From assembly GCF_900156165.1 (NCBI RefSeq), contig NZ_FTMY01000004.1, forward strand, positions 248,001 through 312,000: a DNA stretch of 64,000 nt, in the 5' to 3' direction. This document shows positions 1 through 64,000 of this stretch, piece by piece; the first letter of the stretch is position 1; the number at the start of each line of letters is the position of its first letter. The position numbers were made by a program, and so were the translations under genes. The notes under the pieces were generated by a model. The model worked only from the letters and a program-made list of their open reading frames with translations. It was not told where the DNA came from and did no database searches. The stretch comes from Pseudacidovorax sp. RU35E (GTDB lineage Bacteria > Pseudomonadota > Gammaproteobacteria > Burkholderiales > Burkholderiaceae_C).

Positions 1-1673
1 CGCAGGGCCGCACCGTGGTGCCGGGCCTCATCGACTCGCATGCGCACTTCATCCGCGGCGGGCTCACCTACACGCAGGAGCTGCGCTGGGACGGCGTGCC
101 CTCGCTGGCCGATGCGCTGGTCATGCTGCGCGACCAGGCGCGGCGCACGCAGCCGCCGCACTGGGTGCAGGTGGTGGGTGGCTTCTCGCCCTACCAGTTC
201 CGCGAGAAGCGGCTGCCCACGCTGCAGGAGATCAATGCCGCCACCGGCGATGTGCCCTGCTTCGTCATGAACCTGTACGACCGCGCCTTCCTGAACCGCG
301 CGGCGCTGCGGGTGCTGGGCTTCGACCGCAACACGCCCAACCCCATCGGCAGCGTGCTGGAGAAGGACGCTGCCGGCAACCCGACCGGCCTGGTGGTCAA
401 CACCACCAGCCTGGGCGGCCTCGTGGCCCTGTTCGCGCGCGTGCCGAAGCTCTCGGACGACGACCAGGCGCTGTCGACCCAGCTCTACATGCGCGAGATG
501 AACCGCCTGGGCCTGACCAGCGTGGTCGATGCCGGCGGCGGCGGGCAGAACTACCCCGAGCACTACAGCGGCATCGCCCAGCTCGCGGCCGAGCGCAAGA
601 TGACGCTGCGCATCTCGTACAACCTGTTCGCGCAGCGCCCGGGGCAGGAGCTGGCCGACTACCAGGCCTGGTCGCAGCGCGTCGCGCCCGGCCAGGGCGA
701 CGACTGGCTGCGCATGGTGGGCGCGGGCGAATACATCCTGTGGGCCGCCACCGACCCGGCCAACTTCGGCAAGAGCGTCGCGCCCGCCCCGGCCATCATG
801 GAAAGCAAGCTCACCGAGGTGGCGACCTACCTCGTGGGCAAGGGCTGGCCGATCCGCATGCATGCCAGCTACGACAGCACGGCCACGCGCATCCTCGACG
901 TGCTGGAGAAGGTCAACCGCGACGTGCCGATGAAGAATGTGCGCTGGGCGCTGGACCACTGCGAGACGCTGTCGCCGCGCTCCATGGAGCGCGTGGCCGC
1001 CATGGGCGGACGCATCGCCATCCAGAACCGCATGTCGCTGGACGGCGAGGTCTTCGCGCAGACCTGGGGCCGCGAGGCCGCGGCCGATGCGCCCGCCATC
1101 GGCCGCATGCGCGCCATGGGCCTGCCCGTGGCCTGCGGCACCGATTCGAGCCGCGCCACCAGCTACAACCCGTGGGTCTCGCTGCACTGGCTGGTCACGG
1201 GCAAGACCATGGGCGACACGCGCCTGAATGCCGACCGCAACCTGGTCAGCCGCGACGAGGCGCTGCGTATGTGGACGTTGGAGGGCGCCGCCCTGACCGG
1301 CGACGAGGCCCGCAAAGGCAGCATCCAGCCCGGCAAGCTGGCCGACTTCGCGCTGCTGTCGGACGACTACTTCGCCGTGCCCGAAGACGACATCCGCGAC
1401 ATCACCGCCGTGCTGACGGTGGTGGGCGGCGCGGTGGTGCACGGCAGCGGCGCCTTTGCCGCGCAGGCGCCGGCCGTGGTCAAGCCCATGCCCGACTGGC
1501 TGCCGGTGAACGTGTACGGCGGCTACCAGCAGCGGCGCAAGAGCGGTATGGCGCAGGCGCCCGGTGCGGCCGGGATGCATGGCGCCGGCTGCTGCGCCGG
1601 GTCGGCGTCGGCGCCGATCATCGTGGGCGACCGGGGGAACTGGCGCATGAGCTGCGGCTGCGCGGTGGTGTAG
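1..1673 (+). CDS. Amidohydrolase family protein, YtcJ-like (5' end outside window)
   Basis: Metal-dependent hydrolase of the amidohydrolase superfamily, probably acting on an amide or related bond of a small metabolite; the substrate cannot be told. The frame is already open at base 3 and reads QGRT before VVPGLIDSHAHF, so the true start and about 50 N-terminal residues lie left of the window. The HAH metal motif, a later LDHCE segment and the GTDSSR segment near the C-terminus are the usual order in the YtcJ/amidohydrolase-3 group. The C-terminal tail is odd: it is rich in Cys and Gly (GAGCCAGS, SCGCAVV) and extends past the fold. The DenD-like gene follows after 18 bases, so the two are probably cotranscribed. 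Family confident, substrate unknown. Confidence 0.85.
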   Translation, partial: QGRTVVPGLIDSHAHFIRGGLTYTQELRWDGVPSLADALVMLRDQARRTQPPHWVQVVGGFSPYQFREKRLPTLQEINAATGDVPCFVMNLYDRAFLNRAALRVLGFDRNTPNPIGSVLEKDAAGNPTGLVVNTTSLGGLVALFARVPKLSDDDQALSTQLYMREMNRLGLTSVVDAGGGGQNYPEHYSGIAQLAAERKMTLRISYNLFAQRPGQELADYQAWSQRVAPGQGDDWLRMVGAGEYILWAATDPANFGKSVAPAPAIMESKLTEVATYLVGKGWPIRMHASYDSTATRILDVLEKVNRDVPMKNVRWALDHCETLSPRSMERVAAMGGRIAIQNRMSLDGEVFAQTWGREAAADAPAIGRMRAMGLPVACGTDSSRATSYNPWVSLHWLVTGKTMGDTRLNADRNLVSRDEALRMWTLEGAALTGDEARKGSIQPGKLADFALLSDDYFAVPEDDIRDITAVLTVVGGAVVHGSGAFAAQAPAVVKPMPDWLPVNVYGGYQQRRKSGMAQAPGAAGMHGAGCCAGSASAPIIVGDRGNWRMSCGCAVV

Positions 1674-1691
1674 ACCGGCGATAGTGGCGGC

Positions 1692-2672
1692 ATGAACATC
1701 CTCATCACCGGCGGCGCAGGCTTCCTCGGCACCCTGCTGGCGCGCAGCCTGCTGCAACGCGGCAGCCTGTGCGGCCAGCCCATCGACACGCTCACCCTGG
1801 CCGACCTGCATCCGGTCGGCGATCCCGCCCTGATGGCGGACCCGCGGGTCAAGTGCGAGGCCGGCGACCTGCTGGAGCGGCTGGACGGCCTGATGGTGGG
1901 CGACCATGACGCCGTCTTCCACCTGGCCTCGGCCGTGTCGGGCGAATGCGAGGCGGACTTCGAACTGGGCCTGCGCAGCAACCTCGAAGCCACGCGACGC
2001 CTGCTGGAGGCGCTGCGCGCCCAGCACGCCCGCACCGGCAAGGCGCCGCTGTTCTTCTTTGCCAGCTCGGTCGCCGTCTATGGCGCCGACGAGGCCGTGC
2101 CGCTGCCGCCCGTCGTGCGCGACGACACCTTGCCCACGCCGCAGTCCAGCTACGGCATCCACAAGTTCATCTGCGAACAGCTGGTGGCCGACTACACCCG
2201 CAAGGGCTACATCGACGGCCGCGCCGCGCGGCTGATGACCGTGTCGGTGCGGCCGGGCCGGCCCAACGGGGCGGCCTCGGGCTTTCTCTCGGGCATCGTG
2301 CGCGAGCCGCTGGCGGGCATCGACGCCATCTGCCCGGTGGACCCGTCCACCGCCGTCGCCCTGGCCTCGCCCGACACCACCATCGCCGGCATCCTGCGCG
2401 TGGCCGAAGCCAGCCGCGCCGAGTTCGGCGGGCGCACCGCGTTGAACCTGCCGGCCCTCAGCGTCACCGTGGCGGAGATGGTGCAGGCCCTGGAGCGCAG
2501 CGCCGGCAAGGCGGTGGCCGCCCGCGTCACCGTCAAGCCGGATGCGGCCGTCGCCCGCATCGTCGGCGGCTGGCCCTCGCGCTTCGAGAGCGAGCGTGCG
2601 CGAAGACTGGGGCTGACGGCGGATGCGAGCTTCGATGCCGTCATCGCGCAGTTCCGGTCGCTGACGCGCTGA
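1692..2672 (+). CDS. denD: NAD-dependent epimerase/dehydratase family, D-erythronate dehydrogenase-like
   Basis: Extended short-chain dehydrogenase of 326 residues. The nucleotide-binding loop GGAGFLG is at residues 7-13, catalytic Ser near 125-126 (FFASSVAVYG), and Tyr154/Lys158 in SSYGIHK. The segment VSVRPGRPNGAASGF followed by REPLAG and AICPV is typical of DenD, which oxidises D-erythronate at C2 to start its breakdown in Ralstonia and relatives. None of the usual partner genes (otnK, otnC, otnI) is adjacent, so the substrate assignment rests on sequence resemblance alone. The short spacing from the upstream amidohydrolase suggests one transcript. A generic UDP-sugar epimerase is the alternative but fits the C-terminal half less well. 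Confidence 0.7.
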   Translation: MNILITGGAGFLGTLLARSLLQRGSLCGQPIDTLTLADLHPVGDPALMADPRVKCEAGDLLERLDGLMVGDHDAVFHLASAVSGECEADFELGLRSNLEATRRLLEALRAQHARTGKAPLFFFASSVAVYGADEAVPLPPVVRDDTLPTPQSSYGIHKFICEQLVADYTRKGYIDGRAARLMTVSVRPGRPNGAASGFLSGIVREPLAGIDAICPVDPSTAVALASPDTTIAGILRVAEASRAEFGGRTALNLPALSVTVAEMVQALERSAGKAVAARVTVKPDAAVARIVGGWPSRFESERARRLGLTADASFDAVIAQFRSLTR

Positions 2673-2705
2673 GCGCCGACTGCCCATTCCGGGCACGATG
2701 GCGCC

Positions 2706-3116
2706 ATGAGCTTCACCCCCCTGCGCCTTTCGCCCGGCGCCGACCTGCGGCGCTCGCTGGAACAGCACGCCATCGACCATGCCGACGGCCCTGCCCTCTT
2801 CGTCGTCGCCGGCATCGGCAGCCTGGACGGCGCCGTGCTCCGCCTGGCCGCCGCCGAGCAGGAGACCCGCTGGACCGGGCCCTTCGAAATCCTCAGCCTC
2901 TCGGGCTCGCTCTCGCCCCAGGGCGCGCACCTGCACATGAGCGTGGCCGACGCGCAGGGGCGCGTGTGGGGCGGGCATGTGGGGTATGGGAACGCGGTGC
3001 GGACGACGGTGGAGCTGGTGGTGGCGGAGATGGAGGGGTGGCGGTTGGGGCGGGAGGTGGATGCGGGGACGGGGTACTTGGAACTGACCATCTCAGCGGA
3101 GAACGTCGTTCGATAG
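2706..3116 (+). CDS. PPC/DUF296 domain protein
   Basis: A 136-residue protein consisting almost entirely of one PPC (DUF296) domain. The family motif is visible as SGSLSPQGAHLHMSV then VWGGHVGYGN, with the probable metal-binding histidines at 75, 77 and 91. PPC domains form trimers; in plants they accompany AT-hook DNA-binding proteins, while bacterial single-domain members have no settled function. No AT-hook is present here. The gene begins 33 bases after the DenD-like gene and is the last ordinary high-GC gene before the low-GC insertion. Confidence 0.75.
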   Translation: MSFTPLRLSPGADLRRSLEQHAIDHADGPALFVVAGIGSLDGAVLRLAAAEQETRWTGPFEILSLSGSLSPQGAHLHMSVADAQGRVWGGHVGYGNAVRTTVELVVAEMEGWRLGREVDAGTGYLELTISAENVVR

Positions 3117-3126
3117 AGCTCAAGCC

Positions 3127-3146
3127 AATGACTGCTTCAGACTGGG
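3127..3146 (+). repeat. Degenerate intergenic repeat copy, left of first low-GC insertion
   Basis: AATGACTGCTTCAGACTGGG resembles copies at 33469, 33571, 36472 and 38884 (pattern AATG-R-C-Y-GCTT). It lies just left of the 731-residue gene, and an oppositely oriented partial copy (GAGCGGTCAG, 5491-5500) lies just right of it. The motif is short, so its significance rests on the recurring placement. Confidence 0.35.
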
Positions 3147-3257
3147 AGGAGTCGATAGGGCTTGTGCGCCCGAAATACCGCTGTCGCAGATATGCGACGT
3201 TGACCCAGACGCGAGGCGGGCTATCTTGTATGGCTGAACGCAGTCCTACCGCCACCT

Positions 3258-5453
3258 CTACGCTTTAGCGCGCTCGGGGTCGCTACTACTCAACTCCACT
3301 TGTCCTGTCGCCGGGTCAAAACGGAACTTGTGTGCACTGTCGCTTAGTCCTCTTTGAACTACGAGTTGCTTGTATCTCCTACGCACAAACCCCAACTTGG
3401 GACCTTCAATTAGAAGCTGGGGCATTTGATGGAGCGCCAACAGCACTAGCAATCCAGAGCCGAGATAGTAAAGGGGACGATACCCACTGCTCTGGGAAAT
3501 AAAGTCCCCGAGCCAAGCTAAGGCCACAGCGGCCAACACGTAGGTCGCGTAAAGCCCCCACGCGACCAGCTTGCCGTACTCCCGCGCATCCCGACCTGCC
3601 TTTTTAATAGCATTATTCAGCTGCCCCTGCGCAAGAAGGAGCGCGGTTTGGGCCTGCTGTCTATCCTCTTGCACCCTTGCCAACGCTTCAATTTGCCGCT
3701 CCACTTCCTGCACTGCTTTCTCACGCTCCTCGCGAACACTCGCAATGTGAATATCGTGATCAGCAGAAGCTGCAGCGAGCATTGCAGCACGTTCTTGCTC
3801 TAACGCAGCCCGCTGTTCGGCGAGCGCTCGACTTCGCTCGACGAATGCCTCGTCATAGATATCTTCAAGCACGTCCTCAAAATTGTCCGCCTGCAAGTAC
3901 CCAACGTTGCCAAAGGTTATTTCCGTCAGGTACCGTGCAGCCCTTCCATCTGTCATCATCGCGGCGTACTTTTTGCGCCGGCTCTCATCTAACCCACTCA
4001 GAAACTGAGCCATCCGTTGCACTAATTCAGTCCGCGGTGCTACGGCGTTCGCGCAGTTCGCGAGAACGCGCTTCTTCAACAACCCCGTGATGTCGTCTGA
4101 TCCACCGCACATGACGAAAAGATAGCCAGCTAGATACCGGTCTGTTACGGCGATCGGGGCATCGGGGTCGCGAGAGAAGAACGAATAGGCAACATCAACC
4201 AGTCGGGAGTTCTCGGTGAGGAAGATGTACCTCGCCTCGTGAACTTGCTTGGGAGAACTCCGCAGCCCGCCGCGAAGACGATAAGTAGCAGCGAGAGAGG
4301 CGGCGTCGCGATCACGCGAGGCGGGGTTCTCGTACCATGCAAGTCTCGCGCCGATCTGCTCCTCTTGACTTTGGGGAAGCAACGCCCAAGCAGCGCTTGT
4401 GGTCGGATTGGAAAGTACAAGGTTGACATTCAATGCTCGAAGGGCGCTCTCGACATCTGCGAGCACGGCCCGTGCAACGACCTCTGCATGTCTATCGGAT
4501 CTAATCCGACGGACAGTTGGGCCGTACCCCCAAGGCTCCTGTGAGCCGCGAAGTGCTGCTTCTAATAGAGACTTTATCTCGTCAATCGTGTGCTCGAACA
4601 CCGCCAATGTTGCACCTCTGAACGTCAGAGACTCTAGAAGTTCGACCGTGTGTTCTTCATCTTCTTTGGAATTGAGCCCTAGTGCCTTGATGCATATGGG
4701 CCCGTCCAGCACAATTCGTTGTCTGTCGAATGACGTATTCGTTTGAGGGTTCCCCACATCAAACAATACCTCAGAGATCACAGCACCGCTTGCGATCTGT
4801 ACGATCAGATTGAAGGTGGATACCTCCTCCTCAGCCATATGGAGGAAAAATGCAGCACAAAGGACGTCCAAATCTGCGGCCGTCGCCAGATCGTCCGTAG
4901 TGCCGAACTGCGGCGTGGTGCTTGAATTTAGCGTGAGGGTTCTTGGACCGCGCACGGGTTTGTTGGTCCTAAACACGGCAGCCAAAAAGTCGAGATCGGC
5001 GATCTCACGAAAAAAGCATGCTTCTAACTCTGAATCGGGGATGTCTTGGCCGACCTTCGCTAGTCGAGGCCTTGCAAAGTCAAGGAACCGATTTACCACT
5101 GCCTCGACATTACGCTCGTCGACTTTGTCTGTCGCTTCCGCTGGTCTTGAGAAGGTAAGTTGCTGCACCGATCGCTGACCTTTCGGTGCGGTCAATGTCG
5201 TCGACTTGACAATCCCAGCAGCCTTCAGTTGCGGGATCCATTGCTCAACTGCGTACGGGTTTACGCGTAGACCAAATCTCTCTCGCAGCTCCCGAGCCAA
5301 CAGAGCTGCCTGGAAAGACTCGCCATCGTGAGCAGCAGAAACTACGCCTAAGAGCGGAGCCAGAGCTGAAATGAGGTCAAGGTTGTGCCCGCTATCGCGG
5401 GCTGTTTCTGCCAAGTACGCAAATGCGACTAGCGGCGCTGACGCTCGAGACAT
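3258..5453 (-). CDS. Unknown protein with PIN-like nuclease signature, coiled coil and two membrane segments
   Basis: A 731-residue protein not recognised as a named family. Residues 1-100 look like a helical, winged-helix-type region. Residues about 245-445 carry an ordered set of acidic motifs like those of PIN nucleases: D250 in IVLDGP, E292 in TIDEIKS, D383 in RDAASLAA, then FLTENSRLVD (E414) and AVTDRYLAGYL (D438). Residues about 535-625 form a charged heptad-like coiled coil. Two hydrophobic segments (about 628-648 and 661-681) and a short basic C-terminal domain follow. This suggests a membrane-anchored effector, but the nuclease call is inference. GC content is clearly lower than in neighbours and the gene sits alone between conserved chromosomal genes, as expected for a transferred defence or stress gene. 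Confidence 0.6.
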   Translation of the reverse strand: MSRASAPLVAFAYLAETARDSGHNLDLISALAPLLGVVSAAHDGESFQAALLARELRERFGLRVNPYAVEQWIPQLKAAGIVKSTTLTAPKGQRSVQQLTFSRPAEATDKVDERNVEAVVNRFLDFARPRLAKVGQDIPDSELEACFFREIADLDFLAAVFRTNKPVRGPRTLTLNSSTTPQFGTTDDLATAADLDVLCAAFFLHMAEEEVSTFNLIVQIASGAVISEVLFDVGNPQTNTSFDRQRIVLDGPICIKALGLNSKEDEEHTVELLESLTFRGATLAVFEHTIDEIKSLLEAALRGSQEPWGYGPTVRRIRSDRHAEVVARAVLADVESALRALNVNLVLSNPTTSAAWALLPQSQEEQIGARLAWYENPASRDRDAASLAATYRLRGGLRSSPKQVHEARYIFLTENSRLVDVAYSFFSRDPDAPIAVTDRYLAGYLFVMCGGSDDITGLLKKRVLANCANAVAPRTELVQRMAQFLSGLDESRRKKYAAMMTDGRAARYLTEITFGNVGYLQADNFEDVLEDIYDEAFVERSRALAEQRAALEQERAAMLAAASADHDIHIASVREEREKAVQEVERQIEALARVQEDRQQAQTALLLAQGQLNNAIKKAGRDAREYGKLVAWGLYATYVLAAVALAWLGDFISQSSGYRPLYYLGSGLLVLLALHQMPQLLIEGPKLGFVRRRYKQLVVQRGLSDSAHKFRFDPATGQVELSSSDPERAKA

Positions 5454-5817
5454 ATTTTCCCCTCCGCCAAGAATCGTACCGGAGAAGGCTGAGCGGTCAG
5501 GCCAAACTCGATCTACGGTTCATACGTCTCCCCAAGGTTCGTGGCTCTGTGTGTCGCGTTGGCCCAATAACCTGATTGATTCCGACACCGCGATCTAGGT
5601 GCTTGCCGACGACCGACGGTACCGCTGCAAAGCAGCCGCCGAACAAATCAAGCCTTCGGGCGCGAGTGCCTCTCAGTGAAGCGCTGCATTTCCCTCGCCG
5701 TTGCGCGCGACCTGATGGCTCGGGCGACGCCGGCCAGAATGACGACGGCGCCTTCGTGGGTGACGCCGGCAACCGGCGCTGTCGGCAATGCCGACACCCG
5801 CTCGTTAAGCTCCCCCA
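5454..5817. other. Intergenic region with no recognised gene
   Basis: This 364-base gap marks the right edge of the low-GC insertion. It contains GAGCGGTCAG at 5491-5500, a reverse-oriented partial copy of the degenerate repeat. No tRNA, promoter or intact coding sequence stands out, and the open frames across it lack convincing protein-like composition. It may hold decayed mobile DNA. Confidence 0.4.
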
Positions 5818-6723
5818 ATGACCGTCTCCCTCTCCGACCTCAGTGCCTTCCTCGAAGTCGTGCGATGCGGCAGCGTGAGCCGTGCGGCCGATGTGCTGGG
5901 CATCACGCAGCCGTCGGTCTCCAAGGCGGTCCGGCGGATGGAGCAATTCGCGGGCGTGCCGCTGCTGGAGCGCGGCATCCATGGCGCGCGGCTGACGGCG
6001 GATGGCGAACTCTTCCATGAGTCGGCGCGGCGCTTCGATGCCCAGCGCTTCGACCTGGAGCGCATCGCAGGCGACCTGCGGGCGCGTCATGCGGGCCTGC
6101 TGCGCGTGGGCATCACCGGCGCTTCTAGCGAGAACCCGGCCGTGCCCGTGCTGTCCGACCTGGTGCGCCGGCGCCCCGGAATGAGGCTTCGGCTGGTCAT
6201 CGGCAAGTCCGATGCCCTCGACTCGGCGGTCGAACAGGGCGCGCTGGATCTGGCGCTGGTGCCCGCCTACGCCGGCCAGACGCTGCGCTCCCAGCGCCTC
6301 GACCTGGCTCAGGACCGTGTGCAGGTCGTGGCGCGGCAAGGCCACCCGTTATTTCAGGTGCCGTCGCTCAGCCTGCACAGCCTGGAGCTTTACGCCTGGG
6401 TGATGGCGCCCCAGCACAGTGCTGCGCGGCGCCACCTGTTCCAGGTGTTCGAGCGCGAAGGCGCGGCGCTGCCACAGGTGGCCGTGGAGGCCGACTACAC
6501 CTCCGATGCAGCCATGGGCATGGTGAGCACCACCGACCTGCTGGCCATGGCGCCGGCCGGTGTGCTGCGCAGCTGGCTGGGCCGGGTGATGCCGCTGCCG
6601 CTGCCGGCCCTGGAGATGCACCGGGTGCTGACGCTGCTGTCGCGCCCCACGGCCCACTGGTCGCCGCTGATGACGGAGTTCCGCGACCGGCTGGCCGCGC
6701 GCAGGCCGCCGGACGCGGGCTGA
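5818..6723 (+). CDS. LysR-family transcriptional regulator
   Basis: A 301-residue LysR-type regulator. The N-terminal winged helix-turn-helix (residues about 6-65: FLEVVRCGSVSRAADVLGITQPSVSKAVRRMEQ) is followed by the two-lobed effector-binding domain. It is encoded on the same strand as, and 117 bases upstream of, a sulfatase-Bug-ComA gene set, which it probably controls. LysR regulators more often face their targets, so tandem orientation is slightly unusual; the same arrangement recurs at 10121. The effector is unknown. Confidence 0.88.
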   Translation: MTVSLSDLSAFLEVVRCGSVSRAADVLGITQPSVSKAVRRMEQFAGVPLLERGIHGARLTADGELFHESARRFDAQRFDLERIAGDLRARHAGLLRVGITGASSENPAVPVLSDLVRRRPGMRLRLVIGKSDALDSAVEQGALDLALVPAYAGQTLRSQRLDLAQDRVQVVARQGHPLFQVPSLSLHSLELYAWVMAPQHSAARRHLFQVFEREGAALPQVAVEADYTSDAAMGMVSTTDLLAMAPAGVLRSWLGRVMPLPLPALEMHRVLTLLSRPTAHWSPLMTEFRDRLAARRPPDAG

Positions 6724-6840
6724 CGGCCCCCCTGCTTTCCCCAGCTATGCCCTGGCGGGCATGAAAGCGCGCCCGCCCGGGCATCCAGCAGGCGTGCGGC
6801 TGGCATTGGAATGAGCGACCACGCTTTCACGGAACGCTCA

Positions 6841-8169
6841 ATGGCCCAACCCAACATCGTCCTCATCGTCGCCGACAACCTCGGCTGGGGAGAACTCGGC
6901 TGCTACGGTGGCGGCGCGCTGCGCGGCGCCCCCACCCCGCGCATCGATCAGCTGGCGCGCGAAGGCACGCTGCTGCACAACTTCAATGTCGAAAGCGACT
7001 GCGTGCCGACCCGCTCGGCGCTCATGTCGGGCCGGCACCCGATCCGCACCGGCTGCCTGCAGTCGGTGCCGCCCGGCCTGCCGCAGGGGCTGACGCGCTG
7101 GGAGGTGACGCTGGCCCAGGTGCTGTCGCAGGCGGGCTATGCCGCGGCGCACTTCGGCAAATGGCATCTGGGGGACATCGAGGGCCGGTATCCCTCGGAC
7201 CGCGGCTTCGACGAGTGGTACGGCATTCCGCGCACCACGGACGAAAGCCAGTTCACCTCGACGGTGGGCTTCGACCCCAGCGTGGTCGACCTGCCGTACA
7301 TCATGGAAGGCCGCCGCGGCGAGCCCTCGCGCCAGGTCAAGCTCTATGACCTGGACTCGCGCCGCGGCATCGACGAAGAGCTGGTGGACCGCTCCGTGGC
7401 CTTCATGCAGCGCGAGGTGGGCCGCGGCACGCCCTTCTTTCTGTACCTGCCGCTGGTGCACCTGCACTTTCCGACGCTGCCCCACAAGGACTTCGCCGGC
7501 CGCACGGGCAACGGCGACTTCGCCGATTCGATGGTGGAGATGGACCACCGCGTGGGCCAGATCGTGGACGAAGTCGAGCGCCTGGGCATCGCGCAGGACA
7601 CGCTGTTCATCTTCTGCAGCGACAACGGCCCCGAGTTCCGCGCGCCCTACCGTGGCACGGCCGGTCCGTGGCGTGGCACGTACCACACGGCCATGGAGGG
7701 CAGCCTGCGCGTGCCCTTCATCGCCCGCTGGCCGGGCCGGGTGCCGGCCGGCCGCGTGAGCAACGAGGTCGTCCATGTCACGGATCTCTTCACCACGCTG
7801 GCCGCGGTGGGCGAAGGCGAGGTGCCGGCAGACCGCCCCATCGACGGCGTGGACCAACGGGCCTTTCTCTTTGGCGAGACGGAGAAGTCGGCGCGCGAGG
7901 GCTTCATCTTCTACATCAAGCAGGAGATGCGAGCCGTCAAGTGGCGCGACTGGAAGTTGCACTTCTATTGGGAGCCCGAGGTCAACCAGGGCCAGGGCAA
8001 GCTGGAGTCGCCGTACCTCTTCAACCTGACCCGCGACCCCAAGGAAGAGACCGACGTGCTGGTGTTCAACACCTGGGTGCTCGGGCCGGTGCTCAAGATG
8101 ATCAAGGCCTTCAACGACAGCTGCGAGCGCTCGCCCAACACGCGGCCGGGCGCGCCCGACCCGGCCTGA
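6841..8169 (+). CDS. Sulfatase (arylsulfatase-type), cytoplasmic
   Basis: A 442-residue type I sulfatase that should cleave a sulfate ester. The nucleophile motif C-V-P-T-R starts at Cys54, the residue that must be converted to formylglycine. Metal ligands are seen in VADNLGWGE (D12, N13) and SDNGPEF. There is no signal peptide, so the substrate must be taken up or made inside the cell. The chosen ATG has GGAA about six bases upstream; an in-frame ATG at 6811 would add ten residues but has no proper ribosome site. Cotranscription with the following Bug and ComA-like genes is likely. Substrate unknown. Confidence 0.85.
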   Translation: MAQPNIVLIVADNLGWGELGCYGGGALRGAPTPRIDQLAREGTLLHNFNVESDCVPTRSALMSGRHPIRTGCLQSVPPGLPQGLTRWEVTLAQVLSQAGYAAAHFGKWHLGDIEGRYPSDRGFDEWYGIPRTTDESQFTSTVGFDPSVVDLPYIMEGRRGEPSRQVKLYDLDSRRGIDEELVDRSVAFMQREVGRGTPFFLYLPLVHLHFPTLPHKDFAGRTGNGDFADSMVEMDHRVGQIVDEVERLGIAQDTLFIFCSDNGPEFRAPYRGTAGPWRGTYHTAMEGSLRVPFIARWPGRVPAGRVSNEVVHVTDLFTTLAAVGEGEVPADRPIDGVDQRAFLFGETEKSAREGFIFYIKQEMRAVKWRDWKLHFYWEPEVNQGQGKLESPYLFNLTRDPKEETDVLVFNTWVLGPVLKMIKAFNDSCERSPNTRPGAPDPA

Positions 8170-8221
8170 CGGGCCGGCGATCCACCTTCCCCCAATCTCT
8201 CCCCTCTTGGAACCCGCCCCC

Positions 8222-9205
8222 ATGAACCACGCACTTCCCCGCGCGCTGCGCGTCCTGCGCCCCCTGCTCTCGACCACCGTTCTGCTCGGCGCCGCCGTCA
8301 TGGCGCATGCACAGGGCGGAGCGTTTCCCGAGAAGTCCATCAACTGGATCGTGGGCTGGCCGGCCGGCGGCAGCGCCGACTCGGCCACCCGGCTGATCGC
8401 CCGCCGCATCGAGCAGACGCTCGGCCAGCCGGTGGTGGTCGACAACCGGGCGGGAGCGTCGGGCGCCATCGCGCTGCAGGCGGCCGTCAAGGCGCCGGCC
8501 GACGGCTACACCCTCATCACCGTGCCCGGCCCCGTGTTGATGCGGCTGCCCGTGCCGCAGGTGGGCAAGGAACTCACCGGCGTGGCCATGCTGGGCAAGG
8601 GCCCGGCCGTGCTCGTGGGGACCATGGCCAAGCCGCTGCCGCCGACGGTCAAGGACCTGATCGGCGCCGCCAAGGCCAAGCCCAACGACTTCGCCTATGC
8701 GTCGTCGGGCAACGGCACGGCGCAGCACCTGGCCGGAGAGCTGTTCAACCAGCTCGCGGGCACCGCGATCACGCATGTGCCCTACAAGGGCGGCACCCAG
8801 GCGGTGACCGACGTGGTGGGCGGGCAGGTGCCGCTCGCCGTGCTGGGCATCACCGCGGTGCTGCCGCACGTCAAGGCCGGCAAGCTGCACGCCTATGCGG
8901 TGACGACGGCCACTCGCTCGCCCAGCCTGCCCGATGTGCCGACGATGCAGGAGGCGGGCCTGCCCGGCTTCGAGGCCACGCAGTGGTTCATGGTGGCGGT
9001 ACCCAGGGGCACGCCGGCCGAGCGCATTGCCAAGCTCAACGGCGCCATCAACCAGGCACTGAAGGACCCGGAAGTCGCCAAGGGCTTCGCCACGGTGGGC
9101 ATCGCGCCCGACACGGCGAGCGGCGCGGAAGCCACTCAGTTCGTCCAGAAGGACCAGCAGCGCTGGGACGAACTCGCCAAGAAGGCCAACCTGGCCCTCG
9201 ACTGA
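8222..9205 (+). CDS. Bug-type tripartite tricarboxylate transporter substrate-binding protein
   Basis: Periplasmic receptor of the Bug family, 327 residues. The N-terminal signal peptide ends near VMAHA-QGG. Family hallmarks follow: INWIVGWPAGGSADSATR, VVVDNRAGASG, ADGYTLIT, HVPYKGG and SLPDVPTMQEAG. Such receptors bind small carboxylates or similar molecules. No tctA/tctB membrane genes are nearby, so it must borrow a transporter encoded elsewhere or serve in sensing. It lies between the sulfatase and the ComA-like gene, suggesting it captures the same sulfated or sulfonated compound. The ATG at 8222 fits better than an in-frame TTG at 8207. Confidence 0.85.
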   Translation: MNHALPRALRVLRPLLSTTVLLGAAVMAHAQGGAFPEKSINWIVGWPAGGSADSATRLIARRIEQTLGQPVVVDNRAGASGAIALQAAVKAPADGYTLITVPGPVLMRLPVPQVGKELTGVAMLGKGPAVLVGTMAKPLPPTVKDLIGAAKAKPNDFAYASSGNGTAQHLAGELFNQLAGTAITHVPYKGGTQAVTDVVGGQVPLAVLGITAVLPHVKAGKLHAYAVTTATRSPSLPDVPTMQEAGLPGFEATQWFMVAVPRGTPAERIAKLNGAINQALKDPEVAKGFATVGIAPDTASGAEATQFVQKDQQRWDELAKKANLALD

Positions 9206-9234
9206 CCGAACGATCCATCGAAGGAGACGCATCC

Positions 9235-10050
9235 ATGTACGAACCCGCATTCCCCGACTTCCCTATCCCAGAGCGCCAGACCAAGCCGCGCACGCTCGGC
9301 CTGACCATGATGATCGACTGGGGCATGGGGCTGGCCCGGCAGAACGACACCGTCGAATCGGCCGGCGAGTTCATCGACTTCGCCAAGATCGCGGCCGGCA
9401 TCGCCCGCTTCATGCCGCGGGATCTGCTGCATGCCAAGCTCGCCAGCTACAAGGCAGCGGGCATCTCGACCTCGCCGGGCGGCCTGTTTGCCGAGCTGGC
9501 GCTGAAGATGGGCCGCTACGACCGCTTCGTCGACGAGGTGGTGCAGACCGGCTTCACCGGCATCGAGGTCTCGGACAACCTGCTCAAGCTGGAGGCGCGC
9601 GACAAGGCCGCGGCCATTGCGCTGGCCAAGTCGAAGGGGCTGACGGTGTTCGGCGAGGTCGGCCGCAAGGAAGGCTCGATGGACGATGCCTCGCTGGTGC
9701 AGGACGTGGCCAATTGCCTCGATGCGGGGGCCGACTGGGTCTTCCTGGAGGCCTCGGAGCTGTTCGCGGGCACCGAGGTGCGGCTCGCCCTCATCGCCGA
9801 GTTGGCGCGGCGCTTTCCGCCCACCAAGCTGATCTACGAGCTGCCGGTGGTGATCATTCCCGGGGTCTCGCGCGACTACAAGCACAAGATCTGCAGCCTG
9901 CTGGTCAAGGAGCTGGGCACCGAAGTGAATCTGGCCAACCTGGAGTGGGACGAGCTCTACATCACCGAGCTCGTGCGCCGCGGCTTTGCCGGCGACACCT
10001 CGCATCCGCAAGGCGCCTACCGGCTCGCGGGCTTCGATCCGGCGGAGTAG
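9235..10050 (+). CDS. Phosphosulfolactate synthase (ComA) family protein
   Basis: A 271-residue TIM-barrel protein of the ComA family. The known enzyme adds sulfite to phosphoenolpyruvate to give (2R)-phosphosulfolactate. Family segments visible include KPRTLGLTMMIDWGMG near the N-terminus, EFIDFAKIAAG, GISTSPGG, GFTGIEVSDNLL, VFGEVGRKEG and DWVFLEASELF. The ATG follows AAGGAGA, a strong ribosome site, 29 bases after the Bug gene, so this is the third gene of the sulfatase operon. The association with a sulfatase is unusual: it could fix or release sulfite in sulfonate metabolism. No comB or comC homologue is present, so the pathway is not determined. Confidence 0.8.
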   Translation: MYEPAFPDFPIPERQTKPRTLGLTMMIDWGMGLARQNDTVESAGEFIDFAKIAAGIARFMPRDLLHAKLASYKAAGISTSPGGLFAELALKMGRYDRFVDEVVQTGFTGIEVSDNLLKLEARDKAAAIALAKSKGLTVFGEVGRKEGSMDDASLVQDVANCLDAGADWVFLEASELFAGTEVRLALIAELARRFPPTKLIYELPVVIIPGVSRDYKHKICSLLVKELGTEVNLANLEWDELYITELVRRGFAGDTSHPQGAYRLAGFDPAE

Positions 10051-10058
10051 CGAGACAG

Positions 10059-10087
10059 CATGCGGCCTTCCCAGGGATGGCCGCATG
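10059..10087 (+). terminator. Hairpin after the ComA-like gene
   Basis: Perfect 9-bp inverted repeat CATGCGGCC / GGCCGCATG with an 11-base loop, beginning eight bases after the ComA-like stop codon. There is no T-run, so it may stabilise the 3' end or act with Rho rather than being a classical intrinsic terminator. Confidence 0.45.
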
Positions 10088-10120
10088 GTGGCGTGCTTCC
10101 GGCGCCTGGATACTGCCGGC

Positions 10121-11080
10121 ATGAAACTCACGGTGCGGCAGCTGCGCTACTTCGTCGCCATCGCGCAAGGCCGCAGCTTCTCGCGGGCCGCGGCGCAACT
10201 GGCCATCGCACAGCCGGCGTTGAGCCAGAACATCGCCGCGCTCGAGGAGCTGATGGGCGTGCGCCTGTTCGAGCGGCATGCCCGGGGCGTGGACCTGTCG
10301 GCGGCCGGCGAGCGCCTGTTGACCGAGGCCCTCGAACTCCTCGCACGGCTGGACACCCTGCCTGCGCAAGTGGCGGGCAGCGAGGCGCGCATCCAGGGCG
10401 TGGTCCGGCTCGCCATGGCGGGGTCGCTGGCGGCGGTGGTGGTGGCGCCCCTGCTGCGGCTGGTGCGGCAACGGCATCCTGGGGTGTCGCTGGAGGTGAG
10501 CGAGGGGCTGTCGTCCGAGGTGCGCATGCGGCTCGAATCCGGCCGCGTCCACCTTGCCGTGATGCCGGGTGCCTCGGAATTGCAGGGCATCGCCTCGCTG
10601 CCGCTCTATGAGGAGCGATTCATGCTCTATGGCGCGGTTGCGGCGATGCAGGCGCTACCGGCTGTGCCCTCCTTCGCCCGCGTGGCCAGCCTGCCGCTGG
10701 CCGAGCCCGACGGCGCGCATGACCTGCGCAAGATCATCGAACGCGCCGCCACCCAGCAGGGCCTGCGGCTGGATGTGCGCCACGAACTGAACAGCCCGCC
10801 CATGTTGATGGCGGTGGTCCGCGAGGGCCTGGCCTTCGCGATCATGCCTCCCAGTGCCTGCGTCGATGCGGTGGCGCTCGGCGAGGTGCAGGGCCGTCCG
10901 ATCCGCGGCGGGGATCTGGCCCGCGTGCAGGCGGTGGCCTGGCCCGAGAGTCCGGCGCCGGGGCTCGCCGAGGTGGCGGTCCGCGACCTGGTCGTCGAGG
11001 TGGTGCACGGCCTCATCGCGCAAGGGCGGCTGCCAGGTCGCCGGTTGCGCGCGGCGCCGGCGACGCACACCGAGTCATAA
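10121..11080 (+). CDS. LysR-family transcriptional regulator
   Basis: A 319-residue LysR-type regulator starting MKLTVRQLRYFVAIAQGRSFSRAAAQLAIAQPALSQNIAALEE, a clean winged HTH in residues 1-62, followed by the effector-binding domain. The upstream in-frame sequence is not protein-like, so ATG 10121 is chosen. It precedes the second sulfatase-Bug pair on the same strand, repeating the arrangement at 5818-9205. The C-terminus is a short basic extension. Confidence 0.87.
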   Translation: MKLTVRQLRYFVAIAQGRSFSRAAAQLAIAQPALSQNIAALEELMGVRLFERHARGVDLSAAGERLLTEALELLARLDTLPAQVAGSEARIQGVVRLAMAGSLAAVVVAPLLRLVRQRHPGVSLEVSEGLSSEVRMRLESGRVHLAVMPGASELQGIASLPLYEERFMLYGAVAAMQALPAVPSFARVASLPLAEPDGAHDLRKIIERAATQQGLRLDVRHELNSPPMLMAVVREGLAFAIMPPSACVDAVALGEVQGRPIRGGDLARVQAVAWPESPAPGLAEVAVRDLVVEVVHGLIAQGRLPGRRLRAAPATHTES

Positions 11081-11196
11081 GAAAAAACGAAGGCTGCCTG
11101 CCCATAGACGGTATTGGACGCAGCGCCCGGCGCGGTTGCACAGTGGCGTTGCCGCGCCCCGAGCATGAAGGGCGCATCGATACGGAGACAACCGCC

Positions 11197-12645
11197 ATGA
11201 GCCGACGCAACCTCGTCGTCATCATGTCCGACGAGCACGACCCCCGCATCATGGGCTGCTCTGGACATCCTTTCGTCAAGACGCCCCACCTCGACGCCCT
11301 GGCGGCGCGCGGCCAGCGCTTCACCGACGCCTATACACCCAGCCCGATCTGCGTGCCGGCGCGCGCCGCCTTTGCCACCGGCCTGCGGGTGCACCAGCTG
11401 CGCCTGTGGGACAACGCCATGCCCTACACCGGCCGCCAGCGTGGCTGGGGCCATGTGCTGCAGGACCATGGCGTGCGGGTGGAAAGCATCGGCAAGCTTC
11501 ACTACCGCAGCGAGGAAGACCCGGCCGGCTTCGACGCCGAGCACCTGCCGATGCACGTGGTGGGCGGCCATGGCATGGTGTGGGCGTCCATCCGCAATCC
11601 CTACCGGCCGCGACCCGATGGCCCCCGCATGCTGGGTGAGCGCATCGGCCCCGGTGAATCCTCGTACACGCAGTACGACCGCTCGGTGACGGCGCGCACG
11701 GTGGAGTGGTTGCGCGACGCGGGCAATCGGCCCGACGAACCCTTCGTCCTGTACGTGGGCCTGGTCGCACCTCACTTTCCACTCGTGGTGCCGCAGGCCT
11801 TCTACGACCTCTATCCGCTGGACAGCCTGGGCGAGCCCAAGCTGCATCCCGGCACGGGCTACGAGCGCCATCCGTGGGTGCAGGAGTATTGCGACTTCAT
11901 GGGCTCCGAAGAGAAGTTCCAGGACGCCGACGAGCGCCGCCGCGCCTTCGCCGCCTACTACGGCCTCGTCTCCTGGCTGGACCATAACGTGGGGCAGATC
12001 CTCGGCGCGATCGGCGACAGCGGGCTGGGCGGCAACACCCAGGTCGTCTACACCTCGGACCATGGCGACAACCTGGGCGCGCGGGGCGTATGGGGCAAGA
12101 GCACGCTCTACGAGGAAAGCGTGAAGGTGCCCATGCTACTGGCCGGTCCTGGCGTGACGCCGGGTGTGTGCCGCACGCCGGTGGACCTGCTCGACCTGTT
12201 TCCCACCATCCTGGAGTCGGCTGGCATCGATCCGGCGCCCGAGATGGGCGAGCGGCCCGGCCGCTCGCTCTTGGACATCGCCCGCTCGCCTGCGCAGCCC
12301 GAGCGGCCTGTGCTGTCCGAGTACCACGCGGCGGGCAGTAACTCGGCAGGCTTCATGCTGCGCCTGGGTCGCTGGAAGTACCACCACTACGTGGGCTTCG
12401 CACCCGAACTCTTCGACCTGGAGACCGACCCCGAGGAGCTGCACGACCTCGCCGGTGACCCGGCGCATGCGGGCACCCTGGCAGACATGCGCGCCGCGCT
12501 GAGTCGCATCTGCGATCCCGATGCGGTGGACGCGCAGGCCAAGGCCGACCAGGCTGCCATGATCGAAGGCTACGGAGGCGTCGAGAGGGCGCACATGCTG
12601 GGGTCGTCGACCTCGACCCCGGTGCCCGCGGGCGCGACAACCTGA
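11197..12645 (+). CDS. Sulfatase, choline-sulfatase-like
   Basis: A 482-residue cytoplasmic type I sulfatase. The formylglycine motif C-V-P-A-R begins at Cys52; metal-binding residues appear in MSDEHDPRIMGC (D12) and YTSDHGDNLG. The opening SDEHDPR and the segment GDNLGARGVWGKSTLYEESVKVPM resemble choline-sulfatase and related alkyl sulfatases more than the first sulfatase at 6841. The start is set by GGAGA seven bases before ATG 11197. The substrate is unproven; no choline oxidation genes are nearby. It is followed by its own Bug receptor. Confidence 0.85.
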   Translation: MSRRNLVVIMSDEHDPRIMGCSGHPFVKTPHLDALAARGQRFTDAYTPSPICVPARAAFATGLRVHQLRLWDNAMPYTGRQRGWGHVLQDHGVRVESIGKLHYRSEEDPAGFDAEHLPMHVVGGHGMVWASIRNPYRPRPDGPRMLGERIGPGESSYTQYDRSVTARTVEWLRDAGNRPDEPFVLYVGLVAPHFPLVVPQAFYDLYPLDSLGEPKLHPGTGYERHPWVQEYCDFMGSEEKFQDADERRRAFAAYYGLVSWLDHNVGQILGAIGDSGLGGNTQVVYTSDHGDNLGARGVWGKSTLYEESVKVPMLLAGPGVTPGVCRTPVDLLDLFPTILESAGIDPAPEMGERPGRSLLDIARSPAQPERPVLSEYHAAGSNSAGFMLRLGRWKYHHYVGFAPELFDLETDPEELHDLAGDPAHAGTLADMRAALSRICDPDAVDAQAKADQAAMIEGYGGVERAHMLGSSTSTPVPAGATT

Positions 12646-12653
12646 GCATGGGC

Positions 12654-12681
12654 ATGCCGGCTGAGATGGAGCGGCCGGCAT
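12654..12681 (+). other. Hairpin between sulfatase and Bug gene
   Basis: Perfect 8-bp inverted repeat ATGCCGGC / GCCGGCAT with a 12-base loop, 8 bases after the sulfatase stop and 33 before the Bug start. There is no T-run. It may adjust the relative expression of the two genes by protecting or partly terminating the transcript. Confidence 0.4.
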
Positions 12682-12714
12682 CCGCGACAGAAAAAGAGAA
12701 CACGGAGACCACCG

Positions 12715-13695
12715 ATGAAAAGACGAGATTTTCTGGCGGCCCTGGCCGTCGGCCCCGCGGCGCTGGCGCTGCCTCGGCTGGCGGGCGCGCAGGCATGGCC
12801 GAACCAGGCGATCCGCATGGTCGTGCCCTACGCGGCCGGGGGCGGCATCGACGCCGTGGCGCGCCTCGTCGCCAAGGCGATGGGTGAGGACCTGGGCCAA
12901 AGCCTGGTGGTGGACAACCGCGGCGGTGCCGGCGGCATGCTGGGTGCCGAGATCGTGGCGCGGGCGGCACCCGATGGCTACACGGTGCTGTTCGCCGGCA
13001 ATCCGGAACTGACCATCACGCCCTGGTTGCAGAAGGCCAGCTACCAGCCGCTGGTGGATTTCAAGCCGGTGGAGCTGGTGTCACAGTCGCCGAGCGTGAT
13101 CACCTGTCTGCCCTCGCTGGGCGCGGCCACGCTGCGCGACGCTCTCGCTGCGGCGGGCACGCGTGCGGGCGGCATCACCGTGGGCACGCCGGGCAATGGT
13201 TCGCCGATGCATGTCGCGGTGGAACTGCTGCGGGCCCAGAGTGGCCTGGACATCGTGCATGTGCCCTACAAAGGCGCCGGCCCCGCGACGGTCGCGTTGC
13301 TGGGCGGTGAGATCGCATTCGCGCTGGTGGGCGCACCGCCGGTGCTGCCGCACATCGCGGCGGGCAAGATCCAGGCGCTTGCCGTGACCCAGCCCCAGCG
13401 CTCTCCGCTTCTGGCGCAGGTGCCCACGCTCGGAGAGGCCATGGGCTTCATGAAGGATGTCGACTTCGTGGCCTGGTATGGCTTGCTGGTGCCTGCCAAG
13501 GCGCCGGTGGAGGTGGTGGAACGCCTTCAGAAGTCCGCGGCCGCGGCGCTGGCCCAGCCCGCGGTGCGCGAGCGCCTCCAGGCGCTGGGCACGGACGCGG
13601 TCGCCATGCCGTCCGCATCTTTTGCGCAACGCATGCGCAAGGAGTCGGAGCAGTACCAGGAGATCATCCGGCGCTTCGGCATCAAAGCCAGTTGA
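12715..13695 (+). CDS. Bug-type tripartite tricarboxylate transporter substrate-binding protein
   Basis: A 326-residue Bug receptor. The start MKRRDFLAALAVGPAALALPRLAGA looks like a twin-arginine-type leader (RRDFLA), unlike the Bug proteins at 8222 and 27531, and is cleaved before QAWPNQ. The mature part shows IRMVVPYAAGGGIDAVAR, LVVDNRGGAGG, PDGYTVLF and HVPYKGAG. It is paired with the second sulfatase and probably binds a related ligand. No cognate membrane subunits are adjacent. Confidence 0.85.
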   Translation: MKRRDFLAALAVGPAALALPRLAGAQAWPNQAIRMVVPYAAGGGIDAVARLVAKAMGEDLGQSLVVDNRGGAGGMLGAEIVARAAPDGYTVLFAGNPELTITPWLQKASYQPLVDFKPVELVSQSPSVITCLPSLGAATLRDALAAAGTRAGGITVGTPGNGSPMHVAVELLRAQSGLDIVHVPYKGAGPATVALLGGEIAFALVGAPPVLPHIAAGKIQALAVTQPQRSPLLAQVPTLGEAMGFMKDVDFVAWYGLLVPAKAPVEVVERLQKSAAAALAQPAVRERLQALGTDAVAMPSASFAQRMRKESEQYQEIIRRFGIKAS

Positions 13696-13697
13696 TA

Positions 13698-13736
13698 GCC
13701 GTCGCGCCATCAAGCGACGGCGCCAGCGCCGGCGCT
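13698..13736. terminator. Two hairpins between convergent genes
   Basis: An 8-bp stem GCCGTCGC / GCGACGGC (13698-13705 and 13714-13721, 8-base loop) is followed by the perfect palindrome AGCGCCGGCGCT (13725-13736). They fill the 39-base gap between the Bug stop and the M16 peptidase stop on the other strand, so a bidirectional transcription stop is plausible although T-runs are absent. Confidence 0.45.
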
Positions 13737-15051
13737 ATCCCGCCAGCCGTGCGGCCAGCGCCTTCGCCTGCCGCGCAGTGACGCCCTTGCCCGTGATCGC
13801 CACGGCCGGCGCATGCGCCAGCATGCCCTCGAACACGGCTCGCACTTCGTGGGCGCCGATGTCCTCGATCATGGCCAGCGCGTCGTCCATCGGCATCAGG
13901 GCGCCGGTGGCCAGCAGCTCTTCCACCGCCTGCTCCATCGTGCCGTAGGTGCGCTCGGCGGTGCGCACGCGCGACACGGTCAGCTGGTTGCGCGCGCGCT
14001 CCAGGTGCACGGGGTCGATGGCCACCGCATGCGCACGCAGCAGATCGCCCGTGGCCGCGACCAGCGCTTCGAGCTTGTCGGGCGTGGTCACGGCGCTCAC
14101 GATGAAGTTGGCCCAGATGTCGCCCTTGTCGATGCTGGCGTCCACCGTGTAGGCCAGGCCCAGCTTCTCGCGGATGGTGTCGGCCAAGGGCGCGGACATG
14201 CCGTTGCCGAGCAGGTTGGCGGCCAGTTGCGCCGTGAGGCGCCAGCGCGGCGCGACGAGGCCCTGGGCACTTGCTGGCGCGATGGGATAGGCGATGTTGA
14301 CGAACACCTGCGAGACCTGGGTGAAGCGCCGGGCCAGGGCCTGGCCGACATAGGCGGCGGGCACGGGTGCCGTGGCCGCCGCTGCCTCGGGCGATGACGG
14401 CATCGCACCGAAGAGCTGCCCGGCCGCGGCCATCCAGGCCTCGACATCGAAGTTGCCAGCGGCCGCCACGATGGTCTTGTCAGCCACGTAGTGCGTCTGC
14501 ACATGGCGCACAAGATCGCCGCGGGTGAAGCCTTCGATGTTGGCGAGTGTGCCGATCACCGGCATGCCCATCGACGCGTCGCCCCAGATGGCGCGGTCGA
14601 GCAGGTCGTCGGCACTGTCCTGCGGGTCCTCGTCGTACTCGATGGCCTCCTGTCGGATCACGTCGAGTTCGCGCTGCAGTTCGTCTACGGGAAAGATGCT
14701 GTTGAGCACGATGTCCGCCGTCATGCGCAGCAGTGGCTCGGCATGTCGGCCCAGACCGGTCATGAAGTAAGCCGTGCTGTCCTTGCCGGTGAAGGCGTTG
14801 ACGTCGGCACCCAGGCGCTCGGCATCGAGGTTGATGGCCTGCACGGAACGTGTGGCCGTGCCCTTGAAGGCCATGTGCTCGAGCACATGGCTGATGCCGT
14901 TGGTGGCCGGCGTCTCGTCGCGCGAGCCGACGCGCAGAAACACGCCGACGCTGGCGCTCTGGACCTGCGGCATGCGAATGGCGACCAGCCGCACGCCATT
15001 GGGCAGACGGTGGACGCGCGCGGCGGAAGAAGAATCGGAGCGGGACGCCAA
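13735..15051 (-). CDS. M16-family zinc peptidase (pitrilysin / processing-peptidase type)
   Basis: A 438-residue single-copy M16B peptidase resembling mitochondrial processing peptidase beta and bacterial PqqF-like enzymes. The inverted zinc motif HVLEH is at residues 55-59 with the distal ligand Glu135 in VIRQEAIEYDED, so it should be catalytically active. There is no signal peptide, pointing to the cytoplasm. An M16 partner lacking the zinc motif is not adjacent, so it may act as a homodimer. The small XRE regulator ends three bases upstream, so the two are almost certainly cotranscribed. The target is unknown. Confidence 0.87.
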   Translation of the reverse strand: MASRSDSSSAARVHRLPNGVRLVAIRMPQVQSASVGVFLRVGSRDETPATNGISHVLEHMAFKGTATRSVQAINLDAERLGADVNAFTGKDSTAYFMTGLGRHAEPLLRMTADIVLNSIFPVDELQRELDVIRQEAIEYDEDPQDSADDLLDRAIWGDASMGMPVIGTLANIEGFTRGDLVRHVQTHYVADKTIVAAAGNFDVEAWMAAAGQLFGAMPSSPEAAAATAPVPAAYVGQALARRFTQVSQVFVNIAYPIAPASAQGLVAPRWRLTAQLAANLLGNGMSAPLADTIREKLGLAYTVDASIDKGDIWANFIVSAVTTPDKLEALVAATGDLLRAHAVAIDPVHLERARNQLTVSRVRTAERTYGTMEQAVEELLATGALMPMDDALAMIEDIGAHEVRAVFEGMLAHAPAVAITGKGVTARQAKALAARLAG

Positions 15052-15054
15052 GGT

Positions 15055-15330
15055 TCAGTGCTCCTGGCCTACCGGTTTTGGCGCAGCAGCTTGTGCTTGC
15101 ACGTCGAGGCCGTAGAGCGCCAGCAGCCCAACGATGTGCCCCACCGACACCCCCGGTTCACCCGATTCGATGCGACCGATGGTCTGCACATGCACGCCGA
15201 GGCGTGCCGCCGCTGCTGCCTGGCCGTCGCCCGCGGCGAGTCGCGCAGCCTTGGCCGCCGCGCCGAGCGCCTGGATGGTATGGAGGGCGTGGTCGCCGAT
15301 GTCGGTGGAGATGCGCTTGCCTTGGGCCAT
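15055..15330 (-). CDS. Small XRE-type helix-turn-helix protein
   Basis: A 91-residue protein, mostly one helix-turn-helix of the Cro/C1 (XRE) type: AARLAAGDGQAAAAARLGVHVQTIGRIESGEPGVSVGHIVGLLALYGLDV. It has no separate effector domain. A TTG seven codons upstream (15351) is an alternative start; neither candidate has a clear ribosome site. It immediately precedes the M16 peptidase gene and probably regulates this pair, or is an antitoxin-like solitary regulator; no toxin gene is seen. Confidence 0.75.
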   Translation of the reverse strand: MAQGKRISTDIGDHALHTIQALGAAAKAARLAAGDGQAAAAARLGVHVQTIGRIESGEPGVSVGHIVGLLALYGLDVQAQAAAPKPVGQEH

Positions 15331-15362
15331 CGGGGCATTGTCGCCCGGCAAGCGCGCCCGAC

Positions 15363-15584
15363 TCAGCTGCCAGCCTTGTCGATCTGGTCGTCGTTGGTGG
15401 AGGCGCGTGTGCCCTTCAGGTGCATCTCCACGTCGGGCGCCTTGTCGCCGACGGCGGTGACGGCTTCCTTCAGCTGGGCGGCGGTGACATTGAGCTTGCG
15501 TTCCCAGCGCTGCAGCGCCTCGTCGGAATTCACGTCGATGCGCTCGATGCCGTCGTTGCGGGTGGAGTCGGTGGTGGTGTTCAT
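15363..15584 (-). CDS. DUF3606 small protein
   Basis: A 73-residue protein matching the DUF3606 pattern: an acidic start, then IDVNSDEALQRWERKLNVTAAQLKEAVTAVGDKAPDVEMHL, where Trp, Leu and Val positions are conserved in the family. The function is unknown; members are common in stress-tolerant proteobacteria. ATG 15584 is preceded by GAGA; the open frame upstream is not protein-like. It stands 32 bases upstream of the XRE gene on the same strand and could be part of that transcript. Confidence 0.7.
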   Translation of the reverse strand: MNTTTDSTRNDGIERIDVNSDEALQRWERKLNVTAAQLKEAVTAVGDKAPDVEMHLKGTRASTNDDQIDKAGS

Positions 15585-15798
15585 GGCTGCGGTCTCATGG
15601 TTGTGAAGGTGGTTGGTGGCGTGATGCTGCGTGGCCGCCGTGCTCCGCTGTGTAGGTCGGTGTCGATGAGGGTTGCGGGCCAGGCCAGGCCGCGCCCCTT
15701 TCCTGAGCGCCGTCCGACATCCTCGTCCGCTCTCTTGCCACGACCGGCGCGGCGGGAAGCGGTCAGAGTGGCCTGCCTGTGTCAATCAAGGATCTGAT

Positions 15799-15966
15799 GT
15801 GCCCGCTACTCCTTCGTCCCAGACTGCCATGCTCAACGTCACCACGCGGCCCTTCGCACTCAGCGCCAAGGTGGAGGTCACCCCAGGCGGCCTGCTCGCC
15901 ATCGCGGCGCTTGTCACCGGCATTCTTTTGACGAGCGCCGTGATCGTGCGCGTCGCCAAGCACTGA
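15799..15966 (+). CDS. Small single-span membrane protein
   Basis: A short ORF of 55 residues from GTG 15799, which has AAGGA six bases upstream, or 45 residues from ATG 15829. The C-terminal half is one hydrophobic segment (LLAIAALVTGILLTSAVIV) ending in a basic RVAKH. The function is unknown. A single-span topology with a positive C-terminus is the only clear property. Confidence 0.5.
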   Translation: MPATPSSQTAMLNVTTRPFALSAKVEVTPGGLLAIAALVTGILLTSAVIVRVAKH

Positions 15967-16124
15967 AGGGCAGCTTCCGGTCAGCCGCGTACCCATCCGG
16001 ACGTTCAGGCCCTGTCTGCCTAGTCCGACGCGCCGGCACGGCAGTCGGTGCGTCAATGAAAGGCTCGCGGGACGGTCCCGCGCCGGTGGGCGCCTCTGAC
16101 GCACCACATCGCATGGGGATTTGC

Positions 16125-16910
16125 ATGGACCTTCAGCTACAACAGAAACGGGTGCTCGTGACCGGTGGGAGTTCCGGTCTGGGCGCCGCCATCGTGCGGG
16201 CCTTTGCCGAGGCGGGCGCCCGGGTCGCCATCAACTACCGGTCCAAGCCAGAGGCCGCGGAGTCGCTGGCCGACGCCTGCGCCCATGCGCCTGCCGGCCG
16301 GCCGATCACGGTGCATGCCGACATTGCAGACGCGCAGGCCGTGGGCGCCATGTTCGAGACGCTCGACCGCGAGTGGGGCGGCGTCGACGTGCTGGTCAAC
16401 AACGCCGGTATCGACGGCGACCATGCCCTCGGCTGGGACGCCGACCCCGAGGCCTGGGGGCGTGTGATCGACACCAACCTCAAGGGCGCGTTCCTGTGCG
16501 CGCACCACGCGCTGCGGCGTATGGTGCCGCAGAAGGCAGGCGTCATCCTCAACACCACCAGCGTGCACGAGACCATCGCCTGGAGCGGCTACAGCGCCTA
16601 CTGTGCCAGCAAGGCCGGCCTGACCATGATGGGCCGCACGCTCGCACAGGAGGCCGCGCCGCACGGTGTGCGTGTGCTCAGCCTCGCGCCCGGCGCCATC
16701 AGGACGCCGATCAACCGCAACGTGTGGGAAGACCCCGAGGGCCATGCGGACCTGCTGCGCAAGATTCCGCTCGGCCGCATGGGCGAGCCGGAGGACATCG
16801 CCGACATGGCGGTGGTGCTGGCCTCGCATGCCGCGCGCTACATGACGGGCACCACCGTCTTCGTGGACGGTGGCATGACCGACTATCCCGACTTCGCACA
16901 CGGCGGATGA
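16125..16910 (+). CDS. SDR-family oxidoreductase (glucose 1-dehydrogenase-like)
   Basis: A 261-residue classical short-chain dehydrogenase. It has TGGSSGLG for NAD(P) binding near the N-terminus, NNAGID, catalytic Ser in NTTSVHE, and Tyr/Lys in YSAYCASK, with a typical C-terminal FVDGGM. Start ATG 16125 is preceded by GGGGAT. The stop overlaps the start of the GH15 gene (ATGA), so the two are translationally coupled. That pairing suggests oxidation of glucose or another sugar released by the glucan hydrolase, though this is inference from context. Confidence 0.83.
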   Translation: MDLQLQQKRVLVTGGSSGLGAAIVRAFAEAGARVAINYRSKPEAAESLADACAHAPAGRPITVHADIADAQAVGAMFETLDREWGGVDVLVNNAGIDGDHALGWDADPEAWGRVIDTNLKGAFLCAHHALRRMVPQKAGVILNTTSVHETIAWSGYSAYCASKAGLTMMGRTLAQEAAPHGVRVLSLAPGAIRTPINRNVWEDPEGHADLLRKIPLGRMGEPEDIADMAVVLASHAARYMTGTTVFVDGGMTDYPDFAHGG

Positions 16911-18832
16911 ACGCCGACGTCCGAACCCGGGACCCTCGCACTGCGGTGGCCGAGGGCGACGCCGCTGCGTCCTGCGCGCCGCCTCGGCGCATCGAGGACT
17001 ACGCCCTCATCGGCAACATGCTCTCCGCCGCGCTCGTGGGTTGCGATGGCGCCATCGACTGGCTGTGCCTGCCGCGCTTCGACTCGCCGGCGTGCTTTGC
17101 GGCGCTGTTGGGCGACGAGCGCAACGGCCGCTGGAAGGTGGCGCCCGCGAACGGCAGCGCGCAGGTCAGCCGCCGCTACGTGGGCGACTCGGCCGTGCTG
17201 GAGACGCGCTTCCAGACGGCCACCGGCGTCGTCACGGTGACCGACTTCATGCCGCGCAACGAGGAAGACCCCGCGCACGTGGACGTGGTGCGCATCGTGG
17301 CCGGTGTGGAAGGGGAAGTGGACATGCAGCTCGGCCTGACCGTGCGCTTTGCCCACGGCTGCACGGTGCCCTGGGTCCAGCGCAAGGACTACGGCCTGAG
17401 CCTGGTGGCCGGGCCGGACGCCATCGAACTGCATGCCGACCTGCCGCTGGAAGGCCATGGCCTGAGCACCCGTGCCCGATTCACCGTGCGGGCCGGCGAG
17501 CGGGTGCCCATGACGCTGGCCTATCACCCTTCCAACCGCCGCCCGCACTTCGTGGAGGACCGCGACGAGTCGCTCGAACGCACGGTGCTCTGGTGGCGGG
17601 ACTGGGTGGGCCGTGCCACCCTGCCCGCCATGCCGCCAGCGTGGCACGGCGCCGTGGTGCGCTCGCTCATCACGCTCAAGCTGCTGACCTATGCGCCCAC
17701 CGGCGCCATCGTGGCGGCCCCCACCACCTCGCTGCCCGAGGCCATCGGCGGCACCCGCAACTGGGACTACCGTTATTGCTGGGTGCGCGACTCGGCGCTG
17801 ACCCTCTATGCCCTGGTCAATGCTGGCTATCGCGAGGAGGCGCAGCACTGGCGCCAGTGGCTGCTGCGGGCCGTGGCCGGCTCGCCCCAGCAGCTGCAGA
17901 TCATGTATGGCATCGGCGGCGAGCGCTGGCTGCCCGAGTACGAGCTGCCCTGGCTGGCTGGCTTTGAAGGAAGCCGGCCGGTGCGCGTGGGCAATGGTGC
18001 CGCCGGCCAGATGCAGATCGATGTCTACGGGGAGCTGATGGACACGCTGCATGCCGCCCGTTGTGCCGAACTGCAGCCCAATGCCGAAGGCTGGGCCATG
18101 CAGAAGGCACTGCTCGTGCACCTGGAGAAGGTCTGGCGCGAACCGGATCAGGGCATCTGGGAGACGCGCGGGCCGCCCCAGGCCTACACCCATTCGCGCC
18201 TGATGGCCTGGGTGGCCTTCGACCGGGCCGTCGCCGCCGTGGAGCACCACGGCCGGGATGGACCGGTCGAGCACTGGCGCGAGGTGCGCGACGCCATCCA
18301 TGCGGACATCTGCGCGCATGGCTTCGATCCCGAGCAGGGCAGCTTCGTGCAGTACTACGGCGGCAAGGGTCTGGACGCCGGGCTGCTGCTCATGCCGCAG
18401 GTGGGCTTTCTGCCGGCCACGGACCCGCGCGTCGCCGGCACCATCGCGGCGGTCGAGCGGTCACTCATGAAGGACGGCTTGGTGCAGCGCTATTCGACCG
18501 ACGCCACCGACGACGGCGTCGGCGGGCGGGAGGGCGCCTTCCTGGCGTGCAGCTTCTGGCTGGCCGACGCCTATGTGCTGGCAGGCCGGCACCACGATGC
18601 CGCCGCCCTCTTCGACCGGCTGCTGGGGCTGTGCAACGACGTCGGCCTGCTCTCGGAGGAATACGACATGCGGGCAGGCCGGCAGTTGGGCAACTTTCCG
18701 CAGGCCTTCTCGCACATCGGCCTGATCAACACGGCCCACAACCTGGCGGCCGCCCACGGGCCGGCGCGACAACGCGCCGGACGCGAGGCGCCCCGACGAC
18801 CGTGCGAGGGCGAGAAGTCCCGGGGCGGCTGA
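16907..18832 (+). CDS. Glycoside hydrolase family 15 protein (glucoamylase / trehalase type)
   Basis: A 641-residue cytoplasmic GH15 enzyme that hydrolyses alpha-linked glucose units; bacterial members of this layout include trehalases and glucoamylases. The N-terminal beta-domain begins IEDYALIGNMLSAALVGCDGAIDWLCLPRFDSP. The (alpha/alpha)6 catalytic domain shows GTRNWDYRYCWVRDS, YGIGGERWLPEYELPWLAGF with PVRVGN, and LLSEEYD...GNFPQAFSH, where the catalytic glutamates of the family lie. It is coupled to the SDR gene by a 4-base overlap. The C-terminal ~25 residues are a basic, low-complexity tail. Substrate choice between trehalose and oligoglucans cannot be made from sequence alone. Confidence 0.87.
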   Translation: MNADVRTRDPRTAVAEGDAAASCAPPRRIEDYALIGNMLSAALVGCDGAIDWLCLPRFDSPACFAALLGDERNGRWKVAPANGSAQVSRRYVGDSAVLETRFQTATGVVTVTDFMPRNEEDPAHVDVVRIVAGVEGEVDMQLGLTVRFAHGCTVPWVQRKDYGLSLVAGPDAIELHADLPLEGHGLSTRARFTVRAGERVPMTLAYHPSNRRPHFVEDRDESLERTVLWWRDWVGRATLPAMPPAWHGAVVRSLITLKLLTYAPTGAIVAAPTTSLPEAIGGTRNWDYRYCWVRDSALTLYALVNAGYREEAQHWRQWLLRAVAGSPQQLQIMYGIGGERWLPEYELPWLAGFEGSRPVRVGNGAAGQMQIDVYGELMDTLHAARCAELQPNAEGWAMQKALLVHLEKVWREPDQGIWETRGPPQAYTHSRLMAWVAFDRAVAAVEHHGRDGPVEHWREVRDAIHADICAHGFDPEQGSFVQYYGGKGLDAGLLLMPQVGFLPATDPRVAGTIAAVERSLMKDGLVQRYSTDATDDGVGGREGAFLACSFWLADAYVLAGRHHDAAALFDRLLGLCNDVGLLSEEYDMRAGRQLGNFPQAFSHIGLINTAHNLAAAHGPARQRAGREAPRRPCEGEKSRGG

Positions 18833-18835
18833 GCC

Positions 18836-21800
18836 TCAGCTCATGGTCATCAGGCTGGCATTGCCGCCGGCCGCGGCGGTGTTGACGCTCAGCGAGCGCT
18901 CGCCGAGCAATGCGGCGAGTGCCGTGTCGACATTGGCTGCCGGCCAGGCATGCAGAGCGACGAGGGGGCCGGGCCGCTCGGCCATACGGCGTGCAAGCAT
19001 GATGCGGTCTGTCGCGTCGCCCTGGTGCAGGACCAGCGCGAACGACGCCGTGTCATCTGCCAGCGGATCTGCGGCCAAGGTCACGCGGGCTTGCACGCTC
19101 CTGGGCAGACGGGCATGCAGTGACTGCGTCGCGGCGTTGGCAGGCCACACGGCGCGGCTTCCGGCGGCCAGCACGGCGGCCAGCTGCTCGAGTCGCGCGC
19201 GATCGTCGTCGGCCACGCACAGCGCGGCGCTTCTCGGCTGCAGCACGTAGCGATTGCGCTCGCCTGTCGGCCCGTCGAGCAGCCATGCAGCGTGGACGGG
19301 CATGGCCTCGCGCAGCTGCGTGCAATGGTCGGCCAACGGTGCGTCACCTGCGCTGCGGGCCCAGTCCTGCAGGGCCTGCAGCGCTGCCGGGTCCGCCGCG
19401 ACCACCGCCTCGGGCTCCGCCTCCGGCAGGGCGCAACCCACGGCGTTGGCCAGGGAGCCGTCAGGCCGTTGCGCCAGCAGCCGGTACAGGTAAAGCGGCC
19501 CGCCGGCCTTGGGGCCGGTGCCCGACAGGCCCTCGCCGCCGAAGGGCTGCACGCCGACGACGGCACCCACCATGTTGCGGTTGACGTAGACATTGCCCAC
19601 CTGGGCAGCCTGCACCACCCGCTCGATGGTTTCGTCGATGCGGGTGTGCAGCCCCAGCGTCAAGCCATAGCCCGTCGCGGCGATCTGTGCCAGCAGCGCG
19701 TCGCATTCGGGCCGCCGCCAGCGCAGCACGTGCAGCACCGGGCCGAAGACCTCGCGCTCCAGTTCGGCCAGGCTGTCGATCTCGATCAGCGTGGGCGCAA
19801 CGAAGGTGCCGCCTTCCGTGGCGCCGGGGCGTGCGCGGCCCGCGCGGTGCACGCGGCGTCCACGGGCCTGCATGGCCTGCACATGGGCCTCGATGCCGGC
19901 CAGGGCTTCGGCGTCGATGACCGGGCCGACGTCGGTGTGCAGCAAGGCGGGGTCGCCCAGGTTCAGCTCGGCCATGGCGCCGCGCAGCATGTGCAGCAGC
20001 GCGTCGGCCGACTCCTCCTGCACGCAAAGCACGCGCAGGGCCGAGCAGCGCTGACCCGCGCTGTCGAAGGCCGAGGCCAGCACATCGGCCACCACCTGCT
20101 CGGTCAGGGCGGACGAGTCCACGATCATGGCGTTCTGTCCGCCCGTCTCGGCGATCAGCGGCACCGGTTCGCCATGGGCGCCGAGCCGCTGGGCAAGGCT
20201 GCGCTGCAACAGCCGCGCCACCTCGGTGGAGCCGGTGAACATCACGCCCTGCACACGCGGGTCGGCCACCAGCGCGGCGCCGACCGTTTCGCCGTCGCCG
20301 GGCAGCAGCTGCAGCGCCGCGCGCGGGATGCCGCCTTCGTGCAGCAGTCGCACGGCCTCGGCGGCGATCAGCGGTGTCTGCTCGGCGGGCTTGGCGAGCA
20401 CCGGGTTGCCCGCGGCGAGGGCTGCGGCGATCTGGCCGGTGAAGATGGCCAGCGGGAAGTTCCAGGGGCTGATGCAGACCACGGGGCCCAGCGGCGCATG
20501 GTCGTCGCCCTGCAGTGCGCGGCGGGCCTGGCCGGCATAGAAGCGCAGAAAGTCGATGGCCTCGCGCACCTCCGCGATGCCGTTGGCGAAGGTCTTGCCG
20601 GCCTCGCGGGAGAGCAGCGCGACCAGCTGCGGCATGCGGGCCTGCATGCCGTCAGCCGCGCGCTCGAGCGCGGTGGCGCGCTCGGCGGCGGTTGTGGCGG
20701 CCCACGCGCTGGCGAAGGTGTCGGCGGCGGCCAGTGCAGCCGCCACGTCGTCGGTCGCGGCGGCGCGCACGGTGCCGACGATGTCGTCGTGCCGGGCGGG
20801 GTTGCGCACGGGCTCTCCCTCGACCGTCTCCTTCAAAGTCGCTGTGGCGCTGCGGGCCGGGGTCGGGCGTTCGGCGGATGCCGCCGACGCATCCTGATCG
20901 GTCGCCCGCATCGGCGCTGCCGACCAGTGAACGGCGAGGCTCTCTGCCACCGCCGCCTCCAGCACGGTCAGCTGCGCGTCGTCCGCCAGGTCCATGCCCT
21001 GCGAATTGGCGCGGGCGTCGCCGTACAGCCTAAGCGGATGCGCGATGGCCGGATGCGGGGCCCCGGCCCTCCCCTCTTCGGCCGCCTGCCGGTCCACCGT
21101 GGCGACGGGGTCTTCCACCAGCGACTCGATGGGCAGCGTCTTGTCGGCGATGCGATGCACGAAGGAGGTGTTGGCGCCGTTCTCCAGCAGGCGGCGCACC
21201 AGGTAGGCCAGCAGCGTCTCGTGCGTGCCCACGGGCGCGTAGATGCGGCAGGGCCGGCCCAGGCGACCATCTTCGGCGCGGCCCACCACCTGCTCGTACA
21301 GCGGCTCGCCCATGCCGTGCAGGCACTGGAACTCGTACTGTCCCGGCTGCCAGCGGGCCGGATCGGCCAGGGTGTGGATGGCCGCCAGCGTGTGCGCGTT
21401 GTGGGTGGCGAACTGCGGGTACACCTGCGCCGGCGCGGCCAGCAGCCGGCGGGCGCAGGCCAGGTAGGCCACATCAGTGTGAACCTTGCGGGTGTAGACC
21501 GGAAAGCCGTCCTGCCCGTCCACCTGGGCGCGCTTGATCTCGCTGTCCCAGTAGGCGCCCTTGACCAGCCGCACCATCAGTCGGCGACTGCTGCGTGCGG
21601 CCAGATCGATGAGGAAGTCGATGACGAAGGGGCAGCGCTTCTGGTAGGCCTGCACGACGAAGCCCAGGCCGTTCCAGCCGGCCAAGGCAGGCTCGAAGCA
21701 CAGGCGCTCCAGCAGGTCGAGCGAGAGTTCCAGCCGGTCGGCCTCTTCCGCGTCGATGTTGAGGCCGATGTCGTGCTGCCGGGCCAGGGTGGCCAGGTCG

Positions 21801-22687
21801 CGCAGCACGGCATACAGCTCGTCCATCACCCGCGCCTTCTGGGCGCGGCTGTAGCGCGGATGCAGGGCCGAGAGCTTGATCGAGATGCCCGGTCCGTCGA
21901 TCGGCCCGCGGCCGGCAGAGGCGCGGCCGATGGCATGGATGGCCTCTTCGTAGGCGCGGCGGTAGCGGGCGGCGTCCTCGGCCGTCATGGCGGCCTCGCC
22001 CAGCATGTCGTAGGAATGCCGAAAGCCCTGCGCCTCCAGCGGGCGCGCCTTGGTGAGCGCTTCGGCAATGGTCTGGCCGGTGACGAACTGCTCGCCCATC
22101 ATGCGCATGGCCAGGTCCACGCCTTTGCGGATCAGCGGCTCGCCGCCCTTGGCGACCAGCCGGCCGAGCTGGGCCGACAGGCGCGTCTCGCTGTGGGTGG
22201 CCACGAGCCGGCCGGTGAGCAGCAGGCCCCAGGTGGCGGCATTGACGAAGAGCGAGGGGCTGCGGCCCAGGTGCGCCTGCCATTCGCCCTGGGCGATCTT
22301 GTCGCGGATGAGGGCGTCGCGCGTGCCCGCGTCGGGAATGCGCAGCAGCGCCTCGGCCAGGCACATCAGGGCCACGCCTTCCTGCGACGACAGCGCGTAT
22401 TCCTGCAGCAGGCCCTGCACCAGGCCGCTGCGGCCGGCGCCAGCGCCGCGCTCGCGCAGGTGCGTAGCCAGGCGGCAGGCCAGGTCGTGGGCGGCGCGGG
22501 CCTGCTCGGGCGACAGACGGGCCTCGCGCATCAGGGCCTGGACGGCCGCAGCCTCGTCCTCACGACAGGCCGCAGCGATGGCAGGACGCAGCAGCGATGC
22601 CGCGGTGGCCGCATCGGTGGCGCTGCTGCAGGCGCGGTGGGATGCAGGGTCGGGGGCAGTCGGGCGAGGGGTGGCAAGGGCAGTCAT
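18836..22687 (-). CDS. putA: Bifunctional proline dehydrogenase / L-glutamate gamma-semialdehyde dehydrogenase
   Basis: A 1283-residue PutA that oxidises proline to glutamate. The FAD-dependent proline dehydrogenase barrel shows GISIKLSALHPRY, RLVKGAYWDSEIKRAQ, FATHNAHT and LENGANTSFVHR. The aldehyde dehydrogenase half has FTGSTEVARLL, AETGGQNAM and catalytic Cys in DSAGQRCSALR. A C-terminal domain follows. Unlike E. coli PutA there is no N-terminal ribbon-helix-helix domain, so it cannot repress its own gene; the divergent Lrp-type gene probably regulates it. The start MTALATP (22687) is preferred because an upstream extension would overlap the regulator's start. Confidence 0.93.
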   Translation of the reverse strand: MTALATPRPTAPDPASHRACSSATDAATAASLLRPAIAAACREDEAAAVQALMREARLSPEQARAAHDLACRLATHLRERGAGAGRSGLVQGLLQEYALSSQEGVALMCLAEALLRIPDAGTRDALIRDKIAQGEWQAHLGRSPSLFVNAATWGLLLTGRLVATHSETRLSAQLGRLVAKGGEPLIRKGVDLAMRMMGEQFVTGQTIAEALTKARPLEAQGFRHSYDMLGEAAMTAEDAARYRRAYEEAIHAIGRASAGRGPIDGPGISIKLSALHPRYSRAQKARVMDELYAVLRDLATLARQHDIGLNIDAEEADRLELSLDLLERLCFEPALAGWNGLGFVVQAYQKRCPFVIDFLIDLAARSSRRLMVRLVKGAYWDSEIKRAQVDGQDGFPVYTRKVHTDVAYLACARRLLAAPAQVYPQFATHNAHTLAAIHTLADPARWQPGQYEFQCLHGMGEPLYEQVVGRAEDGRLGRPCRIYAPVGTHETLLAYLVRRLLENGANTSFVHRIADKTLPIESLVEDPVATVDRQAAEEGRAGAPHPAIAHPLRLYGDARANSQGMDLADDAQLTVLEAAVAESLAVHWSAAPMRATDQDASAASAERPTPARSATATLKETVEGEPVRNPARHDDIVGTVRAAATDDVAAALAAADTFASAWAATTAAERATALERAADGMQARMPQLVALLSREAGKTFANGIAEVREAIDFLRFYAGQARRALQGDDHAPLGPVVCISPWNFPLAIFTGQIAAALAAGNPVLAKPAEQTPLIAAEAVRLLHEGGIPRAALQLLPGDGETVGAALVADPRVQGVMFTGSTEVARLLQRSLAQRLGAHGEPVPLIAETGGQNAMIVDSSALTEQVVADVLASAFDSAGQRCSALRVLCVQEESADALLHMLRGAMAELNLGDPALLHTDVGPVIDAEALAGIEAHVQAMQARGRRVHRAGRARPGATEGGTFVAPTLIEIDSLAELEREVFGPVLHVLRWRRPECDALLAQIAATGYGLTLGLHTRIDETIERVVQAAQVGNVYVNRNMVGAVVGVQPFGGEGLSGTGPKAGGPLYLYRLLAQRPDGSLANAVGCALPEAEPEAVVAADPAALQALQDWARSAGDAPLADHCTQLREAMPVHAAWLLDGPTGERNRYVLQPRSAALCVADDDRARLEQLAAVLAAGSRAVWPANAATQSLHARLPRSVQARVTLAADPLADDTASFALVLHQGDATDRIMLARRMAERPGPLVALHAWPAANVDTALAALLGERSLSVNTAAAGGNASLMTMS

Positions 22688-22751
22688 GGCGGTACCGCAG
22701 AGGGACGCTGGAGTAGCGGATGTCTGAATAATCCCGCAGACTTCGCCAAAT

Positions 22752-22763
22752 ATTCGTTCGAAT
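22752..22763. promoter_or_regulatory. Inverted repeat in the putA / Lrp divergent region
   Basis: ATTCG-TT-CGAAT, a 5-bp inverted repeat in the only AT-rich part of the 86-base gap between putA and the Lrp-type gene, 10 bases from the regulator's start codon. It is a candidate binding site for the Lrp-type protein controlling both genes. Confidence 0.4.
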
Positions 22764-22773
22764 CTTCTCCAAC

Positions 22774-23268
22774 ATGCCGAACAAACCACTGCCAGACGCG
22801 CCCGAGCTGGATCGTCTCGACCTTCGCATCCTGGCCACGCTGCAGGCCGACGGCCGCATCACCAACGTCAAGCTGGCCGAGACCATCGGCCTCTCGCCCA
22901 CGGCGGCGCTGGCGCGGGTGCAGCGGCTCATCGACGAGGGCTACATCCTGGGCTACGAGGCGCGGCTGAATCCGCTCAAGCTGGGCGCGGGCATGCTGGT
23001 CTTCGTGGAGGTGCTGCTGGACCGCACCACGCCCAACGTGTTCGACGCCTTCAAGGCTGCGGTGCAGGTGCACCCGGAGATCATGGAATGCCACATGGTG
23101 GCGGGTGGCTTCGACTACCTGCTCAAGACCCGCAGCGCCGACATGGCCGACTACCGCCGCTTTGCGGGCGCGGTGCTGTGGCAACTGCCCGGCGTGCGCG
23201 AGACGCGCACCTATGCGGTGATGGAAGAGGTCAAGGACTCGGCCCGGCTGCATCTGCCGGGCACGTGA
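22774..23268 (+). CDS. Lrp/AsnC-family regulator, probable activator of putA
   Basis: A 164-residue Lrp/AsnC-family protein. The N-terminal HTH (LDRLDLRILATLQADGRITNVKLAETIGLSPTAALARVQRL) is followed by the RAM ligand-binding domain (MLVFVEVLLDR, VAGGFDYLLKTRSADMADYRRF). It is transcribed away from a putA that lacks its own DNA-binding domain, the arrangement known for PutR/BldR-type proline-responsive activators. Proline is therefore the likely effector. Confidence 0.87.
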   Translation: MPNKPLPDAPELDRLDLRILATLQADGRITNVKLAETIGLSPTAALARVQRLIDEGYILGYEARLNPLKLGAGMLVFVEVLLDRTTPNVFDAFKAAVQVHPEIMECHMVAGGFDYLLKTRSADMADYRRFAGAVLWQLPGVRETRTYAVMEEVKDSARLHLPGT

Positions 23269-23277
23269 TCCCGCCAC

Positions 23278-24300
23278 TCAGGGCGCGTCATCGCGCACCA
23301 GCCGGATGCCCACCAGTGTGTAGCGGGTATCCGGCGCATTCCAGTTGCGGTAGGCCGAGCGGGCATAGAAAGGCCAGGTGTGCCACGAGCCACCGCGCCG
23401 CACGCGCACCGTGCCGTCGGCGGGACCTTGCGGGTCGTCGACGGGCGAATGGGCGTAGTAGTCGTCGGCATGCCAGTCGGCCACCCATTCCCAGGCGTTG
23501 CCGTGCATGTCGTACAGGCCCCAGGCATTGGGTGCGCCGCTGCCCACCGGCGCGGTGAAAGTGAAGCCGTCGTCGGCCGGCAGTGCCATCGCCTTCCACT
23601 GCGGCCAGTAGGCGGCGGTGCGCTGGTCGAAGACGTTGGCGCTGCCGCGCAGCGAGGCCGGGTCGTCGCCGGTGCTGTAGCGGGTGCGGGTGCCGGCCCG
23701 GCAGGCGTATTCCCATTCGGCCTCGGTCGGCAGGCGGTAGCGGCGGCCCTCGGTGCGACTGAGCCATGCGGCCAGCGCCTGGGCATCGTTCCAGGTGACG
23801 TTGACCACCGGATGGTCGTCGCCCTGCGCAAAGCCGGGGTTGTTCCAGGCATAGCGCCGGTCACGGCCTTCGAAGGCATCGCCGCGCGCGGTCTGGGCGG
23901 GGTCGTAGTCGACGCGCCAGCCATAGCCGCCGGTGCCGTCGGCGATGGATTCGGGCACGTAGCCCGAGCGTTCGAGGAAGCGGCGGAACTGGCCGACCGT
24001 CACCTCGTGCTGGCCCATCCAGAAGGCGCGCGTGATGCGCACCTTGTGCACCGGGGCCTCGTCGCCCAGCAGGGCGAAGCGCTCGGGCGGCAGCTGCGGA
24101 AAGTCGCGGGCCAGGGTGGCGGCGGGCTCCTCGCTGCCCATCAGGAATTCGCCCGCAGGGATGCGCACGAAGCGCATGCCCAGGCTGTTCGTCTGCACGG
24201 CGGGCGTCCCGGCCGACGGCGGTGGCGCGGCGGCGGGAACCGCGCATCCGGCGATGGCCAGCGCGGCAGACACGATCCAGAGGCGGCGGCGGAAGTCCAT
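23278..24300 (-). CDS. FGE-fold (SUMF1 / DUF323) lipoprotein without catalytic cysteines
   Basis: A 340-residue protein with a lipoprotein signal (lipobox LAIAGC, Cys19) and one formylglycine-generating-enzyme domain. Typical segments are FVRIPAGEFLMGS, RYRLPTEAEWEYACRAG, GLYDMHGNAWEWVADW and VRRGGSW. In true FGE the GGSW block is followed by two catalytic cysteines; here the sequence is HTWPFYARSAYRNW with none. It is therefore unlikely to mature the two sulfatases in this window and is also exported, whereas those sulfatases are cytoplasmic. Probably a structural, binding or regulatory lipoprotein. Confidence 0.82.
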   Translation of the reverse strand: MDFRRRLWIVSAALAIAGCAVPAAAPPPSAGTPAVQTNSLGMRFVRIPAGEFLMGSEEPAATLARDFPQLPPERFALLGDEAPVHKVRITRAFWMGQHEVTVGQFRRFLERSGYVPESIADGTGGYGWRVDYDPAQTARGDAFEGRDRRYAWNNPGFAQGDDHPVVNVTWNDAQALAAWLSRTEGRRYRLPTEAEWEYACRAGTRTRYSTGDDPASLRGSANVFDQRTAAYWPQWKAMALPADDGFTFTAPVGSGAPNAWGLYDMHGNAWEWVADWHADDYYAHSPVDDPQGPADGTVRVRRGGSWHTWPFYARSAYRNWNAPDTRYTLVGIRLVRDDAP

Positions 24301-24398
24301 CGGGCCATGCTAGCCAGGGCCCGGGCTGGCGCCAACTGGGCGAACGGCCGAGCCCTGCCGCTATCCTTTGGACGTCTTCTTCCTGCCGGAGCCCTGCC

Positions 24399-24872
24399 AT
24401 GCCTTCCCTCATCCGCCCGTTGGCCCTTGCCGCCGCCGTCCTGGCCGTGGCCTCTGCCCATGCCCAGGTCACCGTCAAGGACGCCTGGGTGCGCGCCACC
24501 GTGCCGCAGCAGAAGGCCACGGGCGCCTTCATGCAACTGCAGTCGGCGCAGGATGCGCGGCTGGTGTCGGTGAGCACGCCGCTCACGGCCAGCGCCGAGG
24601 TGCACGAGATGGCGCTGCAGGACAACGTGATGCGGATGCGGCCGATGCCGGCGCTGGACTTGCCCGCCGGCAAGCCGGTGGAACTCAAGCCCGGCGGCTA
24701 CCACGTGATGCTGATGGACCTGAAGCAGCAGGTGAAGGAAGGCGACACCGTGCCGCTGACCCTGGTCTTCGAGGGCAAGGACGGCAAGCGCCAGACGGTC
24801 CAGGTGCAGGCCCCGGTGCGGCCGCTGCGGCCCGAGGCCATGCCGATGCAGCACGGCGAGCACAAGCACTGA
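24399..24872 (+). CDS. Copper chaperone PCu(A)C-type periplasmic protein
   Basis: A 157-residue periplasmic protein with a signal peptide ending near ASAHA-QV. The copper(I) site of the PCu(A)C family is visible as EVHEM, later methionines (MRMRPM) and YHVMLM, i.e. an H-x-M pair separated by Met residues. A His-rich tail (MPMQHGEHKH) may add a second copper site. Members deliver copper to the CuA centre of cytochrome c oxidase. The usual neighbours (SCO, TonB receptor) are absent here, so it appears to be monocistronic. Confidence 0.87.
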   Translation: MPSLIRPLALAAAVLAVASAHAQVTVKDAWVRATVPQQKATGAFMQLQSAQDARLVSVSTPLTASAEVHEMALQDNVMRMRPMPALDLPAGKPVELKPGGYHVMLMDLKQQVKEGDTVPLTLVFEGKDGKRQTVQVQAPVRPLRPEAMPMQHGEHKH

Positions 24873-24952
24873 AGGCGTCGGCGCACGGCCCGGTCGTGAG
24901 GCGGCCGTGGGCCCTGCGCCCGAGTGCAGCCGCGGGGGCGCCGCCCGCCTGA

Positions 24953-25690
24953 TCAGTGCTCGTCCGCGGGGCTGCCCGCGCTGTCGCGCTCGTGCTCGAA
25001 GATGCTGGCCGTGCGCCGGTAGTGCTCGGCCAGTAGCGCACGCGCCTGTTCCAGCTCCCCCCGCATGACCGCGTCGAAGATGGCCTGGTGCTCGTCCTGC
25101 TCGTTGCGCCGCTTGTAGGCCACCCGGGCGGCGAGCTGGCGGAAGCGGTAGGCCTGGTCGTAGAGCTGTTCGCAGAAACCCAGCAGCAGCGCCGAGCCGC
25201 AGCCGGCCAGCAGCGCGCGGTGGAAGGCCCGGTGCTGGCGCTCCCATTCCGGGTTCTCGGCATAGGCGTCGGCCGAGATCGAGCGCGGCGTGCGCGACAG
25301 CCGATGGAAGGCCAGCACCAGCGGCTCTTCCCATTCCGGGCCGCGGCGGTCGAAGGCCTGGCCGATCGCCAGCGATTCCACCGCCACGCGCGTGTTCACC
25401 AGGTCCTCCAACTGCGCCTGCGTGGCGCCCGCCACGGCGAAGCCGCGCTGGTCGTTGTGCACCACCCATTCCTCGCTGGCCAGGCGGTTGAGCGCCTCGC
25501 GCAGCGGGCTGGCGCCGACCTGGTAGCGCTCCCGCAATTCGTGCATCAGCAGCTTGCGCCCGGGCTGCCAGTGGCCGGCCAGGACGTCGGCACGCAGGCG
25601 CTCATAGGTCTGCCGCGCCAGCGTGGGGGACGACGCCTCGGCGACGGCCGCGGACCCTGGGGCAATCCCTGGTTCTGTTTTTATCGACAA
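24953..25690 (-). CDS. GntR-family (FCD domain) transcriptional regulator
   Basis: A 245-residue FadR-subfamily GntR regulator. The winged HTH (YERLRADVLAGHWQPGRKLLMHELRERYQVGASPLREALNRLASEEWV) is followed by the helical FCD ligand domain. No ATG fits; the best start is TTG 25690, which has GAGAGGA a few bases upstream. It faces the FAH-family operon across a 58-base AT-rich gap containing inverted TTTGTCGA-type motifs. It most likely represses that operon until its substrate is present. Confidence 0.82.
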   Translation of the reverse strand: MSIKTEPGIAPGSAAVAEASSPTLARQTYERLRADVLAGHWQPGRKLLMHELRERYQVGASPLREALNRLASEEWVVHNDQRGFAVAGATQAQLEDLVNTRVAVESLAIGQAFDRRGPEWEEPLVLAFHRLSRTPRSISADAYAENPEWERQHRAFHRALLAGCGSALLLGFCEQLYDQAYRFRQLAARVAYKRRNEQDEHQAIFDAVMRGELEQARALLAEHYRRTASIFEHERDSAGSPADEH

Positions 25691-25744
25691 AACATCCTCT
25701 CGATAACTAATATCGCCAAACACCAGTAAATAAGGGTTTGTCGA
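25684..25744. promoter_or_regulatory. Divergent promoter region with inverted TTTGTCGA-type motifs
   Basis: TCGACAAAAC (25684-25693) and GGTTTGTCGA (25735-25744) are near-perfect inverted copies about 50 bases apart, flanking a conspicuously AT-rich spacer between the GntR gene and the FAH-family gene. The first overlaps the TTG start of the regulator and the second ends four bases before the FAH start, so both are candidate GntR operators able to block both genes. Confidence 0.45.
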
Positions 25745-25748
25745 AATT

Positions 25749-26606
25749 ATGTCCAGATATGCGCGCGTGACGCTACCGGGGCGCCCCACCCAGTGGGCCG
25801 TGGAGCGCGGAGGCGAGTTGTGGGGCCTGGGCGACCAGGTGCCGGCCGGGGTGAACGACAGCGCCTGGCTCGATCTGCTGGCCCAGGGGCCGAGCGCCGC
25901 CCAGCTGCAGCGGGCCACCCCGCTGGCGCCGACTTCCGTGCGCTGGGAGCTGCCCGTCGCCCGCCCCGGCAAGGTGATCTGCCTGGGCCTCAACTACGCC
26001 GCCCACGCGGCCGAGGGCGGCAATGCGGCGCCCGAATACCCAAGCTTCTTCATGCGCGGCGCCAGCTCGCTGATCGCCCACGACGCGCCGCTGGTGCGGC
26101 CCCGGGTGTCCGACAAGCTGGACTTCGAGGCCGAGCTCGCGGTGGTGATCGGCCGCCGCGCCCGGCACCTCTCCGAGGCCGATGCCCTGTCGGCCGTGGC
26201 GGGCTATGCCTGCTTCAACGACGGCACGCTGCGCGACTACCAGCGCCGCACCGCCCAGTGGACCATCGGCAAGAACTTCGACGGCACCGGCGCCTTCGGC
26301 CCCTGGCTGGTGCCGGCGGCCGACCTGCCGCCCGGCGCGGCGGGCCTGAAGATCACGTCGCGCCTGAACGGCCGCGTGATGCAGAGCGACGACACGGGCC
26401 ACATGATCGTCACGGTGGCCCGCGCGCTGGTGCTGCTGAGCGAGGTGCTCACGCTGGAGCCGGGCGACGTCGTCGCCATGGGCACGCCTTCGGGCGTCGG
26501 CTATGCGCGCACGCCGCCCGTGTGGATGCAGCCGGGCGACCGCATCGAGATCGAGATCGAGGGCGTGGGCCTGCTGGCCAACCCCGTGGTGCAGGAGGCA
26601 GGCTGA
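25749..26606 (+). CDS. Fumarylacetoacetate hydrolase (FAH) family protein
   Basis: A 285-residue FAH-superfamily hydrolase/decarboxylase. The core shows ICLGLNYAAHAAE, metal-binding acids in LDFEAELAVVIG and later CFNDGTLRDYQRR, the WTIGKNFDGTGAFGPW block, and GDVVAMGTPSGVG near the C-terminus. Members cleave C-C bonds of acylpyruvates or hydrate/decarboxylate 2-oxo acids in aromatic and amino-acid catabolism. It is the first gene of an operon with a deacetylase-fold hydrolase, two Bug receptors and a CocE-type hydrolase. The exact substrate is not deducible. Confidence 0.85.
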   Translation: MSRYARVTLPGRPTQWAVERGGELWGLGDQVPAGVNDSAWLDLLAQGPSAAQLQRATPLAPTSVRWELPVARPGKVICLGLNYAAHAAEGGNAAPEYPSFFMRGASSLIAHDAPLVRPRVSDKLDFEAELAVVIGRRARHLSEADALSAVAGYACFNDGTLRDYQRRTAQWTIGKNFDGTGAFGPWLVPAADLPPGAAGLKITSRLNGRVMQSDDTGHMIVTVARALVLLSEVLTLEPGDVVAMGTPSGVGYARTPPVWMQPGDRIEIEIEGVGLLANPVVQEAG

Positions 26607-26607
26607 G

Positions 26608-27456
26608 ATGGACCCCGTCATCACCCGCCTGCCCGACGACTTCCGCTGGCCGGGCGGCCACCGGCTCGCGGTCATCTTCAACATCGCCTACGAGGCCTGG
26701 TCGGACGGCCAGGCGCCGGGCATCGGGCCCATGGGCAATGTGCTCAAGCCGGGTTTCTTCGACACCAATGCGCACTCCTGGGCCAGCTTCGGGCTGGTGC
26801 GCGGCATCCACCGCCTGCTGGGCATCGCGCAGAAGCACGGCGTGCGAACCAGCGTGATGGTGAACGGCGTCATCTGCGAGCGCGATCCGGCCACGGTACG
26901 CAAGCTGGCAGAGCTGGGCCACGAGGTCATCAACCACTCGTGGGGCATGGACGTGATCCCGGTCTACTTCGACGAGGCCGGCGAGCGTGCCAACCTGGCG
27001 CGCAACCACGACCTGCTGACGGCCACGGCCGGCGTGGCGCCCATCGGCTGGATCAGCCCGCGCGGCACCGGCAGCCCCATCAGCTCGCGCCTGCTGGCCG
27101 AGGCGGGCTACCTGCACCACGGCGACGTCAACGACGACGACCGGCCCTACGTGATGGACTTCGGCGGCCAGCGCATCGTGGGCATCCCGCTCACCATGGA
27201 CGTGAACGACCTGCCCACCTGCATCCGCTACGGCCAGGGGCCGCGCCACATGCTGGAGACCTTCGAGGACACCTTCGCCGCCATGCGCGCCGAGCCCGTG
27301 CCGCTGATGCTGGACGTGACGGCCCACACGCACGTGATGGGCCGGCCCTCCGGCGCCTGGGTCTACGACGAGATCATGGCCCGCGTGAAGCAGGCCGGCG
27401 ACGTGTGGATCTGCACCCGCGAGGAAATGGCGCGCCACGTGCTCGCCTCCATCTGA
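26608..27456 (+). CDS. Polysaccharide deacetylase-fold hydrolase (PuuE / allantoinase-like)
   Basis: A 282-residue NodB-fold protein. The first motif is VIFNIAYEAWSDG instead of the classical TFDD. The metal-binding histidine pair is in GHEVINHSW, and WISPRGTGSP and a late TAHTHVMGRP follow, as in PuuE allantoinase and related amidases acting on small cyclic amides. It begins one base after the FAH gene's stop codon, so the two are cotranscribed. Function is probably hydrolysis of a small C-N bond rather than polysaccharide deacetylation. Confidence 0.8.
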   Translation: MDPVITRLPDDFRWPGGHRLAVIFNIAYEAWSDGQAPGIGPMGNVLKPGFFDTNAHSWASFGLVRGIHRLLGIAQKHGVRTSVMVNGVICERDPATVRKLAELGHEVINHSWGMDVIPVYFDEAGERANLARNHDLLTATAGVAPIGWISPRGTGSPISSRLLAEAGYLHHGDVNDDDRPYVMDFGGQRIVGIPLTMDVNDLPTCIRYGQGPRHMLETFEDTFAAMRAEPVPLMLDVTAHTHVMGRPSGAWVYDEIMARVKQAGDVWICTREEMARHVLASI

Positions 27457-27462
27457 GCCGCC

Positions 27463-27479
27463 GGGCTGCAGTGCAGCCC
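27463..27479. other. Perfect palindrome before the Bug gene
   Basis: GGGCTGCA-G-TGCAGCCC, 8-bp arms around one base, starting six bases after the deacetylase stop codon. As RNA it could form a hairpin that changes downstream expression; as DNA it could be an operator. No T-run follows. Confidence 0.35.
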
Positions 27480-27530
27480 TTCGGTCCGAGCCGCCGCAGA
27501 AGCGGCCGGGCCTTCTTAGGAGACAAAGAC

Positions 27531-28502
27531 ATGGCATCCAAGCTCTGGCGGCGCCTGCTGCCCGCCCTCGCCCTCGCGGCCCTGCCCCTGGCGGCGCTGG
27601 CGCAGGACAAATGGCCCACGCGGCCCGTGCGCTTCGTGGTCGCCTTCGCGCCGGCCGGCCCGGCGGACATCATTGCCCGGCTGCTCGCGCACCGGCTGGC
27701 CCAGCCGCTGGGCCAGAGCGTGGTGGTGGAGAACAAGCCCGGTGCCGGCGGCAGCGTGGCCTCGGCCCTGGTCGCTCGCGCGGAGCCCGATGGCTACACG
27801 CTGCTGATCAACACCAGCTCCTATGCCGTCAACCCGTCGATGCAGCGGCAGCTGGGCTTCGACGCCAAGGCCGACCTCACGCTCGCGGCCCTGGTGGCGG
27901 CCAGCCCCAACCTGATCGTCACGGCGCCCAACCTCAAGGCCCGCACGCTGCAGGAGGTGGTGGCCGATGCCAAGGGCGGCAGCTACAACTACGGCACGGC
28001 CGGTGCCGGCACCACGCCGCACCTGACGGCCGAGTACCTGTTCAAGGTGCTGGCCAAGGTGCCGGTCACGCATGTGCCCTACCAGGGCGCGGCCCCGGCA
28101 CTCAATGCCGCGATGAGCGGCCAGACTCAGCTGGCCAGCGTGGCGCTGCCGGCGGCAGTGGAGCTGGTCAAGTCTGGCCGCGTGCACGGGCTGGTGGTGA
28201 CAGGCGCGCAGCGCTCGCCCGCGCTGCCGGACGTGCCGACGGTGGCGGAGTCGGGCTTTCCCGGCTTCGAGGACGTGACCTGGGTCGGCGTCTTCGCGCC
28301 TGCCAAGACGCCACCGGCCGTGCTGCAGCGGATCAACGACGAAGTGGCGCGCCTGCAGAAGGACCCGGAGTTCCTGGCCCGCCTGGCCGCCACCGGCTTC
28401 GAGCCCATGGGCGGCAATCTGCAGGCCGTGCGCGGCTACCTGGATCGCGAGCTGGACAAATGGGCGCGCGTGGTGCGCGAAACCGGCGCACAGCCGAACT
28501 GA
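27531..28502 (+). CDS. Bug-type tripartite tricarboxylate transporter substrate-binding protein
   Basis: A 323-residue Bug receptor with a signal peptide ending ALAALA-QDKWP. Hallmarks are VRFVVAFAPAGPADIIAR, VVVENKPGAGG, PDGYTLLIN, HVPYQGAAPALNA and ALPDVPTVAESGFPG. The strong ribosome site TAGGAGACAAAG sets the start. It is the first of two adjacent Bug genes in the FAH operon; the second follows after 48 bases. The two differ throughout and are not recent duplicates. Confidence 0.85.
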   Translation: MASKLWRRLLPALALAALPLAALAQDKWPTRPVRFVVAFAPAGPADIIARLLAHRLAQPLGQSVVVENKPGAGGSVASALVARAEPDGYTLLINTSSYAVNPSMQRQLGFDAKADLTLAALVAASPNLIVTAPNLKARTLQEVVADAKGGSYNYGTAGAGTTPHLTAEYLFKVLAKVPVTHVPYQGAAPALNAAMSGQTQLASVALPAAVELVKSGRVHGLVVTGAQRSPALPDVPTVAESGFPGFEDVTWVGVFAPAKTPPAVLQRINDEVARLQKDPEFLARLAATGFEPMGGNLQAVRGYLDRELDKWARVVRETGAQPN

Positions 28503-28550
28503 CGCTTCGACGCAGGCTTCCGGGCTTCACAAGAGAGAGGAGACATCGCC

Positions 28551-29531
28551 ATGATCCATCGCCGGCACTGCCTGGCCACGCTGGGCGCGCTCGCTGCGGC
28601 CCCGTTCGCCTCCGCCTTCGCGCAGGGCGCCTATCCCAACCGGGCGATCAAGCTGCTGGTGCCTTTTTCGGCCGGCGGCAGCCCGGACCTGCTGGCCCGC
28701 GTCATCGGCACCCAGCTCGGCCAGCAGCTGGGCCAGGGTGTCATCGTCGACAACCGCCTGGGCGCCAACGGCATCGTGGCGGCCGAAGCGGTGGCGCGTT
28801 CCGCGCCTGACGGCTACACGCTGCTGGTGACCACCGGCTCGCAGGCCATCAACCCGAGCATCTACAAGAGCCTGCCCTACGACACACTGGCCGACTTCGC
28901 GCCGGTCACGCTGTTCACCATCGCGCCGGCGCTGACGCTGGTGGTGGCGCCCGACTCGCCATACAAGAACTTCGCGCAGTTCCTGGAGGCCGCACGCCAG
29001 CCCGGCGCACAGATCACCTACGGCTCGCCCGGCAACGGCAACACGCTGCACCTGGTCGGCGAGCTGCTCAACGAGACGGGCGGCACACGCATGCTGCACG
29101 TGCCCTACAAAGGCGCGGCCCCGGCGCTCAATGCCGTGATGAGCAAGGAGGTGACGGCCTGCTTCCTCAGCACCGCTGCGGCCACGATGGCGGTGAAGGC
29201 CGGACAGGTGCGGCCGCTGGCCGTCACCAGTGCCAAGCGCATCGCGGCCTTTCCGGATGTGCCGGCCATGGCCGAGAGCGGCCTCACGGGCATGGACTAC
29301 AACGGTGGCTGGGTCGGCCTGTTCGCGCCCGGCAAGACGCCCGAGGCCGTGGTGCAGAAGCTGGCGGCCGAGGTGCAGCGGGCCATGCAGGTGCCGCAGG
29401 TCAAGGACAAGATGGTCGGCTGGGACAGCCCGCCCGCCACGCTGAGCACCCAGGAGTTCGCCGTCTTCTTCCGCCAGGAGATGGACAAGTTCGCCCGCAT
29501 CGTCAAACAGGCCAACGTGCCGCTGCAATGA
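28551..29531 (+). CDS. Bug-type tripartite tricarboxylate transporter substrate-binding protein
   Basis: A 326-residue Bug receptor beginning MIHRRHCLATLGALAAAPFASAFA, a leader with paired arginines. The mature part has IKLLVPFSAGGSPDLLAR, VIVDNRLGANG, PDGYTLLVT, HVPYKGAAPALNA and AFPDVPAMAESG. AGAGAGGAG lies upstream of the ATG. Together with the preceding receptor it may widen the range of ligands captured for this operon. No membrane subunits of the transporter are in the window. Confidence 0.85.
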   Translation: MIHRRHCLATLGALAAAPFASAFAQGAYPNRAIKLLVPFSAGGSPDLLARVIGTQLGQQLGQGVIVDNRLGANGIVAAEAVARSAPDGYTLLVTTGSQAINPSIYKSLPYDTLADFAPVTLFTIAPALTLVVAPDSPYKNFAQFLEAARQPGAQITYGSPGNGNTLHLVGELLNETGGTRMLHVPYKGAAPALNAVMSKEVTACFLSTAAATMAVKAGQVRPLAVTSAKRIAAFPDVPAMAESGLTGMDYNGGWVGLFAPGKTPEAVVQKLAAEVQRAMQVPQVKDKMVGWDSPPATLSTQEFAVFFRQEMDKFARIVKQANVPLQ

Positions 29532-29550
29532 GAAGAGGAGCCCGAGGAGG

Positions 29551-31269
29551 ATGAACGCGATGCCCAATCTGGAGACCCGCACCACCGTCGAGAACGGTCT
29601 GGTGTTCATGCGCGACGTGGCTGTGACCATGTCCGACGGCGTGACGCTGCGTGCCAATGTGTTCCGCCCCGAGGCGCCCGGCCGCTACCCCGTGGTGATG
29701 GCCATGGGCGCGTATGGCAAGGACGTGCATTTCGAGGACGCCTTCAACCCGCAGTGGCAGGTGCTCAAGCGCATCTACCCAGGCCTGGACACTGAGGGCA
29801 GCACGGGCCGCTATCTGCGCTGGGAGGTGGTGGATCCGGAGCGCTGGGTGCCCGAGGGCTTCGTCGTGATCCAGGTCGATTCGCGCGGCACCGGCCGCTC
29901 CGAGGGCTACCTCGATCCCTTCGGCCCGGTGGAGACGCGCGACTTCCACGAATGGATCGAATGGGCTGGCACGCAGCCGTGGAGCAACGGCAAGGTGGGG
30001 CTCATCGGCGTGTCGTACCTGGCCATCAAGCAGTGGCAGGTGGCGGCGCTGCGGCCCCCGCACCTCGCGGCCATCGTGCCGTGGGAAGGCTCCAGCGAGT
30101 TCTACCGCGACGGCGGCCACCACGGCGGCATCCTGAGCAACAGCTTCACCTTCGAGTGGTGGCCGCGCCAGGTGCTGGCCAACCAGTACGGCAGCGGCAA
30201 GAGCACCCACCGCGACCGCCTCACGGGCGAGCGCACCACCGGCCCGGCGCTCTCGGACGAACTGCTGCAAGGCAACCGCGCCGACCATCCCAACGACCGG
30301 CTGTCGCATCCGCTGGACGATGCCTGGAACCGGGCGCGTGCCGCCAACCTGCCGGCCATCGAGGTGCCGCTGCTGTCGGCCGCCAACTGGGGCGGCCCGG
30401 GCATGCACCTGCGCGGCAACTTCGAAGGCTGGCTGCGTGCCGGCTCGCGGCAGAAGTGGCTCTTCGCGCACATCGGCACGCACTACGAGAGCTTCTATCT
30501 GCCGCACTACGTGGCCATCCAGCAGCGCTTCTTCAAGCACTTTCTCGCGGGCGAGGACAACGGCTGGGACCGCGAGCCGCCGGTGCAGCTCGCCATCCGT
30601 CATGCCGATGGCACGGCCGAGATGCGCGCGGAGCAGGAATGGCCGCTCGCGCGCACCGCCTGGACGGCCTTCCACCTGGACGCCGCCGACGCCTCGCTGG
30701 GCGACGCGCCGCCGCGCGGCGCCAGCCGGGCCAGTTTCGAGGCCATGGGCGAGGGCCTGAGCTTTTCGACGGCACCCTTCGCGCAGGACACCGAGTTCAC
30801 CGGCCCGGCCGTGCTGCGGCTGTGGGTCTCGTCCAGCACCACCGATGCCGACCTGTTCGTCGTGCTGCGCGTCTTCGATCCGGAGGGCCAGGAGGTGAGC
30901 TACGTGGGCGCGCATGAACGCGTGCCCATGGCGATGGGCTGGCTGCGCGCCTCGCACCGCAAGCTGGACCCGGCGCGCAGCCTGCCCTGGCGGCCGTGGC
31001 ACAGCCACGACGAGGTGCAGAAGCTCGTGCCGGACGAGGTCTATCCGGTGGAGGTGGAGATCTGGCCGACCTGCCTGGTCTTTCCCAAGGGCTGGCGCCT
31101 GGTGCTCACCGTACAGGGCCATGACTTCATCGTCACGGCACCGGGCCGCATGCGGCACGACCACCCCCAGGACCGCCCTACCGAGGAGTTTGCAGGCACG
31201 ACCACGGTGCACACCGGCGGTGACCATCCGAGCCAGTTGGTGATGCCGCTCATTCCGGCGCGGGCGTAG
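29551..31269 (+). CDS. CocE/NonD-family serine hydrolase
   Basis: A 572-residue alpha/beta hydrolase of the X-Pro dipeptidyl-peptidase S15/CocE family, which cleaves esters or acyl amides. The catalytic serine lies in LIGVSYLAIKQW. VQVDSRGTGRSEGYLDPFG forms the oxyanion-side motif and the C-terminal jelly-roll domain begins around FSTAPFAQDTEFTGPAVLRLWVSSS. No signal peptide is visible. It is the last gene of the FAH-Bug operon, 19 bases after the second receptor, and probably makes the first cut on the imported compound. Confidence 0.85.
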   Translation: MNAMPNLETRTTVENGLVFMRDVAVTMSDGVTLRANVFRPEAPGRYPVVMAMGAYGKDVHFEDAFNPQWQVLKRIYPGLDTEGSTGRYLRWEVVDPERWVPEGFVVIQVDSRGTGRSEGYLDPFGPVETRDFHEWIEWAGTQPWSNGKVGLIGVSYLAIKQWQVAALRPPHLAAIVPWEGSSEFYRDGGHHGGILSNSFTFEWWPRQVLANQYGSGKSTHRDRLTGERTTGPALSDELLQGNRADHPNDRLSHPLDDAWNRARAANLPAIEVPLLSAANWGGPGMHLRGNFEGWLRAGSRQKWLFAHIGTHYESFYLPHYVAIQQRFFKHFLAGEDNGWDREPPVQLAIRHADGTAEMRAEQEWPLARTAWTAFHLDAADASLGDAPPRGASRASFEAMGEGLSFSTAPFAQDTEFTGPAVLRLWVSSSTTDADLFVVLRVFDPEGQEVSYVGAHERVPMAMGWLRASHRKLDPARSLPWRPWHSHDEVQKLVPDEVYPVEVEIWPTCLVFPKGWRLVLTVQGHDFIVTAPGRMRHDHPQDRPTEEFAGTTTVHTGGDHPSQLVMPLIPARA

Positions 31270-31341
31270 CCGGCACCGGCTGCCTCGCCGTAGTGACAGC
31301 CGCCCGGCACCGGCAGGCGACTGCGCGGTGGCGGTGGGCGA

Positions 31342-31551
31342 TCAGCGTTCTGGACCGCCGTCGACGCACTCGGGCGCCTGCGGCGGCGTGTGCACTTGAG
31401 CCTGTTCATCCGGCGTCAGCAGGCCCCACAACATCTGCAGCTTCAGGGTCAGTTGCACGGCCATCGAGCCGCACCTATCAGATTCTTCCCAGTGCGCGTC
31501 ACATTCCTTCTGGAACTGGGCATAGGTGCGTTCGTATTCTTCGACAGACAT
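31342..31551 (-). CDS. Small hypothetical protein
   Basis: A 69-residue acidic protein (MSVEEYERTYAQFQKECDAHWEESDRCGSMAVQLTLKLQMLWGLLTPDEQ...). The N-terminal two-thirds is predicted helical and Glu-rich; the last 15 residues are Pro-rich. It is not recognised. A palindrome at 31575-31590 lies about 24 bases upstream. There is no good ribosome site before the ATG, which lowers confidence. Confidence 0.5.
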   Translation of the reverse strand: MSVEEYERTYAQFQKECDAHWEESDRCGSMAVQLTLKLQMLWGLLTPDEQAQVHTPPQAPECVDGGPER

Positions 31552-31574
31552 CGCAAGGCTCGTTGGTTTTCATT

Positions 31575-31590
31575 GGTACGAGATCGTACC
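31575..31590. promoter_or_regulatory. Candidate operator palindrome
   Basis: GGTACG-AGAT-CGTACC, perfect 6-bp arms around 4 bases, in an AT-richer stretch just upstream of the small gene at 31342-31551. Size and symmetry fit a repressor-binding site; the regulator is unknown. Confidence 0.35.
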
Positions 31591-31730
31591 GATAAGCCCG
31601 ATGCATGTGTTTTAACTGTCTCATAGTTATTTTCTTGACTGAGCCGAAGCATTTGGGCGCAGCCCAAGGCACCGCACGCTGAACGTGCGCGCCACGACGC
31701 GCCGCGGTGCGGGTCGCGCCCGGAAGGGGC

Positions 31731-31925
31731 TCAACCCCGACCCGGCGCCTCGATGGGCGCGAGCCAGCGCGACGCGGCCTGGCTGGGGGCCAGCGCCCTC
31801 AACTGCGTGTCGTGCGCGATCTCGCGCGCGGTCGCCTCCAGCTCAATGGGGTCGACGGTGCGCCAGTACAGCTGGAGGCGGTGTGCGCAGGCCGCGATCC
31901 AGGTTTCGTCGTCTTGGGTGTTCAT
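31731..31925 (-). CDS. Small hypothetical protein next to a LexA-type box
   Basis: A 64-residue protein (MNTQDDETWIAACAHRLQLYWRTVDPIELEATAREIAHDTQLRALAPSQAASRWLAPIEAPGRG), predicted to be helical, with conserved-looking Trp and Arg residues. Not recognised. Its start lies 20 bases from a LexA-type sequence, so it may be DNA-damage inducible. It does not resemble SulA or other well-known SOS proteins. Confidence 0.55.
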   Translation of the reverse strand: MNTQDDETWIAACAHRLQLYWRTVDPIELEATAREIAHDTQLRALAPSQAASRWLAPIEAPGRG

Positions 31926-31945
31926 TCCGCCAGTCTAGCCAAACA

Positions 31946-31961
31946 CTGTACATTTGCACAG
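31946..31961. promoter_or_regulatory. LexA-type SOS box
   Basis: CTG-TACATTTGCA-CAG matches the CTG-N10-CAG LexA pattern, with flanking A and T extending it (ACTG...CAGT). It lies in the divergent gap between the small genes at 31731-31925 and 32000-32215, the kind of position where LexA would repress transcription. The core is short, so a chance match is possible. Confidence 0.55.
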
Positions 31962-31999
31962 TATTCGGCAACCCTTGTTGACATTTCCCCGACCCTCCC

Positions 32000-32215
32000 A
32001 TGAGCCTCTTCGGACACCCCACCCTGCTGCGCGTGCCCGCCTGGTACAGCGACCGCGTACAAGACGAGATCGTGCTGCCGCTCCCGCCAGAGGAATACGA
32101 CGTCGCACCGGGCGAGGGCATCAATGGGCGGTGGGTGGTGACCAGCTCCAGCGGGGCCGTCGTCTACAACGGGATCGGGCCGGTGGAGGTGGTTCGGTCG
32201 GCGGCGCCGTTCTGA
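32000..32215 (+). CDS. Small hypothetical protein
   Basis: A 71-residue protein (MSLFGHPTLLRVPAWYSDRVQDEIVLPLPPEEYDVAPGEGINGRWVVTSSSGAVVYNGIGPVEVVRSAAPF) with an even, beta-rich composition. Not recognised. Its 3' end overlaps the 3' end of the MerR gene on the other strand by about 50 bases. It may share the LexA-type box with the divergent small gene. No clear ribosome site precedes the ATG. Confidence 0.5.
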   Translation: MSLFGHPTLLRVPAWYSDRVQDEIVLPLPPEEYDVAPGEGINGRWVVTSSSGAVVYNGIGPVEVVRSAAPF

Positions 32216-32601
32216 CGGGCGCCGGCATGCGACGGCGGCGGGCCCTTGGCGTCCGTTTCGAGCCAGGCGATTTTCTGGTCGAGGAAGGCGAGCATCGCCT
32301 GCAGTTCGACAGCCCGTCCGCGCAATGTCTCGCGCTGCGCCGTCAGGGCCTGGAGCATCCGCGCGTGCCCGCCACCCGAGCGCCGCTCCCCGATGAGCAG
32401 CTTGATCTCCGGAAGCGAGAGCCCCAACGCCTGGCCGGCCTGGATGGCCGAAAGCCGGCGCAGGTCGGATTCGGTGAAATCCAGGTAGGGCCGCGATGCG
32501 CCGACGGCGCCGCTGCGCGGCGTCAGCAGGCCTTCGCGCAGGTAGTGCCTCACGGTCGTCTGCTTGACGCCCGCGCGGCGTGCGAACTCAGCGATCCACA
32601 T
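32164..32601 (-). CDS. MerR-family transcriptional regulator
   Basis: A 145-residue MerR-family protein. The winged HTH (MWIAEFARRAGVKQTTVRHYLREGLLTPRSG) is followed by FTESDLRRLSAIQAGQALGLSLPEIKLLIGERRSGGG and a dimerisation helix rich in Leu (LQALTAQRETLRGRAVELQAMLAFLDQKIAWLE). No cysteine metal-binding loop is present, so it is not a classical metal sensor. It faces the alpha/beta hydrolase gene across a promoter with a perfect MerR-type operator. Confidence 0.87.
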   Translation of the reverse strand: MWIAEFARRAGVKQTTVRHYLREGLLTPRSGAVGASRPYLDFTESDLRRLSAIQAGQALGLSLPEIKLLIGERRSGGGHARMLQALTAQRETLRGRAVELQAMLAFLDQKIAWLETDAKGPPPSHAGARQNGAADRTTSTGPIPL

Positions 32602-32617
32602 CGGTCATCTTCTCGGC

Positions 32618-32648
32618 TTGACTATGCACTCAACTGCATAGTTATAAC
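32618..32648 (+). promoter_or_regulatory. MerR-type promoter with 19-bp spacer and internal operator
   Basis: A -35 TTGACT (32618-32623) and a -10 TATAAC (32643-32648) are separated by 19 bases, the overlong spacing typical of MerR-controlled promoters. Inside lies the perfect inverted repeat ACTATGCA (32621-32628) / TGCATAGT (32635-32642). The -10 ends seven bases before the hydrolase ATG, so the transcript is probably leaderless. Confidence 0.75.
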
Positions 32649-32655
32649 CCCGGCC

Positions 32656-33423
32656 ATGAACCACGCCGCGCCCCTTCTTCTGCTTCCCGGGCTGATGAAC
32701 GATGCCCGAGTCTGGAGCCCGCTGACCACCGCCATCGCAGGAGAGCGCCCCGTGCACGTCGCACCGACGCATCTGCACGACAGCATCGCCGAGTCGGCCC
32801 GGGAGGCGATCGCGGCCATGCCCGCCGGCGCATTCGCGGTCGCCGGCTTCTCGTTGGGCGGGTATGTCGCGCAGGAGGTGTGCCGCCAGGCGGGCGACCG
32901 CATCGCTGGCCTGGGCCTGCTGGACACGGGCGCCCGCGCCGACACCGAGGAAGTGAAGCGGTCCCGGCAAAGAATGATCCAGGCCGCGGAGGGCGGCGAA
33001 GGCGCGGACCCGGCCACCTTCGCCCAGGTCGCCCAAGGCTTTGCCGCAAGGATCGTTCACGCGTCCAGACTGCAGGACCGCGAACTGCTGCACCTGCTGT
33101 TCGACATGGCTTCGGCGGTGGGAAGCGAGGGCTTTGTCCGGCAGCAACGGGCGGCCATGAACCGGGTGGACACGCGTGACCTGCTGCCGTGCGTGCACGC
33201 CCCCGCCGTCGTCATCTGTGGCCGTGAGGACCAGGTCACGCCCTTCAGCCTGAGCCAGGAGATGGCGTCACTTCTGCCGAAGGCCGAGCTTGTGGCGGTG
33301 GCCGAGGCGGGGCATATGTCGATCCTGGAGAGGCCTGCGATGGTGGTTGGGGCGCTGGTGCGGTGGCTGGGGCGGGTTGACGATGCGGCTGGGCGCCGCG
33401 GTAGTGGGGCAGCCGCGGTGTGA
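32656..33423 (+). CDS. Alpha/beta hydrolase
   Basis: A 255-residue cytoplasmic alpha/beta hydrolase. The oxyanion segment is LLLPGLMNDARVW, the nucleophile is Ser66 in GFSLGG, and the acid and base are in CGREDQVTPFS and EAGHMSILERP. It is the sole target gene of the divergent MerR regulator, suggesting a detoxifying or ligand-inactivating esterase induced by its own substrate. The C-terminal ~10 residues are Gly/Ala-rich. No ribosome site precedes the ATG, consistent with leaderless translation. Confidence 0.85.
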   Translation: MNHAAPLLLLPGLMNDARVWSPLTTAIAGERPVHVAPTHLHDSIAESAREAIAAMPAGAFAVAGFSLGGYVAQEVCRQAGDRIAGLGLLDTGARADTEEVKRSRQRMIQAAEGGEGADPATFAQVAQGFAARIVHASRLQDRELLHLLFDMASAVGSEGFVRQQRAAMNRVDTRDLLPCVHAPAVVICGREDQVTPFSLSQEMASLLPKAELVAVAEAGHMSILERPAMVVGALVRWLGRVDDAAGRRGSGAAAV

Positions 33424-33724
33424 GAGCGGCTGCGTTTGGTCTACGCGAGCCGTTCGTTTGGAAGTTGTGAATGGCCGCTTTGCAGCGGTTGCGGTCGGTG
33501 GTCGGCGCGACTTCAACGCACGGTCACTTCCACGCAGCAGTCATTGGCCTAGCGCTGATCGCGTACGCTCAATGACCGCTGATGGATGTGCAGCCGACGT
33601 CGGGCGCGCCGGGGCGCGCTGAGGTCGCGCAAGCGACCGCTGTCTCCAGCGGCGAACTGGTACTCACGACCCGGAGCTGTCATACGTTGCAGCCATCTCG
33701 CAACCCCGAAGCAGTCGTAAAACT
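33424..33724. other. Gap at the left edge of the accessory island, with degenerate repeats
   Basis: No gene recognised. The segment holds forward copies of the degenerate repeat: GAATGGCCGCTTTGCAGCGG (33469-33488) and AATGACCGCTGATGG (33571-33585), with CGGTCGGTGGTCGG and CGGTCACTTC in between. It is the transition from high-GC chromosome to the lower-GC island. Confidence 0.45.
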
Positions 33725-35035
33725 TCAGGGTTCAGCGGCAGCCGGAGGCGGGCAGCCAACTGTGGCGGCTCCGTGTAAAGGTGGCCTCGGAGGCCCCACG
33801 AAAAAGTGCAGCTCGGGCAAGAACTGGCGATCGAAGAAGTCGGAGATCAACTCCCGATTGCCATCCCAATCTGGTTGGCCGTACATGGACGCGATGTCGA
33901 GATACTTCTCAGCGGCACGCCAATTTCCCATCTTTCCCGCAAGTGCAGCCACCTCGTTTACGACGTACCTCACGACATCCCGATCGCGCCCGAACCCCCA
34001 TTTGTAGGCGGACTGATAGCGCTCAAAGGCCTCCCCATGCCTTGCATTCAGCACAAGGTAGCGGCCCCACAGCCACTCGAGGGTGTGCCGTGTTTGGTCA
34101 GCGATCGGCTCCCAGGTCACTCGCTGCCGCTCCAGCATTTCTTCAATGAGAAAAGGATCTCGTGGAACGTCCGGCCTGTAGAGCGCCTCCCTGATCTTCC
34201 CGAACGGCCTGTCCGCTCCGATGTTCAGTTTCGTGCCGGCGTGCCACCCGACGGCCTTCCGGATTTCGTGGAACTGCTCAGTGACTGGCGCGGTCGGTTC
34301 GTACATGACCCGATTCAGGATGTGCTTGCGGTGCTCAAGCGACGTTTTCGCCAGCAGGCGAGCCACCAAAACCCACTGTCGGGCTCCAGCGTCGTGGGAC
34401 ATACCAAGAGCCTCCAAGATGTCATTGCAGGACTCCAGCGAAGGGACGTAGGCGCCGTTGAGCCATTCGCGGAGAGTCTGTTCGCAGTTCTCCGAGTCGA
34501 TCTCGTGGCGTTCTGCGCGGAAACTCCAGATCAGCCGGTGGTCTGCGGCACCTCTTACGCAAAGCCCTTTAAGGAACCTGGCGAAGGGGGCCTTGTCTTC
34601 CAAAAGGGACTTCAAATCCGTCACATGGAAGATGGTGTCCAGCGGATGAAGACACGACGCAGCTGCCGCCGAAAACATTGTTGGCCATAGGATCTGCTCT
34701 ACGACCTCCTCTCGCGTCAGGAGAGTTACATCCGCGTCGCCGATAGTCAATGCATAGTGCTCAAGAGCGCGGCGGATTTGCGAGAACGTGAGGTTTGCGT
34801 ACATCGCACTGTTCGTGTACTTGGCGAGGCGACTCTCCAGCTCTACCAAAATTTCAAGCGGGAGTGCAGCAGGACGCAGCGCAGGCCTCTTTCTGTCGTC
34901 TTTGAGCGCCTTTAGGTCTGCGTAAAGCTTGCTGTCCTCATCGGCGTTCGAGGACACCAAGCCGCTTCGGATAGCGCATTCATGGACGATCTCACCCAGG
35001 AGGGGGAACGGCGTGACGGGGAAGACTTTTTTCAT
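33725..35035 (-). CDS. Unknown protein with HTH-like segment and TPR-like C-terminus
   Basis: A 436-residue, mostly helical cytoplasmic protein not assigned to a named family. Residues about 186-212 (TLREWLNGAYVPSLESCNDILEALGM) resemble a helix-turn-helix of the XRE type. Residues about 320-390 (HTLEWLWGRYLVLNARHGEAFERYQSAYKWGFG... and NWRAAEKYLDIASMYG) look like tetratricopeptide-type helical pairs. The last 20 residues are Pro/Gly/Ala-rich and read into the flanking repeat, so the natural end may have been altered. It follows a 58-residue gene with a 42-base gap containing a hairpin. Lower GC than surrounding genes. Possibly a sensor/regulator; no catalytic motif seen. Confidence 0.6.
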   Translation of the reverse strand: MKKVFPVTPFPLLGEIVHECAIRSGLVSSNADEDSKLYADLKALKDDRKRPALRPAALPLEILVELESRLAKYTNSAMYANLTFSQIRRALEHYALTIGDADVTLLTREEVVEQILWPTMFSAAAASCLHPLDTIFHVTDLKSLLEDKAPFARFLKGLCVRGAADHRLIWSFRAERHEIDSENCEQTLREWLNGAYVPSLESCNDILEALGMSHDAGARQWVLVARLLAKTSLEHRKHILNRVMYEPTAPVTEQFHEIRKAVGWHAGTKLNIGADRPFGKIREALYRPDVPRDPFLIEEMLERQRVTWEPIADQTRHTLEWLWGRYLVLNARHGEAFERYQSAYKWGFGRDRDVVRYVVNEVAALAGKMGNWRAAEKYLDIASMYGQPDWDGNRELISDFFDRQFLPELHFFVGPPRPPLHGAATVGCPPPAAAEP

Positions 35036-35050
35036 CGGATTGGTCGATTC

Positions 35051-35068
35051 GGGGCTCGGCAGAGCCCC
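35051..35068. other. Stable hairpin between the 58-residue and 436-residue genes
   Basis: GGGGCTC-GGCA-GAGCCCC, a perfect 7-bp stem with a 4-base loop, in the 42-base gap upstream of the 436-residue gene. There is no T-run in either direction. It may attenuate or protect the transcript, setting the ratio of the two proteins. Confidence 0.5.
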
Positions 35069-35077
35069 GTACGTACA

Positions 35078-35254
35078 TCACTTATGCTTGAGGGCGCGCT
35101 GATTCTGGGCGGCGGCCCTTGCTGCGCGAGCCTCAAAGCCGCCCGCAGGGACTTGCCCGCTCCCCTTGTGCGAAGCGGCCTTGTAGATTCTGGCGACGGC
35201 CTTGGTCGTCATGGGAGCAGACTTCGCGGTGATTGCTGTTTTCGGTCTAGACAT
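35078..35254 (-). CDS. 58-residue basic small protein
   Basis: A 58-residue very basic protein (starts MSRPKTAITAKSAPMTTKAVARIYKAAS, ends AARAAAQNQRALKHK). The central pattern T-x-x-A-V-A-R-I-Y-K-A...G-x-V-P-x-G-x-F-x-A-R-A resembles the short seed-maturation-like (SMP) proteins common in proteobacteria, whose role is unknown. The start is well supported by AAAGGA seven bases upstream of the ATG. It lies directly upstream of the 436-residue gene on the same strand and is probably cotranscribed with it. Confidence 0.65.
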   Translation of the reverse strand: MSRPKTAITAKSAPMTTKAVARIYKAASHKGSGQVPAGGFEARAARAAAQNQRALKHK

Positions 35255-35651
35255 ACTCAATCCTTTCGTTGGTTCGCCGCACATGCGACGTGACGAAGCG
35301 TAGGGAATGAGTTCACAGCCGTCAGGGGGGGAACTTCGGAAAGTTGCCGAGTTCACTTCGTGGGAAGCTGCCCGACCCGAAAGCCGATGCTGGTGACAGG
35401 CAACTTATGGCCGGGACGGGCCGATGAGAGGCCCAGAGTCGTCGCCGCAAACCTGACCTTCGGGCGCTCGCCGCGACCAAACTTTCGAGCGCAGGGCGAT
35501 CGGCCGCTTATGGCCGGCAGTGTGAGTAGCTGCCTTGACCCGAAAGCGGCCCTCCAGTCTGGTTCGCGATGGGGTTGTGTTGACGCAGGGCAAGGACTTC
35601 GATGCTCAGTCGGCGCATCTTGTATGGCCCTCAACTCGATGGGAGACCATC
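35255..35651. repeat. Intergenic region with inverted and degenerate repeats upstream of the recombinase
   Basis: No gene recognised. It contains a perfect 8-bp inverted repeat GGCCGCTT (35502-35509) / AAGCGGCC (35544-35551). The phrases CTTATGGCCGG and GACCCGAAAGC each occur twice (about 35405/35507 and 35374/35537), so it looks like two decayed copies of one palindromic element in opposite orientation. They may be remnants of a recombination site for the adjacent integrase. Confidence 0.45.
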
Positions 35652-36275
35652 ATGGGCACCACAGGCAGCAATGCTCATCGCGAGCCTTGGAACAAAGGCA
35701 AGATCGTCGGGCAGAAAGCCCCGTTCAAGCCCAAGGACATCTGGGCTCTCCGCGTCCGATTCCAGATGGAGCACCGAGTGCGGGAACTCGCGCTGTTCAA
35801 TCTGGGAATCGACAGCAAGCTGCGCGGGTGCGATCTCGTCGCGCTGAAGGTCCGCGACATCTGTCATGGTGACCAGGTTGCCACGCGAGCCATCGTCTTG
35901 CAGCACAAGACCCAGCGCCCGGTCCAGTTCGAAATCACGCTGGCCACCCGGGAAGCCTTACAGGCGTGGATCAAGCAGGCTGACCTGAAGTCGGATGACT
36001 TCCTCTTCCCCAGCCGGCTCCATGACTCACCCCACCTCGGCACCCGCCAGTACGCCCGGATCCTCGGACACTGGGTCGACGAGCTCGGCCTGGACCGCGC
36101 CGACTACGGGACGCATTCGATGCGCAGGACGAAGGCCACGCTAATCTACCGGCGCACCAAGAACCTTCGCGCCGTCCAACTGCTGCTGGGCCACTCCAAG
36201 CTGGAGTCGACAGTTCGATACCTCGGCATCGAGGTTGATGACGCGCTCGAGATCTCTGAGCAAACAGAGATCTGA
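35652..36275 (+). CDS. Short tyrosine recombinase / integrase
   Basis: A 207-residue tyrosine recombinase made up almost entirely of the catalytic domain. The active-site Arg is in SKLRGCDLVALKV, the HxxR box reads HSMRR, the second His is in LLLGHSKLEST and the nucleophile Tyr in TVRYLGIE. The N-terminal core-binding domain of phage integrases is largely missing; the start ATG 35652 has GGGAGA upstream. Proteins of this short form are often found in accessory regions and may work on small elements. It sits in the middle of the island and is the likely mobility gene. Confidence 0.85.
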   Translation: MGTTGSNAHREPWNKGKIVGQKAPFKPKDIWALRVRFQMEHRVRELALFNLGIDSKLRGCDLVALKVRDICHGDQVATRAIVLQHKTQRPVQFEITLATREALQAWIKQADLKSDDFLFPSRLHDSPHLGTRQYARILGHWVDELGLDRADYGTHSMRRTKATLIYRRTKNLRAVQLLLGHSKLESTVRYLGIEVDDALEISEQTEI

Positions 36276-36667
36276 TCCAACAGACCGCTGGCCACACACG
36301 CAAGGCGGACGTGGTCAGCTACGAATGGCTGCTGCCTGGCGTGCTGCGGGACTCACGCATTCGGCCACAACCAGCCGTTCGCGAATGTCAGCTGACCGGC
36401 TGCATCCACATCTCGAAGAGGATGGATGAACGGCCACGAAAGTTCCAAGGGACGAACTGCTTCGCTTGTGGGATGACCGGCTTTTGCGACGTACTTGCGG
36501 CTACAGCTAGAACCTTGCATTCCAGCAGCGGCGACGGCAGCGATAACTGGGCGTTGTCGCCTGCGATCTACCAGCACTTTAGGTGACCTACTGCTCCGTT
36601 AGGAAATGCGGACAATCGGCGGCGGCAGGGCCTCGTGGACAGGGCTCGCGAACCAAAGGGGAGAGCC
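36276..36667. other. Gap between recombinase and nuclease-like gene, with degenerate repeats
   Basis: No gene recognised in 392 bases. Copies of the degenerate repeat are seen at 36324-36340 (AATGGCTGCTGCCTGGC) and 36472-36491 (GATGACCGGCTTTTGCGACG). The start region of the next gene carries AGGGGAGA just before its ATG. Confidence 0.4.
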
Positions 36668-38818
36668 ATGAAGCAACCGCGGGAAGAGGCCAAGATTCTT
36701 GAGGACCTGGCAACGCTGGCCGCCTCGCCCGGATATGTTCACGCTGTAGCGCACCTCTGTCATCGCGACAACGTCATACACATCCAGGGCGAGTTGAAGC
36801 CGGCTGACATGGACCGGCTATTCAGCAAAGAGCGGCTAATTCGGACGGAACTGACGACGGTGATTGGCTTGATGGCTAAGAAGCCGTTGGACCTGTCGCC
36901 GCAGCCACCCGACGTGGTCCAGAAGTACGTCAGGAGCACTGATTTGCTGATGCGAGAACTGCACGAAGCCATGTCCTACCCGATGTTCGCGGCCATGATC
37001 GAGGCGGTGAAAGTCGGTGAGGCGCCGCCGGAGCCATGGCGCGGAGCGGGAATGCGAGAGCCCATCTTCTACGGCACAGAGTCGGCCTACGCCTTCCAGT
37101 ACAGGGACTTCGTCCCTGAGAAGTACGGCGCAGATGACGCATGGCTGCAGAAGACCATGGGCTTCACCAGCGGCCAGGCGCGAGCCATCGCAAAGACGTT
37201 CTGTGACTTGATGGACGAGAAGGGAACGCGCCTCCTTGCGGACGCGCGAGTCGCCAAGGCTCCGCCTGCGACCTGGCTGCCCGCGTTCGAGTTCTCGGTG
37301 GACGAGGTTGTCTTCCGCAGCGGTGTCGCGAAGGACGTGGTGGATGCCTTCTTCCAGGCGCTCCTCTTTGCGGGGGACAACGCAGGGTTCAAGGAGGCCG
37401 GAGACTTCAACGAGGTCGCCGCTCGGCCGCTACTTCCTACCGACCGCGGAACCGTGCTCCTGTTCTCGCACTACGCGATTTACGAGGCCTTGTACGAGTC
37501 TCCGTTCTTCTGGATGTGGGATGACAAGACCTACCGGGCGACGGCTGCCAAGCATCGAGGCGCTTTCACCGAGAAGTTTGCTGCGCGCCGCCTGGCTGGT
37601 GTCTTCGGTCGCGAGCACGTTCACACGAACGTGAACCTGCATCGCGGTAAGGACATCGTGGGAGAGGCGGATGTCCTGGTCATCTACGGGGACCGACTCA
37701 TCATCGTGCAGGCGAAGGCGAAGAAGCTGACCATCGCGGCTCGCAAGGGGAACGATAGTCAGCTCAAGGCGGACTTCGCCGCTGCCATCCAAGACTCGTA
37801 TGACCAAGGCTGGACGTGCGCGAAAGAGATGCTCGCCGGCGGGTGCCGATTGGTGGACGACGAGGGGAACGAAGTCGCCCTTCCGGTGAACGTCAAGGAG
37901 GTCTTCCTGGTCAGCCTGGTGTCTGACCACTATCCGGCACTCGCCTTTCAGGCGAGCCAATCGCTGAAGTTCCAGACCACCGACGTCATTCGGCCTCCGT
38001 TCGTCATGGATGTGTTCCTTCTTGACACGTTGACGGAGATGTTGGCGACCCCGTTGCGGCTGTTGAGCTACGTGAAGCTGCGTGTGGACGTCGCGGACAA
38101 GCTGATGAGCGGGCACGAGTTGACTGTGCTCGGCTATCACCTGAGCAAGAACCTCTGGTTGGATGAGAAGAGCGACCTCGTCATACTCGACGACTCTCTC
38201 GCCCAGCCGATGGACGTGGCGATGCTGGTCCGCCGGGATAACCAGCCGGGCGACGACACCCCGGCTGGCATCCTCACGAAGATGCGCGGGACTCGGTACG
38301 AAAGCCTCATCAAGGAGCTCGAGGCAAGGGCAGACCCCGCTACTCTCGAACTCGGGTTCCACTTGCTGTCGATGGACGAGGAATCGTCCAGAAACGTGCA
38401 TCGGCTGCTCGAGGCCGTCACGAGGAAGACCCAGGTTGACGGCCAGCGACACGACGTAACGCTCGCGTCGCGCACGCCCCCTTCCGGGGTCTGCTTCCAC
38501 TGCAATCCCAAGCCATCCCTCGAAGCGATTGCAGTGTTAGAGAGGCACTGCGCCAAACGCAAGTACGAGCTGCGTGCACCTCAGTGGTTTGGTGTCTCCG
38601 TCGGCCCGGCCGGGGATGTCCAGTTCGGCGCTACGCTGGACTTCCCCTGGGAGGCCTCAGAGGAGATGGACAAACTCACCGAAGGCATGAAGGAGCCGCT
38701 GCTCGTGCGCGATGCCCTTCCCGGGTACGTGCGAGAGGCGGGGAAAATGAAGATCGGGCGAAACGACCCGTGCCACTGCGGCAGCGGACGCAAGTACAAG
38801 AAGTGCTGCTTGCCCTAG
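36668..38818 (+). CDS. PD-(D/E)XK nuclease-like protein with C-terminal SEC-C zinc motif
   Basis: A 716-residue protein of unknown family. Residues about 295-375 carry a PD-(D/E)XK nuclease signature: E302 in the leading helix (FTEKFAARRLAGVFG), E333/D335 in GEADVLVIYGD, and Q348-x-K350 in IIVQAKAKK, as in many restriction and NERD-type nucleases. The C-terminus (residues 696-714, RNDPCHCGSGRKYKKCC) is a complete SEC-C zinc-binding motif. The N-terminal 290 and the central 375-690 residues are unlike anything I recognise. The start is set by AGGGGAGA. It lies in a lower-GC island beside a recombinase, which suggests a DNA- or RNA-degrading defence protein; this role is inference. Confidence 0.75.
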   Translation: MKQPREEAKILEDLATLAASPGYVHAVAHLCHRDNVIHIQGELKPADMDRLFSKERLIRTELTTVIGLMAKKPLDLSPQPPDVVQKYVRSTDLLMRELHEAMSYPMFAAMIEAVKVGEAPPEPWRGAGMREPIFYGTESAYAFQYRDFVPEKYGADDAWLQKTMGFTSGQARAIAKTFCDLMDEKGTRLLADARVAKAPPATWLPAFEFSVDEVVFRSGVAKDVVDAFFQALLFAGDNAGFKEAGDFNEVAARPLLPTDRGTVLLFSHYAIYEALYESPFFWMWDDKTYRATAAKHRGAFTEKFAARRLAGVFGREHVHTNVNLHRGKDIVGEADVLVIYGDRLIIVQAKAKKLTIAARKGNDSQLKADFAAAIQDSYDQGWTCAKEMLAGGCRLVDDEGNEVALPVNVKEVFLVSLVSDHYPALAFQASQSLKFQTTDVIRPPFVMDVFLLDTLTEMLATPLRLLSYVKLRVDVADKLMSGHELTVLGYHLSKNLWLDEKSDLVILDDSLAQPMDVAMLVRRDNQPGDDTPAGILTKMRGTRYESLIKELEARADPATLELGFHLLSMDEESSRNVHRLLEAVTRKTQVDGQRHDVTLASRTPPSGVCFHCNPKPSLEAIAVLERHCAKRKYELRAPQWFGVSVGPAGDVQFGATLDFPWEASEEMDKLTEGMKEPLLVRDALPGYVREAGKMKIGRNDPCHCGSGRKYKKCCLP

Positions 38819-39261
38819 TCGGGGCATCCGGCATACCGAGGGCACCTGGTCGCGTCGATTCTTCTGGATCGAAGGTCGCTGTCGAATGGCTGCTTTTCGA
38901 CGTTAAGACTGACCCCCTCGAAGACCGCTCCGGGTCGAACTGAGCCACTTGCTGTAAACAAGAGCGGTCGGTCGCGCCGGGCCTCAACCGTCGTAGCGGA
39001 CGGGCGACCGGATTCGGGAATGAAGCAGTCGGTCGACGCCGCCGAGCGTCAGTGACCGGTGCTGGTGCGAGCGGTCATTCAGGCCCCAGGCTGCGACTGA
39101 CTCAGATCAGTCTGAAGCAGACGCCTCCAACAGCAACTGAAATTGGAGCTTGAGCGCAATACCGGCCAGAATCTGCACAGGCTAAGCCGTCTCCGACCAA
39201 ACGCGCACTGGGACAATTTGCCTAGTTCCCACCCGTTCCAACGACGTATCCAATCAGCCCG
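38819..39261. other. Gap at the right edge of the accessory island, with degenerate repeats
   Basis: No gene recognised in 443 bases. Forward repeat GAATGGCTGCTTTTCGACG lies at 38884-38902 and a reverse-oriented copy GAGCGGTCATTC at 39069-39080, with several CGGTCGGTCG-like fragments between. Composition returns to the high-GC chromosome on the right. Confidence 0.45.
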
Positions 39262-39489
39262 ATGGAATGGGTCCCCGTCGCCTTCATCGCTCTGAAGGCC
39301 CTCGTCTTCGTCGCCACCATGTTCTTCGCCATCAAGTGGCATTACGAACAGGGTCAGAGCCTCAGCAAGCGGGCGCTGCTGCTCACGGCTGGCAAGGTGG
39401 CGGCCGTGTTCGTGGTGGTGCTGGCGGCTGTGCTGCTGCTCACCTTCGGCGTCGCTGCGGGGCTGGGTATGGAACTGCGGCTCCCCTGA
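39262..39489 (+). CDS. Small two-span membrane protein
   Basis: A 75-residue inner-membrane protein with two hydrophobic segments (about residues 4-24 and 45-70) separated by a short hydrophilic loop (KWHYEQGQSLSKRALL). No known motif. Protein-like composition and high GC indicate a resident chromosomal gene just outside the island. Confidence 0.6.
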   Translation: MEWVPVAFIALKALVFVATMFFAIKWHYEQGQSLSKRALLLTAGKVAAVFVVVLAAVLLLTFGVAAGLGMELRLP

Positions 39490-39561
39490 GTCCGGCACTG
39501 CCGCGGAGCGCGTGTCGGCGGCGTGCGGCTTGGACCGCGCGTCCGTGCCCGCACCCGGGCG

Positions 39562-40344
39562 TCAGGCGCGCTTGCGGAACAGCGGCGATGCGCCGCTGGC
39601 CCGCGAGACGTCCTGCGCCGTCTCGAGCAGGGCGGGCCCCAACGCCTCCATGCGCTGCACCGTGAGCCGCACCGCGGGCCCCGCGATGGTGACGACGCCG
39701 ATGGCCTTGCCGTCGGGTCCGGCCACCGGCGCAGCCATCGCGGTCATGCCCGGCGCAAACACTTCGTTGATCATGCTGAAACCGCGCTGGCGCGCCGACT
39801 TCACATAGGTCATCACGGCCTTGATGGAGGTGGGCGCCTTGGGGCCGAAATTCTTGGGGCTGCCCAGGCCGCGGCGCGCGACGATGGCCAGGGCCTCGTC
39901 GTCGTCCAGCGTCGACAGCCAGGCATGACCGGCCGCGCTGCACGAAAGCTCCACCGACAGGCCCATGTCCGGGTCGTAGCGCAGGCCGCGCACCGCACCC
40001 TGGGCCTTGGCCACGAAGGTGAGTTCCTCGCCATCGACCACGGCCAAACGCACCAGCTCGCCCGACGCCTCGGCCAGCCGCTCCAGCAGCGGCTGCGCCA
40101 CGTCCACCACGCCCGAGCGGCTGAGGAAGGCCAGGCCCAGGGCCGCGAGCTTGATGGTGATCTGGTAGTGCCCATCGCGCTCGTCCTGCCGCACATGGCC
40201 GCAGCGCACCAGGTCCGACAGGATGCGGTGGGTGGCCGACAGCGGCAGCTGCAACTCGCTGGCAAGCACCGACAGCGCACATCCCTGCGGATGGTCGGCA
40301 AGGTATTCGAGCACCTTGAAGCTGCGTTCCATCACACCACTCAT
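39562..40344 (-). CDS. IclR-family transcriptional regulator
   Basis: A 260-residue IclR-family regulator. The winged HTH (MERSFKVLEYLADHPQGCALSVLASELQLPLSATHRILSDLVRCGHV) is followed by the effector-binding domain with YVKSARQRGFSMINEVFAPGMTAMAAPV. The start may be MSGV (40344) or MERS (40332). It is divergent from the TRAP/3-dehydroquinate dehydratase operon; a perfect palindrome in the intergenic region is its probable operator. IclR proteins commonly respond to aromatic or hydroaromatic acids, which fits the target operon. Confidence 0.88.
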   Translation of the reverse strand: MSGVMERSFKVLEYLADHPQGCALSVLASELQLPLSATHRILSDLVRCGHVRQDERDGHYQITIKLAALGLAFLSRSGVVDVAQPLLERLAEASGELVRLAVVDGEELTFVAKAQGAVRGLRYDPDMGLSVELSCSAAGHAWLSTLDDDEALAIVARRGLGSPKNFGPKAPTSIKAVMTYVKSARQRGFSMINEVFAPGMTAMAAPVAGPDGKAIGVVTIAGPAVRLTVQRMEALGPALLETAQDVSRASGASPLFRKRA

Positions 40345-40421
40345 GTTCGGCTCCCGGCCGACAAGGGTCGGCGAATTTCTTGACGGCCGTGACTGTACCA
40401 AAGCGCCGAATAGATTTTCAT

Positions 40422-40440
40422 TGTGGAAATTCTTTCCACA
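40422..40440. promoter_or_regulatory. Palindromic operator, probably for the IclR regulator
   Basis: TGTGGAAA (40422-40429) / TTTCCACA (40433-40440), perfect 8-bp arms with a TTC spacer. It lies between the IclR gene and the TRAP operon, about 70 bases before the receptor's ATG. The size and GGAAA/TTTCC core match known IclR-family sites. Confidence 0.6.
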
Positions 40441-40509
40441 TGTGCTTATGATCGCGCCGCCTGGCAGGCTGCACCGGCCGGCCACCGTCCAACCCTGATG
40501 GAGACAACC

Positions 40510-41514
40510 ATGAAGAAATTCGTCCGAGCCTTTGTCGCCGCGGGCCTCGCGGCCGCGTTCGCCCTGCCCGCCCTGGCCCAGCAGGAGCGCGTGATCCGCT
40601 TCGGCCACCTCAACAACCCCGACCATCCGGTGAGCTTCGGCGTCAAGCGCTTCGCCGAACTGCTCGCGACCAAGAGCGGCGGCAAGATGAAGGTGCAGGA
40701 GTACCCGTCCAACCAACTGGGCAACGAGATGCAGCAGCAGGCCGCGCTGCAGGGCGGCGTGCAGCAGATGTCGGCGCCCGCCACCACCTCGCTCGCGGGC
40801 ATCGTCAAGGAATTCGGCCTGGTGGACTTTCCCTTCTCGGTGGCCACCTTCGCGCAGGCCGACGCTCTGCTCGATGGGCCCCTGGGCCAGGCGCTGATCG
40901 CCAAGCTGCCCGAGAAGGGCCTGGTGGCGCTGGGCTACTGGGACCTGGGCTTTCGCAACGTGACCAACAGCCGCCAGCCCATCACCAAGCCGGAAGACCT
41001 GGAGGGTCTGAAGATCCGCGTGATCCCGAACCCGGTGTTCCTCGACACCTTCAAGGCCTTCAAGGCCAACCCCGTGCCCCTGCCCTTCGCCGAGCTGTAC
41101 GGCGCGCTCGAGTCCAAGGCCGTGGACGGCCAGGAAAACCCCTTCTCGGTGATCCTGTCCAACAAGTTCTACGAGGTGCAGAAGTTCGTCAGCGCCACCA
41201 ACCATGTGTATGCCGCCAACATCGTGCTGGTGAGCAAGAAGTTCTGGGACCAGCTCACGCCGCAGGAGCAGAAGTGGATGCGCGAGGCCGCGGACGAGTC
41301 GCGCGGCTACCAGCGCCAGGTCAGCCGCGCCGCCGCGCAGAAGGCCCTGGGCGAACTGCAGGCCAAGGGCGCGCAGTTCAATGAACTCGGCGCCGACCAG
41401 CAGGCCCGCATGCGCCAGATCGCCCAGCCGGTGATCGACAAGTTCGCCGCGCAGTACGACCCCGCGATGGTCAAGCTCTACAAGGACGAGCTGGCCCGCA
41501 TCCGCAAGCAGTGA
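40510..41514 (+). CDS. TRAP transporter substrate-binding protein (DctP family)
   Basis: A 334-residue periplasmic receptor for a TRAP transporter, with signal peptide ending ALPALA-QQERV. DctP features visible are IRFGHLNNPDHPVSFGVKRFAELL, YPSNQLGNEMQQ, the conserved Arg in GLKIRVIPNPVFLDTFKAFKANPVPLPFAELYGALESKAVDGQENP, and the C-terminal helix. The Arg that pairs with a ligand carboxylate implies an organic acid substrate. GGAGA precedes the ATG. First gene of an operon with a dehydroquinate dehydratase and the two membrane subunits. Confidence 0.88.
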   Translation: MKKFVRAFVAAGLAAAFALPALAQQERVIRFGHLNNPDHPVSFGVKRFAELLATKSGGKMKVQEYPSNQLGNEMQQQAALQGGVQQMSAPATTSLAGIVKEFGLVDFPFSVATFAQADALLDGPLGQALIAKLPEKGLVALGYWDLGFRNVTNSRQPITKPEDLEGLKIRVIPNPVFLDTFKAFKANPVPLPFAELYGALESKAVDGQENPFSVILSNKFYEVQKFVSATNHVYAANIVLVSKKFWDQLTPQEQKWMREAADESRGYQRQVSRAAAQKALGELQAKGAQFNELGADQQARMRQIAQPVIDKFAAQYDPAMVKLYKDELARIRKQ

Positions 41515-41540
41515 ACCCGGCCCACCGAATGAGCGCTTCC

Positions 41541-41984
41541 ATGAACATCCTCGTCCTGCACGGACCCAACCTCAACCTGTTCGGCCGCCGCGAGCCGCAC
41601 ATCTACGGCACCACCACGCTGGCGGAGATCAACGCGCGCATCGCCGCCCTGGCCGAGGAGCTGGGCGTGCAGGTCCACACGCTGCAGTCCAACCACGAAG
41701 GCGCGCTGATCGACTTCCTGCACGAGCACATCGACAGCGCCCAGGGCGCGCTGGTCAACCCCGCCGGGCTGACGCAGCACGGCGTGCCGCTGCACGATGC
41801 CATCAAGGCCATGCCCTTCCCGGTGCTGGAGGTGCACATGTCCAACATCGCCGCCCGGGAAAGCTGGCGCGCGCATTCCATCATCTCGCCCGCCGTGCGC
41901 GGCACGGTCCAGGGGCTGGGGCCGCAGTCCTACCTGGCGGCGCTGCGCGGGCTGGTCGAGATCGTCCGCGAGGCCCGGCGCTGA
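41541..41984 (+). CDS. aroQ: Type II 3-dehydroquinate dehydratase
   Basis: A 147-residue type II dehydroquinase that interconverts 3-dehydroquinate and 3-dehydroshikimate. It has the family opening MNILVLHGPNLNLFG, then REPHIYGTTTL with the catalytic Tyr, LQSNHEGALIDFLHE, and EVHMSNIAARESWRAHS with the catalytic His. The chosen ATG matches the usual N-terminus; earlier in-frame starts (41529, 41511) would overlap the receptor's stop region. Its place inside a TRAP operon under an IclR regulator suggests use in quinate or dehydroquinate catabolism rather than in aromatic amino acid synthesis. Confidence 0.9.
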   Translation: MNILVLHGPNLNLFGRREPHIYGTTTLAEINARIAALAEELGVQVHTLQSNHEGALIDFLHEHIDSAQGALVNPAGLTQHGVPLHDAIKAMPFPVLEVHMSNIAARESWRAHSIISPAVRGTVQGLGPQSYLAALRGLVEIVREARR

Positions 41985-42000
41985 CGCCTGGCCCTCATAC

Positions 42001-42026
42001 GGGGCGCGCCCGCCGCGGCGCGCCCC
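42001..42026 (+). other. Strong GC hairpin inside the TRAP operon
   Basis: Perfect 10-bp stem GGGGCGCGCC / GGCGCGCCCC with loop CGCCGC, lying between the dehydratase stop and the small-permease start. It lacks a T-run, so it is more likely an mRNA-stabilising or partial-attenuation element that lets receptor and dehydratase be made in excess of the membrane subunits. Confidence 0.6.
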
Positions 42027-42040
42027 GCGAGATCCTCACC

Positions 42041-42628
42041 ATGAATCGCTGGATCGACCGCGCCTGCCGCGCGGTGGAGAACCTGGTTGCGCTCATGCTG
42101 GCCGTGATGGTCGTGCTCGTGTTCGGCAACGTCGTGCTGCGCTATGGCTTCAACTCGGGCATCACGCTGTCCGAGGAAGTCTCGCGCTGGCTCTTCATCT
42201 GGATGACCTTCCTCGGCGCGCTGGTGGCGCTGCACGAGCGCGCCCACCTGGGCGTGGACATGGTCGTCGGCCGCCTTCCGCCCACGGGCAAGAAGCTGTG
42301 CCTGCTGCTGAGCCAGCTGCTGATGCTCTACATGCTCTGGCTGCTGCTGCAGGGCAGCATCGTGCAGACGCGCATCAACTGGGACGTGGAGGCGCCGGTG
42401 ACCGGCCTGTCCATGGCCATCGTCTACAGCGTGGGCATCGTGTTCGCCGTCGGCGGCGGGCTGCTGCTGCTGATCGACATCGGACGGCTGCTCACCGGTC
42501 GCCTGCGCGAGGACGAACTCGTCGCCGTGCAGGAATCGGAAGAGGCCGCGGCCCTGGCGCAGGTGCTGGGCCATGCCCAGGCATCGCAGGCCGGACAGAA
42601 CCCACATCACCCGGAGGGCCGGCCATGA
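42041..42628 (+). CDS. TRAP transporter small permease (DctQ family)
   Basis: A 195-residue four-helix inner-membrane protein of the DctQ family. The first helix carries LVFGNVVLRYGFNSGITLSEEVSRWLFIWMTFLGALVALHERAHLGVDM, the strongest family signature; further spans are at about 88-110 and 128-150. The cytoplasmic tail is acidic and longer than usual. It pairs with the large permease encoded next, whose ATG overlaps its stop codon. Confidence 0.87.
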   Translation: MNRWIDRACRAVENLVALMLAVMVVLVFGNVVLRYGFNSGITLSEEVSRWLFIWMTFLGALVALHERAHLGVDMVVGRLPPTGKKLCLLLSQLLMLYMLWLLLQGSIVQTRINWDVEAPVTGLSMAIVYSVGIVFAVGGGLLLLIDIGRLLTGRLREDELVAVQESEEAAALAQVLGHAQASQAGQNPHHPEGRP

Positions 42629-43905
42629 CGCTGACCGTGTTCATCGGATCGCTGCTGCTGGCCATGGCCATCGGCATGCCGATCTCCTTCGCGCTGCTGG
42701 CCAGCGGTGTGGCCCTCATGTGGCAGCTGGACCTGTTCGACGCGCAGATCCTCACGCAGAACCTCATCGGCGGCGCCGACAGCTTTCCGCTGCTGGCGGT
42801 GCCCTTCTTCATGCTCGCTGGCGAGATCATGAACGTGGGCGGCCTCTCCAAACGCATCGTCAACCTGGCACTCGCGCTGGTGGGCCATGTCCGCGGCGGC
42901 CTGGGCTACGTGACCATCATGGCCGGCTGCCTGCTGTCGGCCCTGTCGGGCTCGGCCGTGGCCGATGCGGCGGCGCTCACGGCACTGCTGCTGCCCATGA
43001 TGACCGCCGCCGGCCACGACAAGGCCCGCGCAGGCGGCCTGATCGCGGCCACCGGCATCATCGGGCCGGTCATCCCGCCCAGCATCGGGCTGGTGATCTT
43101 CGGCGTGGCGGCCAATGTGTCGATCTCCAAGCTCTTCCTCGCGGCCATCGCACCGGGCCTGATGATCGGCGGCGCGCTGTGGATCACATGGGCCTGGCTG
43201 GCGCGCCGCGAGAAGGTGGCGCCCCCGCCGCGCAAGAGTGGCCGCGAGATCCTGTTGGCGGCGCGTGAGGCGGGCTGGGCGCTGCTGCTGCCGGTGATCA
43301 TCCTGGTCGGCCTGCGCATGGGCGTGTTCACACCGACCGAGGCGGCGGTCGTGGCCGCGGTGTACGCCTTTGCCGTGGCGACCTTCGTCTACCGCGAGCT
43401 GAACTTCCGCCAGTTGCGCGACGTGTTCGTCTCCGCGGCCAAGACCAGCGCTGTCGTGATGTTCCTGATCGCGGCGGCGATGGTCAGCGCCTGGTTGATC
43501 ACGGTGGCAGACCTGCCGTCGAAGGTGGTGGCGCTGCTGGAGCCCTTCATGGGCAGCAAGGTGCTGCTGATGATCGGCATCATGCTGCTGGTGATGGTGG
43601 TGGGCACCGCGCTGGACATGACGCCGACCATCCTGATCCTCACGCCGGTGCTGATGCCGGTGGTGATCAAGGCGGGCATCGACCCCGTCTACTTCGGCGT
43701 GATGTTCATCATCAACAACTCCATCGGCCTCATCACGCCGCCGGTGGGTGTGGTGCTGAACGTGGTGGCGGGCGTGGGGCGCATGAAGATGGACGAGGTC
43801 ACGCGCGGTGTGCTGCCCTTCATGGCCGCGGAGTTCGCCATCATGTTCGTGATGGTGCTGTTCCCGCAGCTGGTGATCGTGCCCGCACGCTGGTTCGGCG
43901 GCTAG
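42625..43905 (+). CDS. TRAP transporter large permease (DctM family)
   Basis: A 426-residue integral membrane subunit that carries out sodium-coupled transport. About twelve hydrophobic segments are visible. Signature stretches include DSFPLLAVPFFMLAGEIMN, LSALSGSAVADAAALTALLLPMM, GLIAATGIIGPVIPPSIGLVIFG and NNSIGLITPPVGVVLNV. It overlaps the small permease stop by four bases and is the last gene of the receptor-dehydratase-DctQ-DctM operon. Confidence 0.9.
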   Translation: MTLTVFIGSLLLAMAIGMPISFALLASGVALMWQLDLFDAQILTQNLIGGADSFPLLAVPFFMLAGEIMNVGGLSKRIVNLALALVGHVRGGLGYVTIMAGCLLSALSGSAVADAAALTALLLPMMTAAGHDKARAGGLIAATGIIGPVIPPSIGLVIFGVAANVSISKLFLAAIAPGLMIGGALWITWAWLARREKVAPPPRKSGREILLAAREAGWALLLPVIILVGLRMGVFTPTEAAVVAAVYAFAVATFVYRELNFRQLRDVFVSAAKTSAVVMFLIAAAMVSAWLITVADLPSKVVALLEPFMGSKVLLMIGIMLLVMVVGTALDMTPTILILTPVLMPVVIKAGIDPVYFGVMFIINNSIGLITPPVGVVLNVVAGVGRMKMDEVTRGVLPFMAAEFAIMFVMVLFPQLVIVPARWFGG

Positions 43906-43936
43906 CGCGCGGCGGCCGACGGGCCGGTTTGCTCAC

Positions 43937-44623
43937 TCAGTCGAGGATCGCGCGGCGCACGTCTTCCTGCAGGCTGCGCAGGTGCGCGCGCATCGCCTCG
44001 CGCGCGCGGTCGGCGTCGCGGCTGCGCAGCGCCTCCAGGATGCGGCCATGCTCGTCGTGGTTCTCGCGCTGCCGATGCAGCGGGCTGTGCAGGCGGAAGA
44101 GCCGCGCATTCACCCGCAGCTCTTCCACCAGCCGCGGGAACACCACGTTGCCGCTGGCCCCGGCCAGGAAGAGGTGCAGCTTGTCGTCGAAATGCCAGTG
44201 CGCCGTCTCGTCGTGCTCGCCCTCGTCCAGGGCGCGCACCTCGGCCTCGAGCGCATCGAGTTCCTCGTTGGAGATACGCGGTGCCGCCAGCGCAATGGCC
44301 TCGCCCTCGATCACCTCGCGCGCGCGCATGCAGTCGAAATATTCCTTGGTGCCCAAAGCCCGCACTGCATATGAGCGCGCGTCGCGCCGCACCAGCAGGC
44401 CCTCGCCAGCCAGGCGCACCAGGGCCTCGCGCATGGGGGTGCGGGAGATGCCCAGCTCTTCGGCCAGCCGGCCTTCCTGCAGCGGGCTGCCGCCGGAGAT
44501 CTTGCGGTCGAGGATGAGCATGCGCAGCCGGTCGTAGGCCTGCTCGGCCAGGCTGGTCGAACGCACCTCGAGCGGCGTGATCGTGATGGTGGCCGGCTGG
44601 GCGGGGCTGGGCAGGGTGGGCAT
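43937..44623 (-). CDS. GntR-family (FCD domain) transcriptional regulator
   Basis: A 228-residue FadR-subfamily GntR regulator: winged HTH in LAEQAYDRLRMLILDRKISGGSPLQEGRLAEELGISRTPMREALVRLAGEGLL, then a seven-helix FCD domain with the metal-binding Asp/His pattern (HFDDKLHLFLAGASGN, ENHDEHGRILEAL). It is the last gene of the minus-strand amino-acid-type locus and is a candidate to bind the triple GTATAC site in front of that locus. Confidence 0.87.
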   Translation of the reverse strand: MPTLPSPAQPATITITPLEVRSTSLAEQAYDRLRMLILDRKISGGSPLQEGRLAEELGISRTPMREALVRLAGEGLLVRRDARSYAVRALGTKEYFDCMRAREVIEGEAIALAAPRISNEELDALEAEVRALDEGEHDETAHWHFDDKLHLFLAGASGNVVFPRLVEELRVNARLFRLHSPLHRQRENHDEHGRILEALRSRDADRAREAMRAHLRSLQEDVRRAILD

Positions 44624-44685
44624 GCGGAACGACGTGGCGCGAAGGTCAAAAGCTTAGCAGGCCGACACAGGGACGGAATGGACGG

Positions 44686-46140
44686 TCAGAGCCACTTCTC
44701 GAGTGGATTGCCGTCGCGCGGCGCGCGTGGCCGCAGGCAGGGCAGGAACAGGCCCGAGCCCGGCGCGGCATCGAAGCGGCCGTCGTGCCACACCAGACGG
44801 CCCCGCGAGACGGTGGTTGCGGGCCAGGCGCGCAGCTTCATGCCTTCGTAGGGCGTGTAGTCGGCCGCGTGGTGGAGCATGTCGTTGCGGATCGTGCGCT
44901 CCTCGCCGGGCGCGAACTGGTCCCAGATGACGAGGTCCGCATCGCCGCCCACGGCGATGGTGCCCTTGCGCGGGTACAGGCCGTACAGCCGTGCCGGGTT
45001 GGTGGAGGTCAGCTCCACGAAGCGATGGATGTCGATGCGCCCAGCCATCACGCCTTCGCTCATCAGCAGTGGCAGGCGCGTCTCCACGCCCGGGATGCCG
45101 TTGGGTATGCGGTCGAAGGACGCATCGTCTCCCGCCACGCGCTTGCCGTCGGGCCCGTTCATGTTGAAGGGCGCATGGTCGGACGAGACGATGGTGAACA
45201 GCCCGCTGGAAAGGCCGTTCCAGATGAACTGCTGGTTGGCCTTGTCGCGCGGCGGCGGGCTGCAGATGCAGCGGGCGCCGTGCATCGGGTCGTTCTCGTC
45301 GATGCCCAGGTCCTCGGCGCTCAGGAACAGGTACTGCGGGCAGGTCTCCGCATGGATCGGCAGGCCCCGCCCCCGCGCCCAGTGGATCTGCTCCACCGCC
45401 TCGCGGCCAGATACGTGCACGATCAGGATGGGCGTGTCGATCAGTTCCGCTAGGGCGATGGCGCGGTGCGTGGCTTCGCGCTCCACGGCCATGGGCCGCG
45501 AGGCCGCGTGGTAGCGCGGCGCGGTGAGGCCGGCGTCGAGCAGCTGTTCGGTGAGCCAGGCGATGCAGTCGCTGTTTTCCGCATGGATCATGGTCATCGC
45601 ACCATGGCGGCGGGCCGTGGCCAGCACCTCGATGATCTGGCGGTCGCCCAGCTTCAGGTCGTCGTAGGTCATGTAGATCTTGAAGGAGGTGTAGCCCTTC
45701 TCGATCAGCTGCGGCAGCTCGCGCTGCGTCACGTCCTTGGTGGCGTCGGCCACGATGAGGTGGAAGGCGTAGTCGATGCAGGCCTTGCCTTCGGCACGGC
45801 GGTGGTAGTCGTCCACCGCCGCCTGGATGCTGTGGCCGCGCTGCTGCAGCGCGAAGGGCAGCACGGTGGTGGTGCCGCCGCAGGCGGCGGAGCGGGTGCC
45901 GGTCTCGAAGTCGTCGGCGAACTTCGAGCCGTCGCTGGTGGGCTGGTCGAAGTGGCAGTGCCCGTCCACGCCACCCGGCGTGACCAGGCGACCGGCGGCA
46001 TCGAGCTCGCGGGCGGCGCTGCCTTCGAGGTCCTGCGCGATGGCGGTGATCCGCCCATTCTTCACGCCGATGTCGGCACGGTAGCGGTCGCCGACGGTGG
46101 CGATGTCCGCGTTGCGGACGATGAGGTCGTAGTGGGCCAT
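44686..46140 (-). CDS. hydA: Dihydropyrimidinase / hydantoinase
   Basis: A 484-residue cyclic amidohydrolase that opens dihydropyrimidine or hydantoin rings to N-carbamoyl amino acids. Metal ligands are visible in GVDGHCHFDQP, the carboxylated Lys in GYTSFKIYMTYDD, His in MIHAENSD and IVHVSGREA, and Asp in VSSDHAPFN. The start MAHYDLIVRNADI matches the family. It lies 13 bases after the ABC permease gene. In this cluster an M20 deacylase and an amino-acid oxidase-like fusion could take the product further, but no beta-ureidopropionase or classical carbamoylase is present. Confidence 0.87.
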   Translation of the reverse strand: MAHYDLIVRNADIATVGDRYRADIGVKNGRITAIAQDLEGSAARELDAAGRLVTPGGVDGHCHFDQPTSDGSKFADDFETGTRSAACGGTTTVLPFALQQRGHSIQAAVDDYHRRAEGKACIDYAFHLIVADATKDVTQRELPQLIEKGYTSFKIYMTYDDLKLGDRQIIEVLATARRHGAMTMIHAENSDCIAWLTEQLLDAGLTAPRYHAASRPMAVEREATHRAIALAELIDTPILIVHVSGREAVEQIHWARGRGLPIHAETCPQYLFLSAEDLGIDENDPMHGARCICSPPPRDKANQQFIWNGLSSGLFTIVSSDHAPFNMNGPDGKRVAGDDASFDRIPNGIPGVETRLPLLMSEGVMAGRIDIHRFVELTSTNPARLYGLYPRKGTIAVGGDADLVIWDQFAPGEERTIRNDMLHHAADYTPYEGMKLRAWPATTVSRGRLVWHDGRFDAAPGSGLFLPCLRPRAPRDGNPLEKWL

Positions 46141-46153
46141 GGTGGGGTGGACC

Positions 46154-46885
46154 TCAGCGCTGCTCGAGTGCGGCCTCGCCGGGCACGGGTCCGTGCGACC
46201 TGGACTCGGTGCCATGCCCGTAGGCGCGGCCGAAGTGGCGCTCGATGCGGCGCTGAAGCAGGTCCCAGGCCGTGGTCATGAGCAGGTAATAGATGGCCGC
46301 GACCAGGAACAGCTCCAGCACCATGAACTTCTCCTGGATCAGCACCTGCGTGCGGCGCAGCAGCTCTTCCATGGAGATGACCGAGGTGACGGAGGTGGTC
46401 TTGAGCAGCCCGTTGATGCTGTTGCCCAGCGTCGGGATGATGAGCCGCATGGCCTGCGGCAGCACGACGTAGCGCATGGTCTGCGCCCCCGTGAAGCCCA
46501 TCGCCCGCGCGGCATTGGTCTGCCCGGCCGGGATCGACTGGATGCCACCGCGCACGATCTCGGCCAGGTAGGCCGCCTCGTTGAGGATCAGCCCCAGCAG
46601 CGCCGATTCGATCACCGACAGCTTCAGGCCCATCTGCGGCAGGCCGGTGTAGATGATGATGAGCTGCACCAGCAGCGGCGTGCCGCGGAACACCCAGATG
46701 TAGAAGTGCGCGGGCGCCGACAGCCAGCCATGGCGCGACAGCCGCGCCAGCGCCAGCGCGCAGCCCAGGAGCAGGCCGCCCGCGATGGCGGCCAGCGTCA
46801 GCCACAGGGTCGTCACCGCGCCCTGGAGGATGTAGGGGTTGAACAAGTAGTCGGCGAATCCCGACCAGCTCCAGCCTTGGCCCAT
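46154..46885 (-). CDS. Amino-acid ABC transporter permease
   Basis: A 243-residue polar amino-acid-type permease of the HisMQ family. It has five or so membrane spans and the coupling loop EAAYLAEIVRGGIQSIPAGQTNAARAMGFT that docks the ATPase. FRGTPLLVQLIIIYTGLP is also typical. GAAGGACG precedes the ATG. Only one permease gene and no ATP-binding subunit lie in this locus, so it must form a homodimer and use an ATPase encoded elsewhere. Confidence 0.88.
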   Translation of the reverse strand: MGQGWSWSGFADYLFNPYILQGAVTTLWLTLAAIAGGLLLGCALALARLSRHGWLSAPAHFYIWVFRGTPLLVQLIIIYTGLPQMGLKLSVIESALLGLILNEAAYLAEIVRGGIQSIPAGQTNAARAMGFTGAQTMRYVVLPQAMRLIIPTLGNSINGLLKTTSVTSVISMEELLRRTQVLIQEKFMVLELFLVAAIYYLLMTTAWDLLQRRIERHFGRAYGHGTESRSHGPVPGEAALEQR

Positions 46886-46971
46886 GTGGCGTCCTTCGTG
46901 TCGCTTCGATGGCACCCCTGCGGGGGGTGCGCTTCAGGCCCGTCCCGGCGCGGGACGGGTGTCCTGCCCTG

Positions 46972-47796
46972 TCAGGCCGCCGGTCCCTTGACGACCACGG
47001 GGCCGTCGATCGGCTTCACGCCGTACTGGTCGAACAGCTTCTGGAAGCTGCCGTCGGCCTTCATGTCGTTGAGCACCTTGGCCACGGCATTGGCCAGCTC
47101 CTTGTTCTTGGTGGCCAGCGCCACGGGCGTCGGGAACAGGCCCGACAGGACGCGGTCGAAGTCGCCGCGCTTCTGGTATTCGGCACCCGTGGAGTCGATC
47201 GACAGCGCCACCTCGACCTGGCCCGCGCGCAGCGACTGGAAGGCCATGGCGAAGTTCTCGAAGGTGCGGATGGTCATGCCCTTGAGGCCCTTGTCGGTGA
47301 GCGCCTTGTCGAGCTCGCGTGCCTTGCGCTCCTCGAAGCCGCCGATCTCCACGCCGATGGTCTTGCCCGACAGGTCCTCGGGCTTGGCGATCTTCAGCGG
47401 GTTGCCCTTGGCGGTGCTGATGCTGATGGCCTGGTCTTCGTACTGCAGCATCTGCATCAGCTTGGCGCGTTCCTCGGTGTAGAAGATGCCGGTGTTGATC
47501 AGGTCCCAGCGGCCGGCCTGCAGGCCCGGGATCATGGCCGAGAACTCGATGCGCACGTACTCGGGCGTCAGGCACAGGCGCTTGGCGATGGCTTCGCCCA
47601 GCTCCACGCGCATGCCTTTGAGCGCGCCGGTCTGGTCCACGAACTGCATCGGCGGCAGCGTCGGGTTGACCGACATGGTCAGCGTGCCCTTCTTCACCAG
47701 TGCCGAGTCGGGCACGGGCGACTTGCAGGTCTGGGCAGAGGCGAGGCCGGTGGCGAGCAGGGCCGCGGCGGCGACGGTGGCGAAGCGCAGTTTCAT
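46972..47796 (-). CDS. Amino-acid ABC transporter substrate-binding protein
   Basis: A 274-residue periplasmic type 3 solute-binding protein. The signal peptide ends LATGLASA-QT. The fold is shown by GTLTMSVNPTLPPMQFVDQTGALKGMRVELGEAIAKRL, WDLINTGIFYTEERAKLMQM and DLSGKTIGVEIGGFEERKARELDK. It probably feeds the downstream permease with an amino acid or amino-acid derivative. It is preceded by the DHDPS-family gene on the same strand. Confidence 0.87.
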   Translation of the reverse strand: MKLRFATVAAAALLATGLASAQTCKSPVPDSALVKKGTLTMSVNPTLPPMQFVDQTGALKGMRVELGEAIAKRLCLTPEYVRIEFSAMIPGLQAGRWDLINTGIFYTEERAKLMQMLQYEDQAISISTAKGNPLKIAKPEDLSGKTIGVEIGGFEERKARELDKALTDKGLKGMTIRTFENFAMAFQSLRAGQVEVALSIDSTGAEYQKRGDFDRVLSGLFPTPVALATKNKELANAVAKVLNDMKADGSFQKLFDQYGVKPIDGPVVVKGPAA

Positions 47797-47851
47797 GGGA
47801 AGTCCTCGGGGCAGGTCGAAGTGAAGGGAATGGGGTGAGGCGCGGCGGTGC

Positions 47852-48748
47852 TCAGGCGGCGATGGAGTCGAGCAGGCCCAGGCGGTCGAGCTCGGCGCGC
47901 AGGTCGGCCCGGTCCTGGGGCGGCAGCGGCAGGCGCGGCGCACGGGGCTGGCCCACGGGCAGGCCCATCATGGCCAGGCCGTCCTTGGAGGCGGCGACAT
48001 AGCGGTGGCCGCCGACCCAGCGCACGATGGGCAGGATCTTCTTGTAGAGCGCCAGGGCCGATTCCATGTCGCGCTCGTCGGCCACCAGCTCGAAGAGGCG
48101 TGCCGAGTCCTTCGGAATGAGGTTGGAGCACACGGCCACCCAGCCTTGCGCGCCGAGCCAGAAGGATTCGTAGCCCAGGATGCCGGCGAACACCGTCATG
48201 CGGTCGCCGCACAGCTCGATGATGTCCCGCACCCGGGTGACTTCGAGCGTGGACTCCTTGATGTACTGGCAGGCGTCGATGCGCGACAGGCGTGCCACCA
48301 GTTCGGGCTTGAGGTCCACATTGGCCGTGGCCGGGTTGTTGTAGACCATGATGGGGATGTCGATGGCCTCGCCCACCTTGCGGTAGTGCTCGAACAGCTC
48401 GTCGTCGGTGGGCGTGCTGTAGAAGGGCGGAATGATCATGACGCCGTCCGCACCCATGGTCTGGGCCTCGCGCGACAGGCGCACGCATTCGTCGGTCCAT
48501 TCCGCGCCGGTGCCGATCAGCACGGGCACGCGTTTTGCTGCCGTCGACACGCAGGTCTCGATCACCAGATTGCGTTCCTCGGCGTCCAGCGACAGGAATT
48601 CGCCGGTGCTGCCCAGCGGGATCAGCCCGTGGATCCCCTGCTCGATCTGCCAGTTCACCAGCTTCTTCAAGGCCGGCACGTCCACATGCTTGCCGTCGGC
48701 GGTGAGAGGGGTGATGAGCACCGTATAGGTGCCACGGAACGCTGTCAT
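47852..48748 (-). CDS. Dihydrodipicolinate synthase (DHDPS/NAL) family aldolase
   Basis: A 298-residue class I aldolase of the DapA family. The Schiff-base Lys is in ACQYIKESTLE, catalytic Tyr in IMVYNNPA, and the GSTGEF carboxylate-binding motif near residue 46. Its catabolic setting argues against lysine biosynthesis; relatives act as 2-keto-3-deoxy-acid aldolases, N-acetylneuraminate lyase, or the deaminase of hydroxyproline breakdown. First gene of the minus-strand locus, divergent from the oxidase fusion. The C-terminus is long and Pro-rich. Confidence 0.85.
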   Translation of the reverse strand: MTAFRGTYTVLITPLTADGKHVDVPALKKLVNWQIEQGIHGLIPLGSTGEFLSLDAEERNLVIETCVSTAAKRVPVLIGTGAEWTDECVRLSREAQTMGADGVMIIPPFYSTPTDDELFEHYRKVGEAIDIPIMVYNNPATANVDLKPELVARLSRIDACQYIKESTLEVTRVRDIIELCGDRMTVFAGILGYESFWLGAQGWVAVCSNLIPKDSARLFELVADERDMESALALYKKILPIVRWVGGHRYVAASKDGLAMMGLPVGQPRAPRLPLPPQDRADLRAELDRLGLLDSIAA

Positions 48749-48786
48749 GCCCGGTCCTTGCTCGAAAAAGGGTCGCGATACGATTG

Positions 48787-48809
48787 GTATACGTGCAGTA
48801 TACGTATAC
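48787..48809. promoter_or_regulatory. Triple GTATAC operator in divergent promoter region
   Basis: GTATAC occurs three times (48787, 48798 and 48804); the last two form the 12-bp palindrome GTATACGTATAC. They lie in the 106-base AT-rich gap between the DHDPS-family gene and the oxidase fusion. FCD-type GntR repressors often bind such short TATAC-centred palindromes, so the GntR protein at 43937 is the leading candidate. Confidence 0.6.
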
Positions 48810-48854
48810 GATATGTGAAATCAACACGATTTCGCAGCTGCCGTTTTTCCGCCG

Positions 48855-51785
48855 ATGACCGACCTTCGACTTCGCCACCCCGCCATCGGCACGGCCGGCC
48901 GCGCCATCCGCTTTCATTACGACGGGCAGCCTGTGGCGGCCATTGCGGGCGAGACGGTGGCCGCGGCGCTGACGGCCGCCGGCCATGTCGCCCTGCGCCA
49001 CACGCGCAGCGGCGAACGCCGCGGCCTCTATTGCGGCATGGGCGCCTGCCAGGACTGCCTGGTCACCATCGACGGCCGCGCGAGCCAGCGCGCCTGCCTG
49101 ACCAAGGTGGAGGAAGGCCAGGACATCCGGTCGCAGATGCCGGCGGGCACGCCCGAAGACCCGCTGCGTCCGCTCACCCCGCCGGCGGGCGTGGCGCCCG
49201 ATGAGCGCACGGTCGACCTGCTGGTGATCGGCGCCGGTCCCGCAGGCCTCGCGGCGGCCCGCACGGCCGCGTCCACGGGCCTGTCCGTGCTCGTGCTCGA
49301 CGAGCGGCCGCAGCCGGGCGGCCAATACTTCAAGCCGCTCGCGCCTTCGCATCGCAGCGATGTGCCGCTCGACCGCCAGTTCGCCCAGGGCGACGCTCTG
49401 CGACACGCGGCCGAGGCGGCTGGCGTTCGCTTCGCGCAGGGCGCGCAGGTGTGGGCAGCCTTCTCGCCGCAGGAAGTCGGGGCGCTGATCGACGACCGGT
49501 CGACGGTGGTGCGCTGCCGACAGCTGGTGATCGCGCCCGGCGCATACGAGCGGCCGGTGCCCTTTCCCGGTTGGACGCTGCCCGGCGTGATGACCACCGG
49601 CGCGGCCCAGACCCTGGCGCGCGCCTACCGCGTCGCGCCGGGCGAGCGGGTGCTGATCGCCGGCAACGGCCCGCTCAACCTGCAGCTGGCGGTGGAACTG
49701 CTCCAGGGCGGTGCCCGGGTGATGGCGGTGGTGGAGTCGGCCCCCGCGCCGTCCGCCGCGCAGATCAAGCCCGCCCTCGCGGCGATGCGCGCGGCACCCG
49801 ACCTCGTGTGGCAGGGCGCCCGCTACCTGCGGCTGCTGCGCCGTGCCGGCGTGCCCGTGCTGTGGGGCCGGCATGTGGTGGCCGCCGAGGGCGAGGAGCG
49901 GGTGCGCCGCGTGATGGTCGCCGGGCACGCCGTGCCATCGCAGACCACTGCCTTCGACGTGGACACCCTGTGCCTCGGCTACGGCTTCATCCCGTCCACC
50001 GAGCTGGCCCGCATGCTGGGCTGCGCGCACCACGCGGCCGGCCGGCATCTGGGCCACCTGGCCACGACGACGGCCGAGGATGGCGCCACGTCCGTGCCCG
50101 GCGTGTACGTGGTGGGCGACGGTGCCGACCTGGGCGGTGCGCGGGTGGCGCTGGCCCGCGGCACGCTGGCCGGTGCCGCCGTGGCACGCGCCCTGGGCCG
50201 CACCGTGGCTGCCGACGCGCGCACGGTCACCGACCTGCACCGCGCCGAGGCCTTCCAGCGCGCCCTGTGGACGCTCTACCAGGCCCCTCCCCTCTCTCTG
50301 GCCGCGTTGCCCGACGACACGGTGCTGTGCCGCTGTGAGGAGATCCGCTTCGGCGACGTGCGTGCGCAGATCCGCGCCGGCCGCGACTCGCTGGCCGCCA
50401 TCAAGCGCAACACCCGGCTCGGCATGGGCCGCTGCCAGGGCCGCTACTGCGCCGTGACCGCCGCCAGACTGGTGACCGAGATGACCGGCCGCGCCGTGGC
50501 GCCCGAGCAGTACCTGGCACCGCGCCCCCCGGCCAAGCCGGTGCCGGCCGGGGCATTGGGTTTCGAGAAGCCCGAATGGGGCGGCCACAAGCCGGCCATC
50601 ACGCCCAACCTGGCCCGGCCCGTGGAGACGGCGCCGCTGCCCGACATGCAGGCCGACGTGGTCGTCATCGGCGCAGGCGTGCTCGGTTCCTCGCTCGCCT
50701 ACTACCTGTCGCAGGCCGGCCAGGACGTGCTGGTGCTTGACCGCGACGAGCTCAACCTGCAGGCCTCAGGCGCCAACGCCGGCAGCCTGCATGTGCAGCT
50801 GCTGAGCTTCGACTTCGGCGCCAAGGCCCAGGCCGGAGGCGGGCCCGCTGCGGCCACGCTGCCGCTGGGGCCGCTGTCGGTGCGGCTGTGGCAGCAGATC
50901 GAGCAGGACTGCGGCGAGGACCTGGAGATCAAGATCACCGGCGGCCTGATGGTGGCCGACAGCGAGGCCGGCATGCGCTTCATCGAGGCCAAGGCCGCGC
51001 TGGAACGCCAGCATGGCATCGAGGCCCATGTGATCGACGGCACCGAGCTGCGGCGCCTGTCACCGGCCCTGTCCGAGGGCCTGCTGGGCGCCGAGCTGTG
51101 CCCTATGGAAGGCAAGATCAACCCGCTGCGCGCCACCTATGCGCTGGCCACCCGGGCCCAGGCGCAGGGGGCGCGCTTCGTGCGCGGCTGCAACGTGCAG
51201 TCCATCGAGCGGTTGCCGGGCGACGGTGCCGGCTTCGTGCTTGCCACCTCGCGCGGCACCGTGCGGGCGCGCCGGCTGGTCAACGCCAGCGGGGCCTGGT
51301 CGAGCGCGGTGGGCGAGATGCTGGGCGTGCGCATCCCGGTGCAGGGCGCGCCGCTCCAGATGATCGTGACCGAGCCCGCGCCGCCCCTGGTGGACCACCT
51401 GATCGCCCACGCCGACCGGCACCTCAGCCTCAAGCAGGCGGCCAGTGGCGGCCTGCTCATCGGGGGCGGCTGGACGGCCGCCTTCGATCCGGCCATGCGC
51501 CTCAACCGCGCGGTGCGCGACAGCCTCGAAGGCAGCCTGTGGGTCGCGCGACATGTGCTGCCGGCGGTGGCGGGCCTGCACATGGTGCGCTGCTGGGCGG
51601 GCATGAACGTCAACATCGACGGCGCGCCGCTCCTGGGCGAAGTGCCCGGCGTGCCGGGCTTCTACAACGCCGTGACCTCCAACGGCTACACGCTGGCGCC
51701 CATCGCCGGCAAGCTGGTGACCGACCTGCTGGTGCATGGCGATGCCGGGATGGACCTCACGCCCTTTCGCATCGACCGCTTCTGA
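48855..51785 (+). CDS. Three-part fusion oxidoreductase (HcnABC / opine oxidase-like)
   Basis: A 976-residue protein that joins what are usually three subunits. Residues 1-110: plant-type [2Fe-2S] domain (C60, C65, C68, C81; HcnA-like). Residues 118-450: FAD/NAD-type oxidoreductase with IGAGPAG at 125-131 (HcnB/OoxA-like), then a BFD-like [2Fe-2S] domain (C492, C494, C527, C532). Residues about 598-976: DAO-type FAD oxidoreductase with IGAGVLG at 605-611 (HcnC/OoxB-like). Such enzymes oxidise glycine, opines or D-hydroxyproline and pass electrons to the respiratory chain. The neighbours (ABC receptor, DHDPS-family enzyme, deacylase) favour an opine or modified amino acid. No frameshift or stop separates the parts. 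Confidence 0.87.
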   Translation: MTDLRLRHPAIGTAGRAIRFHYDGQPVAAIAGETVAAALTAAGHVALRHTRSGERRGLYCGMGACQDCLVTIDGRASQRACLTKVEEGQDIRSQMPAGTPEDPLRPLTPPAGVAPDERTVDLLVIGAGPAGLAAARTAASTGLSVLVLDERPQPGGQYFKPLAPSHRSDVPLDRQFAQGDALRHAAEAAGVRFAQGAQVWAAFSPQEVGALIDDRSTVVRCRQLVIAPGAYERPVPFPGWTLPGVMTTGAAQTLARAYRVAPGERVLIAGNGPLNLQLAVELLQGGARVMAVVESAPAPSAAQIKPALAAMRAAPDLVWQGARYLRLLRRAGVPVLWGRHVVAAEGEERVRRVMVAGHAVPSQTTAFDVDTLCLGYGFIPSTELARMLGCAHHAAGRHLGHLATTTAEDGATSVPGVYVVGDGADLGGARVALARGTLAGAAVARALGRTVAADARTVTDLHRAEAFQRALWTLYQAPPLSLAALPDDTVLCRCEEIRFGDVRAQIRAGRDSLAAIKRNTRLGMGRCQGRYCAVTAARLVTEMTGRAVAPEQYLAPRPPAKPVPAGALGFEKPEWGGHKPAITPNLARPVETAPLPDMQADVVVIGAGVLGSSLAYYLSQAGQDVLVLDRDELNLQASGANAGSLHVQLLSFDFGAKAQAGGGPAAATLPLGPLSVRLWQQIEQDCGEDLEIKITGGLMVADSEAGMRFIEAKAALERQHGIEAHVIDGTELRRLSPALSEGLLGAELCPMEGKINPLRATYALATRAQAQGARFVRGCNVQSIERLPGDGAGFVLATSRGTVRARRLVNASGAWSSAVGEMLGVRIPVQGAPLQMIVTEPAPPLVDHLIAHADRHLSLKQAASGGLLIGGGWTAAFDPAMRLNRAVRDSLEGSLWVARHVLPAVAGLHMVRCWAGMNVNIDGAPLLGEVPGVPGFYNAVTSNGYTLAPIAGKLVTDLLVHGDAGMDLTPFRIDRF

Positions 51786-51796
51786 CCTTCTCTCGA

Positions 51797-53059
51797 ATGA
51801 CCGAGCCGACCCTCACGCCCGAGGCCGCCCGCACGCTGATGCGCGGCTTCATCGACGACCACTTCGACGAGCAGGTCGACATGCTTTCGGCGCTGGTGCG
51901 CTGCCCTTCCGACAACCCGCCCGGCGACTGCGCACCCCATGCAGAGCTGGCCGCCCGCCTGTACGAGGCGCAGGGCTTCACCGTCGAACGCCACCCTGTG
52001 CCCGCCGAAGAGGCCGCGCGCCATGGCATGCGCAGCGTGGTCAACCTGATCGTGCGTGAGCGCTTCGGTGACGGCCCGGTGGTGGGCCTCAATGCACACG
52101 GCGACGTGGTGCCCCCCGGGGCCGGCTGGAGCACCGATCCCTACGGCGGCGAGGTGCAGGGCGGCTGGCTCTACGGCCGCGGTGCGGCCGTGTCCAAGTC
52201 CGACTTCACCACCTACGGCCAGGCCCTGCGCGCACTGCGCGCCGCCCATGCGGCCGGCCTGCCGCTGGCCGGCAGCGTGGAGCTGCACCTGACCTACGAC
52301 GAGGAAACCGGCGGCATGACCGGCCCCGGCTGGCTGCTGTCGCAGGGGCTCAGCCGGCCCGACTACGTGCTGTCGGCCGCCTTCAGCCACCACGTCGTGG
52401 TGGCCCACAACGGCTGCCTGCATCTCGAAGTGACGCTGCATGGCCTGTCGGCCCATGCGGCGCGGCCCGACACCGGCCACGACGCCATCGAGGCCGCCGC
52501 CCATCTGCTGCCCGCGCTCTACCGCTACCGCGACGGCCTGGCACGGCGGCCGTCGGCCACGCCGGGCATCACGCATCCCACCCTGGTCGTCGGGCTGATC
52601 GAAGGCGGCATCAACACCAACGTGGTGGCCGACCGGCTGACGCTGCGCATCGACCGCCGCATCGTTCCCGAGGAAGTACCCGAGCAGGTCGAGGCCGAGT
52701 TGCGCGAGGTGATCGAAGGGGCCTGCGCAGCGCTGCCCGGCATCCGCGCGGAGGTGCGGCAGATCCTGCTGGCGCGGCCCTTCGCGCCGGCGCCCGGCAG
52801 CGAAGCCTTCGTGGAACTGGTCTGCCGCGAGGCCAGCGCGGTGATGGGCCAGCCGGTCACGCCCATCGGCGTGCCGCTCTACACCGATGCGCGGCTCTAT
52901 GCCGAGGCCGGCATCCCGACCGTGATGTTCGGTGCCGGCCCCAAGAGCCTGATCGAGGCCAACGGCCACCGGGCCGACGAGCGCGTGCCGCTGCACGAGT
53001 TGCGATTGGCCACGGTGGCGGTGGCCAACGTGCTGCTGGCCTTGCTGACACCGCGGTGA
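51797..53059 (+). CDS. M20-family metallopeptidase / deacylase (ArgE/DapE type)
   Basis: A 420-residue M20 zinc hydrolase. Metal ligands are in NAHGDVVPPG and the bridging pair in TYDEETGGMTGPGW; the dimerisation domain has GLSAHAARPDTGHDAIEAA. Members remove acyl groups from amino acids or cleave dipeptides. It begins 11 bases after the fusion oxidase, so it is cotranscribed and probably frees the amino acid that is oxidised. It resembles ArgE/DapE more than the carbamoylase (HyuC/AllC) branch. Confidence 0.85.
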   Translation: MTEPTLTPEAARTLMRGFIDDHFDEQVDMLSALVRCPSDNPPGDCAPHAELAARLYEAQGFTVERHPVPAEEAARHGMRSVVNLIVRERFGDGPVVGLNAHGDVVPPGAGWSTDPYGGEVQGGWLYGRGAAVSKSDFTTYGQALRALRAAHAAGLPLAGSVELHLTYDEETGGMTGPGWLLSQGLSRPDYVLSAAFSHHVVVAHNGCLHLEVTLHGLSAHAARPDTGHDAIEAAAHLLPALYRYRDGLARRPSATPGITHPTLVVGLIEGGINTNVVADRLTLRIDRRIVPEEVPEQVEAELREVIEGACAALPGIRAEVRQILLARPFAPAPGSEAFVELVCREASAVMGQPVTPIGVPLYTDARLYAEAGIPTVMFGAGPKSLIEANGHRADERVPLHELRLATVAVANVLLALLTPR

Positions 53060-53120
53060 GCGCGTCGCGCAGGCGTCGGTGCCCGTGCGCCCGCGGGCCT
53101 GCGAGGCGTGATGCGGACCT

Positions 53121-53912
53121 TCACCGCGCCGAGGCGCCGCCGTCCACCGGGATGATGGCGCCCGTCATGTAGCTGGAGGCCGGCGAGGCCAGCAACAGGG
53201 CCAGGCCCTGGATCTCGCGCGGGTCGGCCACGCGGCCCAGCGGGATGTAGGTGCGCATGCGCTCGACCGATTCGGGCAGGCGCAGCCGGCCACCATTGAT
53301 GCCGGTCGAAAAGGGGCCGGGCGCGATGGCGTTGACCAGCACGTTGAAGGGCGCCAGCTCCATCGCGGCCTGCCTCACCAGGTTGTTCACCGCCGCCTTG
53401 GAGGCCACATAGGCATAGCCCGACAGCGCCTCCGAGCGCAGCCCGGCGATGGACGAGGTGACCACGATGCGGCCTTGCCCGCGCGGCTTCATGTGACGGG
53501 CGGCGGCACGCACGGTCACCAGCACGCTGTCGAGGTTGATGCGCAGCACACGGTCCCAGTTGGCCATGTCCAGGTTCTCCAGGCGGCCGGTGTCGACCAT
53601 GAAGCCGCGGCCCGCGCTGATGCCCGCGTTGGCGAACACGCAGTCCAGCGCGCCATGCCGCGCGGCGGCATCGTCGATCAGCGCATCGACCGCGCCGGGC
53701 GCGGTGACGTCGAGCACGGTCGACTCGGCCAGCGGATGCGCGGCCAGCAGGCGCTGGTGCTCGGTGGCGAGCGCGTCGGCGTCCACGTCCGTCATCACCG
53801 TGCGTGCGCCGGCCTGCAGCATGGCCTCGGCGATGGCCAGGCCCAGGCCGCTGGCGGCACCGGTCACCACGACCGTGCGGCCGCTCAGGTCGAAGAGCGC
53901 GGGCAGGCTCAT
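53121..53912 (-). CDS. SDR-family oxidoreductase
   Basis: A 263-residue classical SDR: TGAASGLG cofactor loop, FANAGIS, catalytic Ser in VTSSIAG, Tyr/Lys in YAYVASK, and C-terminal VDGGASAR. Last gene of the LacI-facing operon; its ATG overlaps the stop of the NTF2-like gene. It likely performs one of three alcohol/ketone steps in that pathway. Cofactor preference: TDVD after the second strand suggests NAD. Confidence 0.86.
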   Translation of the reverse strand: MSLPALFDLSGRTVVVTGAASGLGLAIAEAMLQAGARTVMTDVDADALATEHQRLLAAHPLAESTVLDVTAPGAVDALIDDAAARHGALDCVFANAGISAGRGFMVDTGRLENLDMANWDRVLRINLDSVLVTVRAAARHMKPRGQGRIVVTSSIAGLRSEALSGYAYVASKAAVNNLVRQAAMELAPFNVLVNAIAPGPFSTGINGGRLRLPESVERMRTYIPLGRVADPREIQGLALLLASPASSYMTGAIIPVDGGASAR

Positions 53913-54421
53913 TGGGCGGCCTCCTTCTTCTTCTGCACGGGCAGCAGGTGTTCCCAGTGCTCGGCGGCCTCGATCATGTAGTGCACCGTCAGCACCACGC
54001 GCTGGAAGAGCCAGCGCCCGTCGAGGCGGATGTATTCGTCGTCGAAGCGACCGACCACGTACAGGCTCTTGCCCTGGCTGACGGGGCGGCCATCCATGTA
54101 GCTGCGACCGGTGCCGCGGTCGCCCTGCAGCTCGATCTCGTGCTGGTGGATGAACTGCCGCGCATGCTGCACCGGAAAGTCCTGGAAGAAGCGGCGGATC
54201 GCCTCGCGGCCCCGCACCTCCGGCCGGCCGTTGTAGACCACCGTGGCCTCGGGCGCGAAGAGTTCGTACAGGCGCGGGCCCTCGTCCTCGTTGACCAGTT
54301 CGTGGTAACGGTTGCGCAGGGCGCGGATGGCGTCCAGGTCGTCCTGCCGGTCGAGCCGGGCCTGCAGTTGCGCGACCTGGGCAGCCAGGCGCGCCAGTTC
54401 GGTGTCGGGGGTGGTCGTCAT
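53909..54421 (-). CDS. NTF2-like (SnoaL-type) protein
   Basis: A 170-residue protein with an N-terminal coiled helix (LARLAAQVAQLQARLDRQDDLDAIRALRNRYHELVN) and an NTF2-like cone fold (LFAPEATVVYNGRPEVRGREAIRRFF, then a beta sheet ending WLFQRVVLTVHYMIE). In catabolic operons this fold commonly serves as a dehydratase, isomerase or steroid-type enzyme, or as a dioxygenase small subunit. The catalytic residues cannot be fixed. Coupled to the following SDR by a 4-base overlap. Confidence 0.8.
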   Translation of the reverse strand: MTTTPDTELARLAAQVAQLQARLDRQDDLDAIRALRNRYHELVNEDEGPRLYELFAPEATVVYNGRPEVRGREAIRRFFQDFPVQHARQFIHQHEIELQGDRGTGRSYMDGRPVSQGKSLYVVGRFDDEYIRLDGRWLFQRVVLTVHYMIEAAEHWEHLLPVQKKKEAAQ

Positions 54422-54432
54422 CAGGGGTTCCT

Positions 54433-55287
54433 TCAAGGTTGAGCGGTCGGCCCGCCTTCCGCCGTGGGCGGATGCTGGGCGCGGAAGTCGTCGAGGATGC
54501 GATGCATGCGGCGCTCGACGGACGCGCCGGTGTGGGCATGCGGAATCACGTAGAAGCGCTGCTGATGGATGGCCTCGAGCGTGAGCGCCGCCACCTCCGC
54601 TGCACCGATGGGCGAGGCCGCCATGCCGACCCGCACCCGCTCCTCGTAGGCCGCGGCCGGGGGAACGGTGCGATCGAGACCGGCGGGCCGGTTGCGGCCC
54701 GACTGGTGGATGCCGGTGGGCAGCAGCGAGGGGCACAGCACCGACACGCCGATGGGCGCGCCGGCCTGCAGCAGGTCGTGCGCCAGGCATTCGCTGAACG
54801 CCACCACTGCATGCTTGGTGGCCGCGTAGACGCCCGAGCCCGCCAGCGTGGCGAGCCCGGCGGCCGAGGCCGTGTTGACCACATGCGCGCGCGTGCCGCG
54901 GGCCAGCATGCGCGGCACGAAGCAGCGCACGCCATGGGCCACGCCCATCACGTTGACATGCCACAGCCACTGCCAGTCGTCCGCCGTCGCCAGCCAAGCC
55001 GGGCCGAGCACGGCCACGCCGGCGTTGTTGAACAGCCAGTCCACGCCGCCGTATTCGGCCTCGCAGGCCTGGGCGAAGGCCTCGACGTCCTGCTCGCGGC
55101 CCACGTCGCCCACCTGACTGATGACGGGCACGCCGAGCGCGCCGGCCAGTGCCGCGGTCTCGGCAAGCGCCGTGGCCTCGATGTCGGTCAGCGCCAGGGC
55201 CATGCCCTCGCGCGCACAGGCCAGTGCCAGTTCGCGGCCGATGCCGCTGCCGGCACCGGTGACCGCCGCCACGCGAAGGCGGCTCAT
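54433..55287 (-). CDS. SDR-family oxidoreductase
   Basis: A 284-residue classical SDR with TGAGSGIG, FNNAGVAVLGPAWLATADDWQWLWHVNVMGVAHG and catalytic Tyr/Lys in GVYAATKHA. A long substrate-side C-terminal region (EERVRVGMAASPIGAAEVAALTLEAIHQQRFYVIPH) follows. Its start overlaps the stop of the upstream Bug gene (ATGA). Second of three SDRs in the operon. Confidence 0.86.
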   Translation of the reverse strand: MSRLRVAAVTGAGSGIGRELALACAREGMALALTDIEATALAETAALAGALGVPVISQVGDVGREQDVEAFAQACEAEYGGVDWLFNNAGVAVLGPAWLATADDWQWLWHVNVMGVAHGVRCFVPRMLARGTRAHVVNTASAAGLATLAGSGVYAATKHAVVAFSECLAHDLLQAGAPIGVSVLCPSLLPTGIHQSGRNRPAGLDRTVPPAAAYEERVRVGMAASPIGAAEVAALTLEAIHQQRFYVIPHAHTGASVERRMHRILDDFRAQHPPTAEGGPTAQP

Positions 55288-56255
55288 TCGGGCGTGATCC
55301 CGGCGTCGCGCAGCACGCCTTCCCACCGCGCGGCCTCGGCGGCCACGTAGGCCTGGAACTGCGCATGGGGCATGTCGATGGTGAAGCTCTCCACCGATTC
55401 GAGCGTGCGCCGCACCTCGGGCGTCTTCAAGGTCTCGTCCACCGCGTCGGAGAGGCGCTGCACGATGGCGGCCGGCGTCCTGGCGGGCGCGAAAAGTCCG
55501 CCCCAGCTCTGGGACTCGATGCCCGGAAAGCCGGCCTCGGCCATCGTCGGCACGTCCGGCAGGCTGGGCATGCGCGGGCTGCGCGTCACGGCCAGGGGTC
55601 GCAGCTTGCCACTGCGGATCTGCGGGCCCGAGGTCTGCACGAAGTCGAACATCGCGTCCAGGTTGCCGGCCACCAGGTCCACCAGGGCGGTGGAGCTGGA
55701 CTTGTAGGGCACATGCGTGAAGCGCGCGCCGGTGCGGTTTTGCAGCAGCTCCAGGCAGAGGTGGCCTGAGGTGCCCTTGCCGCCCGAGCCGAAGTTGAGC
55801 TTGCCCGGGTTGGCCTTGCCGTAGGCCACCAGCTCGGCCACGGACTGGATCTTGAGCGTGGGGTTGACCACCAGCACCGTCGCATTGCCCGACAGCCCGT
55901 GGATGGCGACGAAGTCCTTCACCGGGTCATAACGGATGGTCTTGTAGATGGCGCTGTTGGTGCCCTGGGTGCCTTGCGTGCCGATGAGCAGGGTGTAGCC
56001 GTCCGGCGCGGCGCGGGCCACGACCTCGGCGCCCAGTGAGCCGCTCACGCCCGCGCGGTTGTCGATGACGATGGGCTGGCCCAGCCGGCTGGCGAGCACG
56101 CGTGCGATGACGCGGGCCTGCTGGTCGACCACGCTGCCGGCGCTGAAGGGCACGACGAGCGTGATGGGCCCCTGGGGATAGGCCTGGGCACGGGCCAGCG
56201 GCGCCACGCCGAGGGCACCGAGGGCGAGCGAGAAATGGCGGCGGTTCAGGGTCAT
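55284..56255 (-). CDS. Bug-type tripartite tricarboxylate transporter substrate-binding protein
   Basis: A 323-residue Bug receptor with leader MTLNRRHFSLALGALGVAPLARA (paired arginines) and the hallmarks ITLVVPFSAGSVVDQQAR, IVIDNRAGVSG, PDGYTLLIG, HVPYKSSS and SLPDVPTMAEAGFPG. It is translationally coupled on both sides (4-base overlaps with the CMD-like and SDR genes), so it is plainly dedicated to this operon's substrate. Transport subunits are absent. Confidence 0.86.
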   Translation of the reverse strand: MTLNRRHFSLALGALGVAPLARAQAYPQGPITLVVPFSAGSVVDQQARVIARVLASRLGQPIVIDNRAGVSGSLGAEVVARAAPDGYTLLIGTQGTQGTNSAIYKTIRYDPVKDFVAIHGLSGNATVLVVNPTLKIQSVAELVAYGKANPGKLNFGSGGKGTSGHLCLELLQNRTGARFTHVPYKSSSTALVDLVAGNLDAMFDFVQTSGPQIRSGKLRPLAVTRSPRMPSLPDVPTMAEAGFPGIESQSWGGLFAPARTPAAIVQRLSDAVDETLKTPEVRRTLESVESFTIDMPHAQFQAYVAAEAARWEGVLRDAGITPE

Positions 56256-56863
56256 GACTTGTCTCCTTGTGCGGTGTTGGCGGCCCCTGCGGCTTGCGTG
56301 CCGAGCACGCCCGACCACTGCGAGAAGCCAGCCAGCGGGTCCTTGTCTTCGATGTCGACCTCGAAGTTCTCGAGCACGCGGCACACGAGCATGTAGTAGC
56401 CGATGGTCATGACGATCTCCATCAGCTGCTGGTGCGGCAGCTGGGCCGACAGCGCATCGAAGCAGTCGGCGGGCGCCTTCACCTGCCGGACCACCGCGTC
56501 GGTGAAGCGCAGCACCTGCTGCGCCAGCGGGTCGAAGGCCTCGGCGGGCGCCTCGCCGTCCGTGCCCGAGAGCACGGCCTCGATCTGCGTGGCCGGCACG
56601 CCGGCCTGCGCGGCCACGCGCCGGTGCTGGAACACCTCGTACGCCGAGCCGCACAGGGCGCCCACGCGCAGGATCACCAGCTCACGCAGCGGGGCCGGCA
56701 GCGAGGAGCGACGCAGGATTGCGCTGCCCAGGCCGAGGAAGCCCTCGCCCGTCGGGCCGCCGTGCGCCACCATGCGGTAGATGTTGAGGGGCGGCCGGTC
56801 GCTCAACAGGCGCTGGAAGCCTTCGGGCGCCTGGGCCAGATCGAAGTAGGGAATGCGTGCCAT
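56252..56863 (-). CDS. Carboxymuconolactone decarboxylase-family protein
   Basis: A 203-residue helical protein of the CMD/AhpD-like family. The core PAPLRELVILRVGALCGSAYEVFQHRRVA holds Cys, Glu and His in the CMD arrangement but lacks the C-x-x-C of AhpD peroxidases. The start ATG 56863 has AGGA upstream. Members without the Cys pair act as decarboxylases or lactone-opening enzymes; the true role here is unknown. Second gene of the operon. Confidence 0.82.
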   Translation of the reverse strand: MARIPYFDLAQAPEGFQRLLSDRPPLNIYRMVAHGGPTGEGFLGLGSAILRRSSLPAPLRELVILRVGALCGSAYEVFQHRRVAAQAGVPATQIEAVLSGTDGEAPAEAFDPLAQQVLRFTDAVVRQVKAPADCFDALSAQLPHQQLMEIVMTIGYYMLVCRVLENFEVDIEDKDPLAGFSQWSGVLGTQAAGAANTAQGDKS

Positions 56864-56885
56864 GGTGGAGTCCTGGGGCACGCCG

Positions 56886-57743
56886 TCACTTGCGCGAGAT
56901 GCCGCCGATCAGCCCGCCGTCGACCACCAGCGCGTGCGCGTTCACGTAGGACGATTCGTTCGACATGAGGAAGAGTGCGGCATGCGCCACCTCCCAGCCC
57001 GTGCCCTGGCGGCCGAAGGGCAGCGGCATGGCCAGCCGGTCGGTGCGGCGGCGCGTGGCGGCGCGACCGATGGGCGTGTCCATGAGGCCCGGCAGCAGGC
57101 TGTTGCAGCGGATGCCCTTGGCCTGGCCCGCCATCGCGATGGACCGCGACAGCGACACCTGCGCGGCCTTGGTGGTCTCGTAGGCGGGATTGAAGCTGGA
57201 GTTGCGCAGCGCCGCGATGGACGAGAGCAGGATGATCGAGCCGCCCGGCGCCATGTGCCGCAACGCCTGCTGGCCGAAGAGCATGCAGGCGCGCACGTTG
57301 ACCGCATGCTCCGCATCCCACGCCTGGGCCGACTGCGCATCGAGCGACAGGCCACTGGCCACGCCCACCACCATCACCAGCCCGTCCAGGCCCTGCATGC
57401 GGGCGGTGGCGCGCTCCACCACGCCGGGGATGGCCTCGGCATCCGCCACGTCGGCCACCTCTTCATGCGCGGTGCCGCCGGCCTCGCGCACCAGCGCGCA
57501 GGTCTGCGCGAGCGCGGCGGGGTTGATGTCCACGCAGCTGAGCGTGGCGCCTTCATGCGCGAACAGCTGCGAGATGGCGCGGCCGTTGCCCACGGGCGGC
57601 TGCGGATCGTCGATGTCGCGCTGGCCGGCGCCCACCACCAGGATGCGGCGCCCTGCCAGTCGGCCGGACGAGGGGCGGAGCCGGCCCAGCGCCTCGTCGT
57701 AGAGCTGGGCATCGGGCTGGATGGCGGGGGCGGATGAGGACAT
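56886..57743 (-). CDS. SDR-family oxidoreductase with expanded cofactor loop
   Basis: A 285-residue SDR. The cofactor loop is unusual: instead of TGxxxGxG it reads VGAGQRDIDDPQPPVGNGRAIS, with about nine extra residues between the glycines. The rest is regular: SCVDIN, LSSIAALR and catalytic Tyr/Lys in PAYETTKAA, ending VVDGGLIGG. It has a 30-residue N-terminal extension. First gene of the operon, facing the LacI regulator across a region with two LacI-type operators. Confidence 0.83.
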   Translation of the reverse strand: MSSSAPAIQPDAQLYDEALGRLRPSSGRLAGRRILVVGAGQRDIDDPQPPVGNGRAISQLFAHEGATLSCVDINPAALAQTCALVREAGGTAHEEVADVADAEAIPGVVERATARMQGLDGLVMVVGVASGLSLDAQSAQAWDAEHAVNVRACMLFGQQALRHMAPGGSIILLSSIAALRNSSFNPAYETTKAAQVSLSRSIAMAGQAKGIRCNSLLPGLMDTPIGRAATRRRTDRLAMPLPFGRQGTGWEVAHAALFLMSNESSYVNAHALVVDGGLIGGISRK

Positions 57744-57801
57744 GTGCGAGGTCTCCTTGGGCTGTCTGCAACGCTTCGGAAAGGCTGCATCGTGCCGAAT
57801 T

Positions 57802-57813
57802 GGAAACGTTTCC
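57802..57813. promoter_or_regulatory. LacI-family operator, perfect palindrome
   Basis: GGAAACGTTTCC with its central CG is a canonical LacI/GalR-family operator. It lies 59 bases upstream of the SDR operon's first codon and 67 bases centre-to-centre from the second site. Confidence 0.8.
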
Positions 57814-57868
57814 GGCCTAGCGCTAACCCTCGACTGCTGTCACCTAAGATGCAGCCATGGTGTGGACT

Positions 57869-57880
57869 GGAAACGTATCC
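57869..57880. promoter_or_regulatory. LacI-family operator, near-perfect palindrome
   Basis: GGAAACGTATCC, one mismatch from the site at 57802, ends two bases before the LacI start codon, so binding would block the regulator's own translation start region: likely autoregulation, with looping to the first site possible. Confidence 0.75.
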
Positions 57881-57882
57881 GG

Positions 57883-58926
57883 ATGAAGGCAGACAAGGGA
57901 CGCGTGGACCTGCGCGACGTGGCGCGGCTGGCCGGGGTATCGCTGGGCAGTGCCTCGCGTGCGATGAACGGCGCGGGCGCCTCGGCGGCGACGCGCGAGA
58001 AGGTCGAGCGGGCCGCCGCCACCCTGGGCTGGCGGCCCAACCATGCGGCGCAGGCCCTGCGCTCCCGGCTCAGCCGCACGGTGGGTTGCCTGCTGCCGGA
58101 CATCGGCAACCCGCTGTATGCGCAGGTCTTCCGGGCGCTGGAGGACGAGTTCCTCGCGCTCGGCTACCTGCCGCTGCTGGCCAACGGGGCCAACGACCTG
58201 GAGCGCGAACTGCGCACGCTGTCCATGTTCATGCAGCGCGGCATGGACGGCGTGGTCCTGGCGCCCGGCAACGAGCGCAGCCCCGAACTCGTTGAGGCGC
58301 TGCGGACGCTGCCCATGCCGGCCGTGGTCTTCGACCGCGAACTGCCGGGTGCGCACGACAGCGTCGTCATCGACCATGCGGCCGGCGTGCGTGCGGCGGT
58401 GGAGCGGCTCATGGCGCTGGGCCACCGCGACGTCGCGCTGGTGCTGTGGCAAGGCGAGACGCGGCCTGTTCGCCGGCGCATCCAGGGCTACAGGGCGGCC
58501 TATGCCGCCGCGGGCCTGCCGGTGCCCGACCTGATCGTGCAGGCGCAGAGCGTGACGGCCTCCGCCTTCGACGAGATCGTCGAACTGCTGGCGCGTCCCG
58601 CGCGGCCGACGGCGCTGATCGTGCAGGGCACGCACATGCTCAACAGCGCACTGCGCGCGGTGGCGTCGCGCGGGCTTCGCATGCCGCAGGACGTCTCCAT
58701 CGTCGCCATCGGCGATACCGCCTTCGCCCGCGACCATGAGCCCGCGGTGTCGGTGCTGACCATCGACATGGCGGACGCGGCGCGGCGCCTGGCCCGGCTG
58801 CTGGTGGACCGCATCGCCGAGCCCGGCCTGCCGGCGCGGCGCGAGCGCGTCGAACTGCGCTATGAAGAGCGGGCCTCCGTCGCCGCCTTCAGCGCCGATC
58901 CCAGGCCCGCGAGCCGGCGGCGCTGA
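57883..58926 (+). CDS. LacI-family transcriptional regulator
   Basis: A 347-residue LacI/GalR repressor. The HTH (VDLRDVARLAGVSLGSASRAMNGAGASAATREKVERAAATLGWRPN) is followed by the hinge helix (HAAQALRSRLSRTVG) and the periplasmic-binding-protein-like ligand domain. It is divergent from the SDR/CMD/Bug operon, and two matching operators lie between them. The ligand is probably the substrate or an intermediate of that operon. Confidence 0.9.
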   Translation: MKADKGRVDLRDVARLAGVSLGSASRAMNGAGASAATREKVERAAATLGWRPNHAAQALRSRLSRTVGCLLPDIGNPLYAQVFRALEDEFLALGYLPLLANGANDLERELRTLSMFMQRGMDGVVLAPGNERSPELVEALRTLPMPAVVFDRELPGAHDSVVIDHAAGVRAAVERLMALGHRDVALVLWQGETRPVRRRIQGYRAAYAAAGLPVPDLIVQAQSVTASAFDEIVELLARPARPTALIVQGTHMLNSALRAVASRGLRMPQDVSIVAIGDTAFARDHEPAVSVLTIDMADAARRLARLLVDRIAEPGLPARRERVELRYEERASVAAFSADPRPASRRR

Positions 58927-58951
58927 ATCGCGCAGCCAGCGGCGCGCGGCC

Positions 58952-59899
58952 TCAGTGCGCTGCGCTCTCGTACTCCGCCCGCAGCTCTCGCACCAGCGCT
59001 TCCACGCTCTGCACCTCGCGCACGGCCGACACCGTGTGCCCGCCGCTCCAGATGTCGGTCCAGCGCTGGCTGGCCGCGCCTTCCGAGCCGCCGCCCCAGC
59101 GGCGGCGCGCCTCTTCCACCGACGTGCTTTCATCCAGCGTGTTCACGTCGATGCCCAGCCGCTCGGCCGACTGGCGCAGGAAGCTCGCCGGCAGTCCGGT
59201 GAAGGCGCGCGTCAGCAGCACGTCGTCGATGCCGGCGTCGCACAGCATCTGGCGATAGCCCTCGCTCGCCAGGCTTTCCTGCGTGGCGATGAAGCGCGTG
59301 CCCATGATCCCGAGGTTGCAGCCCAGTGTCATCGCCGCGCGCAGGGCCACGCCGTCGGCCATGCCACCTGCCAGCACGATGGGGCCGTCGAACACGCGGC
59401 GCACGGCGCGCACGAAGGCGAAGGGATTGGCCCAGCCCGTGTGGCCACCCGCGCCGGCGGTCAGCAGCACCAGGCCGTCCACGCCGGACGCGATGGCCCG
59501 CTCCGCATGGTGCAGCGAGGCCACGTCCGCGAAGACCCGGCAGCCGCCGTCGTGCAGCACCGGCACGACGGACGAGGGCGAGCCCACGCTGGTGATGACG
59601 AGCCGCGCGCGATGGCGGGCGATCAGGTCGACCTCCGCCCGGACCTTGGCCGGGTCGCGCCGCATGATCAGGTTGGGGCAGTACGGCGCCACCGTCTCGC
59701 CGCCGGTGCGGGCCTCGTCGTCCAGCCGCGACATCCACGCGTCCAGCTCGTCGAGCGAGCGGCAGTTGGCAGTGGGAAAGGCGCCGATCACGCCGTTGCG
59801 GCAGGCGGCGGACACGAGCTCGATGCCCGACACGCGCAGCATGGGCGCGGCGATCACGGGCAGGGCCAGGCGGCCGAGAAAGTCCAGGGAATCGTTCAT
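58952..59899 (-). CDS. Nitronate monooxygenase-family FMN enzyme
   Basis: A 315-residue TIM-barrel flavoprotein of the nitronate monooxygenase/2-nitropropane dioxygenase family. It has LPVIAAPMLRVSGIELVSAACRNGVIGAFP, the FMN phosphate region GGMADGVALRAAMTLGCNLGIMGTRFIAT and the His in AGAGGHTGW. Many members of this family act on CoA thioesters or enoyl compounds instead of nitronates. The last gene of a four-gene overlapping operon with a CoA transferase and an acyl-CoA synthetase, which favours a thioester or carboxylic acid role. Confidence 0.84.
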   Translation of the reverse strand: MNDSLDFLGRLALPVIAAPMLRVSGIELVSAACRNGVIGAFPTANCRSLDELDAWMSRLDDEARTGGETVAPYCPNLIMRRDPAKVRAEVDLIARHRARLVITSVGSPSSVVPVLHDGGCRVFADVASLHHAERAIASGVDGLVLLTAGAGGHTGWANPFAFVRAVRRVFDGPIVLAGGMADGVALRAAMTLGCNLGIMGTRFIATQESLASEGYRQMLCDAGIDDVLLTRAFTGLPASFLRQSAERLGIDVNTLDESTSVEEARRRWGGGSEGAASQRWTDIWSGGHTVSAVREVQSVEALVRELRAEYESAAH

Positions 59900-60888
59900 G
59901 GCAGCAGGGGGGATAGGGCGCGCATCGCGTCCCGGCACTGGGCCAGCAACTCGTCGACGATGGCGTCCAGGGGTTGGATGCGGTGGGCGAAGGCGATGGC
60001 GGGGCCCAGGGACAGCATGCCCTGCTGCCAGTCGCCGCCTTCGTAGCAGGCGTCGCGCGCCAGGCGGCCGGCGATCAGGCCGCCGAAGGCCGCGTGGTCG
60101 GTGGCGCCGGCGCGTTCGATGGCTTCGATCTGGCGCGCCGTCTCGTTGCGCAGCACGCGCCAGGTGTTGCCCAGCGATTGCAGCAGGCGCACGGTGCTGT
60201 GCTCGTCGCAGTCGACCAGGTGCGCCTTGTAGGCCGGATGGGCCGAGATCTCTTCGCAGACCAGGAAGCGGCTGCCCATGAGCACGCCGTCCGCGCCCAG
60301 GGCCAGCGCGGCCGCCAGTTGCCGGCCGTGGCCGATGCCACCGCCCAGCACCAGCGGCACGGTGATGCGTTCGCGTGCCAGCGCGCCCATCAGCATGGTG
60401 GGCAGCTCGTTCATGCCCGGATGGCCGCCCTCCTCCATGCCCACGAGCGCAATCGCATCGGCACCGGCCGTCTGCGCCGCCAGGCCATGGCGCAGGCTGG
60501 AGGCCTTGTGGACCACGATGCCGCCTGCCGCATGGATGGTTTCGATGAGGGCCTGCGGGCCGTAGCCGGCCGTCTCGAAATGGCGCACGCCGTGGGCGAG
60601 CGCCATGTCCAGCCAGCGCGGCACCTCGGCATTGGCCTCGGGCCGGGCGGAGAGCGTGAGGTTGACGCCGAAGGCCTGGCCCTGCGACAGATCGCTGCAA
60701 CGCTGCAATTGCGTGCGCCATTCGGCCTCGCCCGCAAAGGAGCGTGGCGTCATGAAGCCCATGCAGCCCGCGCGTGCCAGCGCACCCACGTACGCGGCAT
60801 CGGACAGCCACATGAGTCCGCCGCCCAGCACCGGATGACGGATGCCGAACAGCTGCGTCAGCCGCGTCTGTAGCAGGGCGGGCGTCAT
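59896..60888 (-). CDS. Nitronate monooxygenase-family FMN enzyme (second paralogue)
   Basis: A 330-residue member of the same family. The N-terminus reads HPVLGGGLMWLSDAAYVGALARAGCMGFM, the His is in MEEGGHPGM, and the FMN-phosphate segment is LGGGIGHGRQLAAALALGADGVLMGSRFL. It overlaps the next gene by four bases. The two paralogues have diverged widely and are not a recent duplication, suggesting distinct steps or substrates. Confidence 0.84.
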   Translation of the reverse strand: MTPALLQTRLTQLFGIRHPVLGGGLMWLSDAAYVGALARAGCMGFMTPRSFAGEAEWRTQLQRCSDLSQGQAFGVNLTLSARPEANAEVPRWLDMALAHGVRHFETAGYGPQALIETIHAAGGIVVHKASSLRHGLAAQTAGADAIALVGMEEGGHPGMNELPTMLMGALARERITVPLVLGGGIGHGRQLAAALALGADGVLMGSRFLVCEEISAHPAYKAHLVDCDEHSTVRLLQSLGNTWRVLRNETARQIEAIERAGATDHAAFGGLIAGRLARDACYEGGDWQQGMLSLGPAIAFAHRIQPLDAIVDELLAQCRDAMRALSPLLP

Positions 60889-61994
60889 GGCGCAGCGCTG
60901 GCGCTGTCCAGCGCGGGTGCGCCGGACAGCGCGTGCGGATCGACACCGCGCAGGCCCACCGGGAAGGGCACCGCCGCCAGCGGCTCGCGGCCGAGGAAGC
61001 GGCCACGGTCTGCGAACTGGGCCGTGGCGACGAGTTCGGTGGGCGCCACCACCGGCGCCACCGGCAGGTCGGCCCGCGCCAGCCGCTCGAAGGCGGCGTC
61101 GGCATCCAGCGCCGCGACCTGCGCCGCCAGCTGCGCATTGATGCCCTCGGCCTCGGCCTTGCGTGCCGCGAAGCCGCGGTAGCGCGCATCGGCGAAGGGG
61201 CCCATGTCCAGCACTTCGCACAGCCGCGCCCAGAAGTGGTCTTCCAGCGCGGCGACCGACAGGTGCCGGCCGTCGCGGCAGCGGAAGATGCCGTAGGCCG
61301 GCTTGACCAGCGCCATGCCGCGCTGCGCTTCCAGGGTGGTCGTGCCGCCATCGCGGAAGCTGCCCAGCCGCGGCGTCATCCAGTGCAGGGCGCAGTCGGC
61401 GAGGGCCACGTCCAGATGCTGGCCGAGGCCGCTGTGCCGGCGTTGCAGCAGGGCGGCCAGCGTGGCCGACAGCGCATACATCGCGCCGCACAGGTCGGCG
61501 GCCGGCAGACCGAAGCCGGGTGCGGGCGGTCCGCCGGGCTCGCCGGACAGTGCCATCACGCCCGCGGCGGCCAGGTAGTTGATGTCGTGGCCGGGGAGCT
61601 GTGCCCAAGGACCCGTCTGCCCGTAGCCGCTCAGCGACACGTAGACCAGGCGCGGATGCGCGGCCTGCAGGCTGGCATGGTCCAGGCCCAGCCGGGCCAT
61701 CACGCCGGGCCGGTAGGACTCGACCAGCACGTCGGCTCCGGCCAGCAGGGCATGGGCGCGGGCGCGGCCGGCTTCGTCCTTCAAATCGAGCAGCACGCTC
61801 TTCTTGCCGCGGTTGACGGCCTCGAAGCCGCCGGGCCCGAGGCGCCGGGCGTTGTCGCCATGCGGCGGACGCTCGACCTTGATGACCTCGGCGCCCATCT
61901 CCGCCAGCATCTGGGTGAAGAAAGGGCCGGGCAGCAGCTCGCTGAAATCCAGCACGGTGATGCCGGCGAGTGGCGGGGCGGGCTGGCCGCTCAT
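60885..61994 (-). CDS. CaiB/BaiF-family CoA transferase
   Basis: A 369-residue class III CoA transferase that moves CoA between carboxylic acids through an aspartyl intermediate. The N-terminal motif is ITVLDFSELLPGPFFTQMLAEMGAEVIKVERPPHGD; RGKKSVLLDLK and the catalytic Asp in LPAADLCGAMYA follow. The start overlaps the end of the synthetase gene by four bases. It is slightly shorter than typical (about 390-400). Confidence 0.87.
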   Translation of the reverse strand: MSGQPAPPLAGITVLDFSELLPGPFFTQMLAEMGAEVIKVERPPHGDNARRLGPGGFEAVNRGKKSVLLDLKDEAGRARAHALLAGADVLVESYRPGVMARLGLDHASLQAAHPRLVYVSLSGYGQTGPWAQLPGHDINYLAAAGVMALSGEPGGPPAPGFGLPAADLCGAMYALSATLAALLQRRHSGLGQHLDVALADCALHWMTPRLGSFRDGGTTTLEAQRGMALVKPAYGIFRCRDGRHLSVAALEDHFWARLCEVLDMGPFADARYRGFAARKAEAEGINAQLAAQVAALDADAAFERLARADLPVAPVVAPTELVATAQFADRGRFLGREPLAAVPFPVGLRGVDPHALSGAPALDSASAAP

Positions 61995-64000
61995 GCGCCG
62001 TCCAGCATCACGATGACCGCATCCAGCGGCAGAGCACCTTCGCCCTCGCTGCCCACCCACACCGGGTTCAGGTCCATCTCCTCCAGGCGCTCGGCATGGG
62101 CCATGACGAAGTCCGAGACGGCGAGCAGCAGGCGCTCCAGCGCGGCGACGTCGGCCGGCGGCTTGCCGCGCGCGCCCTGCAGCAGCGGGTAGCAGCGCAT
62201 CTCGCGCACCATGGCGCTGGCATCGGCCGGCCGCAGCGGCAGCAGGCGGCGTGTCACGTCGCGCAGCAGCTCCACATAGATGCCGCCCAGGCCGAAGGTC
62301 ATGACATGGCCGAAGACCGGGTCGCGCGTGACGCCCACCATCAGCTCGAAGCCGCCGCGCGGCGCCATCTTCTCGATCAGCAGCCCGTCGATGGCGGCCT
62401 TGGGCTTGTGCTGGCGCACCGAGGCCATGATCGCGTCCCAGGCCTGTTCGACCTCGGCCCCGCTGGCCAGGCCGACCTTCACGCCGCCGATGTCGGACTT
62501 GTGCACCACGTCCGGGCTGGCGATCTTGGCGACCACCGGATAGCCCATCTCGTCGGCGATGCGGCGCGCTTCTTCGCGCGTCGCCGCCACGGCCGCAGGC
62601 AGCAGCGCGATGCCGGACTGCGCCAGCAGCTGCTTGGCCTCCAGCTCCGACAGGTTGCGCATCGTGCCCGTGGCCGGCACCGACGATGTGGCGGGCAGCG
62701 GCCTGCGCGGCTCGCCCAGCCCGCCCGCACGCTGCCAGCGGCCCCACTCGGTCCAGCGCTGCACGGCCTTGAGGGCCTTGCCCACCGAACGCGGCGGCGC
62801 GAAGCCGCCTTCGACCAGCAGCCGGTAGCCCTCGCCCAGGCGGTCGCTCATCCAGATCGGGATGATGGGCGTGCTGCTCTGTTGCTGCTGTGCGGCGCGG
62901 ATGGTGTGGGCCAGGCTCACCGTCGTCGCGCCGTATTCGAGCGCGATGGGCGCGAGCACGCAGCCCACGTTGGGGTCGGTGGTGACGGCGCCCAGCGTCT
63001 GCTCGATCAGGTCGGCATCGGCCAGGATGGCCGCGGTGGTGTCCACCGGGTTGTCGATGGCGGCGTAGTCGGGCAGCCGGCTGCGCAGCAGCTCGCGGGT
63101 ATGTGGTGCGAACTCGGCGAGCTTGAGGCCCGAGGTGCCCACGGCATCGGCCGTGAGCGCGGCCGTGCCGCCCGAGGAGCAGTAGATGCCGATGGCCTCC
63201 TGTACCGGCGGCATCGCACGGGCAAAGAGCCAGGCCGTGTCCACCAGTTCGTCGATGTCGTCCACCTCGATCACGCCGTACTGGCGGAACACGGCGCTGT
63301 TGACCTCGGCCGAGCCGGTGAGCGAGGCGGTGTGCGACTGGGCGGCGCGCTGGCCGTATTCGGACTTGCCCACCTTCAGCGCGATCACCGGCTTGCCGTT
63401 GTCGGCCGCGCACTGCAGGGCGGCCAGCAGGCGGGGGCCGTCCTTGATGCCTTCGAGCAGCGTGATGATGACCTTGATGTCCGGCGCGGTGGCCATGTAG
63501 TGGATGAAGTCGGCCACCTGCAGGTCGACCTCGTTGCCGGTGGAGGCCCACAGGCCGATGCCCACGCCGCGCTCCATGGCCTGCATGACGTTGCGGCCCA
63601 GGCCGCCGCCCTGCGTGGCCAGGCCGATGGGCCCGGGCACCAGGTCGTGCGGGAAGGAGGGCGAGAAGGTCATGCCCAGCCGCGCATTGATGTTGCACAG
63701 GCCCGGGCAGTTGGGCCCGTAGATGCGCATGCCGGCGGCGTCGGCGATCTCCTTCAGGCGCTGCTGGGCGCGCTCGCCCTCGGCGCCGGCCTCGCCGAAG
63801 CCGGAGGTCAGGATGACGAGATAGGGCACGCCGCGGGCCGCGCATTCCTCGGCGACGGCCAGCACGCCGGCCGCGGGCACCGCGATGATGGCCACGTCGG
63901 GCGTCTGCGGCAGCGCGGCGATGCTGGGCCAGCAGCGCCGGCCGCGCAGCTCGGTCTTGGTGGGATTGACCAGGTACAGCTCGCCGCGGAGGGTCGAGTG
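61991..64000 (-). CDS. Acetate-CoA ligase (ADP-forming)-type acyl-CoA synthetase, N-terminus outside window
   Basis: Fused CoA-binding and ATP-grasp acyl-CoA synthetase (ADP-forming, Acs/PimA-like) that activates a carboxylic acid with CoA and ATP. About 670 residues lie inside the window and the frame is open to the right edge, where it reads LYLVNPTKTELRG of the CoA-binding domain. The ligase-CoA domain shows IYGPNCPGLCN and STGNEVDLQVADF. The ATP-grasp part shows GYPVVAKIASPDVVHKSDIGGVKVGL and ends EEMDLNPVWV. First in-window gene of the overlapping operon with CoA transferase and two flavoenzymes; together they look like a route for breaking down an organic acid as its CoA ester. Confidence 0.88.
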   Translation of the reverse strand, partial: HSTLRGELYLVNPTKTELRGRRCWPSIAALPQTPDVAIIAVPAAGVLAVAEECAARGVPYLVILTSGFGEAGAEGERAQQRLKEIADAAGMRIYGPNCPGLCNINARLGMTFSPSFPHDLVPGPIGLATQGGGLGRNVMQAMERGVGIGLWASTGNEVDLQVADFIHYMATAPDIKVIITLLEGIKDGPRLLAALQCAADNGKPVIALKVGKSEYGQRAAQSHTASLTGSAEVNSAVFRQYGVIEVDDIDELVDTAWLFARAMPPVQEAIGIYCSSGGTAALTADAVGTSGLKLAEFAPHTRELLRSRLPDYAAIDNPVDTTAAILADADLIEQTLGAVTTDPNVGCVLAPIALEYGATTVSLAHTIRAAQQQQSSTPIIPIWMSDRLGEGYRLLVEGGFAPPRSVGKALKAVQRWTEWGRWQRAGGLGEPRRPLPATSSVPATGTMRNLSELEAKQLLAQSGIALLPAAVAATREEARRIADEMGYPVVAKIASPDVVHKSDIGGVKVGLASGAEVEQAWDAIMASVRQHKPKAAIDGLLIEKMAPRGGFELMVGVTRDPVFGHVMTFGLGGIYVELLRDVTRRLLPLRPADASAMVREMRCYPLLQGARGKPPADVAALERLLLAVSDFVMAHAERLEEMDLNPVWVGSEGEGALPLDAVIVMLDGA

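Follow-up and report, generated by a model that had tools for sequence, protein, structure and literature searches.

Within a variable island of the 64,000-nucleotide window that we analysed from Pseudacidovorax sp. RU35E lies a gene whose 716-residue product we think fairly likely to be a stand-alone anti-phage (or anti-mobile-element) protein, built from a NERD-type nuclease, an Upx-like body and a SEC-C tail. Sequence and structural model together indicate that the product probably cuts DNA and ends in a metal-binding tail. The gene is rare and mobile and often sits beside defence genes, and on the same evidence it probably encodes a single-protein defence of Upx-like fold.

The gene and its product

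The frame is open throughout and encodes 716 residues, the length of most homologues among the matches listed (120 of 1734); an alternative GTG start 33 bases upstream would give a 727-aa form. GC content is 0.616 for this gene, 0.614 for the tyrosine recombinase gene and 0.587 for the 436-aa gene, the lowest of the island's three larger genes, versus 0.66–0.71 in seven flanking genes, in line with the low GC relative to neighbours that a first-pass annotation had reported from the sequence. That annotation also called the nuclease possibly undescribed, which is only partly so: relatives are already named 'nuclease-related domain-containing protein', and the predicted fold appears to resemble Upx. 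Database names of some other relatives are 'preprotein translocase' or 'prepilin peptidase'.

Table 1 Features of the candidate nuclease gene and its island (window positions)
Feature	Position	Strand	Basis or remark
Variable slot (island)	33474..39186		Flanks conserved in some congeners
436-aa protein, low GC, island cargo	33725..35035	-	No assigned family
Tyrosine recombinase, 246 aa	35535..36275	+	PF00589, E 6.8e-18
Candidate nuclease gene, PD-(D/E)XK (NERD-like) with SEC-C tail	36668..38818	+	716 aa
N-terminal region, residues 1-252, predicted nearly all-helical	36668..37423	+	Model secondary structure
Predicted nuclease core, residues 290-418	37535..37921	+	Pfam, alignment, profile comparison, structural model
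C-terminal region, residues 419-697, predicted mixed helix/strand, without Pfam match	37922..38758	+	Pfam, model
SEC-C metal-binding motif, residues 698-716	38759..38815	+	PF02810, 34.2 bits (cut-off 20.4), E 2.2e-8

A NERD-like PD-(D/E)XK core

The structural model (mean pLDDT 89.1) folds the core as a helix (290-313, carrying E302), three strands (318-326; 329-340 with E333 and D335; 343-350 with Q348 and K350), a second helix (363-390) and a final strand (411-418), which is the PD-(D/E)XK topology. The first-pass annotation had proposed such a core and expected its catalytic residues to cluster; the predicted topology is the expected one, and its adjacent strands would bring these residues close in space. 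E302, E333, D335, Q348 and K350 are identical in all 52 rows of an alignment made of the query and 51 of 56 loci (L011-L066), from which five split-frame loci were excluded and in which near-identical pairs were retained. The alignment bears out the positions given earlier for these five residues and for C702, C704, C713 and C714. The chance that all five catalytic residues would fall among the 45 invariant columns of 716 is about 8e-7 if columns are treated as exchangeable, which is not quite true.

Several comparisons relate this core to NERD (PF08378). A Pfam hmmscan matched residues 297-385 with 18.7 bits, below the cut-off of 22.1, and a six-frame NERD search gave the same stretch 22.8 bits, just above it; 43 of 51 family members match NERD at E <= 0.01. 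When a profile of residues 285-400 was compared with seven NERD domains of other proteins, 95 columns aligned (E 2.4e-4, probability only 43%), placing the E, D and E-x-K of NERD opposite the leading E, the GE-x-D strand and Q-x-K of the family; the N- and C-terminal parts gave no alignment to NERD in this profile–profile comparison. Sequence and model give good support to a PD-(D/E)XK-type nuclease fold. What aligns with NERD proteins is this core (residues 297-385); the protein differs from those of the Mokosh type I and Nhi-like kinds in having no helicase and in carrying a SEC-C tail.

PMC10952713 lists NERD for Mokosh type I and Nhi-like systems, PMC9009780 assigns a NERD domain to PglW, and PMC12458937 describes a rare defence system that combines a NERD-type PD-(D/E)xK endonuclease with a YprA-like helicase and TOTE-like genes. 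A Vibrio integrase-linked cluster with a NERD protein, which may or may not be of the same family, is tied to phage infectivity in PMC12409351, and in PMC10910872 NERD appears just in a figure legend. In PMC9040797 the authors state that, to their knowledge, the importance of NERD had not previously been studied in any bacterial protein. Our literature search, in a PMC collection with a minority of subscription papers, listed no paper describing a NERD/SEC-C protein as a defence gene; the term 'Upx' is absent from PMC9090908 and PMC12458937.

The SEC-C tail and the regions around the core

The tail motif C702-x-C704-x8-C713-C714 is complete, as had been noted from the sequence. Each of its four cysteines occurs in 45 or 46 of the 52 rows; the exceptions are six gaps, of which some may reflect truncated sequences, and one H. 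SEC-C was matched in 48 of 51 family members at E <= 0.01. SecA, YecA and YchJ end in an identical C-x-C-x8-C-C motif, and the likeness to them is limited to the tail. Adjoining the E. coli homologue (L065 15001-17151) is the gene of a 778-aa 'YecA family' SEC-C protein (L065 17525-19861), whose C-terminal part has 25% identity to residues 448-713, tail included (pairwise, E 6e-8).

Seven residues of the N-terminal region are invariant (E61, H99, E131, Y135, Q144, D156 and W159, encoded within 36848-37144 of the window); they are charged, polar or aromatic and possibly form a second functional site. Among solved structures, the best-placed fold for the model is Upx (PDB 9wuf, going by its entry title), which residues 6-552 appear to resemble. 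The first-pass statement that about 600 residues match no family stands for Pfam, though not without this likeness in fold. Upx is reportedly a single-gene defence protein, described by Gao et al. in 2020. Its identity to the 716-aa protein is 12%, its chain has 1212 residues compared with 716, and the SEC-C tail belongs to the candidate nuclease. At the level of sequence, 9wuf was not among the eight PDB matches at E <= 10, and no Upx model was among the PADLOC matches at E <= 1, a collection that may contain no Upx model.

The next solved folds were the BspD6I nickase/restriction subunits, Cdn1/Can2/Card1, chain M of McrBC and chain A of HamAB. The BspD6I nicking and restriction subunits have 8-12% identity to the protein, and no target-recognition domain or methylase emerged when the three larger ORFs of the island were scanned with Pfam. 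The same three ORFs contained no match to a HamB-type helicase, as would accompany HamA of Hachiman, and no CARF domain of the Can2/Card1/Cdn1 kind apart from one CARF_PDDEXK match, weak at E 0.043, within the nuclease part. Similarity of structure by itself shows no function.

It seems improbable to us that the protein is an abortive effector that cuts RNA with its core and is guided by its SEC-C tail to partners in translation or secretion. A passage of PMC8076867 reports binding of SecB by the SEC-C of SecA and suggests YecA as a SecB interactor, and in E. coli the gene adjoins that of another SEC-C protein. The tail, however, is absent from six of the 52 rows, some of them perhaps truncated. 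The closest folds are also mostly those of proteins that act on DNA, though Can2/Card1-type enzymes are able to cut RNA too. A DNA-cutting enzyme is the reading that we prefer.

A variable island with exchangeable cargo

Slot boundaries come from comparing flanks with four of the seven other same-genus genomes that have an IclR match. On the left, homology ends at about 33473-33488 in three of the four (the left edge of G624 is unaligned); on the right it restarts at about 39187-39208 in all four. In G177 and G620 the slot is about 0.96 kb. In G623 it is 5.95 kb and holds PycC (E 1e-219), PycTIR (E 7e-116), a PycTM/2TM effector, an E2 protein and a WYL regulator. Because Pycsar-type genes fill the slot in this congener, we regard it as a site of defence-cargo exchange; in our view nothing else at this locus argues more strongly that the gene serves in defence. 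The Pycsar-type gene set of G623 spans L106 9805-14583. Beside the IclR gene, at 39485-39562 of the window, about 4 kb present in four congeners is missing.

The 436-aa protein has 12 homologues among 8000 scored candidates; nothing in Pfam matched it above cut-off, and searches of NCBIfam, PADLOC and PHROG were negative. Searches of the island found no structured RNA at Rfam gathering scores and no convincing flanking repeats as attachment sites. The analysis supports the mobile island that had been proposed.

The tyrosine recombinase does adjoin the gene, as the first-pass annotation had said, and such a neighbour is no feature of the family: a similar recombinase lies in the flank examined of 6 of 42 family loci and of none of 20 control regions. 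An obligate pair was therefore rejected, and the recombinase probably serves the mobility of the island and is no fixed partner. Pfam found Phage_integrase in 3 of 120 neighbour ORFs. Those flanking recombinases, together with the one here and one directly upstream in 3 of 12 plasmid regions, would also suit a protein that mobile islands use for DNA repair or for their own maintenance and that plays no part in defence. Against such a role, which we judge very unlikely, no partner gene recurs, and defence-system genes are commoner among the neighbours than in controls.

Gene neighbourhoods

The largest non-self cluster of neighbouring genes occurs in 5 of 56 loci, and a conserved operon partner was rejected, since no non-family gene is found in more than that number. 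In two Pseudomonas loci (L033 and L047) the gene is preceded, at a distance of about 145 bases, by a UvrD-type helicase gene of the same orientation, an arrangement seen at no other locus.

We compared the six nearest ORFs at each of 20 loci (120 of the 140 picked) with 116 of 138 ORFs from 20 control regions at other places in these genomes; six control ORFs were excluded for their great length. Loci and controls came from 20 of 27 genomes, and the controls were picked by the analyst at round coordinates. At E <= 1e-40, PADLOC matches in the pooled neighbour set, tallied without assignment to loci, included HamA/B, LmuA/B, GajA/B, QatC/D and JukA (among 25 of 28 families listed, with one member each; GajB models match ordinary UvrD helicases too), whereas the control set gave only mad3 and MzaA. 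When ten neighbours were scanned one by one, three matched at this threshold (HamA and HamB in L032, LmuB in L020) and the remaining seven did not. A GmrSD-type pair also lies near relatives of the candidate nuclease. These neighbours support the defence-island setting suggested earlier; defence islands gather other cargo too.

On plasmids the neighbours include Avs2 (Azonexus), MkoA/MkoB (Agrobacterium, Rhizobium) and PDC-M16A (Shewanella). We examined 12 of the 34 plasmid regions by annotation or PADLOC, without a plasmid control; seven have a defence-type neighbour and five none that was clear. Relatives in L061 and L068 have Mokosh genes next to them; in the island of the window, the three larger ORFs contain no MkoA helicase or MkoB PLD protein, as in Mokosh type I, by Pfam or PADLOC. 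The Mokosh genes of L068 (3003-7846) and L061 (3624-8815) are annotated just as helicase/AAA domain protein, 'phosphatidylserine synthase' or PLD-like protein.

Distribution and mobility

Of 8000 candidates scored, 1734 proteins matched at E <= 0.001; Proteobacteria, Acidobacteria, Bacteroidota and Cyanobacteria all have relatives that are full-length or nearly so. The gene is rare in the genomes surveyed: 3 of 200 in the taxonomic family (own genome included, the other two copies being fragments), 5 of 398 in the phylum (own included, one with an internal stop) and 7 of 5426 in E. coli. These are counts of a rare accessory gene, not of the core chromosomal housekeeping gene that would have spoken against the first-pass proposal. 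Interrupted, split or fragmentary copies occur at loci L026, L039, L041 and L049 and in genomes G066, G096 and G464, suggesting gene loss or assembly errors. In a quick tree with some long branches, rows cluster mostly by class (6 changes versus a minimum of 4).

Forty-two loci lie in named genomes and five in IMG/VR contigs. A phage-borne gene was rejected on 0 matches in 50,697 phage records, though those five contigs carry one. The E. coli copies have 99.5-99.6% DNA identity to a Providencia copy, which, between different genera, suggests that the gene was transferred recently. In the two E. coli genomes examined, a guaA-linked element carries the gene along with trbJ/trbL, an integrase, a PIN protein and two DUF262 (GmrSD-type) genes. 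Taken together, the genome, plasmid, neighbourhood and slot surveys found the family patchy, mobile and in defence islands.

Family genes are found on 34 of 72,556 plasmids. Of these 34, 22 were typed as conjugative, and 19 come from Agrobacterium and are nearly identical around the gene. With the trbJ/trbL genes of the guaA-linked element, this fits a nuclease that serves its carrier islands and plasmids by attacking rival mobile elements, in an anti-plasmid or anti-ICE role, and not phages. We consider such a specialization unlikely: 10 of the 34 plasmids are typed non-mobilizable, and neighbours that have names are mostly anti-phage systems, some of which act on plasmids too.

Proposed function

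For nuclease activity, substrate, trigger and the role of the tail, we infer the following scheme. Residues 290-418 would form a metal-dependent NERD-type PD-(D/E)XK nuclease with E302, D335 (and E333), Q348 and K350 as its active site. As an Upx-like body, the helical N-terminal region and the part that follows the core would probably sense a trigger or keep the enzyme inactive, and the SEC-C tail may be a small metal-binding docking module. Infection would release the enzyme, which would then cleave phage DNA or all cellular DNA.

A bolder version is a long shot in our estimation: the protein would be the founding member of an Upx-like single-protein immunity class in which a helical sensor holds the nuclease and a SecA-type SEC-C tail directs it to SecB, ribosomes or nascent phage proteins; translation or secretion would thereby report infection.

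If the stand-alone defence reading is true, a large family (the 1734 homologues above) would act in single-gene defence, and the Upx fold would take in a shorter version that carries a metal-binding tail. Because E. coli has a natural copy, the family can be tested directly in laboratory strains.
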